Source: Xanthostigma xanthostigma (taxonomy: Eukaryota; Arthropoda; Insecta; Raphidioptera; Raphidiidae). Taken from it: 64,000 bases of DNA. How positions within the stretch are numbered: position 1 is the stretch's first letter; the number at the start of each line of letters is the position of its first letter. A program made the position numbers and the translations under genes. This document shows, piece after piece, positions 1-64,000 of the stretch. Below the pieces are notes generated by a model, which saw nothing but the letters and a program-made list of their open reading frames with translations, was not told where the DNA came from and made no database searches. The stretch is from assembly GCA_963575645.1 (NCBI GenBank), contig OY754476.1:7068001-7132000 (forward strand). The letters are read 5' to 3'.

Positions 1-200
1 ATTATCTTTATATATAAAAATTACGTGTCACATGTTTGTCCGCGATGAACTCCTAAACTACTGAACCGATTTTAAATTTGATTTGCACACCGTGTGCAAT
101 TCGACCCAACTTGAAAGATAGGATAGCTTACATTTCAATTTATAGTCGCAATATTATTTTATTGCAAATTATTTGTCTATTCCTTGACAGTCATAATTAT

Positions 201-572
201 CTGTTGACTGGATTGAGTGAATATTCAATAGATGGCGCAACGTTTCATATAAGCTACAATTCAATAGCATAACCACCACGTCTTGCTGAGGTTAAGGTAC
301 CGAGCACGACGGCGCAGTCGGTGCTCAGCTCCAAAGGATTCTAACAGATGGCGATACCTGTTGACTGGATTGAGTGAATATTCAATAGATGGCGCAACGT
401 TTCATATAAGCTACAATTCAATAGCATAACTACCACGCGTTGCTGAGGTTAAGGTATCGAGCACGACGGCGCAGCCGGAGTGCTCGAAATAGAGCAAGTG
501 TTTTAAAGACCAGTTATCCACGAATACTTTACGCTATTTTTTTCGAGCACGACGGCGCAGCCGGAGTGCTCG
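201..572 (+). repeat. 158-bp tandem repeat with hairpin motif inside the Helitron
   Basis: Two units start with CTGTTGACTGG at 201 and 359 (period 158) and are nearly identical for about 130 bases. Each ends in a CG-rich hairpin of the form CGAGCAC-loop-GTGCTCG (imperfect at about 298; perfect 7-bp stems at 458-486 and, as a third copy, 544-572). Such minisatellites are common inside Helitrons; here they may reflect slippage during rolling-circle replication, which is inference. Confidence 0.8.
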
Positions 573-624
573 ACATACACACATATACGCCCATGTATAT
601 TTTAAAATAGCTAGCAATTAATAA

Positions 625-651
625 AATAGATAGATAGATAGATAGATAGAT
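625..651 (+). repeat. (ATAG)n microsatellite
   Basis: About six and a half uninterrupted ATAG units lie in the 3' part of the Helitron. Helitron interiors often carry short tandem repeats near the 3' end. Confidence 0.9.
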
Positions 652-714
652 GTTCCAATTAAATTGTTTTATTATTTCACTTTATACGTAGCGAAGCACG
701 TACAGGGCCGCTAG

Positions 715-1016
715 TATGTATAATATACAAAGTGGTGAACTGCCTATGTGTAAATAGAGAATAACATGTAAAAGCAAAAATATGCAATTTTCTGCTCTTC
801 TGATTTTCTTAGAGCCAAATTTCATTAAACTAAAAAATGATCACTATTAAATTATAACTACATGATCACTCAGTAATAACGAAAATAATATTATTATATG
901 GTGTGGTTACAAAAAAGGCACATTTTAACTTTTTTATTATTATTTTACCAGTGTATCGCTTGTGGCCAACATTTAAAAAAGACATTTTCATCCTCTACTT
1001 GCATCCCGGCTAATGC
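715..1016. other. AT-rich stretch, nothing recognised
   Basis: Unique-looking AT-rich DNA between the Helitron and a SINE fragment. Short open frames here have no recognisable motif. Confidence 0.5.
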
Positions 1017-1120
1017 AGCAGGAAAAAGTCTCAGCCACATCCGCCCCCGCAGGGATTCGAATCTGGTACCTCCCGAATGCGAGTCTAGTGGTCTCACCGC
1101 TACGCCACCCCGCTCGGTTA
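1017..1120 (-). mobile_element. tRNA-derived SINE, head fragment (SINE family 1)
   Basis: On the minus strand this reads as the 5' head of the SINE that is complete at 3364-3683: it starts CCGAGCGGGGTGGCGTAG, continues through the pol III B box (complement at about 1053-1064, ATTCGAATC) and stops after the GGCTGAGACTTTTTCC segment. The 3' body is missing. The open frames overlapping it are by-products of the tRNA-like sequence. Confidence 0.75.
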
Positions 1121-1586
1121 ACTGATTATTAAACGGGTATCTCGTAGTCATTATAAAATTGAAGTTTAAACAAAACGATCAATTTAATTAGTTCGGCAAC
1201 AAAATCTTTTTTGTAACTTTATCGTTTTTATTGATGACACAAACAGAGCGCATATATTATTATAGTTACCCTACATACTATATAATATCTGACGGCGCGT
1301 GGGTCTAATTTATTTTCTCTTAGAATTGATACGGTAATACGGCAATATAATTCATTTATTTTATCGAGTTTCACAACTGGAATAAGGTTTTTATTACAAT
1401 TGTTGGAGTTTAAGATTTCCAACATTTGTTTTGAACTCCAGCACAAATTGTTAGTGTCCAATTGAAACAAGGTATTATAGTTGAAAGCCAAACCAAATTT
1501 CGGCTTCTACCGTTGCGGTTGAATCCAAAACTTTTGTTTTTCCATATTTTTAGTTTGCTTTTTATTTTTTATTATTAAAAATTAAT

Positions 1587-1776
1587 CAAATTTTTGTTTA
1601 CCGTCTGATAATTTTCAATAAATAAAATTATCGACCAGTTTTTCAAATAATATATTAACAAAATATAAATTTATAATTCAATAGATTAACGGATCGAAAC
1701 GGATTAACGGATTGAATTATAATTTTATATTTTGTCAATATATTGTTTGAAAAAAAAGTTGATAATTTTATTTATA
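1587..1776. mobile_element. Palindromic Penelope/retrozyme-like element, short copy
   Basis: Inverted arms (about 1600-1688 and 1711-1777) share the consensus of the elements at 39758-40150 and 54952-55296: TCAATAAATAAAATTATCGA outermost, then CAATATATTAAC, then the arm centre with CGGATCGAAACGG. Ten identical bases, AAAAATTAAT, flank it at 1577-1586 and 1777-1786, taken as a target-site duplication. Internal parts present in the long copies, including CTTCTTCAGAAC, are deleted. Family placement is inference from long duplications and the GAAACG motif; a foldback DNA transposon is the alternative. Confidence 0.5.
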
Positions 1777-1847
1777 AAAAATTAATGTCTTTATTCGACA
1801 CGTAGTTTGTTTTTTTTAAAGCAGGTTCACTATATAACTCTATTTTA

Positions 1848-1982
1848 AAACGTCAAAAAAAATAATTTTTGAAGTGTTAAAATCGACAACAAAACGAATT
1901 TTTCCACGAATGAGACCTACTAGATTGGTTTTTTGCTCCCCGAAACCTCTTTTCAGTAAACATTTAAATCGTTAGAGTTCTT
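1848..1982 (+). repeat. Dispersed repeat fragment shared with 23852-23983
   Basis: Both segments contain, in the same order, a CGTCAAAAAA phrase, AATGAGACCTA/ATGAGACCTAG, a TTTTTTGC(C/T)CCCC run, CCTCTTTTCAGTAAA and AAATCGTTAG. This is the kind of non-coding sequence found in decayed LINE or Helitron tails in insects; I cannot assign the family. Confidence 0.45.
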
Positions 1983-2264
1983 GCGAACTCGGTGATCTAC
2001 CGATTTATTTATATCTGAATAAATATATTTTAAAAAACTTGGGAAACATTTCAAAAAGCCCATTTGTGACGTTCCAAGTTCAGTTCGAACTTTCGAACAA
2101 CTCGTGGAAAGTTTTTATATGAAAATGTGCAGTATAAACCGTTGAAAGCCGTCTTTCATGATAAATGGTAGCGACATTTACGTTGACTATAAAAACTATT
2201 AGAAACGGAAGAGCTGGAGTATTACCGGTCGCCTACTCTTCGCAGGTCAGTTTTACACGCATAT
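1983..2264. other. Unassigned AT-rich DNA
   Basis: No repeat arms, motifs or convincing open frames are seen in this stretch. Confidence 0.4.
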
Positions 2265-3155
2265 AATACTGACACAGGTGTTTTAATCTCATCCTATTTA
2301 AGGCCGATCACACAAATATATCGCCACACTATACCGACGCCATTTTGATTTATCTGAGTGGGAATTTTGAGGTTATACACATACACATACCCTCTGTATT
2401 GCTAACAAAGATCGGGAGAAAGACTTAAACATTACAGTTGCAGCGTCAGTTTCCACATAGAACTAGGCTGTGAAAGGGAGGTGGGTATTTAATAACTTCT
2501 TTATTGTTAGTGGCTGTAAGTGGAAGCGTGGCCCATGAAGTGAGATAGCAAATGATTGTTTTCTATCTTTTTCCTTTTACTTGACCCGTTGTGTACAAAT
2601 GTCGCGTGGGGCAATTAGTAAATGAAATAGAGCAGCCCTTTCACATTTAAGTTCCATGTGCAAACTGACGTTGCAACTGACGCGCATCCATTTACAGACA
2701 TGCACATGCGACTCAGAGTATAATAAGTGAGACAAGCGTATAAATGTCTGAACCGTAGTGTTAGAGGGTACTAAATATATGGTTGCTCTATTCCACTTAC
2801 TAATTGCCCCATTACAGACGCTTGCACAAAGAAACAGATAGAAAACAGTTATTTGCTGTCTCACTTCATGGGCCACGCTTCCACTTACGGCCACTAGCAA
2901 TATAGAAGCTATTAAATATATGATTAAACACATAAAATGCTCACATAGCTTGTTCTGTTTAAAGATCATATAAACGCAATACTGTGTGGAAACTATTTTG
3001 CTTTATGTGGACGAATATTTTAAGGCTTATACATACAAATTACTGACAGGCGTTTTAATTTTGTTACTTAAACGATTGCACAAACAAATCACTACGTGGC
3101 ACTTACTCCATTTTCATTTATCGTACCAACGATTTTGAGGTTAATTATAGCTTGC
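2265..3155. repeat. Composite of direct repeats flanking nested inverted repeats
   Basis: Two diverged direct copies of about 115 bp (about 2265-2385 and 3040-3155; shared landmarks GACA(CA)GGYGTTTTAAT, CGCCAC/CGTGGCAC, ATTTTGAGGTTA) bracket an inverted repeat. The inner arms (about 2490-2640 and 2770-2920) share GTGGAAGCGTGGCCCATGAA and GGGGCAATTAGTAA in opposite orientation. A second inverted pair links 2434-2478 to 2636-2680. The frame on the minus strand from 2969 to 2577 is a translation of these arms, not a recognised protein. It could be a decayed composite transposon; no transposase is seen. Confidence 0.55.
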
Positions 3156-3363
3156 AATAGCTTCGTCTTGTACAGGAAATTAGTGCGTGTTACGGTTTGT
3201 GCGTGTTAATGTATACGGCGTGTATGTATATATTGCGTATACTGCCTTGCATATACGAATAACGCCTTACATTGAAGCAAATTGAATATCAGAAAGTAAA
3301 TAAAATTGTAAAAAATTGTAGTCGCCGTAGATTTGTAGAGATTTATTTTTATACAACTGAATA

Positions 3364-3683
3364 CCGAGCGGTGTAGCGTAGTGATGAGAGCACGAGACTC
3401 GCATTCGGGAGGTACTGGGTTCGGATCCCAGCGGGGGCAGATGTGGCTGGGACTTTTTCCTGCTGCCTCTCGCCGAGAAACGGTAATTCCTGTACCGGCC
3501 GTCTTGTTGCCTACCTTATCCTAATGCCCTAAAATTCCTTCATTTGATATTGCTATTAATTAGGTGGAAGTGTAGAAATGTAGAAAATAACGAGAAGTGT
3601 GATAGATGGAAGATAGTAATGGTGCGAATAGCGTCTGTTATGACATAAAGTCGAGAAACGCACGTTAAACGCATTATTATTAT
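3364..3683 (+). mobile_element. tRNA-derived SINE (SINE family 1), full copy
   Basis: The head has an A-box-like TAGCGTAGTGATGAGAGC and B box GGTTCGGATCC, spaced as in a tRNA, so internal RNA polymerase III transcription is expected. A unique body follows, ending in an ATTATTATTAT-type tail. An imperfect duplication of about 23 bp (ATTTATTTTTATACAA... at 3341-3363 and 3684-3706) flanks it, consistent with LINE-assisted insertion. Other copies lie at 5111-5520, 31375-31785 and, damaged, at 1017-1120, 6531-6592 and 52262-52425. Confidence 0.85.
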
Positions 3684-3706
3684 ATTTATTTTTTTACAAT
3701 GAAATA

Positions 3707-4304
3707 CATTTCTTCGTATTTTTCATTACTATTTACTAACATGTACAAACGAAAAAAAAGCATGAACACACTTTATGTGCTAAGGATTCTGTACACCATT
3801 CGATGTAGTTTTCCTAAAATCTTTATCAGCTTTTTTGTATCTGTAACAAATGAAAAATATTGACTACTCCGCGTTAAATCACGAAAAATAATGTAAATCG
3901 GAGATTTATTATAATTCTCTTGTAATCATTGCCGGTTTCTTCATACACGTGACGATTTCAAAATCTTATTTCTAATAGTTTCGAAGAGGGGGGGATACTC
4001 TCTTTTGTATAATTTTATAAAAAAAAGACAAAAAATTTTTTTGGTTAAACGCCCCCTCGAATATCTGCGCAACATATTACTCTATCGCCTTGGCGAATTT
4101 CAAAATGAAACTTCTTAGATTCTAACATTATTGCTGATGATTTCATGATTTCAGGTTTACGACATGTTTATGTGGAATTCGTTACCATAAAAGCTAGCTG
4201 CGTGACTAAAACAAATAAATATCAATTTCAATTTTGAAAACTTTTTTCGTATTTGGGAGCGTTTAGTTTAAAACTGGATTGATAAGGCATTCTCGATAAG
4301 CAGG
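3707..4304. other. Unassigned AT-rich DNA
   Basis: No gene or repeat boundary is visible. The stretch is about two-thirds A+T, with homopolymer runs near 4000-4040. Confidence 0.45.
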
Positions 4305-4312
4305 ATACCTAC

Positions 4313-4855
4313 TAGTGATGTGCCGAATATCCGTATCCGCGGATATCCGAGGGAGAAGAAAGATTCGTATCCGTATCCGTTAGTTTTTGGCGGATCTTTT
4401 ACGAATCTTTTACCTTCTTAATTTTCAATTCATAGATAACATTTTATATATAGGTATAGGTGATTAGGTCATAATGAAAACCTATTAAATTCCATTCAGA
4501 TTATTTTTTATTTTTTTAAATCGTATTTGGCACCTTTATATTGCAAACATTTATCGTAGTGAGTACCATACTAATACTACATAATTCAAAGGTACTAAAT
4601 CAACTATCTTTATAATGAGACATTGCACATCGATCTTTGGAACGAGACAATCTGTTATGAGAGTTAACTCTTAAGAGGTCAATAACTTTTTCCCATAACA
4701 GATAGTCTCTTTCCAAAGGTCGATGTGCAATATTTACCGCCGCGTACTCTAAGAAAGTTAAGATCCGTATCCGTATCCGCGGATCTTTAAACCAAAAATC
4801 CGTATTCAGATGCGTATCCGCGGATATACATTTTTAACGATCCGGCACATCACTA
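4313..4855. mobile_element. hAT-type MITE with perfect 8-bp target duplication
   Basis: Terminal inverted repeats TAGTGATGTGCCG (left) and CGGCACATCACTA (right) are flanked on both sides by ATACCTAC (4305-4312 and 4856-4863), a perfect 8-bp duplication as made by hAT transposases. Subterminal regions carry repeated GTATCCGTATCCGCGGAT motifs in both orientations, probable transposase binding sites. The middle (about 4620-4735) is a long hairpin with TTGCACATCGATCTTTGGAA in one arm. At 543 bp and with no coding potential it is non-autonomous. Confidence 0.9.
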
Positions 4856-5110
4856 ATACCTACCTACTATAGATAGAGAGATGTTACATTGTGGTGATTT
4901 TGGTATGATCGTGTTGGAGTCAACTGTCAGTGAAGCAAAAGGTTGCCCTGACGACGACACGGCACGGTGCGGCACGGAACACTACGGACAACGGTGATTC
5001 TTAAGTAGCTTTGCAGACTTGACATGCCTTATGACCAGACAGATAGGATGTATTTAACTTACAGGTCACAGAACAGTGTCACATAGTATATACAGGCTGT
5101 CTTAGAAGTT

Positions 5111-5520
5111 AATAATAATAATGGATTTAACTTTCTTTACTCAACTTAACAACAGACGCCATTCGCACCGTTACTATTTTCCATCTATCACACTTCCTGT
5201 TATTTTCAACATTTTTAAACTTCCACTTAATTAATAGTAATAGGCGAATGAAGGAATTTTAGGAAATTAAGATAAGGTAGGCAAACTTTGAGCATAGTAG
5301 TTTGATAGGTAATCGGAAATGGCCTTGAATAAGGAATCATCTGGATATTTATCTGAAATTATTGAGGGAAACCATGGAAAACCTCAACAAGACGGCCGAA
5401 ACAGGAATTACCATTTCTCGGCGATAAGATGCAGGAAAAATTTCAGTGACATCTGCCCACGCCTATAGTATAGCCATAGTACGAGTCTAGTGCTCTCACC
5501 ACTACGCCACTCCGCTTAGT
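5111..5520 (-). mobile_element. tRNA-derived SINE (SINE family 1), longer copy
   Basis: On the minus strand it begins with the tRNA-like head (GCGGAGTGGCGTAGTGG, then CACTAGACTCGTAC), includes the CCATGGTTTCCCTCAATAAT segment and ends in an ATTATTATTATT tail. The B box is eroded. It includes an internal segment (about 5280-5400) that is absent from the 3364 copy but present at 31375-31785, so at least two subfamilies exist. Confidence 0.8.
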
Positions 5521-6530
5521 TGGGTATATTTCTTAAATTGAAAGGCATTTTATTGTGTTAGTCCTAAAAACCTATTTACGCACATATTAATAACTGTAAA
5601 AAATCTGCGCAAGCAGCTGTATTATGTTTTAATTTCTGTATTAAATTACTGATGTGTATTTTCTATAATATAATAATCTAAATATACCAGCAAGAATTTA
5701 ATTGTTTTTAAAGTTTTTTTTACACATTTTAAGCAATTATTAGTAACTTAACATCTGAGATAAAACTGTTTCTAGATAAAAAATTCACAAGGAAAATTCT
5801 TCTAAAATTCTTGAGTTTTTAGGCACCCTTTATAGAGGTCAGAAATCAATATTATAACTACCAAATACCGTCAGAAATGCTAGTGTATATAGGTAGTTCT
5901 TAGCCGCGAATTTCCACAAACTCGTCTATCTTCAAACCTGACTAGGGTTTATACAGTATACTACTTCTTCTACTTGTAGTCCTCAAAGAAATGAAAGGAA
6001 TGCAATTCGTAATAAGCGCGTTGTAAGAGAAAACTGACCGTATAAGTTTCAATTAACTCAATTATTATCTACCTATACTGTAAAAGTATAATTTCATTTG
6101 GGCACAAAAGGCACATAAAAACCACGTCGATACTTCAACCAGTAATTAAAGGTTAAATAGCACTTTATCGGTCGTAGTGTGACCTACAATAATGATGGCA
6201 AAGACTGTTTACGACTGTACTATAACCACGACCTTAACGAAAAAGAGAATACCCGTTACCTACACCATAATCAACACGCTTCTCCCACCGTATCAGTGAC
6301 ATCTGAAAATGTTACCTGACATAGAGAGTCAGTTATTTCTTCATGACGTTCAGTTCTGGCAGTTCTTAAAAAAAGTGACATTATGTATTCTGAAAGCGTT
6401 CAGCTTAATTGTTCGTATTTTTTTAATTTACGGAAACATCTGGTGTGGCAAAGTGAAATATAATTTTGTGAACAGTTTCTGAGCAAGCAACAATTATTTT
6501 GCATTCCAAAAGTATTGGTGATGATAGATA
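5521..6530. other. Unassigned AT-rich DNA
   Basis: About 1 kb without a recognisable gene, repeat end or RNA. Only short frames, none with known motifs. Confidence 0.45.
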
Positions 6531-6592
6531 TGGCGAATTCGCATTATGAAGGTACTAGATTCGATACCCGGCGACGACAAATTATTCTCTTC
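6531..6592 (+). mobile_element. Degenerate head of SINE family 1
   Basis: The segment ATTCGCATTATGAAGGTACT followed by AGATTCGATACCC matches the region around the B box of the 3364 copy, heavily mutated. No body or tail can be followed. Confidence 0.4.
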
Positions 6593-7959
6593 GAATTAAA
6601 AAAGTCTTGATTTTGAAAGCTGTGTTAAAAAATCAGTTTGCAAAATTCTTTCCCTGGAATACTCGATTTATGAAATAACTTTAATAAATTTAAGGTTAAA
6701 ATATTAGTTCTGGATAAATTGAGTATTATAAAAGGTTATTTTTAAAACTCTTGATAATACTTAAAATGCCTTTTTTAAAAATCTATCAAGCTTTTAAATA
6801 AGTCTTTCCAAATACGTCGTGAATTTGTAAGTATATTTTTAAATTGGTTTTTAATGCAATTTTACTTTAAATACATACAAATTCATCTTTTTCTGACGAC
6901 TCTAAATAAAGTAACAATTTTAAAAAGTGAATAGATATACTGATTTATGTAAAACAGTTTTTTTCTATGTATTGAAAAATAACTTTTTATTGAATTATTA
7001 TTTTTAAAGCTCCCTATTTTAAAACTCGTATATTTTGATTAGGGTAAAGGCACAGATCTAGCGACCGCTCACTTTTATATTCAGCTGTCAGAATAAATTA
7101 TTAAATAACATAATACATAAAAAATTATCAAGTTTCTATTTATATCTTTCAGATTCGTATTTTACAGATATCCAATCGGTGCGAAGAAGAAAATATAAAT
7201 TATGCATCAAAACAAAAAGTGTGTAAATCATTTTTAAATTAATATTTTGTAATTTCTCTTTGCACTGATATTACCGACAAACATGAATCTATAATTTGAA
7301 AATAATAAAAATGTGTGAATAACTATTACTAAATATTTCTCATTAATTAATTGTTATAAACAATGTATCTACTTGTAAGCCAGTGTATAATTTTACTTTA
7401 GTTATATTATTATTTTTTCGCATATATGACCTAATTGTCAAAAATGCACTTTTTCTATTAGTTCAAATTGAGATGAAAATCCCTACGCAAATTTATTATT
7501 GATAGTTTTTCTCATATCAGATAATTATTATCATAGTTTTGTAAAACAAGACTATTTGTTCTATTTTTGAAATCTGCTCGTGGCAAAATTTCATCGCAAT
7601 ATATTCTTTCTTTTCAAATAGATATTCCATCATTTTTTTTTATCAGAAACATGCAGAGCTAAAAATTGTAACATGACCGATTTGTATGACAAATGTGATA
7701 AAATGAGATAGAAGAGAATGTATGATTCATATAACGTATGATAAAGAAAGATGGAAATGAACGCATGTCCTGTCAAATGGGTAAACTGGAATTATCTGAC
7801 TGGAACAAAAACACAAATAGCACAGCGCCAAAGGTTATTTTTATTTTATTTATGTATCTGTAGCCACGAAACAAAGTAGATTATGTCGATTTTTACCCGA
7901 CCACGGACGACAATGTGTTCCTCATGTTTATGGGTTGAATTAAAAAAAAACGTTCGAAT
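6593..7959. other. Unassigned AT-rich DNA
   Basis: No gene, inverted repeat or RNA structure that I can support. Base composition is strongly A+T. Confidence 0.4.
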
Positions 7960-8165
7960 AGAGGTTAACATTTAAAATTCCACACCTCTCACTTTAACTT
8001 CATTTTGTGTCCTTAGGGGTGGAATTTCTAAAAGTGGTTACGTCATAAAAACACCCACTGTCCAAATTTCCACCTTTAGCCGTTTGGCCTGGGCATTGAT
8101 CGAATCAGTTAGTCAGTCAGTCAGGACTTGTATTTTACATGTATACCTAAATCGTTTTAGCTTTT
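7960..8165 (+). repeat. LINE 3'-UTR-like fragment with TCAG tetramers
   Basis: A segment with 'ggggtggaatttctaaaa', 'ggcctgggcattgatcg' and a run of AGTCAGTCAGTCAG (8107-8124) resembles untranslated ends of insect LINEs of the RTE/L2 kind. No coding part is attached. The assignment rests on remembered sequence style and is weak. Confidence 0.3.
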
Positions 8166-9668
8166 CATCTATAATTGTTATATTTGTATACTCATTTTTT
8201 TTGTAGTATTCTTGGAAAGGGCCACCGCATTAGCCGAAATGTCGATTTTTTTTAAATTGAAACAGCAAGAATGAAAGCTTACGTACCTAGATCATAGTAA
8301 GTAAACTGTATTTCGAGCGGTTAATCCGAACCTGAGATCATACCCACCACAAAAAAAATTGAATGTTTAAAGAAAAACCTGACTTAACCTTCTTGGCCTG
8401 TGACCAAGAATACGCGTTTATTTAAACAGATATAGAAAATGGTGTGGTACAATGCAGAAAAAATACCGTCAGCTTTCTTTCCTGGATTAAAATAAGGCTG
8501 ACAAAAATTATGCATATTTAAAAACGTATCTAAAAATATTATAATAATAATATCTAACTACAAAAGGAATAACATAATAAAGAGTTTTATTTTATGTTTG
8601 GGAGCTCAAAAAGCGGATTAGTCTTACTTATGTTTTTTAATTATTTTTGGGTGAGTATAATTGACGACGAAATGGTAACGTAGAAATTTGGAGATAATAG
8701 GGGACAAAGTTGCCAATAAGTACGTAAGTAAGGTGGTTATTTGTTTAAGCTATGTTTAAAAAAACAACACACTGAATTTCAGACAATTAAATAACTTTCC
8801 GTTAAACAATTTGAAAAAATCAAAAAAATATATTTTTCACAAAGCATGCATTTTCCTTGGTTTTTTTCCGAATTTAATCATGCTGATAGAGAAAGGTGCG
8901 TATTCGATTGAGTAAATTGGACTTCTGTAATCTTTTTTAAAACTGCGCGAGTGCTTAAAAATTAATAGAAATGTTTACAAAAGTCTTCTTTGATTAATGA
9001 AATAGATTTTTAAAAATTCCTCTTTTCTGCAGACTTTTGACGAAATAAAAAAATGTATTAATTAGTATTTCTTAGGTGGCAGGCTTTGAATGTCGGCTAA
9101 TCTCGTATATTTGGGATTTTCAAAACAAATACAAAAACAATTGACAAGTATTCCTCAAATTAAACGTGTAGGTGTATGCAAAAGAAAAAAAAATAAACGT
9201 CTATAGCCTCTAAAAGAAAGAAAACAGAGATTTCTTTTTGTTTGAAAACTTGGTTAGAATATATTATTTCAAAATATAGCATAGTAATGAAGTATCAATA
9301 ATTATTTAGAGGAAGGAGTATTTGTTTTATCTCTTATTGCCGCAAGAAGAAAACGTAAAAAATTACCATCGTCGTTTACTTTTTATTGAAAAACAAATAT
9401 GTTCAAACAGCATTGTTATTATTTCTTAGACAAAAGAATATTCGATCAATTTTTTATTGGTGTCGATGTTTTTGTTTCAACTGTATAATATGAGGTTGTA
9501 ACGAATACATTAGTCTTACAATATTCCCTTTGAAAACTTAACAATTATTGTAAGTGCTACCGAATATTTAATGTACATTCAAATAAAGGGTTATGTCCAT
9601 TAATGGTGGCAAGTATCAATAAAATAAAAGAGAACGTAACCATCAATTCATTCATTATCTCATTCCAG
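8166..9668. other. Unassigned AT-rich DNA
   Basis: About 1.5 kb without a supported feature. A pyrimidine-rich tract with a good splice-acceptor look (TCATTATCTCATTCCAG) closes it at 9668. Confidence 0.4.
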
Positions 9669-9991
9669 TACGCTCGTTGTGGTCCGTCGAGTACAAGGAC
9701 GGAGGGGAAATCCCGGACGGGAACCGGTCATGTGCAGGACGGCCGACTGCCTTCTGGCAGACAACAGCTAACATAGGACGTGACCGTACCAAATCTTTCT
9801 CAACTACTAGAAGTGATGATGGCGTTATCTCTCTATACTCTAGGCAACAAAGAAAATGCTATCTTTATGTTATTGTTATAACAATATTGCCCTCTGTTCT
9901 CTATAAAGGTCACTGTGTAATATGTCTATCGTTCTTCAACATGACATGTTATCCATTTTATTTTATGTACAGTCATTACTTGGCAGTGTGA
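9669..9991 (+). CDS. Weak exon candidate, unknown protein
   Basis: A GC-rich island (about 9665-9800) stands out from its AT-rich surroundings. It follows an acceptor-like CATTCCAG and is open on the plus strand to a TGA at 9989-9991. The peptide includes WSVEYKDGGEIPDGNRSC and GRPTAFWQTTANIGRD in its GC-rich half; the AT-rich second half (RKCYLYVIVITILPSVLYKG) looks non-coding. No ATG starts the frame, and no strong donor site is visible. A minus-strand frame over the same island is also open for about 40 codons. I do not recognise a family; it could be an exon, a 5'UTR or an old repeat. Confidence 0.2.
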
Positions 9992-10369
9992 ACTTTTAAT
10001 GGAACTGAGTACATGTGCAAATTTTTTTTTTTTGATAATCCGAAACATTTTGTTAAGACGTACGAACAACTATATCCTACAGATTAACACTACACACTAA
10101 ATGCCGATATTAAAATGATTTTATTGAAACATATGCAGTTCATGAAGTTAAAAAATAAATAATGCTGACAACATTAAGAAGTCAATAATTGAAGGAATAA
10201 TATAGCTATCTCAAGTCAATGGCAAGAAATGTTTCCATCATAAAGCTAGCAAAACCGCGACCATAGACGTTTTAATATTAAAAATATCAAAATTAATAAT
10301 GAAATTTAAAAAAAATGTAGTATCACCAAAACTGTTTTAGAACAGTCATGAGTGCATGCGTGTATGATA

Positions 10370-10495
10370 TCAGCTATCCTCTAAATACGTGACGTTTTGC
10401 GTGGAGACGTTACTCTCGGAGACATTCAGTCTCCGACTCCTTAGGGAAGTAACAAAACACAGTACAGCACAGGCGAGATAAAGCAGTTGCGTCAT
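10370..10495 (-). CDS. Possible first coding exon of a secreted peptide
   Basis: From the ATG at 10495-10493 (minus strand) the frame reads MTQLLYLACAVLCFVTSLRS, a plausible signal peptide with hydrophobic core, then RRLNVSESNVSTQNVTYLED with three N-glycosylation sequons. The next in-frame stop is at 10370-10372, so the frame is only about 41 codons; a further upstream ATG at 10561-10559 is also in frame. The GC-rich patch contrasts with its surroundings, and a TATAAAC lies about 30-40 bases upstream of the outer ATG. If real it would be exon 1 with later exons at lower coordinates, but no clear donor is seen. Chance signal-like frames do occur. Confidence 0.22.
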   Translation of the reverse strand: MTQLLYLACAVLCFVTSLRSRRLNVSESNVSTQNVTYLEDS

Positions 10496-10659
10496 TTTTC
10501 TTATAAAAGTGGGTTGCTTCTTGCTGCCATCGCTACGCAATGTTGATAATTCACATTTCACATATACCTACTATATTGTGTATACTTCTAGTTTATACAG
10601 CGATCGTCAAAAGTAATCTCGTTGCTATTATCTTCCGGCATTCATTTGTGCCTTTAACA

Positions 10660-10772
10660 GAACTAAAATGACGAAATTTTGAGATCGGCACCAATTTAAT
10701 TACTATCACGTTTATGTACCTACTAAGTATATCAAATTGGTGCCTACTTCAAAACTTTGTTATTTTACCCTA
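10660..10772. repeat. Short palindromic hairpin element
   Basis: Inverted arms of about 40 bp: AAAATGACGAAATTTTGAGA...GGCACCAATTT on the left and AAATTGGTGCCTACTTCAAA...TTATTTTACC on the right, separated by about 30 bases. Probably a tiny MITE; no target duplication was identified. Confidence 0.6.
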
Positions 10773-11146
10773 TTTAGTGTGACCCTTTTTTGAAAAAGGT
10801 TAGATTTAAAAAAAAAAAGATTTTTTTTTAAATTTTTAGTGTCTAATGAAACCGAAGAGCTACGTCCACGCCGACAACAATTACTTGAAAACTTGAACAG
10901 GTTTTAAAAAATATATACCAATGTTTACGTAAGCACAGCAGGGGGGTAAGAGCTCTGCTGACTTCTCCTGACAAGCGGTATGAACAGGTCAAAAATTACT
11001 AAAATTCTGCTTACGTAATACTTGAATAGCCCCTTTGAATGATAGCCCAGGCCCTAGACAGTTCACTGTGCTGCTCAACACGGATGTGACTGTAACTATC
11101 GATAGCAAGAAACACGAAGCACTAGAACTTCAATTTTATAAACTTA
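10773..11146. other. Unassigned DNA next to Helitron
   Basis: Contains A/T homopolymers (10808-10840) and a moderately GC-balanced patch at 10915-10960. No feature supported. Confidence 0.35.
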
Positions 11147-11487
11147 CTAGCGTTCCCGCCCGGTTTCACCCGGGGGGGGGGGGGGAGGGACATAGTACAC
11201 ACATTCATCTAAGTTTATCAAGATGAATGTTGTGTCCCAATTTCATGATGATCGGAGTTACCGTTCTAAAGTTTTTGTCAGACGGACAAATTTTGAGTTA
11301 TATTTTGCAATATTTTTCATTGATGCTCCGCTCCTATTGGTCGTAGCGTGATATTATAAAGCCTATAGCCTTCCTCGATAAATGGGCTATCCAACAAAAA
11401 AAAAATTTTCAATTCGAACCAGTAGTTCCTGAGATTAGCGCGATCAACCAAACAAACAAACTCTTCAGCTTTATGTATTAGTATAGA
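11147..11487 (-). mobile_element. Non-autonomous Helitron (family H2)
   Basis: Read on the minus strand it begins TCTATACTAATACATAAAGC after an A and ends GGGAACGCTAG before a T. It shares the H2 body with 48936-49283 and 56265-56583: 'AAGAGTTTGTTTG', 'CGAGGAAGGCTATAGGCT', 'CTACGACCAATAGGAGC', 'CGATCATCATGAAATT'. A poly-G run (11171-11186) interrupts the 3' end. No helicase is encoded. Confidence 0.8.
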
Positions 11488-12186
11488 TGGATAATTCATT
11501 AGAATCATGTTTCGCAAATGTAGAAATTGCTTTGTGCATTTACTTGTCCCTTATGATCACTCACTGCACTGGCAAACGTTTATTTTCCACATAGAATATT
11601 AAAAATGAGTTAGGGAACGAGGCAACCCGTGTAATCACTAGCCTTGAATCCTGTAGTAATCGGCAGTCGTGGTCATCACCCTGTATAGCACTTTACAGTA
11701 GTGCCTACACTTAGAATGTGCATTTCATGACGGTGACGGTGCCCGGTGGTGACTTTGACAAACAACAAAGCGGCAAGTGTCTCGTGTAGATTCGGCTCTT
11801 GATATTTGTTATGACTTATTATTATTACTCTAGAAGTGTCGTGACGAAGTAACGACTACTTTCAGAGGTGTACTTAAGACATGGATTTAAAAATTATCAT
11901 AATACCTGCACGCATCAATGTAAAAGTTTTATTTAAGAAATATTCACTCGAATTTTATTTTTATACGCTTTATATTAGTTTGGGTTGTAACTAAGTATGC
12001 ATGTCCGTAACGGAATCTTTGAGCATAATTTTCACCAATTTCCCGAAGTCTGATTAATTTGAAACTTTGCATACGTATCAAGGACCGATGACAATGCAAT
12101 AATTTGATAACAGTTTCCCATTATCCTTATTAGGACCCCCAGGATTAATAAATTCTTTTATAGATCCTCAAACTAAAAAGTGAAAA
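11488..12186. other. Unassigned DNA, with a repeat flank at 11995-12115
   Basis: Mostly unrecognised. The last part contains 'gaaactttgcatacgtat...ccgatgacaatgcaata', which also precedes the foldback at 41377-41647 (there at 41220-41270). The foldbacks may therefore sit inside a larger shared repeat. Confidence 0.4.
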
Positions 12187-12409
12187 ATAAAATATAGTTT
12201 AAAAAAAACTAAAAAACACGCTTTATATCGGACTAAAAAGTAAAAAATAATTGTTTTAAAATAAGCTTAAAAAGCGTGGGGCGCTTTGTTCCACATTTTC
12301 GTACATCGAGCGCCCAACGCTTTTTAAGCTTATTTTAAAACAATTATTTTTTACTTTTTAGTCCGATATAAAGCGTGTTTTTTAGTTTTTTTTAAACTAT
12401 ATTTTATTT
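12187..12409. repeat. Foldback element, 'CACGCTTTATAT' family copy 1
   Basis: Nearly perfect inverted arms (about 12187-12282 and 12310-12409) contain AAAAAACACGCTTTATATCG, GACTAAAAAGTAAAAAATAA and TTAAAATAAGCTTAAAAAGC. They close on a GCGTGGGGCGCT / AGCGCCCAACGC stem with a 23-base loop (TTGTTCCACATTTTCG...). The loop of copy 2 (21324-21750) is the same sequence on the opposite strand, so the two copies are inserted in opposite orientations. Non-coding. Confidence 0.85.
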
Positions 12410-12453
12410 GTATTTAAATGTATTTCTATATTATACAAAATGTCGAAATGACA

Positions 12454-12703
12454 CAAGGGAGCGTATATATGGGGGGGTAATGGGGGTAATGACCTTCCCC
12501 CCAGGATAATGATAATAAATAAATGAATAATACGAATACCTGGCTAAAAAATAAAATTTAGAAACACTTCTTGAAATAAAAGTAAAATTGGTTTAGGAAT
12601 TAATATTTTGTTCGACACCTTCCTTCTAAAGTATTCCCAATAAAACTTAAAAAAAAATATTTTTTTGCTTTACCCTCCCCAGAAAAAAATATCTACGCCC
12701 TTG
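12454..12703. mobile_element. hAT-type MITE, 'CAAGGGCG' family copy A
   Basis: The ends are CAAGGGAGCGTATATATGGG (left) and ATATCTACGCCCTTG (right). The flanks AAATGACA at 12446-12453 and 12704-12711 are identical, an 8-bp target duplication of the hAT kind. G-rich (GGGGGGG) and C-rich (CCTCCCC) subterminal tracts face each other. A second copy with its own 8-bp duplication is at 20644-20802. Confidence 0.9.
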
Positions 12704-12711
12704 AAATGACA

Positions 12712-13312
12712 CCGATTTTTAATAACTTATTTTTAGAGGAGACATCATTAATCCAAGTCCTGCTAGGTTATAACTAATTTAAATAAATTTACTTATCCTC
12801 GTTACTTACAGTAGGTAACCTATTTTATACCTGTAGCTAATGGCCTTGCTGTAGAAGCCTCATTAAAAAAATTACTTATAGTGGGTGCAGAAAGAATTTC
12901 CTGAAAAAAATTTGAACCACACTGTATAAAAATTATTTTCATTATAACTAAGAGACCTGTAATACATAACATTTATTTTTTTCATTCCTCGATTAAAAGT
13001 ACATACTTTCGGCATCAATTTGAAGGCATAAAGTCTAACATTTACGCATTGGTGGGATTACACGCCATGATGCGGGAAGTACGTACGTTCTGGCGGCAAT
13101 AAAGAAAAAATCACCTCTCAACTGTTGTTTAGATGTCGTTATCATAGCAACCCTATTACATTTTAGCTAATAGTCGCGAACAGCTGTCATTCGTGTGTTT
13201 ACGTATAACCTCAAAGTTGTTTGCTTGGAATTTATCTGTGTTTTATGTAATTAATAAGTAATTAATGAATTAATGTATTTAATAAGCGTACTTACGACCG
13301 AGGTATGAAGAA
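12712..13312. other. Unassigned DNA
   Basis: No gene supported. A more GC-balanced patch at 13040-13210 (with CGCCATGATGCGGGAAG and GCGAACAGCTGTCATTCGTG) could be part of an exon or promoter, but nothing specific can be read. Confidence 0.3.
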
Positions 13313-13424
13313 AAATAGTATACACTACACTGGTCGAAAGTATGATATTCTTGCAATGCGCGCCATCATGACGCGCAGTGCAAGATTAGCAAACTTTCGG
13401 CCCTTGTGGGGTAATATACTATTT
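13313..13424. repeat. 112-bp palindromic MITE-like hairpin
   Basis: Arms of about 50-57 bp: AAATAGTATACACTACACTG, then GTCGAAAGT, then CTTGCAATGCGCGCC on the left, mirrored on the right by GACGCGCAGTGCAAGA, ACTTTCGG and GTAATATACTATTT. There is almost no loop (around 13365-13370). Such a perfect hairpin is either a recent insertion or under replication-linked constraint. Confidence 0.75.
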
Positions 13425-15160
13425 ATTTATATTCAATGAATTTTTGCTTTAAAAAATTGGAAGAGCAGAAAATAACATGTTAACAAGTTAAATTCCTTTG
13501 TCCCAAATACGGTGGGACACACTGTGTAATTTTGTACGCTAAAGTACAAATGAGGGCAAACAGAGTCTGTACATAAATAATAGCATGTAGTACATACACG
13601 TATATAGAGTTCCCGTAAAGAATGGGACTGTAGGGCTGCTGGGATTGTAATGGTTGTTGGCTTGATCGTTCACTCAATGTTTGTATCAAACAATACGCCC
13701 GGGAATACCGTGAAGATTACATACAAACACGTACTACATACTATATAATATTATTATATAATATACAATGTGCTCAATAGTCAATCGACTACCAAAATTA
13801 TATTTTAATAATCGATAACGAGTTGCATTGCTTTTCGTTATAGTACCAACATGCCGAAGGCAGAAGAAATAGTCATAAAAAAAATATGAGCCGTCGTGGG
13901 TCGCCTGGCAGATTTGAAACATAATTTCAAGCGAAATTCTGGTAACTAAATATCGCCATATAACTAAACTTTGCCTATCGTCTAGTTGTCACCTCAAAGC
14001 CTCTAAGATGTAAAAAATAAAAAACAAAAAAAAAAAGAATCTCCATAATAAAAAAAGCTACAAAAAAGCATAAAATACCAAAGTTTTGAGGTCAATGCCA
14101 TTATCAAAGTACATAAAAAGTTAGAGTAATTAAATTAGCGCCGTTCTGTATTATTTTACGCTTTTTAAAGGCTTTTTTAAAAAGTTTTTTATTATAATAT
14201 GAAAATAGGTAATTTTTATTCAACGGCTAGTATATGTTTTGCGTTTATTTCTCCCCCATGTCCGAATTCAATGAACAGATAATAAGAAAACGTATATAAA
14301 AAGTCCACTTTTATAATAGTATAAAAAAAGAACGATACAAACGAAGATAATCTATGCAACAAGGAGGATTAAGAGAGTAAATGAAAAAATCATGTAATCG
14401 GCCCGAGCTTTTGTACTGATTATAAAAAAGATACGGACTAACCGGTTTAGCTACGTATATATAATAAATGTTACGCAACTTTACCTCCTGCGTTAATTTC
14501 GAAGAAATCAAATATTCTGTTTGACAATAATCCGAAAGTTAAACAGCTACAAAATAATTAAATTAGATTTGTTTTTCAATTGTTTATTTAGAGTTTATTT
14601 TCATGAAGAATTTAAATAAATAATTTGCAAATAAATTATATTGTTTATTGTGGTTTTTTTTTCATCAATAACTTAATTCTAATAATAATAATGAGTTATA
14701 GATTGGTTCAAAGTTCCATATTATGCCGACGTTTCGAATCATTTATATTTTCTACTCAACTCAAAAAAATAGAAATCGTAAGTATTGAGTTAAAGTAAGG
14801 CAAAACATTTATCCACAGAAATTTAAAAATAATTTCAATTTTCGTATTTAAATTAGTACTTTGCTGTTATTTTTTCCGAAAAATAAACGTAATAATTTTA
14901 CTGTCTATATAATCAGTTTAAGAGTTTTATTTTTAATTCTCAAATCTTTTATACAAGTTTTGTGAGTGGTAAATATATTAAATAAAAAAAAAAACGTTTT
15001 GTCAATTAAAAATGTAGGTTATTCATATGTTTTAGGTAAAGTAAAGAAAGATAATAAGAGAGGAAATAAATTTAATTGCATTCTTTTGTCTTTTAAAACA
15101 AACCAGCAACATAATATTATTACGGTTGGGCTCCTATATATTATAGAATACAGTATAGGT
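13425..15160. other. Unassigned AT-rich DNA
   Basis: About 1.7 kb without a recognised feature. At 14725-14750 a minus-strand GATTCGAAACGTCGG resembles the end of the hammerhead-like motifs described elsewhere, but the rest of that motif is missing. Confidence 0.4.
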
Positions 15161-15203
15161 ATATAGAACATAGTCTATATATAGAATATAGTCTATATAT
15201 AGA
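15161..15203 (+). repeat. Short tandem repeat (about 20-bp unit, two copies)
   Basis: TATAGAACATAGTCTATAT is followed by ATAGAATATAGTCTATATAT, a local duplication of AT-rich sequence. Confidence 0.7.
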
Positions 15204-17225
15204 AGCATGAGAAATTATCAACCAACAGTGGAATTTCATGAAAATATAATTTAACCCTTCCAACATTCCCATAAATCCTTGTCCATGTTAAGAAATGTTT
15301 GTGGGTGGGCTTATTTATTTCAAATGACTTTATATCGGACTTTTTGCGAGCTATAGAGACGGTTTTACAGAAAACTATTTTAATCCAAACTTAGTTGAAG
15401 AATAGTTCCTCAAACTTTCGAAACCAAATGATAGTGTGCCAAGTTTCATTAAAATCGACGTTGTCGAATAATGTAAATGCAAACAGCCAGACAAAAATTC
15501 AGGAATCGCGTTCTCCAGTTAGGTGGTTTCATAAATAAATATAAAAACCATAACAATACCAAAAGAAAACGAAATTACAGACTGAAATCCAGTACTAATT
15601 TATATAAGATATTAATAATAATAATGGCACTGACCGCGAAGATCGAATGAATAACCTTTAGGTTACAAGGCAACGGCTTTACCTTGCCGCCACCGGTTTT
15701 TATAATATATGGTATACGTACGTTGCGATACGTTTGTTACATATTCCTATCGTGCAAAGATTTCATTCGGGTTCGTTGTATTTTATTTTCTTTTTAAATT
15801 TCATTGCATAGTTGAATGTAGTGTACTTTCTAACTACTAGTGAATAATTGAATGTATTTCGTCGTTTTAATTATTGATTTCTTCCAGAAAATCTACCGCA
15901 AAATCCCAGGCAAAGAATATTTTTCATATTAAAGTGAGGTTAAGGATCACATAATGTCATTTTTCTGAGATGTAAATTGTTCAATATCGATATAAGATTT
16001 TTCATGAATTTGATATTATTCAAAATATTAAAGTAGTTCGTTTTATCAAAGGAAGATGGATGGTGATGCTTCATTTATTTCAGTAAACAAACCGTCACTG
16101 AACCGAAGAATAAGGATGGGGTAGGTAATAGATGTGCTTATAGAATCGAAAAAAGATGAAAAAAGTGTATGGTCGAATGACGATAGAGCCAGCAGAGTGT
16201 AGACTGTGAACAAGGAGTATAACATACACCAGTCACTGTTCAGTGTTATCTGGATTGTCTCACATCAGAATAGTAAATATAGAAAAAAATACAAACACAT
16301 TTATTGTCTACTATATAAATGTTTGTCCACATCAGCACAAATAAATAAAATGGTAACGTCTGAAACTGTAAGCTCTTACCGAAATATCGACTCTTAGAAC
16401 GCCTTAGGTCCTCATTTTTTATCGAATTTTCATCTCAACTTTGAAGTTTAAATATTCATGTAAAATTTTCAGAAATATGCTTTTTGAAAAAGTTGTTCGA
16501 TCATTTTGAAATAAAACATTCTATTTACATAATTATATGTATTATATACATTACAATTTTTTCTATGATCTAGTCAATTTAGCATTATGATACCTAATAG
16601 TTTAAAGGGGTAGTAATAATTTTAAAAGATGTTTGTTTTTGCCTAAAGCACGCACGAAAAAACTTAATTAAGAATCACTAGAAATTTTGTTCTTAAAATG
16701 ACACCATTTAATTCATATATTTTATTACGAAAGATATTAATAATATTTGTAAGAAAATTTGAAATTTTTAATCATCAAAGAGACGCTATATTAATTATTA
16801 ATTCGAGCTCCCGTTGAACCCAAAAATTTCCAACAAAATCATAAACAAGCATATGTGGCAATCGTTAATTTTTAAAATTGCTAGCATGTTAGATTTATAT
16901 ACAGTGTGCATCAAAAGTCGACCCTTTGATATAGTTTTATCGTAAAAAAAACATATTTAGGGACGATTTAAGATATTCCTTCGTTCTCTTGACAAATTTT
17001 TATTATAATATACAAAACTTCGATCCTCATATTTTATTTTAGTTAGGCACTAATTTTTAAATGCAACTCAAAAACCGCAACATATTTTAAAAAATATAAA
17101 TAATCAAGAACAGTCAACTTTACAAGTATTGTGTTCCATACAAGCCGATCTTTAATTTTATAAAAATTTTAAATAAATGCAATAATATAAAGGGTGTTAT
17201 TTTTACAAGGCAAAAAATAAAAAAA
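15204..17225. other. Unassigned AT-rich DNA with old repeat traces
   Basis: No gene supported. 15420-15530 ('gtgccaagtttcattaaaatcg') has the style of decayed LINE/Helitron sequence. Confidence 0.4.
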
Positions 17226-17641
17226 TTGGTTGTCTGTAAAGTCGGTTTACGGACGATAGTTTTACGTGATAACGTATTCCGCTCGAATATCATATTTAAT
17301 AATACATAACCTAAATTTTAGTAGCTGCCAAACTATATTTTCACCGACTAATAATTTGATCAACCAAAGCAAAATACAATTTTTAAGCAATTATAAAAGA
17401 CATTTAAAAGAATGTATATATATTATATATTTGTTAACAAACCGTATAATTTATCTGGCCATCTGTCAGATGTAGCTTTCGCTGGAACAGCCGAAGAAAA
17501 TGTTGAACGCACACTACTCTCTGACGTCACGCGAGAAGAGAGAGACTATCGCTTATATCGCGCTCTCGCTTGCGGAACGTTACTCTTTTTCGTGCGTGCA
17601 GCCGGTGTTTCATCAATTTATAAGACGTTATCACGTCAAAA
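17226..17641. mobile_element. MITE-like element with partial terminal inverted repeats
   Basis: The left end TTGGTTGTCTGTAAAGTCGG leads to TTTTACGTGATAACGT (17260-17275); the right part ends in ACGTTATCACGTCAAAA (17625-17641), its inverse. The outer part of the right repeat is lost. The interior contains an unusually GC-rich segment (17475-17610, with TGACGTCACGCGAGAAGAGA). The three open frames crossing it share no motif with known proteins. Confidence 0.45.
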
Positions 17642-17725
17642 GCATATTTGCAGTTAAAAAAAATTTTAGGGAATACAGGAACACCTTCTTCAATAGTAGT
17701 TTTTCTTTACTTTTTCTAAGTTCTG

Positions 17726-17821
17726 CATCAATTCATCGCGCAACTCATAGCCGACAATTCACGCAGGGACAATTTATCGTGAGACAATTGACTACAATGA
17801 TTTGTCGTGCGACGAATTGAT
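17726..17821. repeat. Short TIR element with GACAATT repeats
   Basis: The left end CATCAATTCATCGCGCAAC and the right end GTCGTGCGACGAATTGATG are inverted copies (16 of 19 match). The interior repeats a GACAATT/ACAATTT word several times. Likely a very small MITE. Confidence 0.5.
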
Positions 17822-18299
17822 GCCCTTTTTCTATCGAGCTATCAAAATGAGGTCAGGGTTTTGAAAGAATAGTTCTTTTGACGACTGACCGCTGGTTCAA
17901 TACCTCTGGTTTATATGTTGAGCAGTGAAGATAGGGGACAGATAGACGAAAACGAAATGCTGATGTAGCAGAAACAACACAAGAAGGCACTTGAGATATC
18001 CAATCCGCACTCACACACGTAGTATATGGTGGCGCTCGATGGTGACGGTGGGTGGTGCCATGTTGTATTGAGTGGAGATGGTGTGCATGATCATCTCCTC
18101 TATTCTCGTCACAACGTCCACTTCTGCTGGCCACATTCTGTGCACCACTGATACATAGGGTATACCGTATAGCAACTAACCTAAAACTGTCTATCTCTTA
18201 GAGATAGGCAGATCCTAGATTTTTAAGGAGTCAGGTCCGGATGTACATCCAGCCCTTCGGACCTACATCCCTGTTATGTCCGCTGGACCTGTATGGGTC
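17822..18299. other. Unassigned, relatively GC-rich stretch
   Basis: 17900-18130 is less AT-rich than its neighbours and open on the minus strand for about 90 codons (rich in H, R, S), but no domain is recognisable. A small palindrome TCTATCTCTTAGAGATAGGC lies near 18190-18210. Confidence 0.3.
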
Positions 18300-18421
18300 T
18301 AGTTCACCTAACAGGCAACGTGAACTGTATATCGGAATCACATGTTCGGAAACACTGTATACAGTTCATTCGTGTCCAACTCCAAAGTCTACCTGTATAT
18401 TGTTTACTGTTGCCTAGTAAC
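18300..18421. repeat. Imperfect inverted repeat
   Basis: AGTTCACCTAACAGGCAAC near 18300 is mirrored by GTTGCCTAGTAACT near 18408-18421, with an inner pair GTGAACTGTAT / ATACAGTTCAT. A decayed MITE is the likeliest reading. Confidence 0.4.
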
Positions 18422-20129
18422 TTTTTCGTTGCAAAACAGGCTTTTTCATTTATAAAGTAGTAGCTTCTAAACTAGACGAAATGTAGATGTTTGGTTTTTC
18501 TCATTGATTTTTTTCTAAAAATTGTCAAATTCGAAAACTATATTAAATATTTAAATTTTTGCGACGATTTTTAATTTATGTGCATTTCTGTTCTTTATTA
18601 TTACAGATTAATCGAAGCTGCTATAGCTTTAATAGGAATAATAAAGAAAAAATATTATTAAATTTATTTTTTGTATTCATGCATTAATTATTAAAATGAA
18701 AAAAATATATATTTTATATGTAGTCAGCGATTGTAGAATTAAATTATAACATGATTTCGGTCATTAACGGGACAGATTCGTAAAAAAAATTATTGGACTG
18801 TTATATAAAATGAAAGGTTTACTCCTCAAAAAATGAATACATATATAAAATTTTGATTTTCATTTTCCAAATAATCCCTTCTAAAACCGCTGATGCTTAA
18901 ACAGCCTTGTCTCTACTTAGTATTTTCTTATACAAATAGAAAATATTGTTGGTATCATTTCCCAGAAAATAAATAAATAACTGTATTAACTTTATGTTGT
19001 ATTCTGCTTATTATGTGTTTTGCTTGGTTAAACAAAATAACAAACCTAAAATATAATCCTATTCGTGCATAAATTTAATATTTCTTTTTCGCTCTATGCA
19101 TTGTGTACATGAGTACGTATTCTTCTTCATAAAATATATATGTTACTGTCGAAATCACAAAAAAATCTTGCTAATTCTAACTTTATCTCACATCCAAAAC
19201 TGATATGCGCTTTAGGAAATGTGTACTCACTTTTAATTTTTAGAGCTCGACGATCTTTTTGTTTTGTAAGCTGCTCATAATTGTCGACGAAATGTTGGAA
19301 TTATTTATTTTTACATTGCTGATGAAAATTTGACCGTGGGCCAAAATTTTGGAGAGCAAATAAAATGTCCTTTCATTTCCGCAACAAAAAGGTCTTTTTT
19401 CGTCTGTTGTGGCCCTAGCTATTTACTATTTTTCCAAAATTTTTTTTATGCGCCAAATTATATTAGCAAACAATTTTCGCTCTTAATAATCATTTTATAA
19501 AATGCTTCGCAGGCCGGACAAAATTCTACTGCCGGCCGCTATTTGCCCAGACTTGTTTTAGAATTTAATAGAAGCATGTGAGACGTGAGTCCATTTCAGA
19601 CTAGCTACCGGTGACTTTCTATGCTATCTGCACTATACGCGCATAGTTTTACTATTGGTCGCTTCTAAAAATCACATCTAATGTGACGTATCGATGGAAA
19701 AAAATCGATCTCAATGTTCTCTAAGAATTAATTTCCGATGCTCTTCTCTACTAGATATTAGTCTTTACAAAAATTTCACAACTTTTGATCAAGAGCTCTT
19801 GAACTATAATAATTGATTAAATTTATAGATAACATCATTCGATATCGAACCTATAAAAGTTTCTATAGCTAGATATAAGAATTCCAGTTACAATACCGAA
19901 AATAGAAATATTTTATTATGATTCTTGTAAGCATATCAATTCTCTACCTAACAAGTGGCTCGTTTAGAATGTAAGTGGGCTATAATGTATAGTTGTCGTC
20001 GAGTTCTATAATAAATAATAAATATAGTTGATAATAGGTTCGTTTCAGTGCGAGTAAAAAACTGTAAGTAAATTGTTCAAGTGTAAATATATTGTATATT
20101 ATAGGTATAATCATATCTCTAACCTCTTA
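18422..20129. other. Unassigned AT-rich DNA
   Basis: Nothing firm. GGCCGGACAAAATTCTACTG...CCGGCCGCTATTTGCCCAGA (about 19512-19555) has the style of a decayed hAT terminus, but no partner end was found. Confidence 0.35.
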
Positions 20130-20458
20130 AGGCCGCTGCACATTTAAAAGATTACAATTTCCATTACAAACTGCTTTCGAAATAACTATAAACAAATCCT
20201 AGGAGCAAACAGGAGCATTCATTTAGAAAACCCATGTTTTGCACGGTCAGCTGTATATGTGGCTTGCTCACGTGTATCGAATTCACAAAATCTTTATGTA
20301 CAATGTTTTGCAAAAACATAAAGATTTTGTAAATTCGATACCCGTGAGCAAGCCACATACAGTCGATCGTGCAAAAACATGGACTTTCTAAATGAATGTC
20401 AGCTACCTTAAGTGTTTGCACCTGGTCTTTGTTTATAGTTAATCCGAAAGCAGTTTTT
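20130..20458. repeat. Foldback element preceded by a GGCC-MITE end
   Basis: Arms at about 20167-20298 and 20314-20458 are imperfect inverse copies (AACTGCTTTCG...ACTATAAACAAA versus TTTGTTTATAGTTAATCCGA), with a loop of about 15 bases at 20299-20313. At 20130 the bases AAGGCCGCTGCACA match the terminal repeat of the MITEs at 29052, 38699 and 57975, so a fragment of that family abuts the foldback. The minus-strand open frame here is a by-product of the arms. Confidence 0.65.
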
Positions 20459-20643
20459 AATTTTATAGGGTCGTCTTGCTTGCATTTTTTAATCATATCA
20501 ATTCCACGTGGACGAAATCGCTAGTAAATTTATATTTCTTGATTGACTTCAGTAGAAACATAAAGAGCGCAAATTGTGCTTGTAAAAGCGGTAATCATAA
20601 TTCAAAATTATCATTTTCTATATTGTGCTTCACGGTGTCAGAT

Positions 20644-20802
20644 CAAGGGCGTAGATAAGAGGGAGGGTAAAGGGGGTTTGGTTTGGTTCTTGACGTCTTC
20701 GTTTGTAAGTATTCTTGTGTGATATTAAAAAAAAACATAAAAAAATATTCATTTTTTGCTTTACGCCCCCCCCCCCAGAAAAATAAAATATCTATGCCCT
20801 TG
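20644..20802. mobile_element. hAT-type MITE, 'CAAGGGCG' family copy B
   Basis: CAAGGGCGTAGATAAG at the left end and ATATCTATGCCCTTG at the right are flanked by identical TGTCAGAT (20636-20643 and 20803-20810). Only 159 bp; it has G-rich and C-rich subterminal tracts like copy A and lacks coding. Confidence 0.9.
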
Positions 20803-20810
20803 TGTCAGAT

Positions 20811-21323
20811 TTCAGAGAGACCTGCAGTTACATATCAGAATAAAAACATTGCGGGTGTTTTACAAAATATCAAAATATTTCACTTGCACAATGCAAGCAC
20901 AAACTGCGGACTCTCAATAGAAAATCAAACTCATTCTTTTTACTAGACACATACGATGTTTCATATTGTGACAATCTTTCAACTTCTTGTCAAAATGTTC
21001 CATAAAAAAAGAAAAATGGCTTCCATCGCTTTAATCACAATCTGAAGAGGGTAAGCGTCCAATGACACATAATACTACAAATGCATAATAGTCGACTGTA
21101 TATATTTATATAGCATCTAGCTAGTTGCGTCACAGGGTGTATTACTGACGAGCAAGTGACCTGTCAAAACGATCAATAGTGAGTTTTAATAGTCACGGGA
21201 GTCGAAACATCATTGCGCACGAGATATCTATGGCATTTTTTGTTATAATATTTGAAAAACAAAAGTAGGCACAAAAAGTAATTTTCATAAAAGAAACGAT
21301 GCTTGCTCCACAAATGTACTGTC
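20811..21323. other. Unassigned DNA
   Basis: No repeat or gene boundary is evident. Confidence 0.4.
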
Positions 21324-21750
21324 AATAAATATAGTTAAAAAAAAAACTAAAAAACACGCTTTATATCAAACTAAAAAGTGAAAAATAAATATAGTTTAAA
21401 AGAAACTAAAAAACACGCTTTATATCAAACTAAAAAGTAATAAATTTTTTTTTTAAAATAAGCTTTAAACAATAATGAATTAAAAATACTAGTATTATTG
21501 TGAAAAAAGCGTGGGGCGCTCGATGTACTAAAATGTGGAACAAAGCTCCCTACGCTTTTTTCACAATAATACTAGTATTTTTTATTCATTATTGTTTTAA
21601 GCTTATTTAAAAAAAAATATTTTTTACTTTTTAGATCGATATAAAGCGTGTTTTTTAGTTTCTTTTAAACTATATTTATTTTTCACTTTTTAGTTTGATA
21701 TAAAGCGTGTTTTTTAGTTTTTTTTAAACTATATTTATTTTCCACTTTTT
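21324..21750. repeat. Foldback element, 'CACGCTTTATAT' family copy 2
   Basis: Each arm (about 21324-21517 and 21550-21750) has a block of about 60 bp (with AAAAAACACGCTTTATATCA and AACTAAAAAGTGAAAAATAA) duplicated in tandem, then an inner arm with AATACTAGTATTATTGTG and a GCGTGGGG / CCTACGC stem. The loop (CGATGTACTAAAATGTGGAA) is the reverse complement of the copy 1 loop. Non-coding; the mode of movement is unknown. Confidence 0.85.
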
Positions 21751-21799
21751 AGTTCGATTAATTGTCAAAAAATTGCCGAAAAAAACAATTTTTTTTTCG

Positions 21800-21887
21800 G
21801 CGTGGACAGGATTAGAACCCACGACCCGTGATTCGGATGGTTGACGTCAGCAAAGACCCGTGCTTTAGACCGCACGGCTACCCACTG
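21800..21887 (-). mobile_element. tRNA-like SINE head or pseudo-tRNA
   Basis: On the minus strand: GTGGGTAGCCGTGCGGTCTA (A-box/D-arm-like), then GGGTCGTGGGTTCTAATCC (B box/T-arm) and GTCCACGCC, which pairs with the GTGGGT start. The spacing between the boxes is longer than a standard tRNA, and the anticodon arm is unconvincing, so a functional tRNA is unlikely. It abuts the foldback at 21750. Confidence 0.5.
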
Positions 21888-22229
21888 TACTTACAGTGCT
21901 GGCATATTATACCACTATATAAACCTCTTGCTGTAGTCCAAATGAAAATTACAAACATGCATACATACAAACTTACAAGTGAAACTAATATAAAGCGTGT
22001 AAAAATGAACTGAAAAACAGTCAATTTTGAAAGATCATTATTCTGTGATCAGGCGTTTTGAGATTAAATGTCTTAAAAAGTTATAAGCAGTTATAAATTT
22101 CAAAAACAAAAAATTATTGTATTTTCGGCATGTAAATATAATTGAGTATATTCTCTGATAATTTCAAATCCTACGACAAATATTCCTGGAAGTACACGCA
22201 TATTTGTAAAGACATTCGGTTGACGTTGA

Positions 22230-22325
22230 CTCTTTTCATTGTATTTGCAACAACTCGGAATATTAGAAGCTGCTGATGATGCAGAGGGTTCATCTTATGG
22301 CCCTGGCATAGATGACTCTATGTAA
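22230..22325 (+). pseudogene. Short protein-like relic
   Basis: A 31-codon frame ending at TAA 22323-22325 reads LFSLYLQQLGILEAADDAEG then SSYGPGIDDSM. The acidic, low-bias composition looks more like protein than the surroundings and is bounded by AT-rich DNA. I cannot name a family; a transposon or retroelement remnant is possible, and chance cannot be excluded. Confidence 0.15.
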
Positions 22326-22329
22326 GTTG

Positions 22330-23596
22330 AAAAAAAAAAAATAACGATGTGTAAACGTTTTTTGAAACTTTGAAAGCGTTTTTCTCAAAACTGTTTTTTC
22401 AAAGTCGGTGTGTACGATTTCTCAAAAACGGCTCAACCGATCGGTCTGAAATTTTAGCACAACCTTCTCAGTTATATTCTTCAGGTATTAATCGAAGTAA
22501 TAAGATTTTCGATAATCATTTCTGTTTTATTAAGCAATTTAACAAAAAAATTTGGATCGAAAATCGGAATTTTTTTCGTTTTGGAGCTGCCATTTTGTCA
22601 AAATCTAAATTTTATCTATTCCTTCAATTAATACCTAGATTTATCTGTACACTAATAGAATCTTCTAGTTTTTTTTTTAAATTCAGATAATCTAAACTGG
22701 AGATATCTTGCACACCGCCAGACACCTTTTTTTTGATCGACCGTCTACAGGAGCAGTGTAAATCAATATTTTTAAAAATAAAATATGCCGAAATAAAGTT
22801 AAAAGTTACCATTAAATTTACTAATGCTTCTTGTATTTGTCAAAGAAAACTCCTCTTCAGAAAAATATCGTAAAAAAACGTATAACCCTTCAAAGATGAA
22901 ACTGGTTGCGTTTTAATTAATTTTAGATGGTTTAATTTTCAAAAAAACAGTTTCTGCTAAAATGACAAAGTTGTTTTCTTTTTTTTTTTTTTTTGTAAAA
23001 TCAGATTATGTGGAAAAAGCACTTCCAGTAGTGCATTGGCTAGGTATACTTATAGACAGTACAAATCGACGGGGAAAATCTATTACCTGTAAAAAAATTT
23101 ACCCCAGTGTGTGAAGTAGAGATTAAAGGGATTCGTTCGAAGAATAAATAATAATCAGTTCTAAGCCGTCTGAGTTAGAAAAAATTAATTTGACGTCTGT
23201 GTTTTTTGTTCGACGAATTTTCAATATTCGTATCCCAAGAGATGAAAACGGGCGAGTGACGAGACCATTGATTTTTGGAAACGCTGACATTCTAAATTTT
23301 ACTCGAGTGAAGCCGAGCAGAACGGCTAATATATTATAAATACGAAATGTTTTCAACTTAAACAACTTCGTTTTGTGTCTACAAATGCAGACACACATTG
23401 AATCCTGTCTAACGTTACAGGATTTACGAATATTTAATATAACATTCGAGAATATACAACGTCTTCCATATGACATTTTCTAACGTGTCACGTTTACAAG
23501 TAGAAAATCATTCTGACATAATAAAAGACATTTAAAAATGCATACTTTACGGCTCAGCTTTTAAGAATTTTCTAAAAATGTAAATGCTTGTTCTTT
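22330..23596. other. Unassigned DNA, probably old repeats
   Basis: 22360-22700 contains 'ctcaaaaacggctcaaccgatcggtctgaaatt', a phrase style seen in decayed insect transposable elements. No ends can be defined. Confidence 0.35.
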
Positions 23597-23745
23597 AGTA
23601 AATAAAATTATCGACCATTTTTTCAGACAATATATTAACAAAAAATATAAATACATTAACGTTTCGATCCGGATTTGGACCTTCTTCAGAACTGATCTAA
23701 AAAATATAAAAAATAATTAATATTTAATTTCTAATTCGCTTTATA
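23597..23745 (-). mobile_element. Single arm of the Penelope/retrozyme-like palindrome
   Basis: Contains AAATAAAATTATCGACCA, CAATATATTAAC, the GTTTCGATCCGGATTTGGAC segment and CTTCTTCAGAACTGATC, then stops. On the minus strand this is CTGAAGAA-GGTCC-AAATCC-GGATC-GAAACGTTAA, the best-preserved copy of the motif discussed in the findings. Confidence 0.6.
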
Positions 23746-23751
23746 TAAAAG

Positions 23752-24040
23752 TACCTGGGTGACCGAGCTTTGCTCGGAAAGTTAAATAAAATACTGATTT
23801 CATTGTTTGTATAAAATTCCAAAACCTACTTACAATATTTAAGTATTTTCATACGTCAAAAAATTGATTTTTATAATGATAAAATTTGTAAGAAAACGAT
23901 TTTTTCGAGAGATGAGACCTAGCTAAAACGATTTTTTGCCCCCCAAAATCCCTTTTCAGTAAATCCAAATCGTTAGGGCCGTTTTCGAGAAAATATTTAG
24001 GGACATAGGTAGTTACATAGATAGGTAGAAGATTAGCTCG
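23752..24040. repeat. Dispersed repeat with GACCGAGCTTTGCTCGG end
   Basis: Starts GTACCTGGGTGACCGAGC and shares about 130 bp with 1848-1982 (TTTTTTGCCCCCCAAAATCC, TTTTCAGTAAATCC). It resembles Helitron/LINE tails, but the boundaries are not certain. Confidence 0.35.
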
Positions 24041-24281
24041 TTTAATAATATAGGGATTCTTTCAAAATTATTAAGTAGTATCAAAATATTGAAAAAATAA
24101 TAATAATCAAAGATTTGTTTATTCTTTAGTATTATTGTCAATCTCCGGATAAAAAATATGTTTTTCCAGTTTTCATAATGAGACCTTGGTGTCACTTTTG
24201 AACAAGTGATATTTAAACATATTACAGTTTAGAGCCTCACTAAGCCTAAAGCTGATATGATGATTACAGAACTTAACAGTA
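24041..24281. other. Unassigned AT-rich DNA
   Basis: Nothing recognised. Confidence 0.4.
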
Positions 24282-24289
24282 TCATAGGT

Positions 24290-24615
24290 CAAGGGTCGGC
24301 AGCCTGCGACTCTTTTGATGTAAAGTTGCGGCTCTCCAGTTCCATACGAAAAAAATAATTATATTATTATATAAACCCTTAAAAATCGTTCAATCGATCC
24401 GTGATTAAGCACCATGTTTATCTCTCTGCCATTTCCACTCGCGTCTCACCCGCACCGCCCACGTTGCGACGTGTCGTCCTCGGATACATATATTATTCCT
24501 ATATAAGCAAATACTATAATAAAGAAAAGAAAATGTTTAGTGGCTCTTTAAAAACTGGGAAATTTTGTAAATTGTAACTTTTTGCTCTTCCGTCTTAAAA
24601 GGTTGCCGACCCCTG
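24290..24615. mobile_element. hAT-type MITE (CAGGGGTCGGCAACC-like ends)
   Basis: The left end CAAGGGTCGGCAGCC and right end GGTTGCCGACCCCTG are inverted repeats of the Charlie-like hAT type. Flanks TCATAGGT (24282-24289) and CCATAGGT (24616-24623) match at 7 of 8 bases. The interior has no transposase. Confidence 0.85.
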
Positions 24616-24623
24616 CCATAGGT

Positions 24624-26726
24624 ATATGAATATATCGACAAGTTAGAAAAAGCAAACATTCGATTTATGACGATGGGTCTGGTGCAATAATGAGGTACGC
24701 CTGTTTAAATTTCAGATTATAGAACACGTTATAAAATCTGTTGTCGTTATGAAACAAACAATATATTATATTCTCCACGGAATAAAATAATGATTTCATA
24801 AATTCCAAATTAACGGAGGTGTCTAAATACTGCAGCTTTATCGTAAGGGTTATAGAATGACAAAGAGTCGTAGGGTGTTTTCCGATTCCCTGTGGAAAAG
24901 CGCAAGGATGTTAAATATGATAAAACAAAATAGGTATACACATAATATTATAAGCTAAGGTAATATTCATAACACCCATATATGCTGTAAACCAGGGTTT
25001 CCGAAACATTCTGCGGTCTAATTTCGAGATTTTGACCCTGTCTACTACCGAAGCAGAAAATCCCTAATTATACAAAAGAGAGAAAATTCCTAATTATACA
25101 AAAGAGAACAAAGGGCAGTATTAATTAAATTTTTTAGCTCTTTGCCAGTCTAATTACTGGCCAATAAAAAATGAACAACAATCGAAAAAACATACGTATG
25201 CATCTACAATAAGGGTAGTGCAGGATGCGAGATAGGGTAGACTGGGGAATAGCGGGGAAAGGGATCAATATTCATGGATAATATAGTCCAGTATGTGCAA
25301 ATATACAATAACCATTTGAAGAGCCGAGCGATTGAAGATCACATCAACGCATCATTCGCTTGACTGAAACTTTGAGCAACGTAGGTTACCTAAATATATC
25401 CGTGTTTGCAAAGATGTATCTACAATATTGCCATATTAAAATCTAATATACAGTGTGTACAACCTCACTCTAAATAATTTTTTTTCACGTTGGACAATAC
25501 GGAGACTCCTGCCTGCCATAATGGAATATTCGTGACGGCATATATCCTGGGACACTCGAAAGATCAAGGCCATTCTAACGGTACATTTGTCCAAATCGGT
25601 CTATTCGTTCAACTCTAGATCGTAACATACGGGCTTAGTCACATACATACACTGCTAAACACAATACGCTTGGTGTCGCAGTCGAGTAAAAAGGAGAACT
25701 CGCTGTTTCGAGTTTAATAAAAAATAAAGGTGTGAGCCTCGCCCACATAACCTTGCGGCAAAGTGAAATTTCTTTAGTTGTGAACTCGATTCGTTGATGT
25801 TATCCATTCATTTTGCGTTACCAAGGTTTCTCTTGTATCTCCCCGTTGTTGAATTAATTTCTCGAATATTATATTAAATCATTGCTCATTTAATATTCCA
25901 TCAATTTTATTGTGTATATAAAAAAAATCAAAAAACTTCTTTGTGATAAGATTCAATTTCATTGCATGAAAAATATACTTACAATGAAACTATTTTTAAG
26001 TAGAATAAAGTGCTCTTCCTCGTAATTTACCTATCTAGGCGAGTTGTTTCATTGCCACAACAATGCGCAGAACGAAATGCGCACCAGTTCACTGTATTTA
26101 TCTCTCTCGCTTGATCTAATTAGATACTGGATATGTCTGTTAAGTTTTTTTTAAGCAAATTATCATATTTATTTCAGTAAAGCTCAATAATTAAATTTTG
26201 TTTTCAGAGTATGTTTGAATATACTAATTCAACCTTGCACCAAAACGATTAACGTTTACACTCGGTATATATATTATGACTGCTCGCTATACAAATTTTA
26301 CAGTTTACAAGGCGCTTTGCTTGGGTAGTTCATAGCTTCCATGTAAGTCTAATATTTTATACTACCCCACCAGAAAGATATATTACACTCCAAAAACGGC
26401 TGTGGTGCACTTAAACCTACAGCTGCTAGTACGTGTCGATTTGAAATTCGAATACAGAGTTATCCATTTTATATTTTTATACAATAGAAAAAAAATATTT
26501 CAAAAATATTTCTCACTTTTAAATTAACTATTATGACAGGATAAAAACAATTAATGCTAACAGTAATACATAAAATAAATAACGAGACATCTGTCTCTCA
26601 GTTTTTTTTGTACAATAACAAGGCTGGATCGATTTTGATGAAGCCCAAATTTAAAGAATATACTACGATTAAAATTGATAATTCAAGAAATAATAAAAAA
26701 TTAATAACAAACAAATTTTATAATAC
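24624..26726. other. Unassigned DNA with traces of hAT ends
   Basis: CCAGGGTTTCCGAAACATTC at 24993-25012 resembles an hAT terminus without a partner. A 19-bp tandem duplication (CCTAATTATACAAAAGAGA) lies at about 25060-25107. No gene supported. Confidence 0.35.
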
Positions 26727-26802
26727 GTAGTTATTTTTTTATTTTTTGTCATTATATTGGTCTGAGAAAAATTGGTCGACAATTTTATTTATTTGAATAC
26801 TA
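26727..26802 (+). mobile_element. Fragment of the Penelope/retrozyme-like palindrome
   Basis: Reads TTTTTTGTCATTATATTGGT, TGAGAAAAATTGGTCGACAA and TTTTATTTATTTGAA, the outer right arm of the element complete at 39758-40150. Confidence 0.55.
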
Positions 26803-26859
26803 CGATTGAGTTAATGTAAAATTTCTGTCAAAACCCACGTTACCAAGACTTATGTTGGG

Positions 26860-26990
26860 TTGCAAAAAACAATGTCGGAAAATTAATTTGACAACGACCT
26901 TAGATTTGGGTTTGAGTCCCGACGGTAACAGTGTTTGAAAATATTTTTTTTCCAATATAGCATTATAACAATGGATGTTTCTTTTTGTGA
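26860..26990 (+). mobile_element. SINE family 2 copy (tRNA-like B box)
   Basis: GGGTTTGAGTCCCGACGGTA gives a B box (GGTTTGAGTCC). The following GTAACAGTGTTTGAAAA... TATAACAATGGATGTTTCTT matches the arms of the foldback at 34150-34390. The upstream part (AACAATGTCGGAAAATTAAT, CAACGACCTTAGATT) recurs at 44730-44785. It is weak as a SINE call because no clean tail is seen. Confidence 0.4.
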
Positions 26991-28118
26991 TCCTACTGTT
27001 ATAAATTTAGTGTCACGAGCTAGTACACATTTACTATTATGTAGTTGATTATATTATGCCACTTCATACACTATGAAAGGTACTCTCAACCGTAATGTAT
27101 GCGATACTTTTTATTCTCTTACGTTGAGGTTAAGATAAAGTCCCTGTCAAAAATGGCATTTAAGGAAGTGAAGGCATAGATGAACGCTAGAAAAATTATT
27201 ATATAAATTGAATTCAGATAACCCCAACCGATTTTTTGTCGTCACTAATTAATACTAGTAGATTATAGTTTGGTAAACTATTCTCGCGTCAGGAATAATA
27301 ATTGATAGTCCCTACACGTTTCAAAATTGATATCAGTTACAAAAGAAAATGAGAAACTTTTAATATGATAGATTAAGGCGGCGTTAAAGTTTTCAATTAA
27401 AAAGACTAGCGTTTGATGCAGTGGTCTTTTTAATCAAGTAACTCGCACCATTATATTAGATGTAGTTGGTTTTGCTAACAGAAGCAAGTAGCTTGTATGT
27501 GCAATTAAGGAACTAAAAGAGAGAAAATAAGAGGACATTAATAACTATGATAAATGGATGTGCATTCATTCTTATTATTGTATATAAATGTTTCTGGGTA
27601 CTAAAGAGTAAGTAAGTTCTATAAGAGGCGAGACCCGGTCTCTCGATAATGTTTACCGTTTACGACTCATACTCAGTTTCTAGGCTGATTACCGAAAATG
27701 TTAAGCAATCATAGTCTACAATCTACTTTGAAAATGAATTTAGCGTTAAGACAAGTACTGACTCTCTTTTCAAAGTGGATTTAGCATATAGGTCGGTAAG
27801 GTCATGGTCCAAGGTACCGTGCTTTAATTTAAGAAATACATTTGACATACCATAACGACGTACTTTGTGCAAAATTAAAATTCGAAAACGTCAAAGAAAA
27901 TTATCAAGGAGAAAAAATGGGTTGACTGACGGGTCAGTAAACCACGTATAATAATTTTAGTGGTATATATAAAAATGTATTATAATAAAATCCCTTAATA
28001 ATTATAAGTTTGAAACATTTCAGAACAAAAAAGTCAAATACTTAGATTTGGAAATTAAAATGTGTCCACGGTTGAAATAATTTAGGAAAAATCGATTTAA
28101 ATGAATATAAAAGTACTA
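26991..28118. other. Unassigned AT-rich DNA
   Basis: No feature that can be supported. Confidence 0.4.
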
Positions 28119-28238
28119 ATCAAATCTTTGATTAACGTCTGATTAGAACTCTTCAATAAATAAAATTATCGACCAATTTTTCAGACAATATATTAACAAA
28201 ATATAATTAATACATTAACGTTTCGATCCCGATTTGGA
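28119..28238. mobile_element. Single arm of the Penelope/retrozyme-like palindrome
   Basis: Keeps the full outer end (CAAATCTTTGATTAACGTCT, then GATTAGAACTCTTCAATAAA), the ATCGACCAATTTTTCAGACA segment and GTTTCGATCCCGATTTGG, then breaks off. It shows the likely true terminus of the family. Confidence 0.55.
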
Positions 28239-29048
28239 TATTAGAACTGTATGGAATACAATCGAATAGGAGCGGATAACTGAAGTTTTACTGTATGTCA
28301 AAATATATAAGTACATTCATTCTTTGTTTCTTTTGTTGTATTCACCTCTTTTCTTTCATAAATAACCACAAATTTCCTTGGCTCTTGAATTTAAAGAGTT
28401 ATAAATGCATTATTCTATATACGTAATTCATTTTAAGTACACATCAGACAAACTTCAAGACGAAGTTTAAGCGCTGAAAATAGTGGCTAAAATTGGTTCA
28501 TACATTTTATTTACAAATTTTGACATACGTAATACAATAAGTAAAAGCAAATTTTAGAAAAAAAAAATTTCACGGGGGTTGAAACTCATAATTAGGAACC
28601 CCTTTTTATACCCATTTGTGTCCTTTTAAACTACATAAAAATGATGGTTTTCTTGTTTAATTAATCTAAAACATTAAAATTTGTTATAGAATTACTTCCT
28701 GCGGGCTGACTCTGTACTTAAGAAACATCCTGGAATAGAAGAATTAATGTTCAATGAAAACATCTTTTCTCTGTTTTGAAGAAATCATATAAACCATTTA
28801 AATGCGTATTATTGACTTGTCATATACCTACTGATTAATAAATAATTTTTATACTAATAACAAGCGTTCCGATAAAATAATAAAGAAAAGCTTTCAAAAG
28901 CTTAAGAAAGAGTATTGTGCTTGAAAGGATACGGAAATTTATTCAAGAAATAAACAGGAAATTGGGCTGCTATCTTGACAGGAAGGAGCTAGGTTTTATT
29001 TCACTTTGTACAGTATTTGTTTGATTTGTGTTTTTGAACAAAATACAC
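28239..29048. other. Unassigned AT-rich DNA
   Basis: Nothing recognised. Confidence 0.4.
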
Positions 29049-29051
29049 TTA

Positions 29052-29468
29052 AGGCCGCTGCACACAAGGCTAGAAACGCTGCTAGATTTGCCTACTAGTT
29101 TTCTAGCGCTGGTTTTCTTGACTTTATATGCTCGCTTCACACGAGACTATTTTTCAAGCTTGATTTGTGGATAGATCTGGTGCGCGCGCAGTGACAGTTC
29201 GAATATAAACACAGAGCAAAACGTGTCTGTTGTCTGACTCTGAACAGAATGCGTTTGTGGGTGTTTGTTCAAGTACCCACGTGACAAGATACTGCTTCCT
29301 GGTTGGTTCTTGCTCATACCTAGCAGGGAAAATAGCCCCTGTTCTAATTTTAAAACCTATTTTGTGAGCTAGCAGGCCAGCCCGCAGTGACGTTAGTTCT
29401 AGCTTCGTACCCAGCCTACCGGCTAGCAGAACTGCTAGCAGCATTTATAGCCTCGTGTGCAGCGGCCT
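29052..29468. mobile_element. GGCC-ended MITE copy 1 (PIF/Harbinger-like)
   Basis: The terminal repeats start AGGCCGCTGCACAC and end GTGTGCAGCGGCCT and extend inward through GGCTAGAAACGCTGCTAG. Flanking TTA (29049-29051 and 29469-29471) is a 3-bp duplication as made by PIF/Harbinger transposases. The 417-bp interior is relatively GC-rich, and a 96-codon minus-strand frame in it recurs, shifted and truncated, in copy 2. It is not a known transposase. Copies 2 and 3 are at 38699-39140 and 57975-58376. Confidence 0.8.
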
Positions 29469-29471
29469 TTA

Positions 29472-30284
29472 CTAAACAAGCAAAATACAAAGTAAAATAA
29501 GATCCATAAAGTTAACAAATGTTCTATATTTAGTGTTCACAAACAAACCAATATTATGTTTTTTAACTGTTTTAAAAATTGTCTCTCGATACACATAAAA
29601 ACTATGTAATATATTATATGATTCTAATAATTCTTAGCGGAAAAAATATATCAGAAGTAAAATTCTTCACAAGAAAAAAATAATATTTTAAAACTTCCGA
29701 TGGCTTTTATAAAAAATATATGTTCCTTAATACTATAGTCAATAAAAATTGGTTGTTTCAACTTCATTGATTTCCTTCTCTGCTTAATACTATCCGCTTT
29801 TCCGACATGTTAGTACTCAGAACGTTATTTATAGGTCATTTCGGAGTAATCTACATCTATCGAGCACAGCGAAAAGAAAAGTTCGGTACCTAACTGCAAG
29901 AACCAGTCTTAAGCCCATTTTAGATGAAAGCAAATTTAATTTTTGAGTCCGAATAAAACAGAAAAAAATATGAGTGCATGTAACATTTACGCGCGGTTGA
30001 AGCAAAACTTCTTTTAATTTCACCTTCCGTTCAAGATGGTTTCTACGATGCCGCCATCAGTCAGTTGATGCATTTAAAAAATATATTAAACTATTTGTGC
30101 AGTGAAATGTTAATGATAAAATAAACCCCGTTACACATTAGTAAATGAAGTATCCTTGATTTTTTAAATCAAATGTTACTTTGTGTCACTTTGTCCACAT
30201 TCACATGAAAATTAAAACGAATGTGATCTGACAGATCTGAAAGATCCACTATACTTTAAGAATCATAATGAAAATTAATTTATA
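29472..30284. other. Unassigned AT-rich DNA
   Basis: No gene or repeat recognised upstream of the LINE tail. Confidence 0.4.
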
Positions 30285-31350
30285 TATGAATATGAATATG
30301 AATATTTATTTGTAAAAGAGACTTACAAAGAGTCTATTACATTGTCAATAAAAGTAGGTAAAAAGTAAAATAATCACAAGTCATTCAGACTATAGCAGTT
30401 TTTTGCTAATAAAAATTTTTTTAATGCGCACGCAAATTTTTTGTGATCTTTTATTTTCATTAAGTCATTCGGAATCATATTGTGCACTCGTATTATGGCG
30501 TTAGTGATACCACGATTTATAACAGTTAATGAGCTGCTATTTATTTTCAATTTTTCCTTATTTCTTGTGCCGTATTCATGATCGTAGATATTATTTACAA
30601 AAAATTCTGGATTGCCTTTAAAGAACTTACTGCATTCTAATATGTATAGATCATAGATAGTTAATAATTTTAATTTTTGAAAGAAGGGCTTGCAGTGTTC
30701 TCGTGTTGTCACTCCCGCCATTATACGAATGCATCTTTTTTGAAGTATTAAAATTCTTTTTGTGTCTACACTATTTCCCCAAAACATAATTCCAAACTGT
30801 ATGACAGACTGAAAGTATGCATAGTAAACGCTCAATAGAGTGTGTATATTTAGGGCATAAGTATATTTCAGAAATCTTAGCATATATATGGCTTTATTTA
30901 ATTTTGGAACTAGGTAATCAATATGGGATTTCCAATTTAGACTGCTGTCTATATTTATTCCCAGAAATTTTACACAACTTTTTATTTCCATTTTGTTATT
31001 TAAAATATTGATACTATTTGGTATATCGAAGTATTTTCCAAATTTTATTATTTCTGTTTTTGCTTGATTCAATTTTAAACTGTTTTTGTTAAACCAACTG
31101 TTGAGGTCATCTGTGCATACTTTCAGCCTGTCAATTAATAACGCTTGATCCCTCTCCTCACATATGACAGCAATGTCATCGGCAAATAGAAATATTTTTT
31201 CTTTTACAGTATCACATATATCATTTATAAACAAGATAAACAGAATCGGTCCAAGTATATTTCCTTGTGGAACACCTCTACTGTGCTTTCGCCATGTGGA
31301 ATAGTAATCTTGTATTTTGTGATTATTGTACGTTTTTATTTTGACACACT
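30285..31350 (-). mobile_element. 5'-truncated non-LTR retrotransposon (LINE)
   Basis: A LINE 3' end on the minus strand: coding part 31348-30374, a short 3'UTR, then a terminal ATTCATATTCATATTCATA tandem tail at about 30285-30305. The 5' portion (endonuclease and most of the RT) is missing, and a SINE insertion lies just outside the truncation point. The tail type and RT style suggest a Jockey/CR1-like clade. Its sequence is less decayed than the other LINE relics here. Confidence 0.85.
30374..31348 (-). pseudogene. Non-LTR reverse transcriptase, C-terminal part
   Basis: The frame is open from a TAG at 31349-31351 to the stop at 30374-30376, 324 codons, with no starting ATG. Early residues read RGVPQGNILGPILFILFIND, the RT palm motif preceding the active site, then LFADDIAVI with the catalytic Asp pair (the F/YADD box). 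The template-grip segment VKFLGINIDSSLNW and thumb/C-terminal region (Y...QSVIQFGIMFWGNS, IRIMAG) follow. The endonuclease and RT fingers are absent; the 95-codon relic at 52777-53064 resembles its last third. The intact enzyme would prime reverse transcription of LINE RNA on nicked DNA. No internal stop is seen, so it inserted fairly recently as a truncated copy. Confidence 0.85.
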
Positions 31351-31374
31351 ATATCAAACAATTAAATCCCAAAT

Positions 31375-31785
31375 ATAATAATAATAATGCGTATAACGTC
31401 CGTTGCTCGAATTTATGTCATAACAGACGCCATTCGCACCATTACTATTTTTTTCCACCACACTTCCCGTTATTTTCTAAAATTTTTAAACTTCAACTTA
31501 TTAAATAGCAATTGGCGAATGATGGAGTTTTTAGAAAATTAGAATAAGGCAGGCAAATTTTGAGTATAGGCAATGACCTTGAATAATGAGCCATCTCGAT
31601 ATTTATCTGAAATTGTTGAGGAAAACCATGGAAAACCTCAACAAGATGGCCGGTACATGAATTACCGTTTCTCGGTGAGAGGCAGTGGGAAAAACTCCCA
31701 GTCACATCTGCCCCCGCCGGGATTCGAACCCGGTACCTCTCGAATGCGAGTCTAGTGCTGTCACTGCTACGTCACCCCGCTCGGT
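31375..31785 (-). mobile_element. tRNA-derived SINE (SINE family 1), full copy
   Basis: On the minus strand: head CCGAGCGGGGTGACGTAGCA, B box GGTTCGAATCC (canonical), body with CCATGGTTTTCCTCAACAAT, and tail ATTATTATTATATT. Flanks AATCCCAAAT (31365-31374) and AACCCCAAAT (31786-31795) form a 10-bp duplication with one difference. This is the best copy for a consensus. The plus-strand frame ending in PPPGFEPGTSRMRV is the familiar by-product of a translated tRNA-like region. Confidence 0.9.
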
Positions 31786-31795
31786 AACCCCAAAT

Positions 31796-32282
31796 GTTAT
31801 AGAATTATCAAGTATCAAGTATTTCCTTTCAGTTAAACTTTTTTTTTAAATATTAACGTTTTGCACAAGTTTCCTCATTTTGCCACCACGAGCGTGGCGT
31901 TCAGAAACAGCTTAGCTCCACCCACTTACACATAGTCCATAAAACACAAAAAAAAACTTTTTGGAACAATAATGTCAAAATTGTTCCTATCTAATATGAG
32001 CTTTAAAAGCACTGTTCCATTATATTTACAGCCTCGCTGCCGGACCTTAGGTACTTTCCGAGTGTTTAAAATGAACCAGTTTCCTTGTTCACAATTTTTA
32101 TGAACCTACCAGTCTATTGTTCTGTAACCGCATTTATTCAAAGCAAAACTTCAAGTTTGTCTAATTTGAATAGTTTTATATCACTAAATTCGTTATCTTA
32201 AGAGGATTGAATACATGATTATACCCCCTGCGCTCTTCATCTCAAATCCTTTCACCTCTCCGAAACTACACGTTACATAATA
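31796..32282. other. Unassigned AT-rich DNA
   Basis: No feature supported. Confidence 0.4.
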
Positions 32283-32475
32283 CAGTAGAACAGCTTTAAG
32301 CCGAGCCTCAATACATCGAAAACCGACAAAACTCGAAAAAATGTTTTGTTACCGTCCCTTCAAACCCCAAAACTTCCGTTACTCGAAACCTCAAGCTTCA
32401 TTAGGTCAAAATAATCCCTACAAGCCATGTCGGTACATATTTTTCCTCCATAACTCGAATAAATAAATTTCACCT
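32283..32475 (+). mobile_element. pogo/Tigger-like relic, left end
   Basis: CAGTAGAACAGCTTTAAGCC directly after TA, followed by repeated 'actcgaaa' phrases (CAAAACTCGAAAAAATG, GTTACTCGAAACCTC, ATAACTCGAATAAA), is the style of Tc1/mariner pogo/Tigger 5' ends. No right end or transposase is seen. Confidence 0.45.
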
Positions 32476-33260
32476 CTGTTTCTCAGACATGGCAACTGAA
32501 AATTAGTTAGAATGAATCACTTGTATAAGTCGAAATCCTAACATAACCGGTTTTAAGGATTTATATTAGTTAAGATAAAAAAAAATCTTTGCAAGTACCA
32601 TTCAAAGAAAGTTTCTTCATTTTATTTGAGTTTTTCTTCGGAGTGTAAGGGACCCCGCTTAAGAGTGTGGGTAGCACGCTTATGGATAAATTAATATCTT
32701 GACATTAGTTTTTATAATATTAAAATTGCAAAACGTGCAACATTCAAATTTAACTATGAAATTCATGCTTATCTTTAATTACAATGTACAAATTCAAATA
32801 TGCAAGTTGGGTTAAATTTGTAGTCATTAAGGTTTACGTTTTATGTGAATTTTCCTCTTAATGAACGTCTGTAGCTTTTATGTCATTTGTTAGAAATATA
32901 GTAGAACACGATTTATTAGACTATTCTGTTACCTTAGCTGAAGATTTAAATTTTCGAAACTCAATAATACTATCTTAAGTTACATTACAGAGGCTTTATA
33001 ACAAGTAACTTTAATCTGTTCTGACCGGTACGGTGTCACGTTTAGAAGATTTAATCTTTTCAACAATTAACGTTAACCCTCTCATTATAACTATTCCAAA
33101 GGGTTGTCGTATTTTTGACTTAAAAAGTAATTAAAATATCTATTGATATTTTAAGTGTAATCCGTAATATAAAAAGAGCAGCATCAAAAAAGAATGTCGA
33201 TAAAATGGATAAAATAATTTTTCCGTTCGTTTTACAATCACCTTCACTATTTATATTCAA
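32476..33260. other. Unassigned AT-rich DNA
   Basis: No supported feature. Confidence 0.4.
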
Positions 33261-33756
33261 CTAGTTGTTCTGCTAGGCTTCGCCCACCCTTTCGTTATTC
33301 ACCCGTTCGGGTAGTTTTTCCAAAAAAGTGTCAAATAATGTATTTATTTATTTTTTCAGAAGCGTACTTTTCCCATGTTTAAAGTTTCTAGCTCGAGCGG
33401 TTTCAGAAATACACATATCCTTTGAGAAAGTTTCCATCCACGTTTTCATGCCTTGGGACGCGAATACAGAAAATTCGTCCCACGCGTGTCTCTTTAATTT
33501 TGACAAACACGCCGAATTTCGTGTTAATCCTAGCTCAGGCGCTTTCGGAGTAATTATTATTCTAACGATTCCTTTTAAAGTCTATTCCACACCCTCCGGG
33601 ATGCAAATTAAGAAATTTTGCATTTTTTTTTTTTGATCGGCTTGAAGACATTCTATAAGAATGTCAAAATTTAACACTCACAACTCCATTTAAAAATTAA
33701 TTTTTTTTCCGGGCATACATACATATATACTTTTAGCTTTATATATGCCAATTAGC
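33261..33756 (-). mobile_element. Helitron-like element
   Basis: On the minus strand it ends GGGCGAAGCCTAGCAGAACA ACTAG before a T, and near its start has TATATAAAGCTAAAAGTATA TATGTATGCCCGG, like other Helitron 5' ends in this window. The exact 5' TC is not clear. The plus-strand open frame 33328-33636 lies inside and is not recognised. Confidence 0.45.
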
Positions 33757-34149
33757 AGCCCGGTCTGATTTCGGCCAGATTTGTAAATTGCCTATTAAAG
33801 GTATACAAATTATGCTGATGCGACGTTTCTTTATTGAATAAAGTCTTATTTATTCGGAATTACTCGGGGATAACAACCCTCTGTTATGATTTCGAAATAT
33901 TTTATCTCGACATTAGTGAAAGTTAAAAACAGTTTTCTGTTAGGTGTACAATGTACATATTACACTGCACGTCGTGTGAAATCAGAAGTCAAATGACTTT
34001 CCTGAAGGTGTTTCTGGGTTTATGTGTACCTCTAACTTATACCAGTCGCGAAAGAGGAGGGAATACCGTTCTGACTTGACAACATGTTACGTTATTATAT
34101 ACATATTTGTTTAGATGAATTTAGTTACAGTTAGTAATTATTATAATAT
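33757..34149. other. Unassigned AT-rich DNA
   Basis: Nothing recognised. Confidence 0.4.
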
Positions 34150-34390
34150 ATTACAGAGTAGCTACTGCTTGCTACAATTGTTAAGAAACACCCATTTTTA
34201 CAACGCTATCAACATAGAAAAATTAGTTTATTTTTTCAAACAATGTCACCGTCCGCGAGAGTGGAAAGATTCGGGGTTCGTATCCCGACGGTGACATTGT
34301 TTGAAAAAATAAATTAATTTTTCTATGTTGATAGCGTTGTAACAATGGGTGTTTCTTAACAATTGTAGCAAACAGTAGCTACTCTGTAAT
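34150..34390. mobile_element. Foldback built from SINE family 2 around a tRNA T-arm
   Basis: Nearly perfect arms of about 100 bp (34150-34250 and 34291-34390: TTACAGAGTAGCTACTG..., CAATTGTTAAGAAACACCC, AACGCTATCAACATAGAAAA) enclose a 40-base centre with GGGGTTCGTATCCCG, a tRNA T-arm/pol III B box. The right arm plus centre matches the SINE family 2 copy at 26921-26985, so the left arm looks like an inverted copy of the SINE body. Confidence 0.7.
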
Positions 34391-34399
34391 ACATATTTG

Positions 34400-34468
34400 T
34401 ATAAATAAATAAAATTATCGACCAATTTTTCAGACAATATATTAATAAAATATATAAAAAATATATAA
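34400..34468. mobile_element. Fragment of the Penelope/retrozyme-like palindrome
   Basis: AAATAAATAAAATTATCGAC, CAATTTTTCAGACAATATAT and TAATAAAATATA match the outer arm; the rest is missing. It directly follows the SINE-based foldback. Confidence 0.55.
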
Positions 34469-35010
34469 GATTTGAATATTTGTATAAAACTATATGTCAA
34501 ACAATAAATTTAATTGATTAATTAATTTTCCGATAAAATAGTAAAATAAATCAAAGCCTATTTCTGGAACTATATAAACAATTTCAAAAAAAAATTGCAT
34601 CAAAACTCGTCAAATACTTTTTAAGTTAAATTTGTTAAAACACACAGTATATACAACCGAATTTTATAGCTTAATACAGATATGCAGAAGTCGACTCAAA
34701 CATTTCTCTACTCATAATTTATTTACATCGATTTCTAATTATTGAATGTAGGCAGGGAAGGTTCTTTAATATATTGTATATTGTACCTTATTTTGTTCAG
34801 AACCTCCCGAAGTATTAATTTCAATGGGAATTAATCATAGGCCATCGACTACTCGGTCATTAGATATACGCATATTAAAAAAAGACATAAATGTGGTGGA
34901 GGCGCAGGTACTAATCACGGTACCTTTACCATATATTTAAAAAATAATTAATTACTAGGTTCAGTGGTTTTTCAGTAAGTAAAAATTTTTTTAGAAACAT
35001 TTTCAAGTCG
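34469..35010. other. Unassigned AT-rich DNA
   Basis: No supported feature. Confidence 0.4.
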
Positions 35011-35014
35011 ATAC

Positions 35015-35590
35015 AATTTGACCATTCCAACTCATAAAATATGTGGAATGGTACTAATTTAGGTCAAAATTCACTTTTCAAAATTTTACAATATCTTTTC
35101 GTTTTGAGGTTCCCCTAATCCAAAAAACACATTTTTGGAAAAAACTCTGTTAGCCTGTTTGTCTGCCTATCCGTTTGTTTGCTTGTTAGTCTGTGAACAC
35201 GATACAGGTCAAACGGATGACCGGATTGAAACCAAATTTTGGGAGGATGTTTGATATGCTAATATGAGGAACCCTATTGTTTTAAGGGGAAATCGACACA
35301 TGCGCAGAAGAGATATATCATATATAGTTGTTTTCTTCTAAAAATGAATACAATAATAAACCGTTATAAGAAATATACCATTATATTTTTTATAACGGTT
35401 TATTATTGTATTCATTTTTATGAGAAACTTTTCTGGATTTTTTTCCAAAGTTTATAGTTTCAGAAATATTTTGAAAATAAAAAAAAAATCACCTGTTAAT
35501 TGTTCTGTAGACATGTCAGAAAGAAATTAATTAAGCATGCTTTGGTTAATTTTTCATGACGTTCTTAATGAAAATTGTGTTAACAAATCT
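35015..35590 (+). repeat. Large foldback-type repeat, 'TCGTTTTGAGGT' family copy A
   Basis: Shares with 59330-60190 the ordered blocks GACCATTCCAACTCATAAAA, CAATATCTTTTCGTTTTGAG, AACACGATACAGGTCAAACG, GGATTGAAACCAAATTTTGG and CATGCGCAGAAGAGATATAT. A perfect hairpin (about 35345-35420; AATACAATAATAAACCGTTA in one arm) sits in the middle. It is non-coding on both strands beyond short frames. Confidence 0.7.
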
Positions 35591-36820
35591 TTGTAAAGAT
35601 TTGGAAAAAAAATAGACACGATCGGATTTACTCTTAAGACATAGAAATGAGACCTATTAGTAGATATTTGTTGTTATTTCTTTATACATAACACTTTGTT
35701 GAGATCAAATTTAATAATCTGCTCCAAAAACAAATATCAAAAGGCTTTTCATGTCATATCAAAACGGTTATGTGTTTTATTTGTCTGTTTTCTCATTTAC
35801 CGTAAATTAATTCCTTTAGCAAGGGCGTTACAAAACACAAATTCAATTCTGTGAAGCAAAAACTTTGTAAAGAAATCTTTTTATATGAAAATATGTATGT
35901 AAAATTTTCAGACGATAAAGTAAATTGACTTGCTAGAATTTAAAAGCAAAAGTTTCAGCCAAAAAAGTTATTGAAATTCTGCCTATCTGTAGTAGGATAT
36001 ACTTTATACTTATCAACACATTTATGTCTGTATTACTTTTTGTTTTTGTAACTCACAATAAAGAATTTAAGCTTTGATATATATTACTCGGTTTTTGACT
36101 CGGCTTCTCCAGGGTTCTATAGTTTTCTAATAAAAAATAATTACAAAATGGTTACAGAACAACTAGTTTAGCGTGTCGTTTTTTATAAGCATACCGAATT
36201 TAAAATTGATTCAAGAGTTTCCCCAAGTTCAATTAATAGCTTCGCCTTGTTTTTTACGTAGGCCAAAATACACCATTTTGTTCTACCGGACAACACTCTT
36301 AAATTAAAAAAATCATATTTAGCATTTAAAAACGGTATTATAATTTTATTTCATTTAAAAAAAATGCGATTTTTAGGCGCAATTTTTTATTCAAAATAAA
36401 TGTTTTCTGATACTTTTTCAATTTAAAATATTCAGAAGAGCTAATAAATATGAAGATAGGCAATTCCACATGTAGTTTTCCCATGTCAAAAACACGTACT
36501 TTCATAAAGAAAATGCAAGTCCAGTCAACCGTAAAAATGAAATACAATATCTGTAATAATAATAATAATAAAGAATAATAAAGAAAAGGTTTTCTTTGTC
36601 CATGTACACCAGGAAGCTAAATAATACACGATGTTCCTAAAATAGGTAACCAAAACTTCAAATGTCAATTCGAAAAAATGCGCATAAATGTCACCATTTC
36701 ATTTTTTTGTACTCCTTATCGCACAATCAGCCAAATTTTTTTTTTCAATTTTTTATAAAAAATTAAAGTTAGAAAACTGGAGACTTCATTCACGTCAGTT
36801 ACATTTCTTGTGATTCCTGA
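35591..36820. other. Unassigned AT-rich DNA
   Basis: No gene supported. A run of AAT triplets occurs at 36550-36570. Confidence 0.4.
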
Positions 36821-36821
36821 C

Positions 36822-37133
36822 TATGCCGATCGGCAATACCGAGTGAAAAATCCGAATGGCCACTTCGAAATCGGCATACATCGACAGACATTTTTTTCAG
36901 TCGTGTTCGGCATTCGGTTTCGACAAGATGAGTAGTGAGGAAGATGTTATTTTGCTTACTACAAACACCAAATGCCAACTGAGATTGAGCCGAAACGCGT
37001 CTCCACTAGGCAAGTCAGTTCGGTTTCCTTTGATGTAGACCGACGGCGCGCGGGTTGCGATCGACAACATATTCGGCCTGATAACGAAGCCGACAATCAC
37101 GTCCACACTAGTGCACCTTTGCCGATCGGCATA
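36822..37133. mobile_element. MITE with TGCCGATCGGCA ends, TA-flanked
   Basis: TATGCCGATCGGCAA (36822-36836) and TTGCCGATCGGCATA (37119-37133) are perfect inverted repeats, each also palindromic inside. TA at both borders is compatible with a TA target duplication (Tc1/mariner-like). The interior is clearly more GC-rich than the surroundings, with further CGGCAT motifs. Overlapping open frames on both strands mirror each other and look incidental. Confidence 0.7.
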
Positions 37134-37418
37134 ATGAGGACGCAGTAGCTTTAGAACAACATTAATTGAGAAGAATTAGTTCACTAGATTATAAACTTAT
37201 ATTCTCCAGCAAAATTTGTTTTTAATAAGTAAAGAACAAGCGATCCAAAAATTAGTTGTTAACAATTTTGTAGACAACAGTTCTTACCGTTAAACTGTAC
37301 GTGACATAGTTAGGATTTTGATCATCATTTGGAAAATTATTCTAAATTATGTTATACATATTACCATCTATAATATATAATGTTTTTTTATTATTTTGAC
37401 AACATTACATATTTGACG

Positions 37419-37473
37419 GCATTTGTACTCTGAGAATGAAGGTAAACCCTTCGAAACGTTAGTCAATAAATGC
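37419..37473 (+). ncRNA. Hammerhead-ribozyme-like motif (type I, Penelope style)
   Basis: Possible fold: stem I GCATTT (37419-37424) with AAATGC (37468-37473) and an internal loop; core CTGAGAAT (37430-37437); stem II GAAGG with CCTTC, loop TAAAC; then GAAAC; a two-pair stem III (AC/GT) with loop GTTA; and GTC at 37462-37464 as the potential cleavage triplet. Very short stem III is typical of hammerheads in Penelope-like retroelements. The core has one base more than the canonical CTGANGA and lacks G8, so activity is doubtful and the motif may be a relic. Confidence 0.4.
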
Positions 37474-37753
37474 AAATTTAATATCTGTAATTGCGTTTTT
37501 CTGGATCCTTTGGCCACTGTAGACGTTGTTTACAAAATTGTTAACAATTTGTTTTTAATATTTAAATGGCCGTTTTGGTTACATCTTGTATATTTAGTGA
37601 CCATTGGAGACTCATAGGCGTCAGGTGTTCTGGACTAGTTCAGCATTACACTGCTGCTTCAGAAATGATAAAGATAATTCTCTTAATTTATTTTGTCACA
37701 TATAAGAACGTCACACGAAAACTGTAATAAACAACCTTACTATCTTCAAATAA

Positions 37754-37996
37754 ACTACAGATCTTGTTAAAGTTATTAAACAAAAACAAAAATCCAACAA
37801 GATATTAAAACAAGTTGTTTGTCAAACAAGAAAAAACTTTTTTGGTGAAACTTTAGAAATGGTAAATGATACAGTTGAGCGTTTTGAAAACAGCATCCCA
37901 TTTCTTGTATTCACATCGCGTTTGAAAAAGATTCATGAAACTTTCCATCCAAAAGATAATAATGTAAGACATAGATATTTTATGGAGTTTGGATAA
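37754..37996 (+). pseudogene. Transposase-like open frame, probably an hAT relic
   Basis: 81 codons open between in-frame TAAs. The peptide (TTDLVKVIKQKQKSNKILKQ..., ETLEMVNDTVERFENSIPFL, VFTSRLKKIHETFHPKDNN) has a protein-like mix of charged and hydrophobic residues. There is no good start, so it is a fragment. Shortly downstream GGTTGGTGACCCCTG (38025-38039) looks like the right terminus of a Charlie-like hAT, which suggests the frame belongs to that element. I recognise no catalytic motif; the family call is inference. Confidence 0.35.
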
Positions 37997-38039
37997 TCTC
38001 TCGGATCCTATAAATATGAACCGTGGTTGGTGACCCCTG

Positions 38040-38698
38040 GTCTAGAGTCTAAATGCTAAACCTTTGTATTTTTCAGTATATTGTGTTTCAAGGAATAATA
38101 AATTATTATTAATATCTGACTTATAAGCAATGCTAACGGGGAAATTTATCAAATGGAAAACAGGAAAACGTTTCAACTTAGTTCATCGTGTCATTCTTTT
38201 GAAATGTCTGTTGAACTGTCATTGTATATAATATTACAAAAGCCAGAGAAAATATGTTTCAACTTCCTCAAAACTGACAGACAATTAATTATATATGAAT
38301 AAAAAAATTAAGCCAATGAGATTTAACTTGAGATAAACTGACATATTGACAAAACGATAAAATATCAGTTCTTCATACATATTACATATCACAAGACACA
38401 AAATATATGAGGCATATATCAAAATAGAATATAACGAATCCGCTAAAATGGAATTGGTTGGTAAATATACGGGAAGTAATATATTTTGAGATGACTTTGT
38501 AAAAGCACTTATAGATAGCCTACATATTATACAGAATGAGTCAATAGTGCCTTGAATAAACATTGAATCAAAAAGGTACCTATTAGGGGAAAATGCAAGA
38601 ACAAGACGAAACTGAGTGGTAAAACGGAGGTATCATGTACCACAAAAAAATTCGAGTCGCAATGCCCAACCCTGCCTACTAAATAGTGTGATCACCAA
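38040..38698. other. Unassigned AT-rich DNA
   Basis: No supported feature. Confidence 0.4.
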
Positions 38699-39140
38699 AG
38701 GCCGCTGCACACGAGACAAGACGCTGCTAGATTCCTGGCTAGATTTGCCTACCAGTTTTCTAGCGCTAGCTTTCTTGGTTGCTGTTATGTGCTCGTTTCA
38801 CACGAGACGTCTTTTCAAGCTAGTTTTGTGAATAAATCTAGTGGGCGCGCAGTAACAGTTCAAATATAAACACAGAGCAAAACCTTTCTGTTGTCTGACT
38901 TTGAGCAGAATGACGCCATGATAGTTTGTGGGCCTGTGTTCAAGTCGCACACGTGACAAGATACAGCTTCCTGATTGGTTCTTGCTCATACCTAGCAAGA
39001 AAAATAGCTCTTGTTCTAGTTTTAAAACCTATCTTGTGAGCTAGCAGGAGAGCTCGCAGTGACATCATTTCCAGCTTCGTACCCAGCCTACCGGCCAGCA
39101 GAACTCCTAGCAGCGTTTCTAGCCTCGTGTGCAGCGGCCT
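38699..39140. mobile_element. GGCC-ended MITE copy 2
   Basis: Ends AGGCCGCTGCACACGAGAC and CCTCGTGTGCAGCGGCCT, 442 bp, with a GC-rich interior matching copies 1 and 3. The flanks are CAA (38696-38698) and TAA (39141-39143), a mutated 3-bp duplication. Confidence 0.8.
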
Positions 39141-39744
39141 TAACACAGATATTGAAGTGTAAACTTTTTTTTTGAACAAAACAAATTAATACGTTTCTTA
39201 AAATGATTAAAGTTTTCTCAATTGTAATTTTCGGCAAACATTTTAAATGTAGAAATACCGCTCCTTAGTAATTCCCTTTTTGCACATTAGTAATTATCTA
39301 AGTTTGGTTCTGTCAAGCCATTTTGTGAAAATTTCAGAGGCATATTTGGATATTTTCTAGATTTTCTAGAGACTCCATAAAGAGTTTCGAACAAATCCGC
39401 AATTTTTTTTTACTGTTTCCGAGTGCGTTAGAAGTGAAACTTAAGCTTTAGTATTTGTTGACGATTTTATTATTGCAGGATTAGAAAATGGTTATGTAAA
39501 TTTTTTTAATCCTGATTAGAAAAATTTCCACGTATACACACAGTACACATTGCGCATGTATGTAGATTGCGCATGATGCTTTGACAGAGAGAGAAATGAA
39601 ACAATCCTCCCACTCTTTCGGAAAATGGAAAGCGTTAACTTTTTGTCTGATCCAGATCCATTTGCCCAACTGCGTCTAAAGAAGTTTGCCTTCAAAAATT
39701 TGTGCGATGATGGATTTTAATATGTATACCAAAGTTTTTTCGAG
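39141..39744. other. Unassigned AT-rich DNA
   Basis: No supported feature. Confidence 0.4.
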
Positions 39745-39757
39745 TCTTCTGAGAGTT

Positions 39758-40150
39758 CTTCAATAAATAAAATTATCGACCAATTTTTCAGACATATATA
39801 TTAACAAAAAATATAAAAATTAATACATTAACGTTTTGGTCTGGATTTGGACCTTCTCCAGAACTGATCTAAAAAATATAAAAACTAATTAATAATTAGT
39901 TTCTAATTGGTTTTTGAAAAAGAATCGTTTTAAATTTAAATTAAATACTTAAAGCAATTTTTTTCAAAAACCAATTAGAAACTAATTATTAATTAATTTT
40001 TATATTTTTTAGATCAGTTTTGAAGAAGGCCCAAATCCGAAACGTTAATGTATTAATTTTTATATTTTTTGTTAATATATTTATCTGAAAAATTGGTCGA
40101 TAATTTTATTTATTGAAGAGTTCTAATCAGACGTTATTCAAAGATTTGAA
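39758..40150. mobile_element. Palindromic Penelope/retrozyme-like element, long copy
   Basis: A 393-bp palindrome whose arms run CTTCAATAAATAAAATTATC, GACCAATTTTTCAGACA, ATATTAACAAAAAATATAAA, GTTTTGGTCTGGATTTGGAC, CTTCTCCAGAACTGATC and AAAAACTAATTAATAATTAG toward the centre, mirrored to 40148. It is flanked by identical 13-bp TCTTCTGAGAGTT at 39745-39757 and 40151-40163. The right arm (plus strand) has TTGAAGAAGGCCCAAATCC-GAAACG, a form of the hammerhead-like motif with part of stem II deleted. Long duplications point to reverse-transcription-based insertion. Confidence 0.65.
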
Positions 40151-40163
40151 TCTTCTGAGAGTT

Positions 40164-40385
40164 GTTCAGAATTACGTGAAACGTCTAGATTTTATGGTCC
40201 CGACATCCGACCAATGTCAATGGTGCATGTGCTGTTAAGTACGTTATAGGCGACTATACTAAAAAGCCGCGGGCCGTTCGAATAGTTTTATTTCAATAGG
40301 ATCGTTTCAGCGAAAGCCCCCATCTCCCCACAGTGATGTGAGCACAGCGGCGCCAGGTGATCGCCCAGCGGGGTAGTGGACCTAT
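40164..40385. other. GC-rich patch
   Basis: 40265-40385 (GCCGCGGGCCGTTCGAATAG; CACAGCGGCGCCAGGTGATC) is much more GC- and CpG-rich than its surroundings. No open frame stands out; it may be a transposon end, promoter or exon remnant. Confidence 0.3.
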
Positions 40386-41376
40386 TTGTTATGTACCTAC
40401 TGTTTTTTGCAATTCTAATATAGTTTTATACATAGCATATAGGACATAAACTATTGACGTTAGTCGGATGACGAGCCCTAGGGATAGAACCATAAAATCT
40501 TGACCTTTCCACACAAATTTTACATGAACAGCGTTTCGGAAAATCTTAAAAAATAAATTTAAATTCGTATAATAATACATTTTCAACTAAACGCATATAT
40601 TAGCAAATACGCTCACTTGTCGGTAGGGTTTGGCATTGCGACCATAAGTTTGTTTTTTTACTCATGGCGGCTATAAGCAGGGAAATAAAAGACCATTGAT
40701 TTAACAAAGCTTTCGACTTTAAGTAGTTCGACTTAAAGAAGTCCGATTACAGATAATGCTTTCACACTTTTAGTTTATACAATATATATCTATGAATTTA
40801 CGCATGAAAGTTTGAAAAACAATACGCTAATAAAACTAAGTAGGATATTTTTATACGCGAATTCGACAAGAAAACTATTTATTGTGACATAAATAAAACT
40901 CTTATAAACTTCAACAACGTTATTAAACTAATCCATATGAATTATTATTATTGAAACTAAGGAGAAGAATGAGAAGAACTCTGAAAATAAACCTTCAAGA
41001 AGATCAGAAGATGTAATAAATGATAACATTTCACCAGCTATTATTTTATTATGTTTCTTTATTTGACATTCTGGCGAACTATCAAAATTTCAGAGACCAT
41101 TGACGTGCGTACATTTTTTACAAGATTTTATTGACTTTCACCTGTCCCGGTATCTGTCTGTCTGTCTGAAATCGAATCTTGCAAGTTAAATTTAACTCAC
41201 TTTCCGTTATCGGATTGAGCTGAAATTTTGCATACGTATGTAGTTCCGATGACAATACAATATAATAATAACTAACTGACTAGTCCGGATTTCGTCCGGA
41301 TGCAAATAACACTTTTAATAAAGTACACTAAACACTTAAAAATAATTAAACGAAAAATGTTCGTTTTAAAAACAAG
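40386..41376. other. Unassigned DNA, repeat flank at 41220-41290
   Basis: Mostly unrecognised. GAAATTTTGCATACGTATG...CCGATGACAATACAATA near 41230-41262 also precedes the foldback at 12187. CTGACTAGTCCGGATTTCGTCC follows at 41276. Confidence 0.4.
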
Positions 41377-41647
41377 CTTTTATTAGTTGTAAATAAAAAT
41401 GAACTAAAAAGTTAAAAATAATTTTATTCCAATTAGAAATAAGTCGTTTTATACGTACTTATCACAGTCTCAAGTTTTTAAATAAAAGCGTGTCACATTT
41501 TAATAGCAGAGAGAACAAAAAGACGGTGTAACACGCTTTTATTTGAAAACTTGAGCCTGTGAAAAGTACGTATAAAACAACTTATTTCTAATCGGAATAA
41601 AATTATTTTTAACTGTTTGGTTCATTTTTATAAGCAACTAATAAAAG
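41377..41647. repeat. Foldback element, distant 'CACGCTTT' family copy 3
   Basis: Arms at about 41377-41500 and 41528-41647 share, inverted, CTTTTATTAGTTG, ATGAACTAAAAAGTTAAAAA, TTATTCCAATTAGAAATAAG, TTTATACGTACTT and TTTAAATAAAAGCGTGT. The loop has AGCAGAGAGAACAAAAAGAC. It keeps the ACTAAAAAGT and GCGTGT words and the same upstream flank as copy 1. Confidence 0.8.
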
Positions 41648-42807
41648 ATTGTTTTCAGGTATATTTAATTAACATAATAATCAAAATCATCTACGCCTAC
41701 GTTTTTTAATAAGCACAGAAAAATATTGTGTATTTAGTATTTATAGACCAAACTTGGCATAAGTTTCATTAAAGAAATGAGCAACGTTGAGACCCTTAAA
41801 AACTCGGTAAGCTTGGTGTGTAGATTTCTCAATATTTTTCCTATACTTTTCAAAACATTGCTAATAACGTGTCGACACGGAACTCGATATAATTTCTACA
41901 TTTAAGCTATCATTTTTTCTTTAGATAACAAAACACAGTCCTGACGAGAAGTTGGTACTTTTTTACATACATATTTTTGGTGGGATAAAATATATAACAT
42001 TGCAAAAGAAATGCAAACAACTTTTTAAAATCACCTCCATTTCTAAACAGACTTCCAACTTAAATAAAATAAAACAAAGTTTTAAAGAAACTTTTGCTTT
42101 AACATAAATATCAATCTTTCTATTTCACAAGTTGAACAAATTCGGCATAAAAACGATACGGTATTACATAGTTTGTTTTTTTTAAGAACCTTTCAAAGAT
42201 TGGTGTCTTTAGTAGGTAACAGTAAAAATTTTTAATAAACGGTCCGACACAATTGACACTACCTTTCTCATAGTAAGTCTTATCAGTGTTTTTTAAACAA
42301 TTTTGACAAAATTTAGAACTTATAGTTTCAAAGACACTATACTTCATTTGACAGTTTGCATTATTTTTACACTTATTAATCTTTGAAACGTTACCTCCCC
42401 CTCATAAACAGATATTATAGTGTCAAATTATGAAAAAATTTTATAGGCTATTATCGCAAAAGAAGTTCTCATACCCAGGCAGCGACGGGTATACACGGCT
42501 ACTGTAAAATATAGATGTACTAATAATTAAATGTTCAATTAAGGCTGTAGAAATTGAGGCGAAAAAAATAAAATAAACTTCAGAGAGAAATTGTCGTCGT
42601 AATAAAAAATTATCTGTCACAGAAAGAAGAGAAAAAACACAATGAAATGCGTGGAATTTAAGGTGATATTACATTATATTACGTCCCTTGCAATTAGAGT
42701 CTACTTTTATAGCGAAAATCACGTCCAATTTTGTGTCAATCTGTCGAAATGATTCGAACTCATGTGTGTACAGCGGTGTGCAAGAGTTTCATCACTAAGC
42801 TGAAGAG
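41648..42807. other. Unassigned AT-rich DNA
   Basis: No supported feature; the minus-strand frame at 42120-42347 has no motif. Confidence 0.4.
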
Positions 42808-43262
42808 ACGAACATCGATATTTGGAAAACAGCATCGATATTTAGAAAATAGCATCGATGTTTTCTTGCATCAACCGATGTTTATGTAAGATCGATGTTT
42901 TTATAACCGATGTTTTCATATGACATCGCTGTTTTACAACCGGTGTTTTTAAAACACCGAAAAGATTAAAGTTAATAGAAAAAATCTTACTATAAGCTTT
43001 TCAACTAGTTTAATTTAATCTATTATTGCAAATATAATATAAAGCCTTGTTGGTGGATCATAAAATTGCGTATTTTGTTGATTTACATCGATACTTAACA
43101 AACATCGATAACCGATGTTTTTTGGCATTAATGGTTGGTTGCGATATATCATTCAATCGGTGTAAACATCAATGTTTTGTTTTTCTTTCGATTTTTTTGA
43201 TAATGGTGGTTAGTTGCGATATATCATTCGATGTTAACATCGATATTTTTATTTCGATGCTT
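42808..43262. repeat. Cluster of ATCGATG/CCGATGTTTT motifs
   Basis: At least a dozen variants of ACATCGATGTTTT or AACCGATGTTTT, in both orientations, lie in two groups (about 42810-42960 and 43085-43262). A 22-base block with GTTGCGATATATCATTC is duplicated at 43137-43155 and 43212-43230. It could be a decayed transposon with subterminal transposase sites or a cluster of TATCGATA-type factor sites. Confidence 0.5.
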
Positions 43263-43582
43263 ATCCCTAATAAAATGTACACTAAAAAAAGTTTACAAAA
43301 ATTACTAAGCCGTTCGATAAACATAATTTTATTTTGTGAGCGTAGATTCGTTTAAAATGGCTATGCGATAAAAAATAATTAAAATGATTCTAGTGGTGTT
43401 AATTAATTTTCACACCATTAAAAGAATGATAAAGTTTTCCAAGTAAACATTGGTTGATTTTCAATTGATGAAAAACGCAAAAGTACCTTTGATGGATTTC
43501 ATTTCATATATTATGCGTTTGATGATTGAAAAGCTGACAATAAAATTTCATAAATTTAAATTGAAAAGTGATGTAAAAACAG
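43263..43582. other. Unassigned AT-rich DNA
   Basis: No supported feature. Confidence 0.35.
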
Positions 43583-43905
43583 TTGCTTGATTCACATTAT
43601 AGGCAAAGTCACGTTCCGCTCTCGGTTAGATTACGGTCCAGTCACAATCCGATGGTATTCTATCGATCGATCAAATGCCGATATAGCGAACACACCAGTT
43701 TAGGTAACCAAAGTGGAAAGTCAATAAGGCCTGATCCACATTGTATTGCGATCACGTTCCAGTTTCGGTCCGCTCAATTAATAAACTTCAATTATTGGGT
43801 GAAACGGAAACATTCATACTTGACGTTGACGCTCCGCTCGTCTGACGTTCATTGAAAACATATTTTTCTCGGACCGAAACTAGATCATTCCGTGAATCGG
43901 CCACC
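43583..43905. repeat. MITE-like block with direct and inverted end motifs
   Basis: TTGATTCACATTATAGGC...GTCACGTTCC near 43590 and GGCCTGATCCACATTGTATT...GATCACGTTCC near 43729 are direct copies. ATTCCGTGAATCGGCC...CACTGTGAAT near 43890-43912 is an inverted counterpart. Either two overlapping insertions or a composite; the boundaries are approximate. Confidence 0.4.
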
Positions 43906-44025
43906 ACTGTGAATAATAATAATTCAATAAATACAATTTCGACTGATTCTCATCAAAGATTTAAATAACTTATTTCACACACACATGTTGTGTGTCATGA
44001 AATAAAGGCAATTATTATTAATATC

Positions 44026-44049
44026 AATAATAATAATAATAATAATAAT
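44026..44049 (+). repeat. (AAT)n microsatellite
   Basis: About eight AAT units in AT-rich DNA. Confidence 0.85.
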
Positions 44050-44398
44050 CGAAAATAGTATGAATTTCCTCTCGTCGTCAACTAAATTAATATGATAATA
44101 ATCACCAGACTTATTAAAAACCATGTACTGCTGTAGCAAAGTATTTAAAACCATTTCAGTCGATATTAAAGACGTACCTAACGTTAATCAATTTAAGAAG
44201 AAACATAGCTTTTTTGAGTAATAGTTACTTTTATTCACTTAGTGACTTTTTTAATATGTAAATTTTATATTGTTTATTTATTTTTGAAGTGAATACCTCT
44301 TTAAAAACGCGGGTAAACTCGTTTCCCTATGTAACAATTGATTTCCTTGTGTAACGTATTTTGTCACGAAATTGTACTATTAGTAACTTTATATAAAC
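44050..44398. other. Unassigned AT-rich DNA
   Basis: Nothing recognised. Confidence 0.35.
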
Positions 44399-44537
44399 CA
44401 TACGATTGCGTTTGGAAAAGTGGAAAAATGTGTTACGAGATAGTTTCACGTTCAGATATTTCGTCTCTACAAGTTAATCTGAACGTTAAAACTATCTTGT
44501 AACACATTGTTTCCACTTGTTCAAATGCAATCGTATG
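44399..44537. repeat. Palindromic hairpin element (about 60-bp arms)
   Basis: Arms 44399-44457 (CATACGATTGCGTTTGG, AATGTGTTACGAGATAGTTT, ACGTTCAGAT) and 44478-44537 (ATCTGAACGTTAAAACTATC, TTGTAACACATTG, AAATGCAATCGTATG) with a 20-base loop. Non-coding; probably a MITE. Confidence 0.7.
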
Positions 44538-44599
44538 ATTTGCAACTAGAAGTTTCACTTCTGTAATGCGTTCTCATAACACATTTTTATTTTTTTTTA

Positions 44600-44665
44600 A
44601 TCGACTGTGGTACCTTTACATTGTTCTTGGAGTAATAAAATTATTATTATTACTATTATTTGGCA
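44600..44665 (+). mobile_element. LINE/SINE 3' tail fragment
   Basis: CATTGTTCTTGGAGTAATAA AATTATTATTATTAC is a 3' end with polyadenylation-like AATAAA and ATT repeats. The same tail style occurs at 57141-57182. Confidence 0.45.
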
Positions 44666-44689
44666 AATGTTAACAGCGTATATTATAAT

Positions 44690-44790
44690 AATTTCCAACT
44701 TGGAACGCTGACGACAGAAGACTAATGTTGGATAGCACAAAGCATTGTCAAAAAAATGTTTTTGTCAATGACCTTAGATTGTGATCTTAT
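44690..44790 (+). mobile_element. Relic of SINE family 2
   Basis: CTAATGTTGGATAGCACAAA...GTCAATGACCTTAGATT matches 26850-26906 (TTATGTTGGGTTGC, CAACGACCTTAGATT). Degenerate. Confidence 0.35.
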
Positions 44791-45561
44791 AATTACAGTT
44801 TTTGTACACTGTACATGCAGCAGCAGAGTAATGTCGTGAATCTTCCTGTCTTGTGGTACATTAAATTGAACACACAAAAACGAATGATTGAGCTACATAG
44901 AAAAAGATCGCTTTTCAAGCTGAATTTTAATCAAAATGGCTAGAAAAATTTCAATTCAAAATAGAAAATTATACAAAAGACGATATTAAATATTTATACT
45001 CATAGTTTTATAAAAAATATCGCTTCAATCGATCAATTCTTTTTCAAGGAAGATCGATTTCAAATTCTATAATGCGTTTTTCATGGAGAAATACGCGTGA
45101 ACGGAATGTTATTTCACTGTCAAATTAGATTCTCTAACCATGCGTTCTGCTACCCATCCCATCATAGATGAAACGGATAGATGATGAATACCATACGAGT
45201 ATATTGGAGTAAAGGTGGATCGAGAACGGTCCGAGAGCTGCTCGATAGAGTCTAAAATCTAAATGACGTAAATATCTATCTATTTTTTTCCGTAGTCAAA
45301 AATTTGCGTTTATCAGAGGACATATTGGATACTTTATTTGTTAAAATCGGTTGAGTAGACGTCACGAGAGAACACAAATATTATACACATAGACCGCTAA
45401 ACGCATAACCCTTCCTATTTCGCAGTTCGGTAATAAAAAAAGAATTTAAGGAAATTTTCGCAAAAATGAAGAAGACATTTATCCATTTTTCTGACCAAAA
45501 AAATAATATTCTTCACATTTTTCAAAATACCAAACAGCTTTTCTCTTTATTTTGTTACAAA
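44791..45561. other. Unassigned AT-rich DNA
   Basis: No supported feature. Confidence 0.4.
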
Positions 45562-45920
45562 TCGGGTCGCAATAAAACCTTTACAAGTATACGTCACGGA
45601 AAGGAACGATTTCAATCTAGTTGCGCGTTCGGAGCCGAGGAGAAACCGTTGAGTATCAATGACTATTCCACATCACACGCCTTGATCTGAACGCTGTATC
45701 GGTAGTCGACTAGAGCACGCGGGCACCGGTTGGGATTTCGAACGGTTGGATGTGTGCCGGCCATATGCGTCGCTGTGAAGCGCGTCGCGGGTTACGTGCG
45801 TACACGACCAGTGATAATATACTGATGTGAAATGCTTTCGTTCAAATTAACTAGAGAATATTTGACGAAACCGAGGACGAAGTGTGACCTCACCTATAGT
45901 GTGAATCACCACGAGCTGAT
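45562..45920 (+). promoter_or_regulatory. CpG-bearing GC-rich block, possible promoter or 5'UTR
   Basis: In an AT-rich region, 45590-45910 is rich in G+C and CpG (for example GCGCGTTCGGAGCCGAGGAG, CACGCGGGCACCGGTTGGG, GAAGCGCGTCGCGGGTTACG). No long open frame or repeat arms are seen, and it is followed within 200 bases by the small protein-like frame at 46084-46290. A promoter with an untranslated first exon is a reasonable reading, but no core promoter element is clear. Confidence 0.3.
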
Positions 45921-46083
45921 GTAACTCGCTGCTGAACATTTAATTGAAAAATGTAATAAATTTCCAATTAAAAAAATATGTATTCATTAGAACAAATGAC
46001 GTTCAATTACAGTAAAATGTGCGAAGTGCTTTAATGTCAGTGTTTATTTGTCGATATTTCAACTGAAATGACAATTATTATAG

Positions 46084-46290
46084 CTGACATTGCAAAAAAG
46101 TAACATTGAATTAAAAACTATTTTAATCATCAGCAGCTGTAACATTTTATTAGTTCCGATCACGTACGCAATTAGTAAACGTATTGCTGCTAAGAAAAAA
46201 ATTGAAGAAATAAATAAAATAACGTCGTTAGAGGAACGTCGCGGGAAAAGATTAGAAATTAGAAATAAAAAGAAAATTAAAAACATTTAA
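46084..46290 (+). CDS. Possible small membrane-protein exon, unknown function
   Basis: The frame opens after a TAG at 46081-46083 and ends in TAA at 46288-46290. It reads LTLQKSNIELKTILIISSCN then ILLVPITYAISKRIAAKKKI, then EEINKITSLEERRGKRLEIR and a lysine-rich end. One hydrophobic segment followed by a basic, helix-favouring tail looks like a small single-pass membrane protein. There is no ATG in the frame, so it would need splicing from upstream (acceptor-like ATTATTATAG at 46074-46083) or a frameshift from the ATG at about 46068. AT-rich sequence can mimic such Lys/Ile-rich peptides by chance. Confidence 0.28.
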   Translation: MTLQKSNIELKTILIISSCNILLVPITYAISKRIAAKKKIEEINKITSLEERRGKRLEIRNKKKIKNI

Positions 46291-46761
46291 TTATAAATAG
46301 CTACTCAAATATAAGTTACTTGGAATCAAAACAATTTTTTACACTGTGAAATCTATTTTTAACATTTATTTTTGTAAAAGAAGACCATTCCTCTACAAGT
46401 GTTTATTTACGACTAAAATTTGAATACGTAGATAAAACGGAGTTCAGAAAACGAAATAAAAGTCGAAGCACAGTAAAATAAGAATTTTAGGAAATATAAA
46501 ATTTATACCCAAGCTACAAATCTTACCAGATTTACGTGGATTCGATAATTTTTGAATAATTTTATTGTGAGCTACATATAGCGGAACGTTATATGACGAT
46601 AACAAAAAAAAACGTTTATATTTTAACCAGTCAGTTCGAGGCAAATTATTCGTCGGCAAAGTTATTGCAAGAATATTTAGATAAGAATACTCTAGACTAA
46701 ACTAACCAAAAATAATTGCATTCACAATGGCGTACTTAGTAACTTTATTAGTTGGATAGTA

Positions 46762-46838
46762 AGGCCTAGTTTATATGAGAGGCGTTCAACGCGCGTTAGC
46801 CCAACGCGCATTGAACGCTCTTCATGTGTGCTAGGCCT
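46762..46838. repeat. Small palindromic MITE with AGGCCTAG ends
   Basis: AGGCCTAG and CTAGGCCT terminate a 77-bp inverted repeat whose inner arms are GCGTTCAACGCGCGTT and AACGCGCATTGAACGC. The CpG-rich core contrasts with its AT-rich flanks. Confidence 0.6.
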
Positions 46839-48792
46839 AAATATTCAACTGGTTATTATTTTTTAATTATTAAATATACTTCGCTAGCAAACCCTTGGTT
46901 ATTTAATCAATTGACGGTTTTAAATAACCACTTTTCTGCTAGCAATATTAGGAATATTCTCGACCCGTATCGTCATTATATAAGTTGATCCGTTATTCAT
47001 ACTATTTATATGTTATGTTATATTTAAATTAAAATAGAATAAAATAACCAATTATAACTGTTATCGTCTTTTTATTAACATAATATCATCGTTTGATGGA
47101 AATCCCTGTGTGAATATTACCTCTCTATTCAACAAATGGACCCAGCAATTAACCATCGATATCCGCCCACTGAGTTCTGCCATATTTGGTATTGAATCGT
47201 TTCTTTTTCTCCCGAAATAGTTATTGGATCAATATTCTAACTAAATTCTAACTAGACATTAAATGAAGTACTATGTAAAATTTAATATGCATTCTCTGAT
47301 AAAGTACCTATATATATTAAATTCTACTTCCTTTGTCAGCTAAACTACAATTTCAACATTGCAATTAGATAGTTACACAATTTTATACAACGCTTTAATA
47401 TCAATTTGAAATATTAAAACTAATTATTTCTTACCCAGAAAACAGCAAATTAAAACGAAATATGTACCTGCAACAAAAATGTCAATTAGTTTTTATTTGT
47501 TTTTGATATACATTTAATTGAAATTTCAAAAATAAAATTATTGTCCTTTGCATGCAAAAAACTATATTTAATATTTTTAAAACACTTTTAGGATTGTCTT
47601 TCGAAATTCGTGAAGGCGACGGAAAATCAAAACAAACGACAAACAGATCTCAAAAGCATCAATGAAATATGGAACTGAAATATAGTCTAGTAGGTACCTT
47701 CCATTTCTTGTTGAAGGTATATTTGAGTGGATTTTTAAAGTGGTAAAAAAGATAACAGATACAGAAAAAAATAGGTAACTTTAATTATTGTTTCTTATTG
47801 AAAAGTATTATTATTTTTCTTCTGCTGTAAATTTAAAAATTAGGGCCGCCAAAGTGTCGGAGCAATATGAATTCTGGCGCCACATGATGATATAAGAGGT
47901 TTTGACGTCAATTTTATTTACGGATTTGTTGACATAAGACGACATTAATTAAGACCGGAAGTGACGTCGGTATTCCATGATTGAACAGAATTTAAATACT
48001 AATAATTGTAAAAATTTTTGATTAACGTCTGATAATCTTCAATAAATAAAGTTAATAACAATTGTAACTCCCTATTTATCTGCATCAGTGCCAACTCACT
48101 CAGGTAACCTCTGTGTTTCGATACATAGAAAATCTTACGGTAGGATCACCGTCTAAAAGATACTTATTTATGAATAAAAAAGGCGAAACATCAACTTTTG
48201 TTAAAGCTACCCTAGAACTGAACCGATTTGTCGAGAGGTTCAACCCAATGGTTGCGTTTAAATAATAAATCGCACAAAAAATAAATCATAAATCTTAAAA
48301 CTACTATCAAATCGGTGTTCTGGAGTGACTACAAAAGATTCTATCGATCAGATATAAAACAATATTTGATAAAGAAAAAGATTACAAGCTGCACAAGATG
48401 TTAGCAACTATCTTTCAACATGTTCAAGTTTGACCATACAGTTTACAGAGCAAATATTATTCTGAATCAGAATCTCCCTCCCTTCATATGCGAATAACAT
48501 AACATCTTACTTTTTTTTATTTAACCGACACCAACAGTTTTTTAACCACATTTTTGAAACTTGCGTTTTAATATTTTACTTTTCCTGTAAACGATGGAAT
48601 GTTTTCATTGTCCATATTACACAAAGTAATTCTAAAATAGACGCAAATATTTAAAAAATTCAAGAATCACTCAACAAATTCGCGCATCACTGAAATAATC
48701 AATACCAGTGATCGCCCAGTGGTCGAAATTCGACCGTACTTTATTAAATTTGTAAGTTTGAACATTATTGAGGTTCTTTTGTCAATTTACCT
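46839..48792. other. Unassigned AT-rich DNA
   Basis: No gene supported. A fragment with ATTAACGTCTGATAATCTTC and AATAAATAAAG at 48022-48055 is the outermost end of the Penelope/retrozyme-like palindrome. Confidence 0.4.
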
Positions 48793-48896
48793 GTGTTAAT
48801 TAGTACACATCGTGATGAAACATATATTATGCACTTCCCTTCATTAAAACGAAGAGAACGATATATGTTTCATCACAATGTGTGCGAATTAACACA
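48793..48896. repeat. Palindromic hairpin element
   Basis: Arms GTGTTAATTAGTACACAT...GATGAAACATATATT (from 48797) and GATATATGTTTCATCACAAT...CGAATTAACAC (to 48896) are inverted with few mismatches. It lies just upstream of a Helitron. Confidence 0.65.
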
Positions 48897-48935
48897 CTCA
48901 AATCGGTACCACATTTTTTTCTTCTCGCATTTACA

Positions 48936-49283
48936 TCTGTACTAATATATAAAGCTGAAGAGTTTGTTTGGTTAAACGCGCTAATCTCAAGAATCACTGA
49001 TTCGAATTTAAACATTTTTTTTGTTGGATAGCCCATTTATCGAGGAAGGCTATAGGCTACATAATATCACGCTACGACCAATAGGAGCAGAGCATCAAAG
49101 AAAAATGTTGCAAAATTAACTCAAAATTTGTCTGTCCGACAAAAACTTTGGACGGTAACTCCGATCATCATGAAATTTGGACACAACATTCATTTCGGTA
49201 AACTAAGATGAAGGTGCGTACTTATGTTCCTTCTCCCCCATTCGTTCTTTTGCACCCGGCTGAAACCGGAACGGGACCGCTAG
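48936..49283 (+). mobile_element. Non-autonomous Helitron (family H2)
   Basis: Begins TCTGTACTAATATATAAAGC after A (48935) and ends AACGGGACCGCTAG before T (49284): a clean A/T insertion without duplication. The body matches 11147-11487 and 56265-56583. No coding. Confidence 0.85.
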
Positions 49284-49304
49284 TAAATATACATATATAG
49301 ATTA

Positions 49305-49796
49305 CTAGTGGCCCGGTTCGGCTTCGCCCGAATTTGTAGAAAGTTCTAGCAGATATCACCAGAGGTGACACGTGTAGACGCCTGGCAGGGATAACTTATC
49401 GATTGATAATTGATAAGTTATCGACCACATTATAACAATCGCACTTTCTGTTTTCACTGGGTTAAAAACATAAAAATTTACCGTTATATTGCCATCTTGC
49501 AACCCTATTGCGCATCTGTGGAGGAAAGTAAAAATACTAATATCGCTATTAAAAAATAGGGGTTGGTGGTAGAACGGTGAAAATTTAGGGTTATAAGTAT
49601 TTTTTAATAGCAAATCCTAAATAAATAAAAAAAATTTTGTCCAAAAAATGAAAAAAAAATCTGGAGAGGGCCCCCCTTATCACCTACGGGTATAAAAAAT
49701 AGCCTACGACCTATTCCCAAGTATACACAAAAAATTTCATAAAAATCGGTCAAGCCGTTTCGGAAGAGTTCGATAACAAACACTGTGACACGAGAT

Positions 49797-49801
<5 letters not shown>
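49305..49801 (-). mobile_element. Helitron-like element with microsatellite at its 5' end
   Basis: On the minus strand it ends GGCGAAGCCGAACCGGGCCA CTAG before T (A at 49304). Its start is CTCGTGTCACAGTGTTTGTT after the TA tract, like the 5' end of the Helitron at 5-714. The initial TC is lost in the TA expansion. A short internal palindrome (GATAACTTATCGATTG mirrored) lies near 49390-49425. Confidence 0.65.

Positions 49802-49854
<53 letters not shown>
49802..49854. repeat. (TA)n microsatellite, about 26 units
   Basis: Uninterrupted TA dinucleotides. The tract probably grew from the TATATATA of the Helitron 5' end. Confidence 0.95.
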
Positions 49855-49857
<3 letters not shown>

Positions 49858-50112
49858 AAGAAAGGCGTAGTGCACCTACTGTACAGCGTACACAAGCTGT
49901 GGTATTCCTTTCTGTTCACGAGAGTAGCTGTGCCTTCCCACGTGACATGCGTCTGACCAATGACACGAGGGGATGCGTGGAACCAGCCAACACGGGAAAG
50001 ACATGGACACACGCGGTTGTTAGTAGCCATCAGACGATGAATAGACAAAGCGGATGACGCTTGTAATAAAAGATGTGAAGAAGTGTGAAAGAATTAAATA
50101 AAATATATTACA
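49855..50112 (+). mobile_element. Possible solo LTR
   Basis: A 258-bp segment starts TGTAAGAAAGGC and ends ATATATTACA, short inverted TGTAA/TTACA termini as in Ty3/gypsy and Pao LTRs. It is GC-richer than its flanks, with AATAAA-type signals near 50066 and 50095 toward the 3' end. No clear target duplication is visible, partly because the left flank is the TA repeat, so the call is tentative. Confidence 0.35.
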
Positions 50113-51790
50113 AATTGAATGATAATTTATTAATAATTGTTGTATCTTATCTAGTCGCTAACAATATATAGATGTATTAATCATTAATATTTGAAGAAAC
50201 ATTCTATACGTTAGGTTTGTGTCATAATAATGAAAACAAAGAAAACTATTCATGCTATAAAAAACTGCAAGAGTTCTACCGGAAATTGCACCACATAATG
50301 TCAAAACATTATACAATATACATGACATTAAAGCAGTTGATTTTATTATGTTAAATGTAAGCTTAAACAAATTGTGTAAACATAAAAAGCTAAAAACACG
50401 CACCGCATGCGTTGTATATAAAATTAACTAATGTAGAATTATTACAAAAGCTTTAATTGAACTAGTTTTAAGTGTTTTGTACAAAAACAAAAAAAAAAAC
50501 GCTGATATGACCCCTTCTCCTCCTGCACACGGGTTTTAGAATTGTTTTACAATTTGAGTTTCAAAAATATTTTTTGCCTTTGAGGGAGGGTGCTAAAATT
50601 TTTCATCCGGTCAAGTGTAGTATCATATGAAAGGATACTTTTTACTGATTCCAAAAAGCTATTCTTTTTTAATTTAGTGTGAGTATGGATAGCAATAAAT
50701 TGTCTATGATAGTTTAAAGCTATTTTTTTTAAGAAGAAAATCCTAATACTGACCGACACACTTTCTTATTTGTTTTGTCAAAATAAAATCAAACAACAAA
50801 ATTTAGAATCACCTGTACATTGTTTATAAATTCCGAATATGTAGTCCAAAATACGTTATTTGAAAAATCAATAAAAATATTACAATGCCCATCGACAAAA
50901 TTTTTATACATACATTCCTTTACGTATTGAAAAAATTTCAATTTTGGCTAATTTAATAGAAACCTAAATATACTCTGAGTTTGTTTTAATTTCCAAGTGA
51001 ATTTAACCGGAAACAAATTAAAATTACGCAATTCAAAAAATGTCATATCCAATGCGTAAACAATTTCTACATAATATGTTTGTTTGCTTCAGGGGTTTCA
51101 AACTTGGTCCTTGGGCAGTATCGGAAATGGGAACCTCACAATTACAATTTGATATACCTTCACATATATGGTAAGTTTTAACGCCGAAAACACTCACTGA
51201 GCGAAAAAAAGTGATCACAACGTGTTCTGGCACAAAACTAAATTCGTGTCTAGGTATTATAAAAATGCCCACAACGGGTTGTAGTAATGTTAAAAAAAAC
51301 GACAAAGAGAAATTCTCGATGTGTTTTACTTGATAATTAAACAACCAAAACGCGTTGTGCCAATGTAAACTGTATTGTCCCGTGAGTTCTTTATTTAAAT
51401 CAAATGCGGATAAAAAATAATAATTTTTTTAAAAAGCTTGCAAAACAAGTAATAAAAATTACAAACATAACTAATTTTAACTGGTTTTTGCTTCTACTCA
51501 TGTGACTGAGTAAATGACAAAGATATAAAAAATAAAGCAGTTGAAAACATAACAAGACCCTCACTGAGAACCATTAATAAATAAAAATAAAATCAGCTAT
51601 TTTAATCATATTAATGCCCAAACATTTTTATTTCTTTCCTTTTTCAATTATGTAATTACCTTTTATCCACATTTTATTGAAATAAAGAATTTAAACTGAA
51701 ATATACAGCTGATTATTATGTTTTGAGCCTAACCGTATTTGCAAGAAAAATTATATTTACCGTTTCTATAGAGCAAGAAATTCCTCACAT
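50113..51790. other. Unassigned DNA, palindromic motifs at 51205-51365
   Basis: No gene supported. Between 51205 and 51365 three variants of CACAACGNGTTGT occur. CAGGGGTTTCAAACTTGGTC near 51090 looks like an unpaired hAT terminus. Confidence 0.35.
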
Positions 51791-51806
51791 AGCGTCAATA
51801 ATCTAG

Positions 51807-51932
51807 GATTTAAATGTTTTTAATAAACTACCTTCTGAACTTAGAAACTTTTGTCTGGTTGCTTTTAGAGGGAAAGTTAGAGATTTTCTGCTCAATAGAT
51901 GTTTTTTATTCTTACAAAGACTTTTTGGATGA
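51807..51932 (+). pseudogene. LINE reverse transcriptase, extreme C-terminus
   Basis: 41 open codons read DLNVFNKLPSELRNFCLVAF then RGKVRDFLLNRCFLFLQRLF, matching the consensus end of Jockey/CR1-like ORF2 proteins (FN.LP..L ... F...L..FLL...YS...F). The 3' untranslated part follows and ends in AATGAATAAATAATAATAA near 52030. It is a different subfamily from the LINE at 30374. Confidence 0.55.
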
Positions 51933-52029
51933 TGACTTTGGGTTGTCAGTGTTTTTGTAATTTTTATTATTATGTTTGGTGATTTTCTGTACACCTGTGT
52001 ATGCATGAAATGAATAAATAATAATAATA

Positions 52030-52056
52030 GTCATTATTATTATTATTATTATTATA
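52030..52056 (+). repeat. (ATT)n tract at the LINE end
   Basis: AATAATAATAG is followed by seven ATT units, most likely the expanded tail of the LINE relic just upstream. Confidence 0.8.
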
Positions 52057-52261
52057 CTGTACACTTGGTCACTCACTTTCCATTGGTTCTATCATAGATA
52101 GCGGTCCGATACCTTTTATTACATATGTATATTATTAAAAAAAAAACAGAAAAACAGATGACAAACACTTATGTGTTGGCAAAAACAAAACACGAACGTG
52201 CCTCATAAAAAAACCTGAAAATATCTCCCAGCCATAATAATAACAGAATGGACTCGCACAG

Positions 52262-52425
52262 TTAATAAATATCATTTACCACGTTCCTATTATTATTCAC
52301 ATTTTTAAATTTCAATTTAGTTAATAATTAGAACCATCTCAGTATTTGGAATTATTGAGCGGAACCTTGAGAAACCACAACAAGGTATACGAATTATCTC
52401 TCAGCAGCAAAATCTATTATGAAAG
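52262..52425 (-). mobile_element. Decayed body of SINE family 1
   Basis: ACATTTTTAAATTTCAATTT, GAACCATCTCAGTATTTGGA, ATTGAGCGGAACCTTGAGAA and CACAACAAGG follow the order of the body in 31375-31785. The head is lost. Confidence 0.55.
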
Positions 52426-52689
52426 ATCCGTTACAGTAAAATGTATCGAAAATACTCAGTGTGTTTCTGGGTACACATGCATTATTTGAAGGTTTAAAAA
52501 TTATATACTGACAGAAGGGTTAAAGTAATATATATAGCGAAACGAACAAACACGACAGGTGTTAAAAGTTTACGAAAACTTTTTTATTACATAGAATGTA
52601 AATACAGGATGTTTCCAAAATACACCACCGAATTAATCAATGTAAATCAAAAAGTTCACATATAAATGCACCTTTAGGGAACCATAAAT

Positions 52690-53064
52690 TGTTTTTTTTT
52701 AATAATAATAATAATAATAATAATATTTATTTCACTCTGTGTACACCAAAAGTGAAGAGTAAGTCAAAAAATACATTTAAAATACAATATTAAAAAATTC
52801 GTCCATAGAATAAATGCTATGCTTTAATAAAAGTAGTTTAATTTTTCTTTTAAAAAGAGTAGAATTGTTTATTTTCTTTAAGTCAATTGGCAGATGATTA
52901 AAGCATTTTATAGACATAATCAAAGGCCCTTTTGCTGAAAGAGCCAGTCTATGCTGTGGTAGTGTTAAATTTTCGTTTCTAAGATTATAGTTACTGACAG
53001 TCTTGTATTGGGAAACTTTATCAATGTTCTTCCTTGCATATACAACCGAATTAAGAATATACAT
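52690..53064 (-). mobile_element. LINE 3' end with C-terminal RT fragment and ATT tail
   Basis: The minus-strand frame 53064-52777 gives RLALSAKGPLIMSIKCFNHL then PIDLKKINNSTLFKRKIKLL and ends SMDEFFNIVF, the typical C-terminus of Jockey/CR1-like ORF2. It is followed by a 3'UTR (GTGTACACAGAGTGAAATAA) and eight ATT units at about 52698-52725. The start is not a real N-terminus. The tail type is the same as in SINE family 1, which may share its machinery. Confidence 0.7.
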
Positions 53065-54937
53065 AGCTGTGACAGTTAAAATATTTAGTTTAAATTATGA
53101 TGTATTTGAATAACGTTAAAAATTAACATATTTTCTGGGAATTTTCTTAATTTTCCATGTTGAATAAGACGCGGTAGTTCATATATGGTTATTAAAATCA
53201 TGGGCGACACTTTTAGGTAATTTATATTCGTTCATATATTTTTTTCCATTTTTTTCACAAAAGAATTTTTAGAAAGAAAAGGTATTCTTTGTTTAAATCG
53301 ATATTGATAAGAGTTTTAAAGTAAATCGAGTTTTAAGGCTTGCAAATAAACGTTTAAAAAATTGATGAAAATAATAATAAAATGTAGTAATGAAATAACA
53401 CCAAAAATTGTAATTTAGAGTAATTTAATTTACAAAAGATATAGAAACTTTTGGCTTTTACACTTTTGTGTATTCAGCCACTAACTAAACTAAAATTTAA
53501 TTCTGACTAAATGTAATATTACAAACATAAACACAACACAATTAGGCTTTTGAAAAAAAAATAATTATCGATTTTTTTATTTAATTTTAAAACTTTATTA
53601 TAAATAATATTGACAATCGATGCGAAAAACTTTCAAAAAACTTTTTTTAAATTAATTATAAGCAATTTAAAATTGATAAAATATTAAAAAAAATCACGTG
53701 ACTGCAAACGCACTAAATTGTTTTTGACAGTTGTGACGTCATAATGTTAAAATGTATATACGCAGTATACTATCAATGGCTTCTACATGCGTATTGACTA
53801 AAACTATCCTAAATTTAGTATAAAAAAAATTTGTTGACAAGTAATTCTATTTAATAATGTGTGACAAATCTTTTATAAAAGCCAATTCTGCTAATATACT
53901 TACTGTAGATATTATTTATGATCACAGATTTTCAAAAAAATGATACATTTTCGGTTTAATTCAGCTGCGGTTTGAGATGCGAAAGCGTCAATGGAAGTCT
54001 TTTTTTCACAAAATAATAATGTGACTGTAATTTATGAGAAACTAAATATTTTTCATTAAATATAATTAATTAATTTTTTATTAATTATTATAATAACATA
54101 AATTAACATTATGACGTCACATTATGATCGGGAAATGTCGGCGCGTTCTCGGAACTGGGTACAAAAATTTATTTTTAATTTGATATAACTTTTGAATTAT
54201 AACGAAAATAAAAAAAAGAAAAATAGTTTTGTTATAAAACTTATATACGATCTTTCCATTTATGACAAAAAAAAATTTCATTCAAAAGCCCAATTATGAA
54301 CGGGGACACAAGTTGGATGGACCATAAGGATAATGGATTCAGGGCCACGGAAGTGCCTCGGCCCCAAGCTTTTTGACTTACTTTTATGAATAGTATCCAC
54401 TGTAGAAATTTATAGGCCCATTTTAGAAACAATCTGTATAAAATACAGATTTTGTGTGTAGATTATATCGAACGGTTTGACAAGCAAATAAACGGTAAAG
54501 GGGTTATCAAAGATTTGGGACGACACAAGAGCAGTTATTTGTAATGAATCTCTGTCAGTTTAAGTAAATGAACAGACAATGTGCATGGTGGGTTTTTGGA
54601 CCCCTATTCGTTTAGCCTCAACCCGCAGGCCTTCATGTGTGAACTATACACGCTACAGAAGTATTTAATACAGCGATTTTCCGAACCTATCAGTAGAGAG
54701 AAAAGGTTTTACAGGATAACTGACTATAATACCTCCACCAATATTTATACGGACTGATTTAATATCATATTTCCAAATTAATTAGTTCATTATTAGATAA
54801 TAATCCTGGTTAGTGAAGGAGAAAAGTAGATCAATACTAAGACGACCATCTACATTCGTACGTAAAATTATTGGTATTGAATTTTCTTAGAGATTCATTT
54901 CAAGATAAAGCACTCATCAAAATGATGATAACCTGGC
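53065..54937. other. Unassigned AT-rich DNA
   Basis: No gene supported. 54280-54420 (GGATTCAGGGCCACGGAAGT, CCTCGGCCCCAAGC) is GC-richer and may be a decayed hAT piece; TGACGTCA words occur at 53734 and 54114. Confidence 0.35.
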
Positions 54938-54951
54938 GTGATAGTCTTTAA

Positions 54952-55296
54952 ATTTTTTATTAACGTCTGAATAAAACTCTTCAAATAAATAAAATTGTAC
55001 CAATTTTTGCCAGACTATACCTATATTGTCAAAAATAACGTTTCGATCCGATTTTGGATCTTCTTCAGAAATAATCTAAAAAATATAAAAATTAATTAGT
55101 ATAGGTATATCAACTTATTTTATAAAAGAATGAAGTTATTATTATTATTATACTAATTAATTTTTATATTTGTTAGATTATTTCTGAAGAAGATCCAATT
55201 CCGGATCGATACGTCATCTTTTGTAATATTGATTTATAATTTTATTTTTGTCAATATAATATAGTCTGAAAAAAATTGGTCGACAATTTTATTTAT
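54952..55296. mobile_element. Palindromic Penelope/retrozyme-like element, long copy
   Basis: A 345-bp palindrome with the family arms (ACGTCTGAATAAAACTCTTC, AAATAAATAAAATTGTACC, AACGTTTCGATCCGATTTTG, ATCTTCTTCAGAAATAATC and the inverse). Fourteen identical bases, GTGATAGTCTTTAA, flank it at 54938-54951 and 55297-55310. On the plus strand the right arm has CTGAAGAAGATCCAATTCCG then GATCGATACG, a mutated motif. It is a second independent insertion with a long duplication. Confidence 0.65.
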
Positions 55297-55383
55297 GTGA
55301 TAGTCTTTAATTTGTTAAGACAACTGTGCAACACTGATTTTAAACTGAAACTGTTATACAGTCAATAACATATTTATGAGTTA

Positions 55384-55615
55384 CTAGCGGTGCGCCTCGG
55401 CTTTACCCGGTTCCAAAAAAATATTTTTACAAAATTGGTTGGAAAATTAAATAAAAATTCTGGATCTCGACAACAGCGCCACCTATCGGGCTCAGCTATA
55501 GCTAAGAGTTATCTAAATGACTCCATAAGCACAAAAAAAAACATCAAAATCGGTCAAGCCGTTTCAGAGGAGAAGAGTTACAAACACACGCACACCAAAA
55601 TTTTATATATAACGA
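55384..55615 (-). mobile_element. Short non-autonomous Helitron
   Basis: On the minus strand it runs from TCGTTATATATAAAATTTTG (after A) to AGCCGAGGCGCACCGCTAG (before T). It contains ACGGCTTGACCGATTTTGAT and is related to 49305-49801. Confidence 0.7.
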
Positions 55616-56264
55616 TGTACCATCTGTATAACGTTTAAAAAGTTTTAAACATCAAGATCGGATGAAAAATCGATTTTCGAAAATCTGGCCGAAACCAGTA
55701 TATTCCTTTTTTTGAAAATTTTGTATAACGGGAAATTAAGAAATGTATTTTTATGTACAGTCTATATAAATTATATTGTTCATTGGACTTTACGAGCTGT
55801 ACTTATTCGCAAAGTGATCTCACAACCATATCTACCCATTTTCTTTAATCTTCTGAAAGTCTGAAACTCATAGTTATGTGCCTACCATTACAAGCATGTT
55901 TTACGTTGGAATGTTCTGAACTGAACAGAAGCGCAGTAAGGTCTAGTAAAAGATTTCTTTCTCGCTCGTTTTATCCATTATATAAATAAGAGGGAGCTAG
56001 AGAGCAGATAGAACATGTTTTACACACCCCTACTTTCCTGTGAACATTCATTTTGTTGTCATATATGTACCTTCAATGCACAGAATATTCGATCACTGCA
56101 CTGTTTAAAAAAATTACTGAGCTTGGAAACTTTTCTACGTCTAGCGTGCAAATTTCTCTAGAAAAAAGGATATTTTGAAAATATAATTTGTCAAAACACA
56201 AAACAGAAAAGCATAGGCGAATAAAGAGCATTGTTGAAAAACACTATTAAAGATTTATATTAGA
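55616..56264. other. Unassigned AT-rich DNA
   Basis: No supported feature. Confidence 0.4.
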
Positions 56265-56583
56265 CTAGCGGTCCCGCCCGGTTTCACCCGGTTGCAAAAG
56301 AATGAATGGGGGAAGGGACATGAGTACGCACGTTCATCTTAGTTTACCGAGATGAATGTTGTGTCCAAATTTCATGATGATCGGAGTCACCGTTCAAAAG
56401 TTTTGCAACATTTTTCATTGATATTCCGCTCCTATTGGTCGTAGCGTGATGTTATATAGCCTATAACCTTCCTCGATAAATGAACTATCCAACAAAAAAA
56501 AAATTCAATTCAAACTAGTAGTTCCTGAGATTAGCGCGTTCAACCAAACAAACAAACTCTTCAGCTTTATATATAACAATAGA
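56265..56583 (-). mobile_element. Non-autonomous Helitron (family H2)
   Basis: On the minus strand it begins TCTATTGTTATATATAAAGC after A and ends ACCGGGCGGGACCGCTAG before T (A at 56264, T at 56584). About 320 bp; it lacks the short segment with 'caaattttgagtt' found in the two other H2 copies. Confidence 0.85.
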
Positions 56584-57140
56584 TACCATATCCATCGTGA
56601 TAATAATATTAAGAAAAAAAATTCTTAATACTATTAAATATAATTTTCATAAACCATAAAAATGAAGGACAGTTTATGCTTTAGAAGTTCATATTCGGAA
56701 TAAGTATCTAACTAAAAATGAATTGTAAAATATGCCCTGAAAAGTGATTACTTACAGTCAGAACAGTCTTATTTTTCACATAATAAGAAATTTGAAAACA
56801 GTCTCGTACTGTTCCTGCGTTTATAAAAACTGTAAAGGTATATTCACAAGGTAAATGAGTCTATTTCATAAAGCAGTGCCTCCGGTTACCCACGAGAGAC
56901 AGCAAATGCATTAACGGAATCTGATTCGCTTGAAGGTCAACACAGTAGAAGAGTAGGGAGTAAGGACACAGCAAAAACATTTTCAATTTGAGTGAATTTA
57001 TTTGGGAAAGAAAAATAATACCTACAAAAAGAAAAATAACGCCATACAAAACCAAAGTCAAAACAATATAACCGTAAAACTGAAATGAAGAACCAAAACG
57101 TATCAATCATTAGTATATTGACTTCTCTTGCGCAATTTTT
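56584..57140. other. Unassigned AT-rich DNA
   Basis: No supported feature. Confidence 0.4.
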
Positions 57141-57182
57141 GTCTTTTGGAGCAATAAAGAAATATTATTATTATTATTATCT
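57141..57182 (+). mobile_element. LINE/SINE 3' tail fragment
   Basis: TTTTGGAGCAATAAAGAAAT followed by five ATT units is the same tail as at 44600-44665. No coding or body can be followed upstream. Confidence 0.45.
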
Positions 57183-57974
57183 CAAACAATCAAATAGATA
57201 TAGTTTTTTGCATTTCTAGTCAGGAAACATCGGCAAGAAACACAGTATGTGCTGTTCTCAATTGATAACTACATCTGTTGGAAAAGACTATACTCTTTGA
57301 TTTGCATTTGTTGAGTTGAATTCTGAAAAAGATGAACAATTCAGTGACAACAGCTAGAATATCGTGCGAACCTTTGGGGACACGTGATGTGGTTGAAAGG
57401 GAGTACAGAACAAGAGGGACACTCACGCACGAATAAGAGTACAAACAGAGAGCAAAGGCTTCAAATATATATATATTTCGTTCTTTCTCTTGTGAATGTT
57501 AACACCTTCCTCATATTTTGCACGACGTAATTATTCCCATTTCATTCCAATAACATATTTATGAAACTTACGGTTCATAATTTAAAAACTAATTAAATAT
57601 TTCTTATAAAAGGCAGCATCTGTATGCTGTTTGTCTAGCTGAATGCCGTAAACTTGCGAAACAGTTTAACCGATTTTTATGCTATTTTTGGGAGAAAATA
57701 TTTGAGAAGGTTTTACATTATATATTAGCATGCTATTATAAAAGAGGCTGTCTTTCACGGACATCATTAAATAAATTACTTTTTTAATTTATACATGCAA
57801 TGCCGGATTTACATAAGGGCACTTGGGGCACGTGTCCAAGACTGCAACATAATTGGGAGCCCCGAAATTGCTAAAAAAAAATATAGTCACATGCCTGCAG
57901 CGTGACGTGCGCACTGTCACAGCAGTAAAGTCAAAATAGAGTAAGCGAAGAAAGAGTGAGATGTATTAGATTTA
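57183..57974. other. Unassigned DNA, possible hAT trace
   Basis: TGCCGGATTTACATAAGGGC near 57800 resembles the start of some hAT elements, without a partner end. Nothing else recognised. Confidence 0.35.
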
Positions 57975-58376
57975 GGGCCGTTGCACACGAGGCTAGAAAC
58001 GTTGCTAGATTTGCCTACTAGTTTTTATGTGCTCGCTTCACACGAGACGTGTTTTCAAGCTAGTTTTGTGAATAGATCAGTGCGCGCGCAGTGACAGTTC
58101 AAATATAAACACAGAGCAAAACGTGTCTGTTTTCTGACTCTGAGTAGAATAACGCCATGCTGGTTTGTGTCGCCCACGTGACAAGATACTGCTTCCTGAT
58201 TGGTTCTTGCTCATACCTAGCAGCGGACCTAGCAAGGAAAATAGCCCCTGTTCTAATTTTAAAACCTATCTTGTGAGCTAGCAGGCGAGCCCGCAGTGAC
58301 GTAATTTCCAGCTTCGTACCCAGCCTACCGGCCAGCAGAACTCAAGCAGTGTTTCTAGCCTCGTGTGCAGCGGCCT
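57975..58376. mobile_element. GGCC-ended MITE copy 3
   Basis: Starts GGGCCGTTGCACACGAGGCT and ends CTCGTGTGCAGCGGCCT, with TTA at 57972-57974 and 58377-58379. It is 402 bp and matches copies 1 and 2, with a deletion near the left end. Confidence 0.85.
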
Positions 58377-58379
58377 TTA

Positions 58380-59329
58380 GTTATGATAAAGACAGTTTTT
58401 TAGAAAAAATAAACGCAAAGCAATGTTTATTTTGTTGCAATATTCAAAGAGAGAAAATATTAAGATCTGGCCGCGCACTCCAAGTGTAAAAACATCGTTA
58501 TTACCAAAAAATATTTCAAAACTGTAAAAAAAGTTATTTTGTTGATGATATAAAATTAACATTTTCAAAAAATTATAAAGATTTTTTATTGCTACCTACA
58601 AACGACCCCTAAAAATAAAGGGTCAAAGCTTATTTGGGTGTAATACTATAAATTTTCCATTCCATCTCGGTAAATATTAGATGTACTAAAATTACGTATA
58701 TTAAATAAGAAATTTCTTTTTCTGTCTGACACTACATTTAGGTCTGCATCTCTGGTTAGGACATATTATTGTATAATATGGTATAATAATAGAAGTTGTA
58801 TTTAGAGAATGCAATCATACACCGCATGCAATAATTTATATCTAGCACATAAGACGTAGCGGAAGTAAATTGGACGTGCTATTTTCTATACGCCTTATGT
58901 ATTTGCAGCTATAAATCTCGAAATAATAATAAAAACGGTGTTGGTGCAGAAAAAATTATATACAGAACATAGGAAAAACGAACGAATTGGAAAAATCCAG
59001 CGTAAGTCTTGTCGGCCTTACATTGTAAGGCATGTAGCATATAAGCAGTACCTTGTATGTGCATACGTCTCGTAATTGATTTATGGGGCCAGTGGTGTTT
59101 GGGACTTTTGCTCTGAACTTCTTGTTTTCGAAGCGAAGCCGAAAGTGTTAACTGTACAGTGATTATAAAAACTTTGCTCCAGAAACTCAACAAAGGATAA
59201 ATATAGATTATTGTTTTCATGGAGAACAAAATTATATTAAAGTTAAAAAACAGGACTATAACACAATATAAGTAATAAGTTTCAAATATGAATAACCACA
59301 CTTAAACATGATATGTTTACCTCACTTTT
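58380..59329. other. Unassigned AT-rich DNA
   Basis: No supported feature; the minus-strand frame at 58909-59301 has no recognisable domain. Confidence 0.4.
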
Positions 59330-60190
59330 ACCATTCCAACCCACAAGTGGGGAAATGGTAGGTACTAGTTTAGGTCAAAAATTTTACAATATCTTTTCGT
59401 TTTGAGGTCCCCCGAATCCAAAAAACATATTTTTGGAAAAACTCTGTGCGTCTGTTAGTCGGTTAGTCTGTCAACACGATACAGGTCAAACGGATAAGCG
59501 GATTGAAACCAAATTTTGGGAGAATGTTTGGTATGATAATATGAAGAGTCCTATTAATTTTGGGAAAAATCGGCACATGCGCAGAAGAGATATATGCTAT
59601 AACGGTGTTTTTATATAATAATAATTGTATAATTTTCATAACAGCTTATTATTTATTTATTTATTTTATTTCCTCAAAACATGTACAATAAGTTCCAAAT
59701 TTTATAAATTAATAAGGACTTCCTGCCCAACTTCTATTCCATTTATTATTTCAAGAAAATTTCGTTAAAATTTCTTTTTCTAATCTTTATAAGTATGTTT
59801 TTTGATTAATTTTTACATGACATGGAACATATTATATAGGTAACCGTTGCCATGGTTACCTATATAACATGTTCCATGTCATGTAAAAATTAATCAGAGC
59901 ATGCCGAACTAGTTTATTTCTGACAGATCCATAAAACAAAAGAGCAATTTTTTTTTATTTTCAAAATATTTCCAAAACTATAAAGTTTAGAAAAAATATT
60001 TTTTAACGAAATAGAATAATAAGCCGTTATGTAAAGTATACCATTATTATATAAAAACACCGTTATAGCATATATTTCTTCTGCGCATGCGCCGGTTTTC
60101 CCCAAAAACAATAGAACTCTTCATATTTGCATACCAAACATCCTTCCAAAATTTGGTTTCAATCCGGTCATCCGTAGCAAATATAAAATT
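59330..60190. repeat. Large foldback, 'TCGTTTTGAGGT' family copy B
   Basis: The left part (59330-59640) matches copy A. A right part (about 59990-60170; CTTCTGCGCATGCGCC, CCAAAATTTGGTTTCAATCC) repeats it inverted. At the centre a near-perfect hairpin (about 59808-59895) has ATTTTTACATGACATGGAAC and GGTAACC mirrored around GTTGCC. Confidence 0.75.
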
Positions 60191-60884
60191 GATTACTAGC
60201 CAATTCCTGCGTCACCTCACGCGATATTAGAAATTTTATTGTCTTTATTATACTATATCAAATTTCAACATTTTGAAGTTGGAATGGTCTCAACGTCCAA
60301 TTGGCTGGAATTTTTTTCAAGATACGCGGCAGTTTATATTTTAAAAATTTCATTCATACATCGGATAACATGAGTTTTCCGAAAGGACATAATAACTTCG
60401 CGACGGTTTTTATAATGAATATTGTTGTACCAAAACCAGTATCGCTGTAGAAAAGCAAACGAAAATCAACACTGTTCCGGATATGTTTCGGGCCTCTAAT
60501 GATCACAAATCAAATGCAGACATAATCCTGTCGGAAATGGGTACGAAAATCTACAAACAACACATATATATATATAACGTTAAAACAGGAAATTGTGCAA
60601 ATTATCGTCACCTCATGCTTTTAGTTTCCTTCTCGTTTGACTATTTCACCTACGAACATTGTATGATTAATTAATTAACATCGCTAGTTAAATCATTAAC
60701 GGTTTGTTTGGAGATTAACAAGTTAAACTTCGTATATGTTTACTTATTATGAAAGATTAGAACCGCTAGGGCTCTTGTTAACGACCGTTTTAGTAACGGG
60801 GCGACGCGAAACGGTTACCTTTGTACACGATCCGCTAATATAGCGCCTCCGTTGTTATCGATATCAGTTCTATACTTTAAGGGC
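60191..60884. other. Unassigned AT-rich DNA
   Basis: No gene supported; GGGGCGACGCGAAACGGTTA near 60800 is a small CpG-bearing patch. Confidence 0.35.
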
Positions 60885-60998
60885 GAAGGAGTGCAAGTAC
60901 GTTATGTCTTGCTTGTTTATTTTTGTAATTTTCTAAAGTCTTGTCACAACACTGGCCTATTATGAACAAGGCTATTTAATAAATCAATATCAATATCA
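60885..60998 (+). mobile_element. LINE 3' end with TATCAA tandem tail
   Basis: TTGTCACAACACTGGCCTAT, GAACAAGGCTATTTAATAAA and a TCAATATCAATATCAAT tail look like a CR1/Jockey-like LINE terminus, truncated 5'. Tail type differs from the other LINE ends here. Confidence 0.4.
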
Positions 60999-61084
60999 AT
61001 TTTAAACTCCATATTCACAATGAGCAGCACAAGGTAGGTAGGTAGGTATAGGTAAAAACGTGCTCCCACATCTGTCGTCGTCAA

Positions 61085-61215
61085 CAGACTTCTATGAAAT
61101 TACGTGGTCCACTGCATCGGACCGACCGCCGTCGCATCGAGGGGCGACGTGCAGGTATCCGTTGAGTTTTGTTGCAACGGGTACATGCCCGTCGCGTTAA
61201 CAAACACCCACACTA
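61085..61215. other. CpG-rich patch, possible exon or transposon remnant
   Basis: CATCGGACCGACCGCCGTCG, GAGGGGCGACGTGCAG and ACATGCCCGTCGCG stand out from AT-rich flanks. Both strands are open here (plus: CIGPTAVASRGDVQVSVEFC), so coding direction cannot be decided. GTGCAG/GTATCC could be a splice donor. Confidence 0.25.
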
Positions 61216-61229
61216 ACCTATTGAACAAT

Positions 61230-61435
61230 TTTTTTTTCGTTTTGAGGTTCCCGAGTTCAAAAACACTTTTGGAAAAAGTTTGTTCGTCTGTAAGACTCTG
61301 TGCACGAAACAAGTCAAACGGCAGAGTAGACCGAAATAAAGTGTTTGATACGTTTGGGATGTCAAAAAGAAAAGTCTTATTGGACACAATTGGCGTATGC
61401 GTAGAAGAAACATATGACAATGGTTCTAGCCCCGA
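61230..61435 (+). repeat. 'TCGTTTTGAGGT' family fragment, copy C
   Basis: TTTCGTTTTGAGGTTCCCGA, CGAAACAAGTCAAACGG and GCGTATGCGTAGAAGAAACA follow the order in copies A and B, diverged. Confidence 0.6.
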
Positions 61436-62390
61436 GTGATTTAAAATAATATTCTACTTTCAGATACGAAAAAAATTATTGAAAACAAATTCTATAGAGG
61501 GTGGCAAATTACTGTTTGCTTTGGACCGTAAAAAGATAGAGCCAGTCCTGCCGTCAATGAACATAAGTTTAAATGTGGTTTCCTTATTTATTTTAATATT
61601 CAAGCTCCAGTCATAGTTTCGAAAGTTTATCTAATTCCTCATGAATGAATTTCCTAACGGCTATTGTGAATTCAATTAAAATGAATAAATGCCATGTAGA
61701 CTGCAAGCAGAAAACATTAATTAATTAAATAAACTACAGAACAAAGGAACGGTACTTTAAAAGGAGTTTTGTTAAAAATAGAGCGAATATCTAGTTGCTC
61801 ACCTTGTTCACATGTCGAGAAATAATAGAATGTTTTTTATTTAAAGTACATAGTTTATATAAGTAAATTGTATCAGTGCAGTTTCTGTTCGAAACATTTA
61901 CATTTATTTAAAGAATATGAATAAAACAGCCACGAGATCTCAATCCTATTTTATCTTATTTTCGAGAATCTTTTGTATTAAACAGATTTTGATTTTTGCA
62001 ACATACTAACCGCGTTTTTAATTCCCATTACGCACTAGTAAGGTAAAGTAAAACAAGACTGGTCGTTCTATGCCAAGCCCATCGCAAATCTCTGTCTGCC
62101 AGTTGTATTTTTTATATCCTATTAATAGAATTTTTCAAGTACGTACAGAAAATGAAATAACAATAATTATGAAAAACAACATTAAATACTAACCATATAG
62201 TAATTAACATAGTATGTCAATTATTATAAGTTAAGGTACACAAGCAAAACACATTTGAACTTTTATTATTGATTGTTAAAAAATTTAAAGTTAACATAAA
62301 CTTGCTTTTGTCTTATGTAACTTACATATTATATATTATGTTAATTACTATGGTTGGTAACTGATGTTTATTTTCATAATTATTCTTAAT
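61436..62390. other. Unassigned AT-rich DNA
   Basis: No supported feature. Confidence 0.4.
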
Positions 62391-62392
62391 TG

Positions 62393-62449
62393 ATTTTCTG
62401 TATGTCTTGAAAAAGCCTAAATCTATAGACGAAACGTCGTACATGAAAT
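62393..62449 (+). ncRNA. Degenerate hammerhead-like motif
   Basis: Stem I could pair ATTTTC (62393-62398) with GAAAT (62445-62449) and ATGT (62402-62405) with ACAT (62441-62444). In between lie CTTGAAAA, AGCCTAAATCTATAGAC and GAAACGTCGTA. The CTGANGA core is mutated, so it is unlikely to cleave. The GACGAAACGTCGTACATGAA end is in the style of Penelope-type element termini. Confidence 0.3.
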
Positions 62450-62465
62450 AAAACTGATATTTTTG

Positions 62466-63182
62466 TCCCTGCGAATTTTCTTACCATTAAAAGCAGTGTT
62501 TATTAGTGACAAACATGCGATGGTAGTTGAAAATTAATATAAGAGTAATTACGACATTGGAGATATTATTCAAAGAATTTAACATATGCAGTGTTTGTCA
62601 GTTCAAACAGTAAGATTTTCAATATTGACAAAGTTACATCATATGAGTATATTAACAACATATCTCTTCCGTAACCGTCGGCCGTCTAAGTTGCACAAGC
62701 GACAATTGGCGACAAAGCTACAAAGCTTGTCGTAATTTACAATTAATTATATAGCTACATATATTAGGGGTGAACAAATACTGGAAACTGACCAAGTAGT
62801 AAAAATATTCTTATTTACAATACTACTGATAGGACTCAGGTCCGTGAAATACTTTCTTGTGCACATTCCCGTCACTTTTCGATGGCTATAGATTGTCTGC
62901 ATGTAATCTTACACAAGACCGTAACAAGCTTCAACAAAACGTCACTCAAAGTAACAGTTGAGATTGTACGAAGATACATGCGGCAAAATTACAGAAAAGA
63001 ACACGCCAAATAATATTCAGTATAGGTACATGACTAATTATCAAATTGAAAGGGCGAAAAGTGTCCACACTAAGCTCAAATTTCCTAAGGTTTGTCAAAT
63101 TTGTGATTAGACGGAAGGCTTTCTCAAAGAAAGACGCCTTTCTAGAAAAAGTGATTTCGGTTCCATAGTATGATTAGTTTTG
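62466..63182. other. Unassigned AT-rich DNA
   Basis: No supported feature; a palindromic ACAAAGCTACAAAGCTTGTC lies near 62715. Confidence 0.4.
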
Positions 63183-63621
63183 TATAATACGCGCCACGAA
63201 TCTAAAAGGCTCGGAAGTTAGATGCGAATGCGAGCTTGCGCTTGTACAGTCTGTTGAAAAACTACAAACTCGCAACTCAACAAAACTAAAATAGCAATAA
63301 CAACTTGACAATAGCGTACTCGAGTGTACTTTAAAGCAGGAAAGCGATAAGTGACAAAGGCAACGAGCAATCACCGACGAGCGCACGTTCCGTACAGGTA
63401 GCTGGGAGATGGTAGGAGTATTAACGGCTATAAAATGTACCTTTGTGACGCTGTTTGTGACTAGCTTCCGAACCTTTTAGATCCATGGCGCGTATTTTTT
63501 TTAATATATTTTTTACTGGCCTCTACATCCTCTGACATAATCAGCCATATCAATACGGTCGGAACAATTCCAGTGTAAGAACAGAAGAAAATATTAAAAA
63601 AAAAAAATGGCGCGTATTATA
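63183..63621. mobile_element. MITE with nested terminal inverted repeats (TACGCGCCA ends)
   Basis: The outer ends TATAATACGCGCCA (63183-63196) and TGGCGCGTATTATA (63608-63621) are perfect inverses. A second right end at 63461-63496 pairs over 36 bp with 63186-63221 (including CTAAAAGG and CGGAAG). So a 311-bp unit shares its left end with a larger 439-bp unit. TA at both outer borders fits a TA or TAA/TTA target. No transposase; open frames inside are incidental. Confidence 0.7.
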
Positions 63622-64000
63622 AACATGTAGTGCAATGTGACCCAGGTTCAATTAATTCAATTTTAATAATCAGTCAGGTCATTACGTAAAATCAACAAAT
63701 TACATATGGGGACACGTAATGTTTATTAATGAATATTAACAAATATACCCAATAATTACTGATCCGAATGGACAGTGAATTGAACAAACTGAATATACGA
63801 TAATTAAAGGTACAGTAAACTTCCAATTTTCTGAAAATTTGTAGCTTTTGTTACGCAGTAATCTCTCGTCAACTATAGGGGATATGTAACCCTTTTATTA
63901 CACTCTGCACAAAGCGGGTATTTTAGTAAAACTTAAAACCAACAATTTTGTTCTTTTCTTTCTTATAGATATGCAATGTAATTTCGTTGTATACGCTAGG
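63622..64000. other. Unassigned AT-rich DNA to the window edge
   Basis: No supported feature. Confidence 0.4.

What the first reader, a model, noticed from the sequence alone, without database searches (positions are those of the whole stretch)
39745..40163. Palindromic element with a perfect 13-bp target duplication
Seen: a 393-bp inverted repeat flanked by identical TCTTCTGAGAGTT. Foldback and MITE DNA transposons usually make 2-9 bp duplications; 10-14 bp fits retrotransposition by nicked-target priming. Together with the copies at 1577-1786 (10 bp) and 54938-55310 (14 bp) it suggests a palindromic family that inserts like a Penelope-type or other nick-primed retroelement. I know of no described family with this structure, but I cannot search.
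Basis: partly seen in the sequence, partly recalled or inferred. Interest (0 to 1): 0.75.

Follow-up and report, generated by a model that had tools for sequence, protein, structure and literature searches.

The report
Two-ended Penelope retroelement insertion scars
The palindrome is the footprint of a Penelope-type retroelement that appears to copy its RNA into both ends of a 13-base staggered cut, leaving two short copies back to back; the element type is known, but the many such scars here make its unsolved insertion mechanism readable.

Summary
In detail: a 393-bp palindromic insert (39758-40150) lies between perfect 13-bp duplications, and one end carries a 32-nt extension ("tail") outside the palindrome. 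It does not look like a palindromic family that copies itself. It is an insertion product of a Penelope-like element (PLE) of this 623-Mb eukaryote genome. A long copy (L110) has an 835-codon ORF with RT and GIY-YIG matches, pseudo-LTRs equal to the palindrome's arms, and an ORF whose first codons are the tail. Two sampled insertions carry PLE endonuclease pieces, and one locus is a 4.85-kb head-to-head PLE dimer. Duplications cluster on 13 bp and the target is dyad-symmetric (AA before one nick, TT after the other). Hinges mostly differ between copies; 21 of 31 resolved unselected copies have an unpaired centre. In 21 of 21 insertions found without a condition on the far end, that end lacks the tail. 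Best reading: an endonuclease dimer makes a 13-nt staggered break, both 3' ends prime reverse transcription of PLE RNA, one at the tail site and one about 32-34 nt upstream, and the cDNAs are joined. Inverted pLTRs, the one-sided tail and in-vitro extension of both strands are published for PLEs: a new member of a known kind. The two-ended mechanism is inferred.

The parts
39745..39757 (+). left target-site duplication TCTTCTGAGAGTT
39758..39940 (-). tail-less inverted PLE 3'-end copy (antisense pLTR), starting at the inferred RT start site 2; inner limit approximate
   Evidence: starts CTTCAATAAATAAAATTATCGACC
39941..40118 (+). sense PLE 3'-end copy (pLTR), head-to-head with the left one; inner limit approximate
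40119..40150 (+). one-sided tail; same sequence type as the first codons of the PLE ORF (SDVNQRFE in L110)
40151..40163 (+). right target-site duplication TCTTCTGAGAGTT
54938..55310 (-). second-subfamily two-ended insertion, tail at the low-coordinate end, 14-bp duplication GTGATAGTCTTTAA
1577..1786 (-). two-ended insertion, tail at the low-coordinate end, 10-bp duplication
34393..34488 (+). short insertion: left copy of about 60 bp joined to what reads as the last 9 nt of the tail; exact 13-bp duplication ATATTTGTATAAA
   Evidence: join read by eye
26660..26807 (-). single inverted end with an 11-bp duplication ATACTACGATT; far end not recognisable as tail
48004..48067 (-). 5'-truncated insertion of about 48 bp (tail plus a few bases of arm); 8-bp duplication AATTGTAA
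28120..28249 (-). tail plus about 107 bp of arm, no inverted partner seen, no duplication found
23592..23750 (-). single arm of about 158 bp, no tail seen, no accepted duplication

Best explanation
The element is an insertion product of a Penelope-like element (RT plus C-terminal GIY-YIG endonuclease) living in this genome. Inferred mechanism: an endonuclease dimer cuts both strands at a dyad-symmetric AT-rich site 13 nt apart, leaving two 3' overhangs. Each 3' end primes reverse transcription of PLE RNA: one at start site 1, just inside the ORF after the pLTR (this end keeps the tail), the other at start site 2 about 32-34 nt upstream (no tail). Both cDNAs usually stop early; their 3' ends join through short self-complementary sequence or with filler, and gap repair duplicates the 13 bp. 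The result is two truncated PLE 3' ends head-to-head, that is, a palindrome when the truncations are similar. Shown: PLE identity of arms and tail, duplication length, target symmetry, one-sided tail, mostly different hinges. Inferred: order of cuts, use of two primers, manner of joining.
For: PLE identity: L110 is pLTR - 835-codon ORF - pLTR+tail, pLTRs about 95% like the arm consensus; the frame begins SDVNQRFE, the tail translated; RVT_1 7e-11 (42.7 bits, cut-off 29.6) and GIY-YIG 3.4e-4 (21.3 bits, cut-off 22.6) on domain-sized pieces. L061 and L064 hold PLE endonuclease pieces between the two ends; the L064 piece has 2723 first-look candidates in the genome, all 150 scored ones match, several as close divergent pairs. 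C9 is a 4.85-kb head-to-head palindrome, arms 99.9% alike, between 13-bp duplications read by eye. Duplication is 13 bp in 14 of 29 (tail-anchored) and 15 of 26 (best-like) accepted copies. Target: A at -3 in 23 of 29, mirrored by T at +15 in 22 of 29, counted from the duplication start; 16 and 17 of 25 in the other set. Orientation: of 27 neighbouring outer-arm words within 1.5 kb among the first 100 places, 22 are divergent, 4 convergent, 1 tandem. One tail only: 0 of 21 insertions found without a condition on the far end have a second tail, while about 38% of outer arms carry one (13,688 arms; 4019 and 4227 with either tail half; 78 of 100 listed with one half hold the other, counted by eye), so independent choice would give 0.62^21, about 4e-5. 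The two arms of one insertion are closer to each other than to arms of other insertions, 0.062 against 0.080, 0 of 5000 permutations as low. Published: Poseidon protein PAc cleaves and extends both strands, and its tail lies between two RT start sites (PMC11167929, section 3 read whole).
Against: By alignment 10 of 31 resolved copies pair through the centre, 8 of these 10 with a clear dyad centre, and the C9 arms stop within about 10 nt of each other (by eye): too symmetric for independent truncations, so snap-back copying probably adds to some insertions. The arm lengths show a weak positive correlation, Spearman 0.33, p 0.065, n 32. 36 of 780 hinge pairs, touching 25 of 40 copies, are as alike as arms are, so a minority may share a hinge. 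21 of 50 tail-anchored loci have no duplication of score >=10 next to a tail-less end, and 14 of 40 best-like ones score below 10. PAc in vitro showed no difference in start site between strands. Two divergent pairs with a tail at both ends were seen on C1 (L131, L132/L133), neither with a direct duplication. In 22 divergent pairs, 11 had one intact tail half, 11 none and 0 two; alone this is not significant. One search required a tail-less far end and one search's start positions were limited to 0-12 by the search, so one-sidedness rests; one of those 21 (L123) is doubtful. No empty site was found. No RNA or protein data.
Confidence: 0.7

Rival explanations
1. Self-priming: one cDNA is primed at the target, folds back at its 3' end and copies itself, giving the inverted arm (the reading offered for rotifer Penelope inverted repeats).
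For: 10 of 31 copies pair through the centre; the C9 palindrome is 99.9% symmetric over 4.85 kb; PMC3846280 argues for self-priming on an antisense template (passages).
Against: Snap-back of a tailed cDNA would be expected to copy the tail too, yet the far end lacks it in 21 of 21. 21 of 31 copies have an unpaired centre, from unequal arms or inserted sequence.
Confidence: 0.18
2. A SINE-like palindromic family: hairpin RNA transcribed from existing palindromes is retrotransposed whole by PLE proteins in trans.
For: Thousands of short copies; arms close to a common consensus, mean divergence 4.4%; 36 of 780 hinge pairs are as alike as arms.
Against: No identical hinges, median hinge distance 0.40 against 0.125 for an arm stretch; consensus arms show no left-right substitution, only two single-base indels in A-runs; resolved unselected copies run from 50 to 1343 bp.
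Confidence: 0.08
3. A MITE or Foldback-type DNA transposon with long inverted repeats moved by a transposase.
For: Inverted repeats, a nearly fixed duplication length and a dyad-symmetric target.
Against: Ends are not symmetric (tail on one side); 50-bp insertions with 13-bp duplications (L059, L117); arms are the pLTR of an RT-encoding element.
Confidence: 0.02
4. Two independent PLE insertions next to each other, or later DNA rearrangement.
For: L131 is a palindrome that includes its flanks; L075/L076 hold two neighbouring insertions.
Against: One duplication flanks the whole pair in 29 of 50 loci, 0 of 150 controls; 22 of 27 neighbouring pairs are divergent.
Confidence: 0.02

Closest known systems
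Penelope elements of the rotifer Adineta vaga (PMC3846280, passages read)
   Same: GIY-YIG PLE; pLTRs of 193-218 bp; in one element an inverted pLTR 37 bp shorter than the direct ones; 31-bp tail on one of the inverted pLTRs; 8-10-bp duplications where present; palindromes at inverted junctions
   Different: Few copies there; here thousands of mostly ORF-less insertions, duplication clustered on 13 bp, dyad target measured; the authors favoured self-priming
Poseidon PAc of Anolis carolinensis (PMC11167929, section 3 read whole)
   Same: Tail equals the stretch between two internal RT start sites near the ORF start; protein cleaves and extends both strands; AT-rich ATT target; predicted dimer
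   Different: In vitro, no strand difference in start site; insertion joining not worked out; here the two ends of a clear insertion use different start points
Penelope of Drosophila virilis (named; structure recalled)
   Same: PLE with inverted or tandem pLTRs and optional tail
   Different: Sequence not compared here
LINE-1 twin priming (recalled)
   Same: Second target 3' end primes on the RNA and yields an inverted segment
   Different: There the inverted segment comes from further 5' in the RNA; here both cDNAs start at nearly the same 3' point

Membership tests
Penelope-like element (autonomous partner) | telomerase-like reverse transcriptase | tested here: met
   RVT_1 7e-11 on a 201-aa piece; the whole ORF gave no RT hit in Pfam and only weak retron and group II intron RT hits in the PDB, E 0.1-0.25. 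RT shown; its telomerase-like nature not tested
Penelope-like element (autonomous partner) | C-terminal GIY-YIG endonuclease in the same ORF | tested here: met
   3.4e-4, 21.3 bits, just under Pfam's 22.6 cut-off; YIGQTKRALKTRIKEH read by eye; the L064 piece alone gave no Pfam or PDB hit
Penelope-like element (autonomous partner) | pLTRs from tandem or partial-tandem units, inverted pLTR, one-sided tail | tested here: met
   L110: upstream partial unit 99% equal to the 3' end, inverted end of about 39 bp, tail at the outer 3' end only
Penelope-like element (autonomous partner) | hammerhead ribozyme in the pLTR | tested here: inconclusive
   No hammerhead match in Rfam for six insertions or L110; a CTGAAGA-stem-GAAAC stretch is visible and its stem is in the predicted fold, motif recalled
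Penelope/Poseidon clade | phylogenetic position | not tested
   no tree made
MITE / Foldback DNA transposon | symmetric terminal inverted repeats at both ends | tested here: not met
   tail at one end only in 21 of 21
SINE | unit copied whole from its own transcript (shared internal structure) | tested here: not met
   31 resolved unselected copies of 50-1343 bp with different centres; hinge distances mostly far above arm distances; a minority of shared hinges is not excluded

The most novel reading that the evidence does not exclude
PLEs integrate by two-ended target-primed reverse transcription: a dimeric GIY-YIG/RT complex makes a symmetric double cut with 13-nt 3' overhangs and primes a cDNA on each, with a division of labour between two RNA start sites, so that an insertion normally has exactly one tailed and one tail-less end. 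Inverted pLTRs of PLEs are then the normal product, not an accident.
Probability: 0.55. Interest if true: 0.78.

Novelty: new member of a known kind. Interest (0 to 1): 0.6.

Why it matters
[quoted passage not shown] the in-vitro study says further steps are yet to be validated. This genome holds 17,265 tail words with up to 2 mismatches and 13,688 exact outer-arm words, a natural record of junctions. It gives testable numbers: 13-nt stagger, AA/TT dyad target, one start site per end. It also warns that such scars can be misfiled as MITEs or palindromic families in repeat annotation.

Tried and rejected
DNA-transposon, SINE-like and two-insertion readings were tested and judged unlikely (see rivals). 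Rfam on six insertions gave nine matches, all microRNA families below their gathering scores, as long hairpins may. Whole-ORF Pfam and PDB searches were blank or weak; domain-sized pieces worked. A family search for GIY-YIG (PF01541) in the genome did not complete; another accession is not in the library. The joined flanks of the focal insert found no empty site, only its own two flanks and six weak partial matches. Seven of 39 loci with a duplication candidate were dropped by eye from the arm-length comparison because the repeat seemed internal or low-complexity, and the bounds of four others (L057, L062, L064, L070) were set by hand; one dropped locus, L065, later resolved with other bounds. 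L059 and L077 were added by hand to the 29 to make the 31; L026 was dropped. The host species was not identified. PMC8557442 is not held.

Full report
Observation. The focal insert is as described: 13-bp duplication TCTTCTGAGAGTT at 39745-39757 and 40151-40163, with a 393-bp inverted repeat between. One thing was missed: the palindrome ends at 40118, and 40119-40150 is present at one end only. The other copies named are real, and the window holds five more fragments.

Copies in the genome. The window lies in a 623-Mb eukaryote assembly of 28 contigs. A DNA search gave 2688 first-look candidates, 40 of them scored; I fetched 40 loci from its listing with flanks, the focal one included. They share a left end near TTCAATAAATAAAATTATCGACC and, in most, a right end ...TTTATTGAAGAGTTCTAATCAGACGTTAATCAAAGATTTGAA, that is, arms plus a one-sided tail. 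The tail word with up to 2 mismatches occurs 17,265 times, 0 in the reversed-pattern control.

Sample not chosen by structure. Thirty tail places in chromosome order came and the next twenty of the listed places were fetched, 50 in all, from C1 and with an exact tail word. Duplications were sought without any condition on the far end: score >=13 in 21 of 50, against 3 of 200 with a 3' flank swapped from another locus. With a tail-less inverted end required next to the duplication: score >=10 in 29 of 50 against 0 of 150. Accepted lengths are 10-18 with 13 in 14 of 29; in the best-like set 26 of 40 reach 10 (5 of 200 controls) and 15 of 26 are 13 bp. Interiors differ greatly among 31 resolved copies (the 29 plus L059 and L077, added by hand): 50 to 1343 bp; 10 of 31 pair through the centre by alignment, 8 of these with a clear dyad centre; 21 of 31 have an unpaired centre of 25-990 bp, from unequal arms, PLE coding pieces or foreign sequence.

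Link to Penelope. L061 (134 bp) and L064 (1343 bp) hold pieces of a GIY-YIG endonuclease of Penelope type (first recognised by eye from recall). Searching the genome with the L064 piece gave 2723 first-look candidates, 150 scored, all 150 matching, several as divergent pairs, with open frames up to 1249 aa. L110 is a long copy: pLTR, 835-codon frame, pLTR and tail; upstream a partial tandem unit and an inverted end of about 39 bp; duplication TAATAATGGTATAC read by eye. Its RT piece matches RVT_1 at 7e-11 and its C-terminal piece GIY-YIG at 3.4e-4, the latter slightly below Pfam's cut-off. The frame starts SDVNQRFE, the tail in translation, so the tail is the beginning of the next unit in a tandem transcript (inference). 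On C9, two 728-codon frames stand head-to-head in a 4.85-kb palindrome with arms 99.9% identical. The arms of the focal palindrome are therefore the pLTR of this PLE.

Two ends. Of 27 neighbouring outer-arm words within 1.5 kb among the first 100 places, 22 are divergent, 4 convergent, 1 tandem. Among those 22 divergent pairs, 11 have one intact tail half, 11 none, and 0 two, which alone would not be significant. In the 21 insertions, one of them doubtful (L123), none has a tail at the far end. About 38% of outer arms carry a tail, a capture-recapture estimate (78 of the 100 listed matches also hold the exact word, counted by eye). Tail choice at the two ends is thus not independent. Tail-less ends start within 0-7 nt of one point in 29 copies, in a search that allowed 0-12, as expected from a defined RT start site.

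Target. Counted from the duplication start, A stands at -3 in 23 of 29 and at -2 in 17 of 29, T at +14 in 17 of 29 and at +15 in 22 of 29, against about 34% background; binomial tails 8e-7 and 4e-6 for the outer pair, not corrected for the 22 positions looked at. In 25 other insertions the counts are 16 (-3), 17 (-2), 17 (+14) and 17 (+15) of 25. The dyad with 13-bp spacing points to symmetric cleavage by a dimer and lies outside the duplication itself. Because each 3' end that carries the duplicated 13 nt must prime the cDNA next to it, the break should have 3' overhangs (inference).

Same template, different hinges. For the 40 best-like copies, the two arms of one insertion differ by 6.2% on average, arms of different insertions by 8.0%, 0 of 5000 permutations as low; both cDNAs come from the same or closely related transcripts. 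Consensus arms show no left-right substitution, only two one-base indels in A-runs. No two hinges are identical; the median hinge distance is 0.40 against 0.125 for an arm stretch of similar size, and 744 of 780 pairs exceed the 90th percentile of the arm. The other 36 pairs touch 25 of 40 copies, so some copies may share a hinge, by copying or by a preferred junction. Most palindromes were thus made afresh rather than copied from a palindromic master.

Mechanism. The data fit target-primed reverse transcription from both sides of a staggered break, with one cDNA begun at the tail site and one upstream of it. This agrees with Poseidon PAc in vitro, which cleaves and extends both strands and whose tail lies between two RT start sites (PMC11167929, section 3), except that no strand difference was seen there. 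Some symmetric cases are centred on self-complementary stretches such as GATCCGGATC (L113) or GTCGAC (L053), which fits annealing of two cDNA ends; the C9 case, with truncations within about 10 nt, needs snap-back or another route as well. I give two-ended priming 0.7 and self-priming alone 0.18.

Known and new. Inverted pLTRs with a one-sided tail and short duplications are published for PLEs (PMC3846280, passages), where self-priming was proposed. In six answered literature searches (open-licence PubMed Central papers only) no listed title or abstract beginning pointed to a fixed 13-bp duplication, a dyad target or one-tail-per-insertion statistics for PLEs; I looked inside three papers only (PMC3846280 and PMC8576890 passages, PMC11167929 passages and section 3). 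Subscription papers, the older Penelope ones among them, were not searched. The element is a new member of a known kind; the mechanism evidence is the interesting part.

Noticed in passing
L131 (C1:6260460-6261160): Palindrome with tails at both ends whose inverted repeat continues into the flanking DNA and whose centre is other sequence; no direct duplication seen. Looks like a DNA-level palindromic duplication.
   Followed up: partly
L050 and L070, centres: Other sequence, itself palindromic, sits between the two PLE ends inside one duplication: captured RNA or a nested insertion.
   Followed up: no
L110:3389-3559: pLTR holds CTGAAGA-stem-GAAAC, resembling a hammerhead ribozyme core (motif recalled); Rfam does not report it.
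   Followed up: partly
window 34393-34488: About 60 bp of tail-less copy is joined to what reads as the last 9 nt of the tail, within a perfect 13-bp duplication: the tailed cDNA may be as short as 9 nt.
   Followed up: partly
C9:15658586-15665855 (L105, L109, L106): 4.85-kb palindrome with arms 99.9% identical, a sign of recent PLE activity.
   Followed up: partly
L074, L066, window 54938-55310: A second pLTR subfamily (AAATAAATAAAATTGTCGACC; tail with CTATTCAGACG or similar) makes the same kind of insertion.
   Followed up: partly
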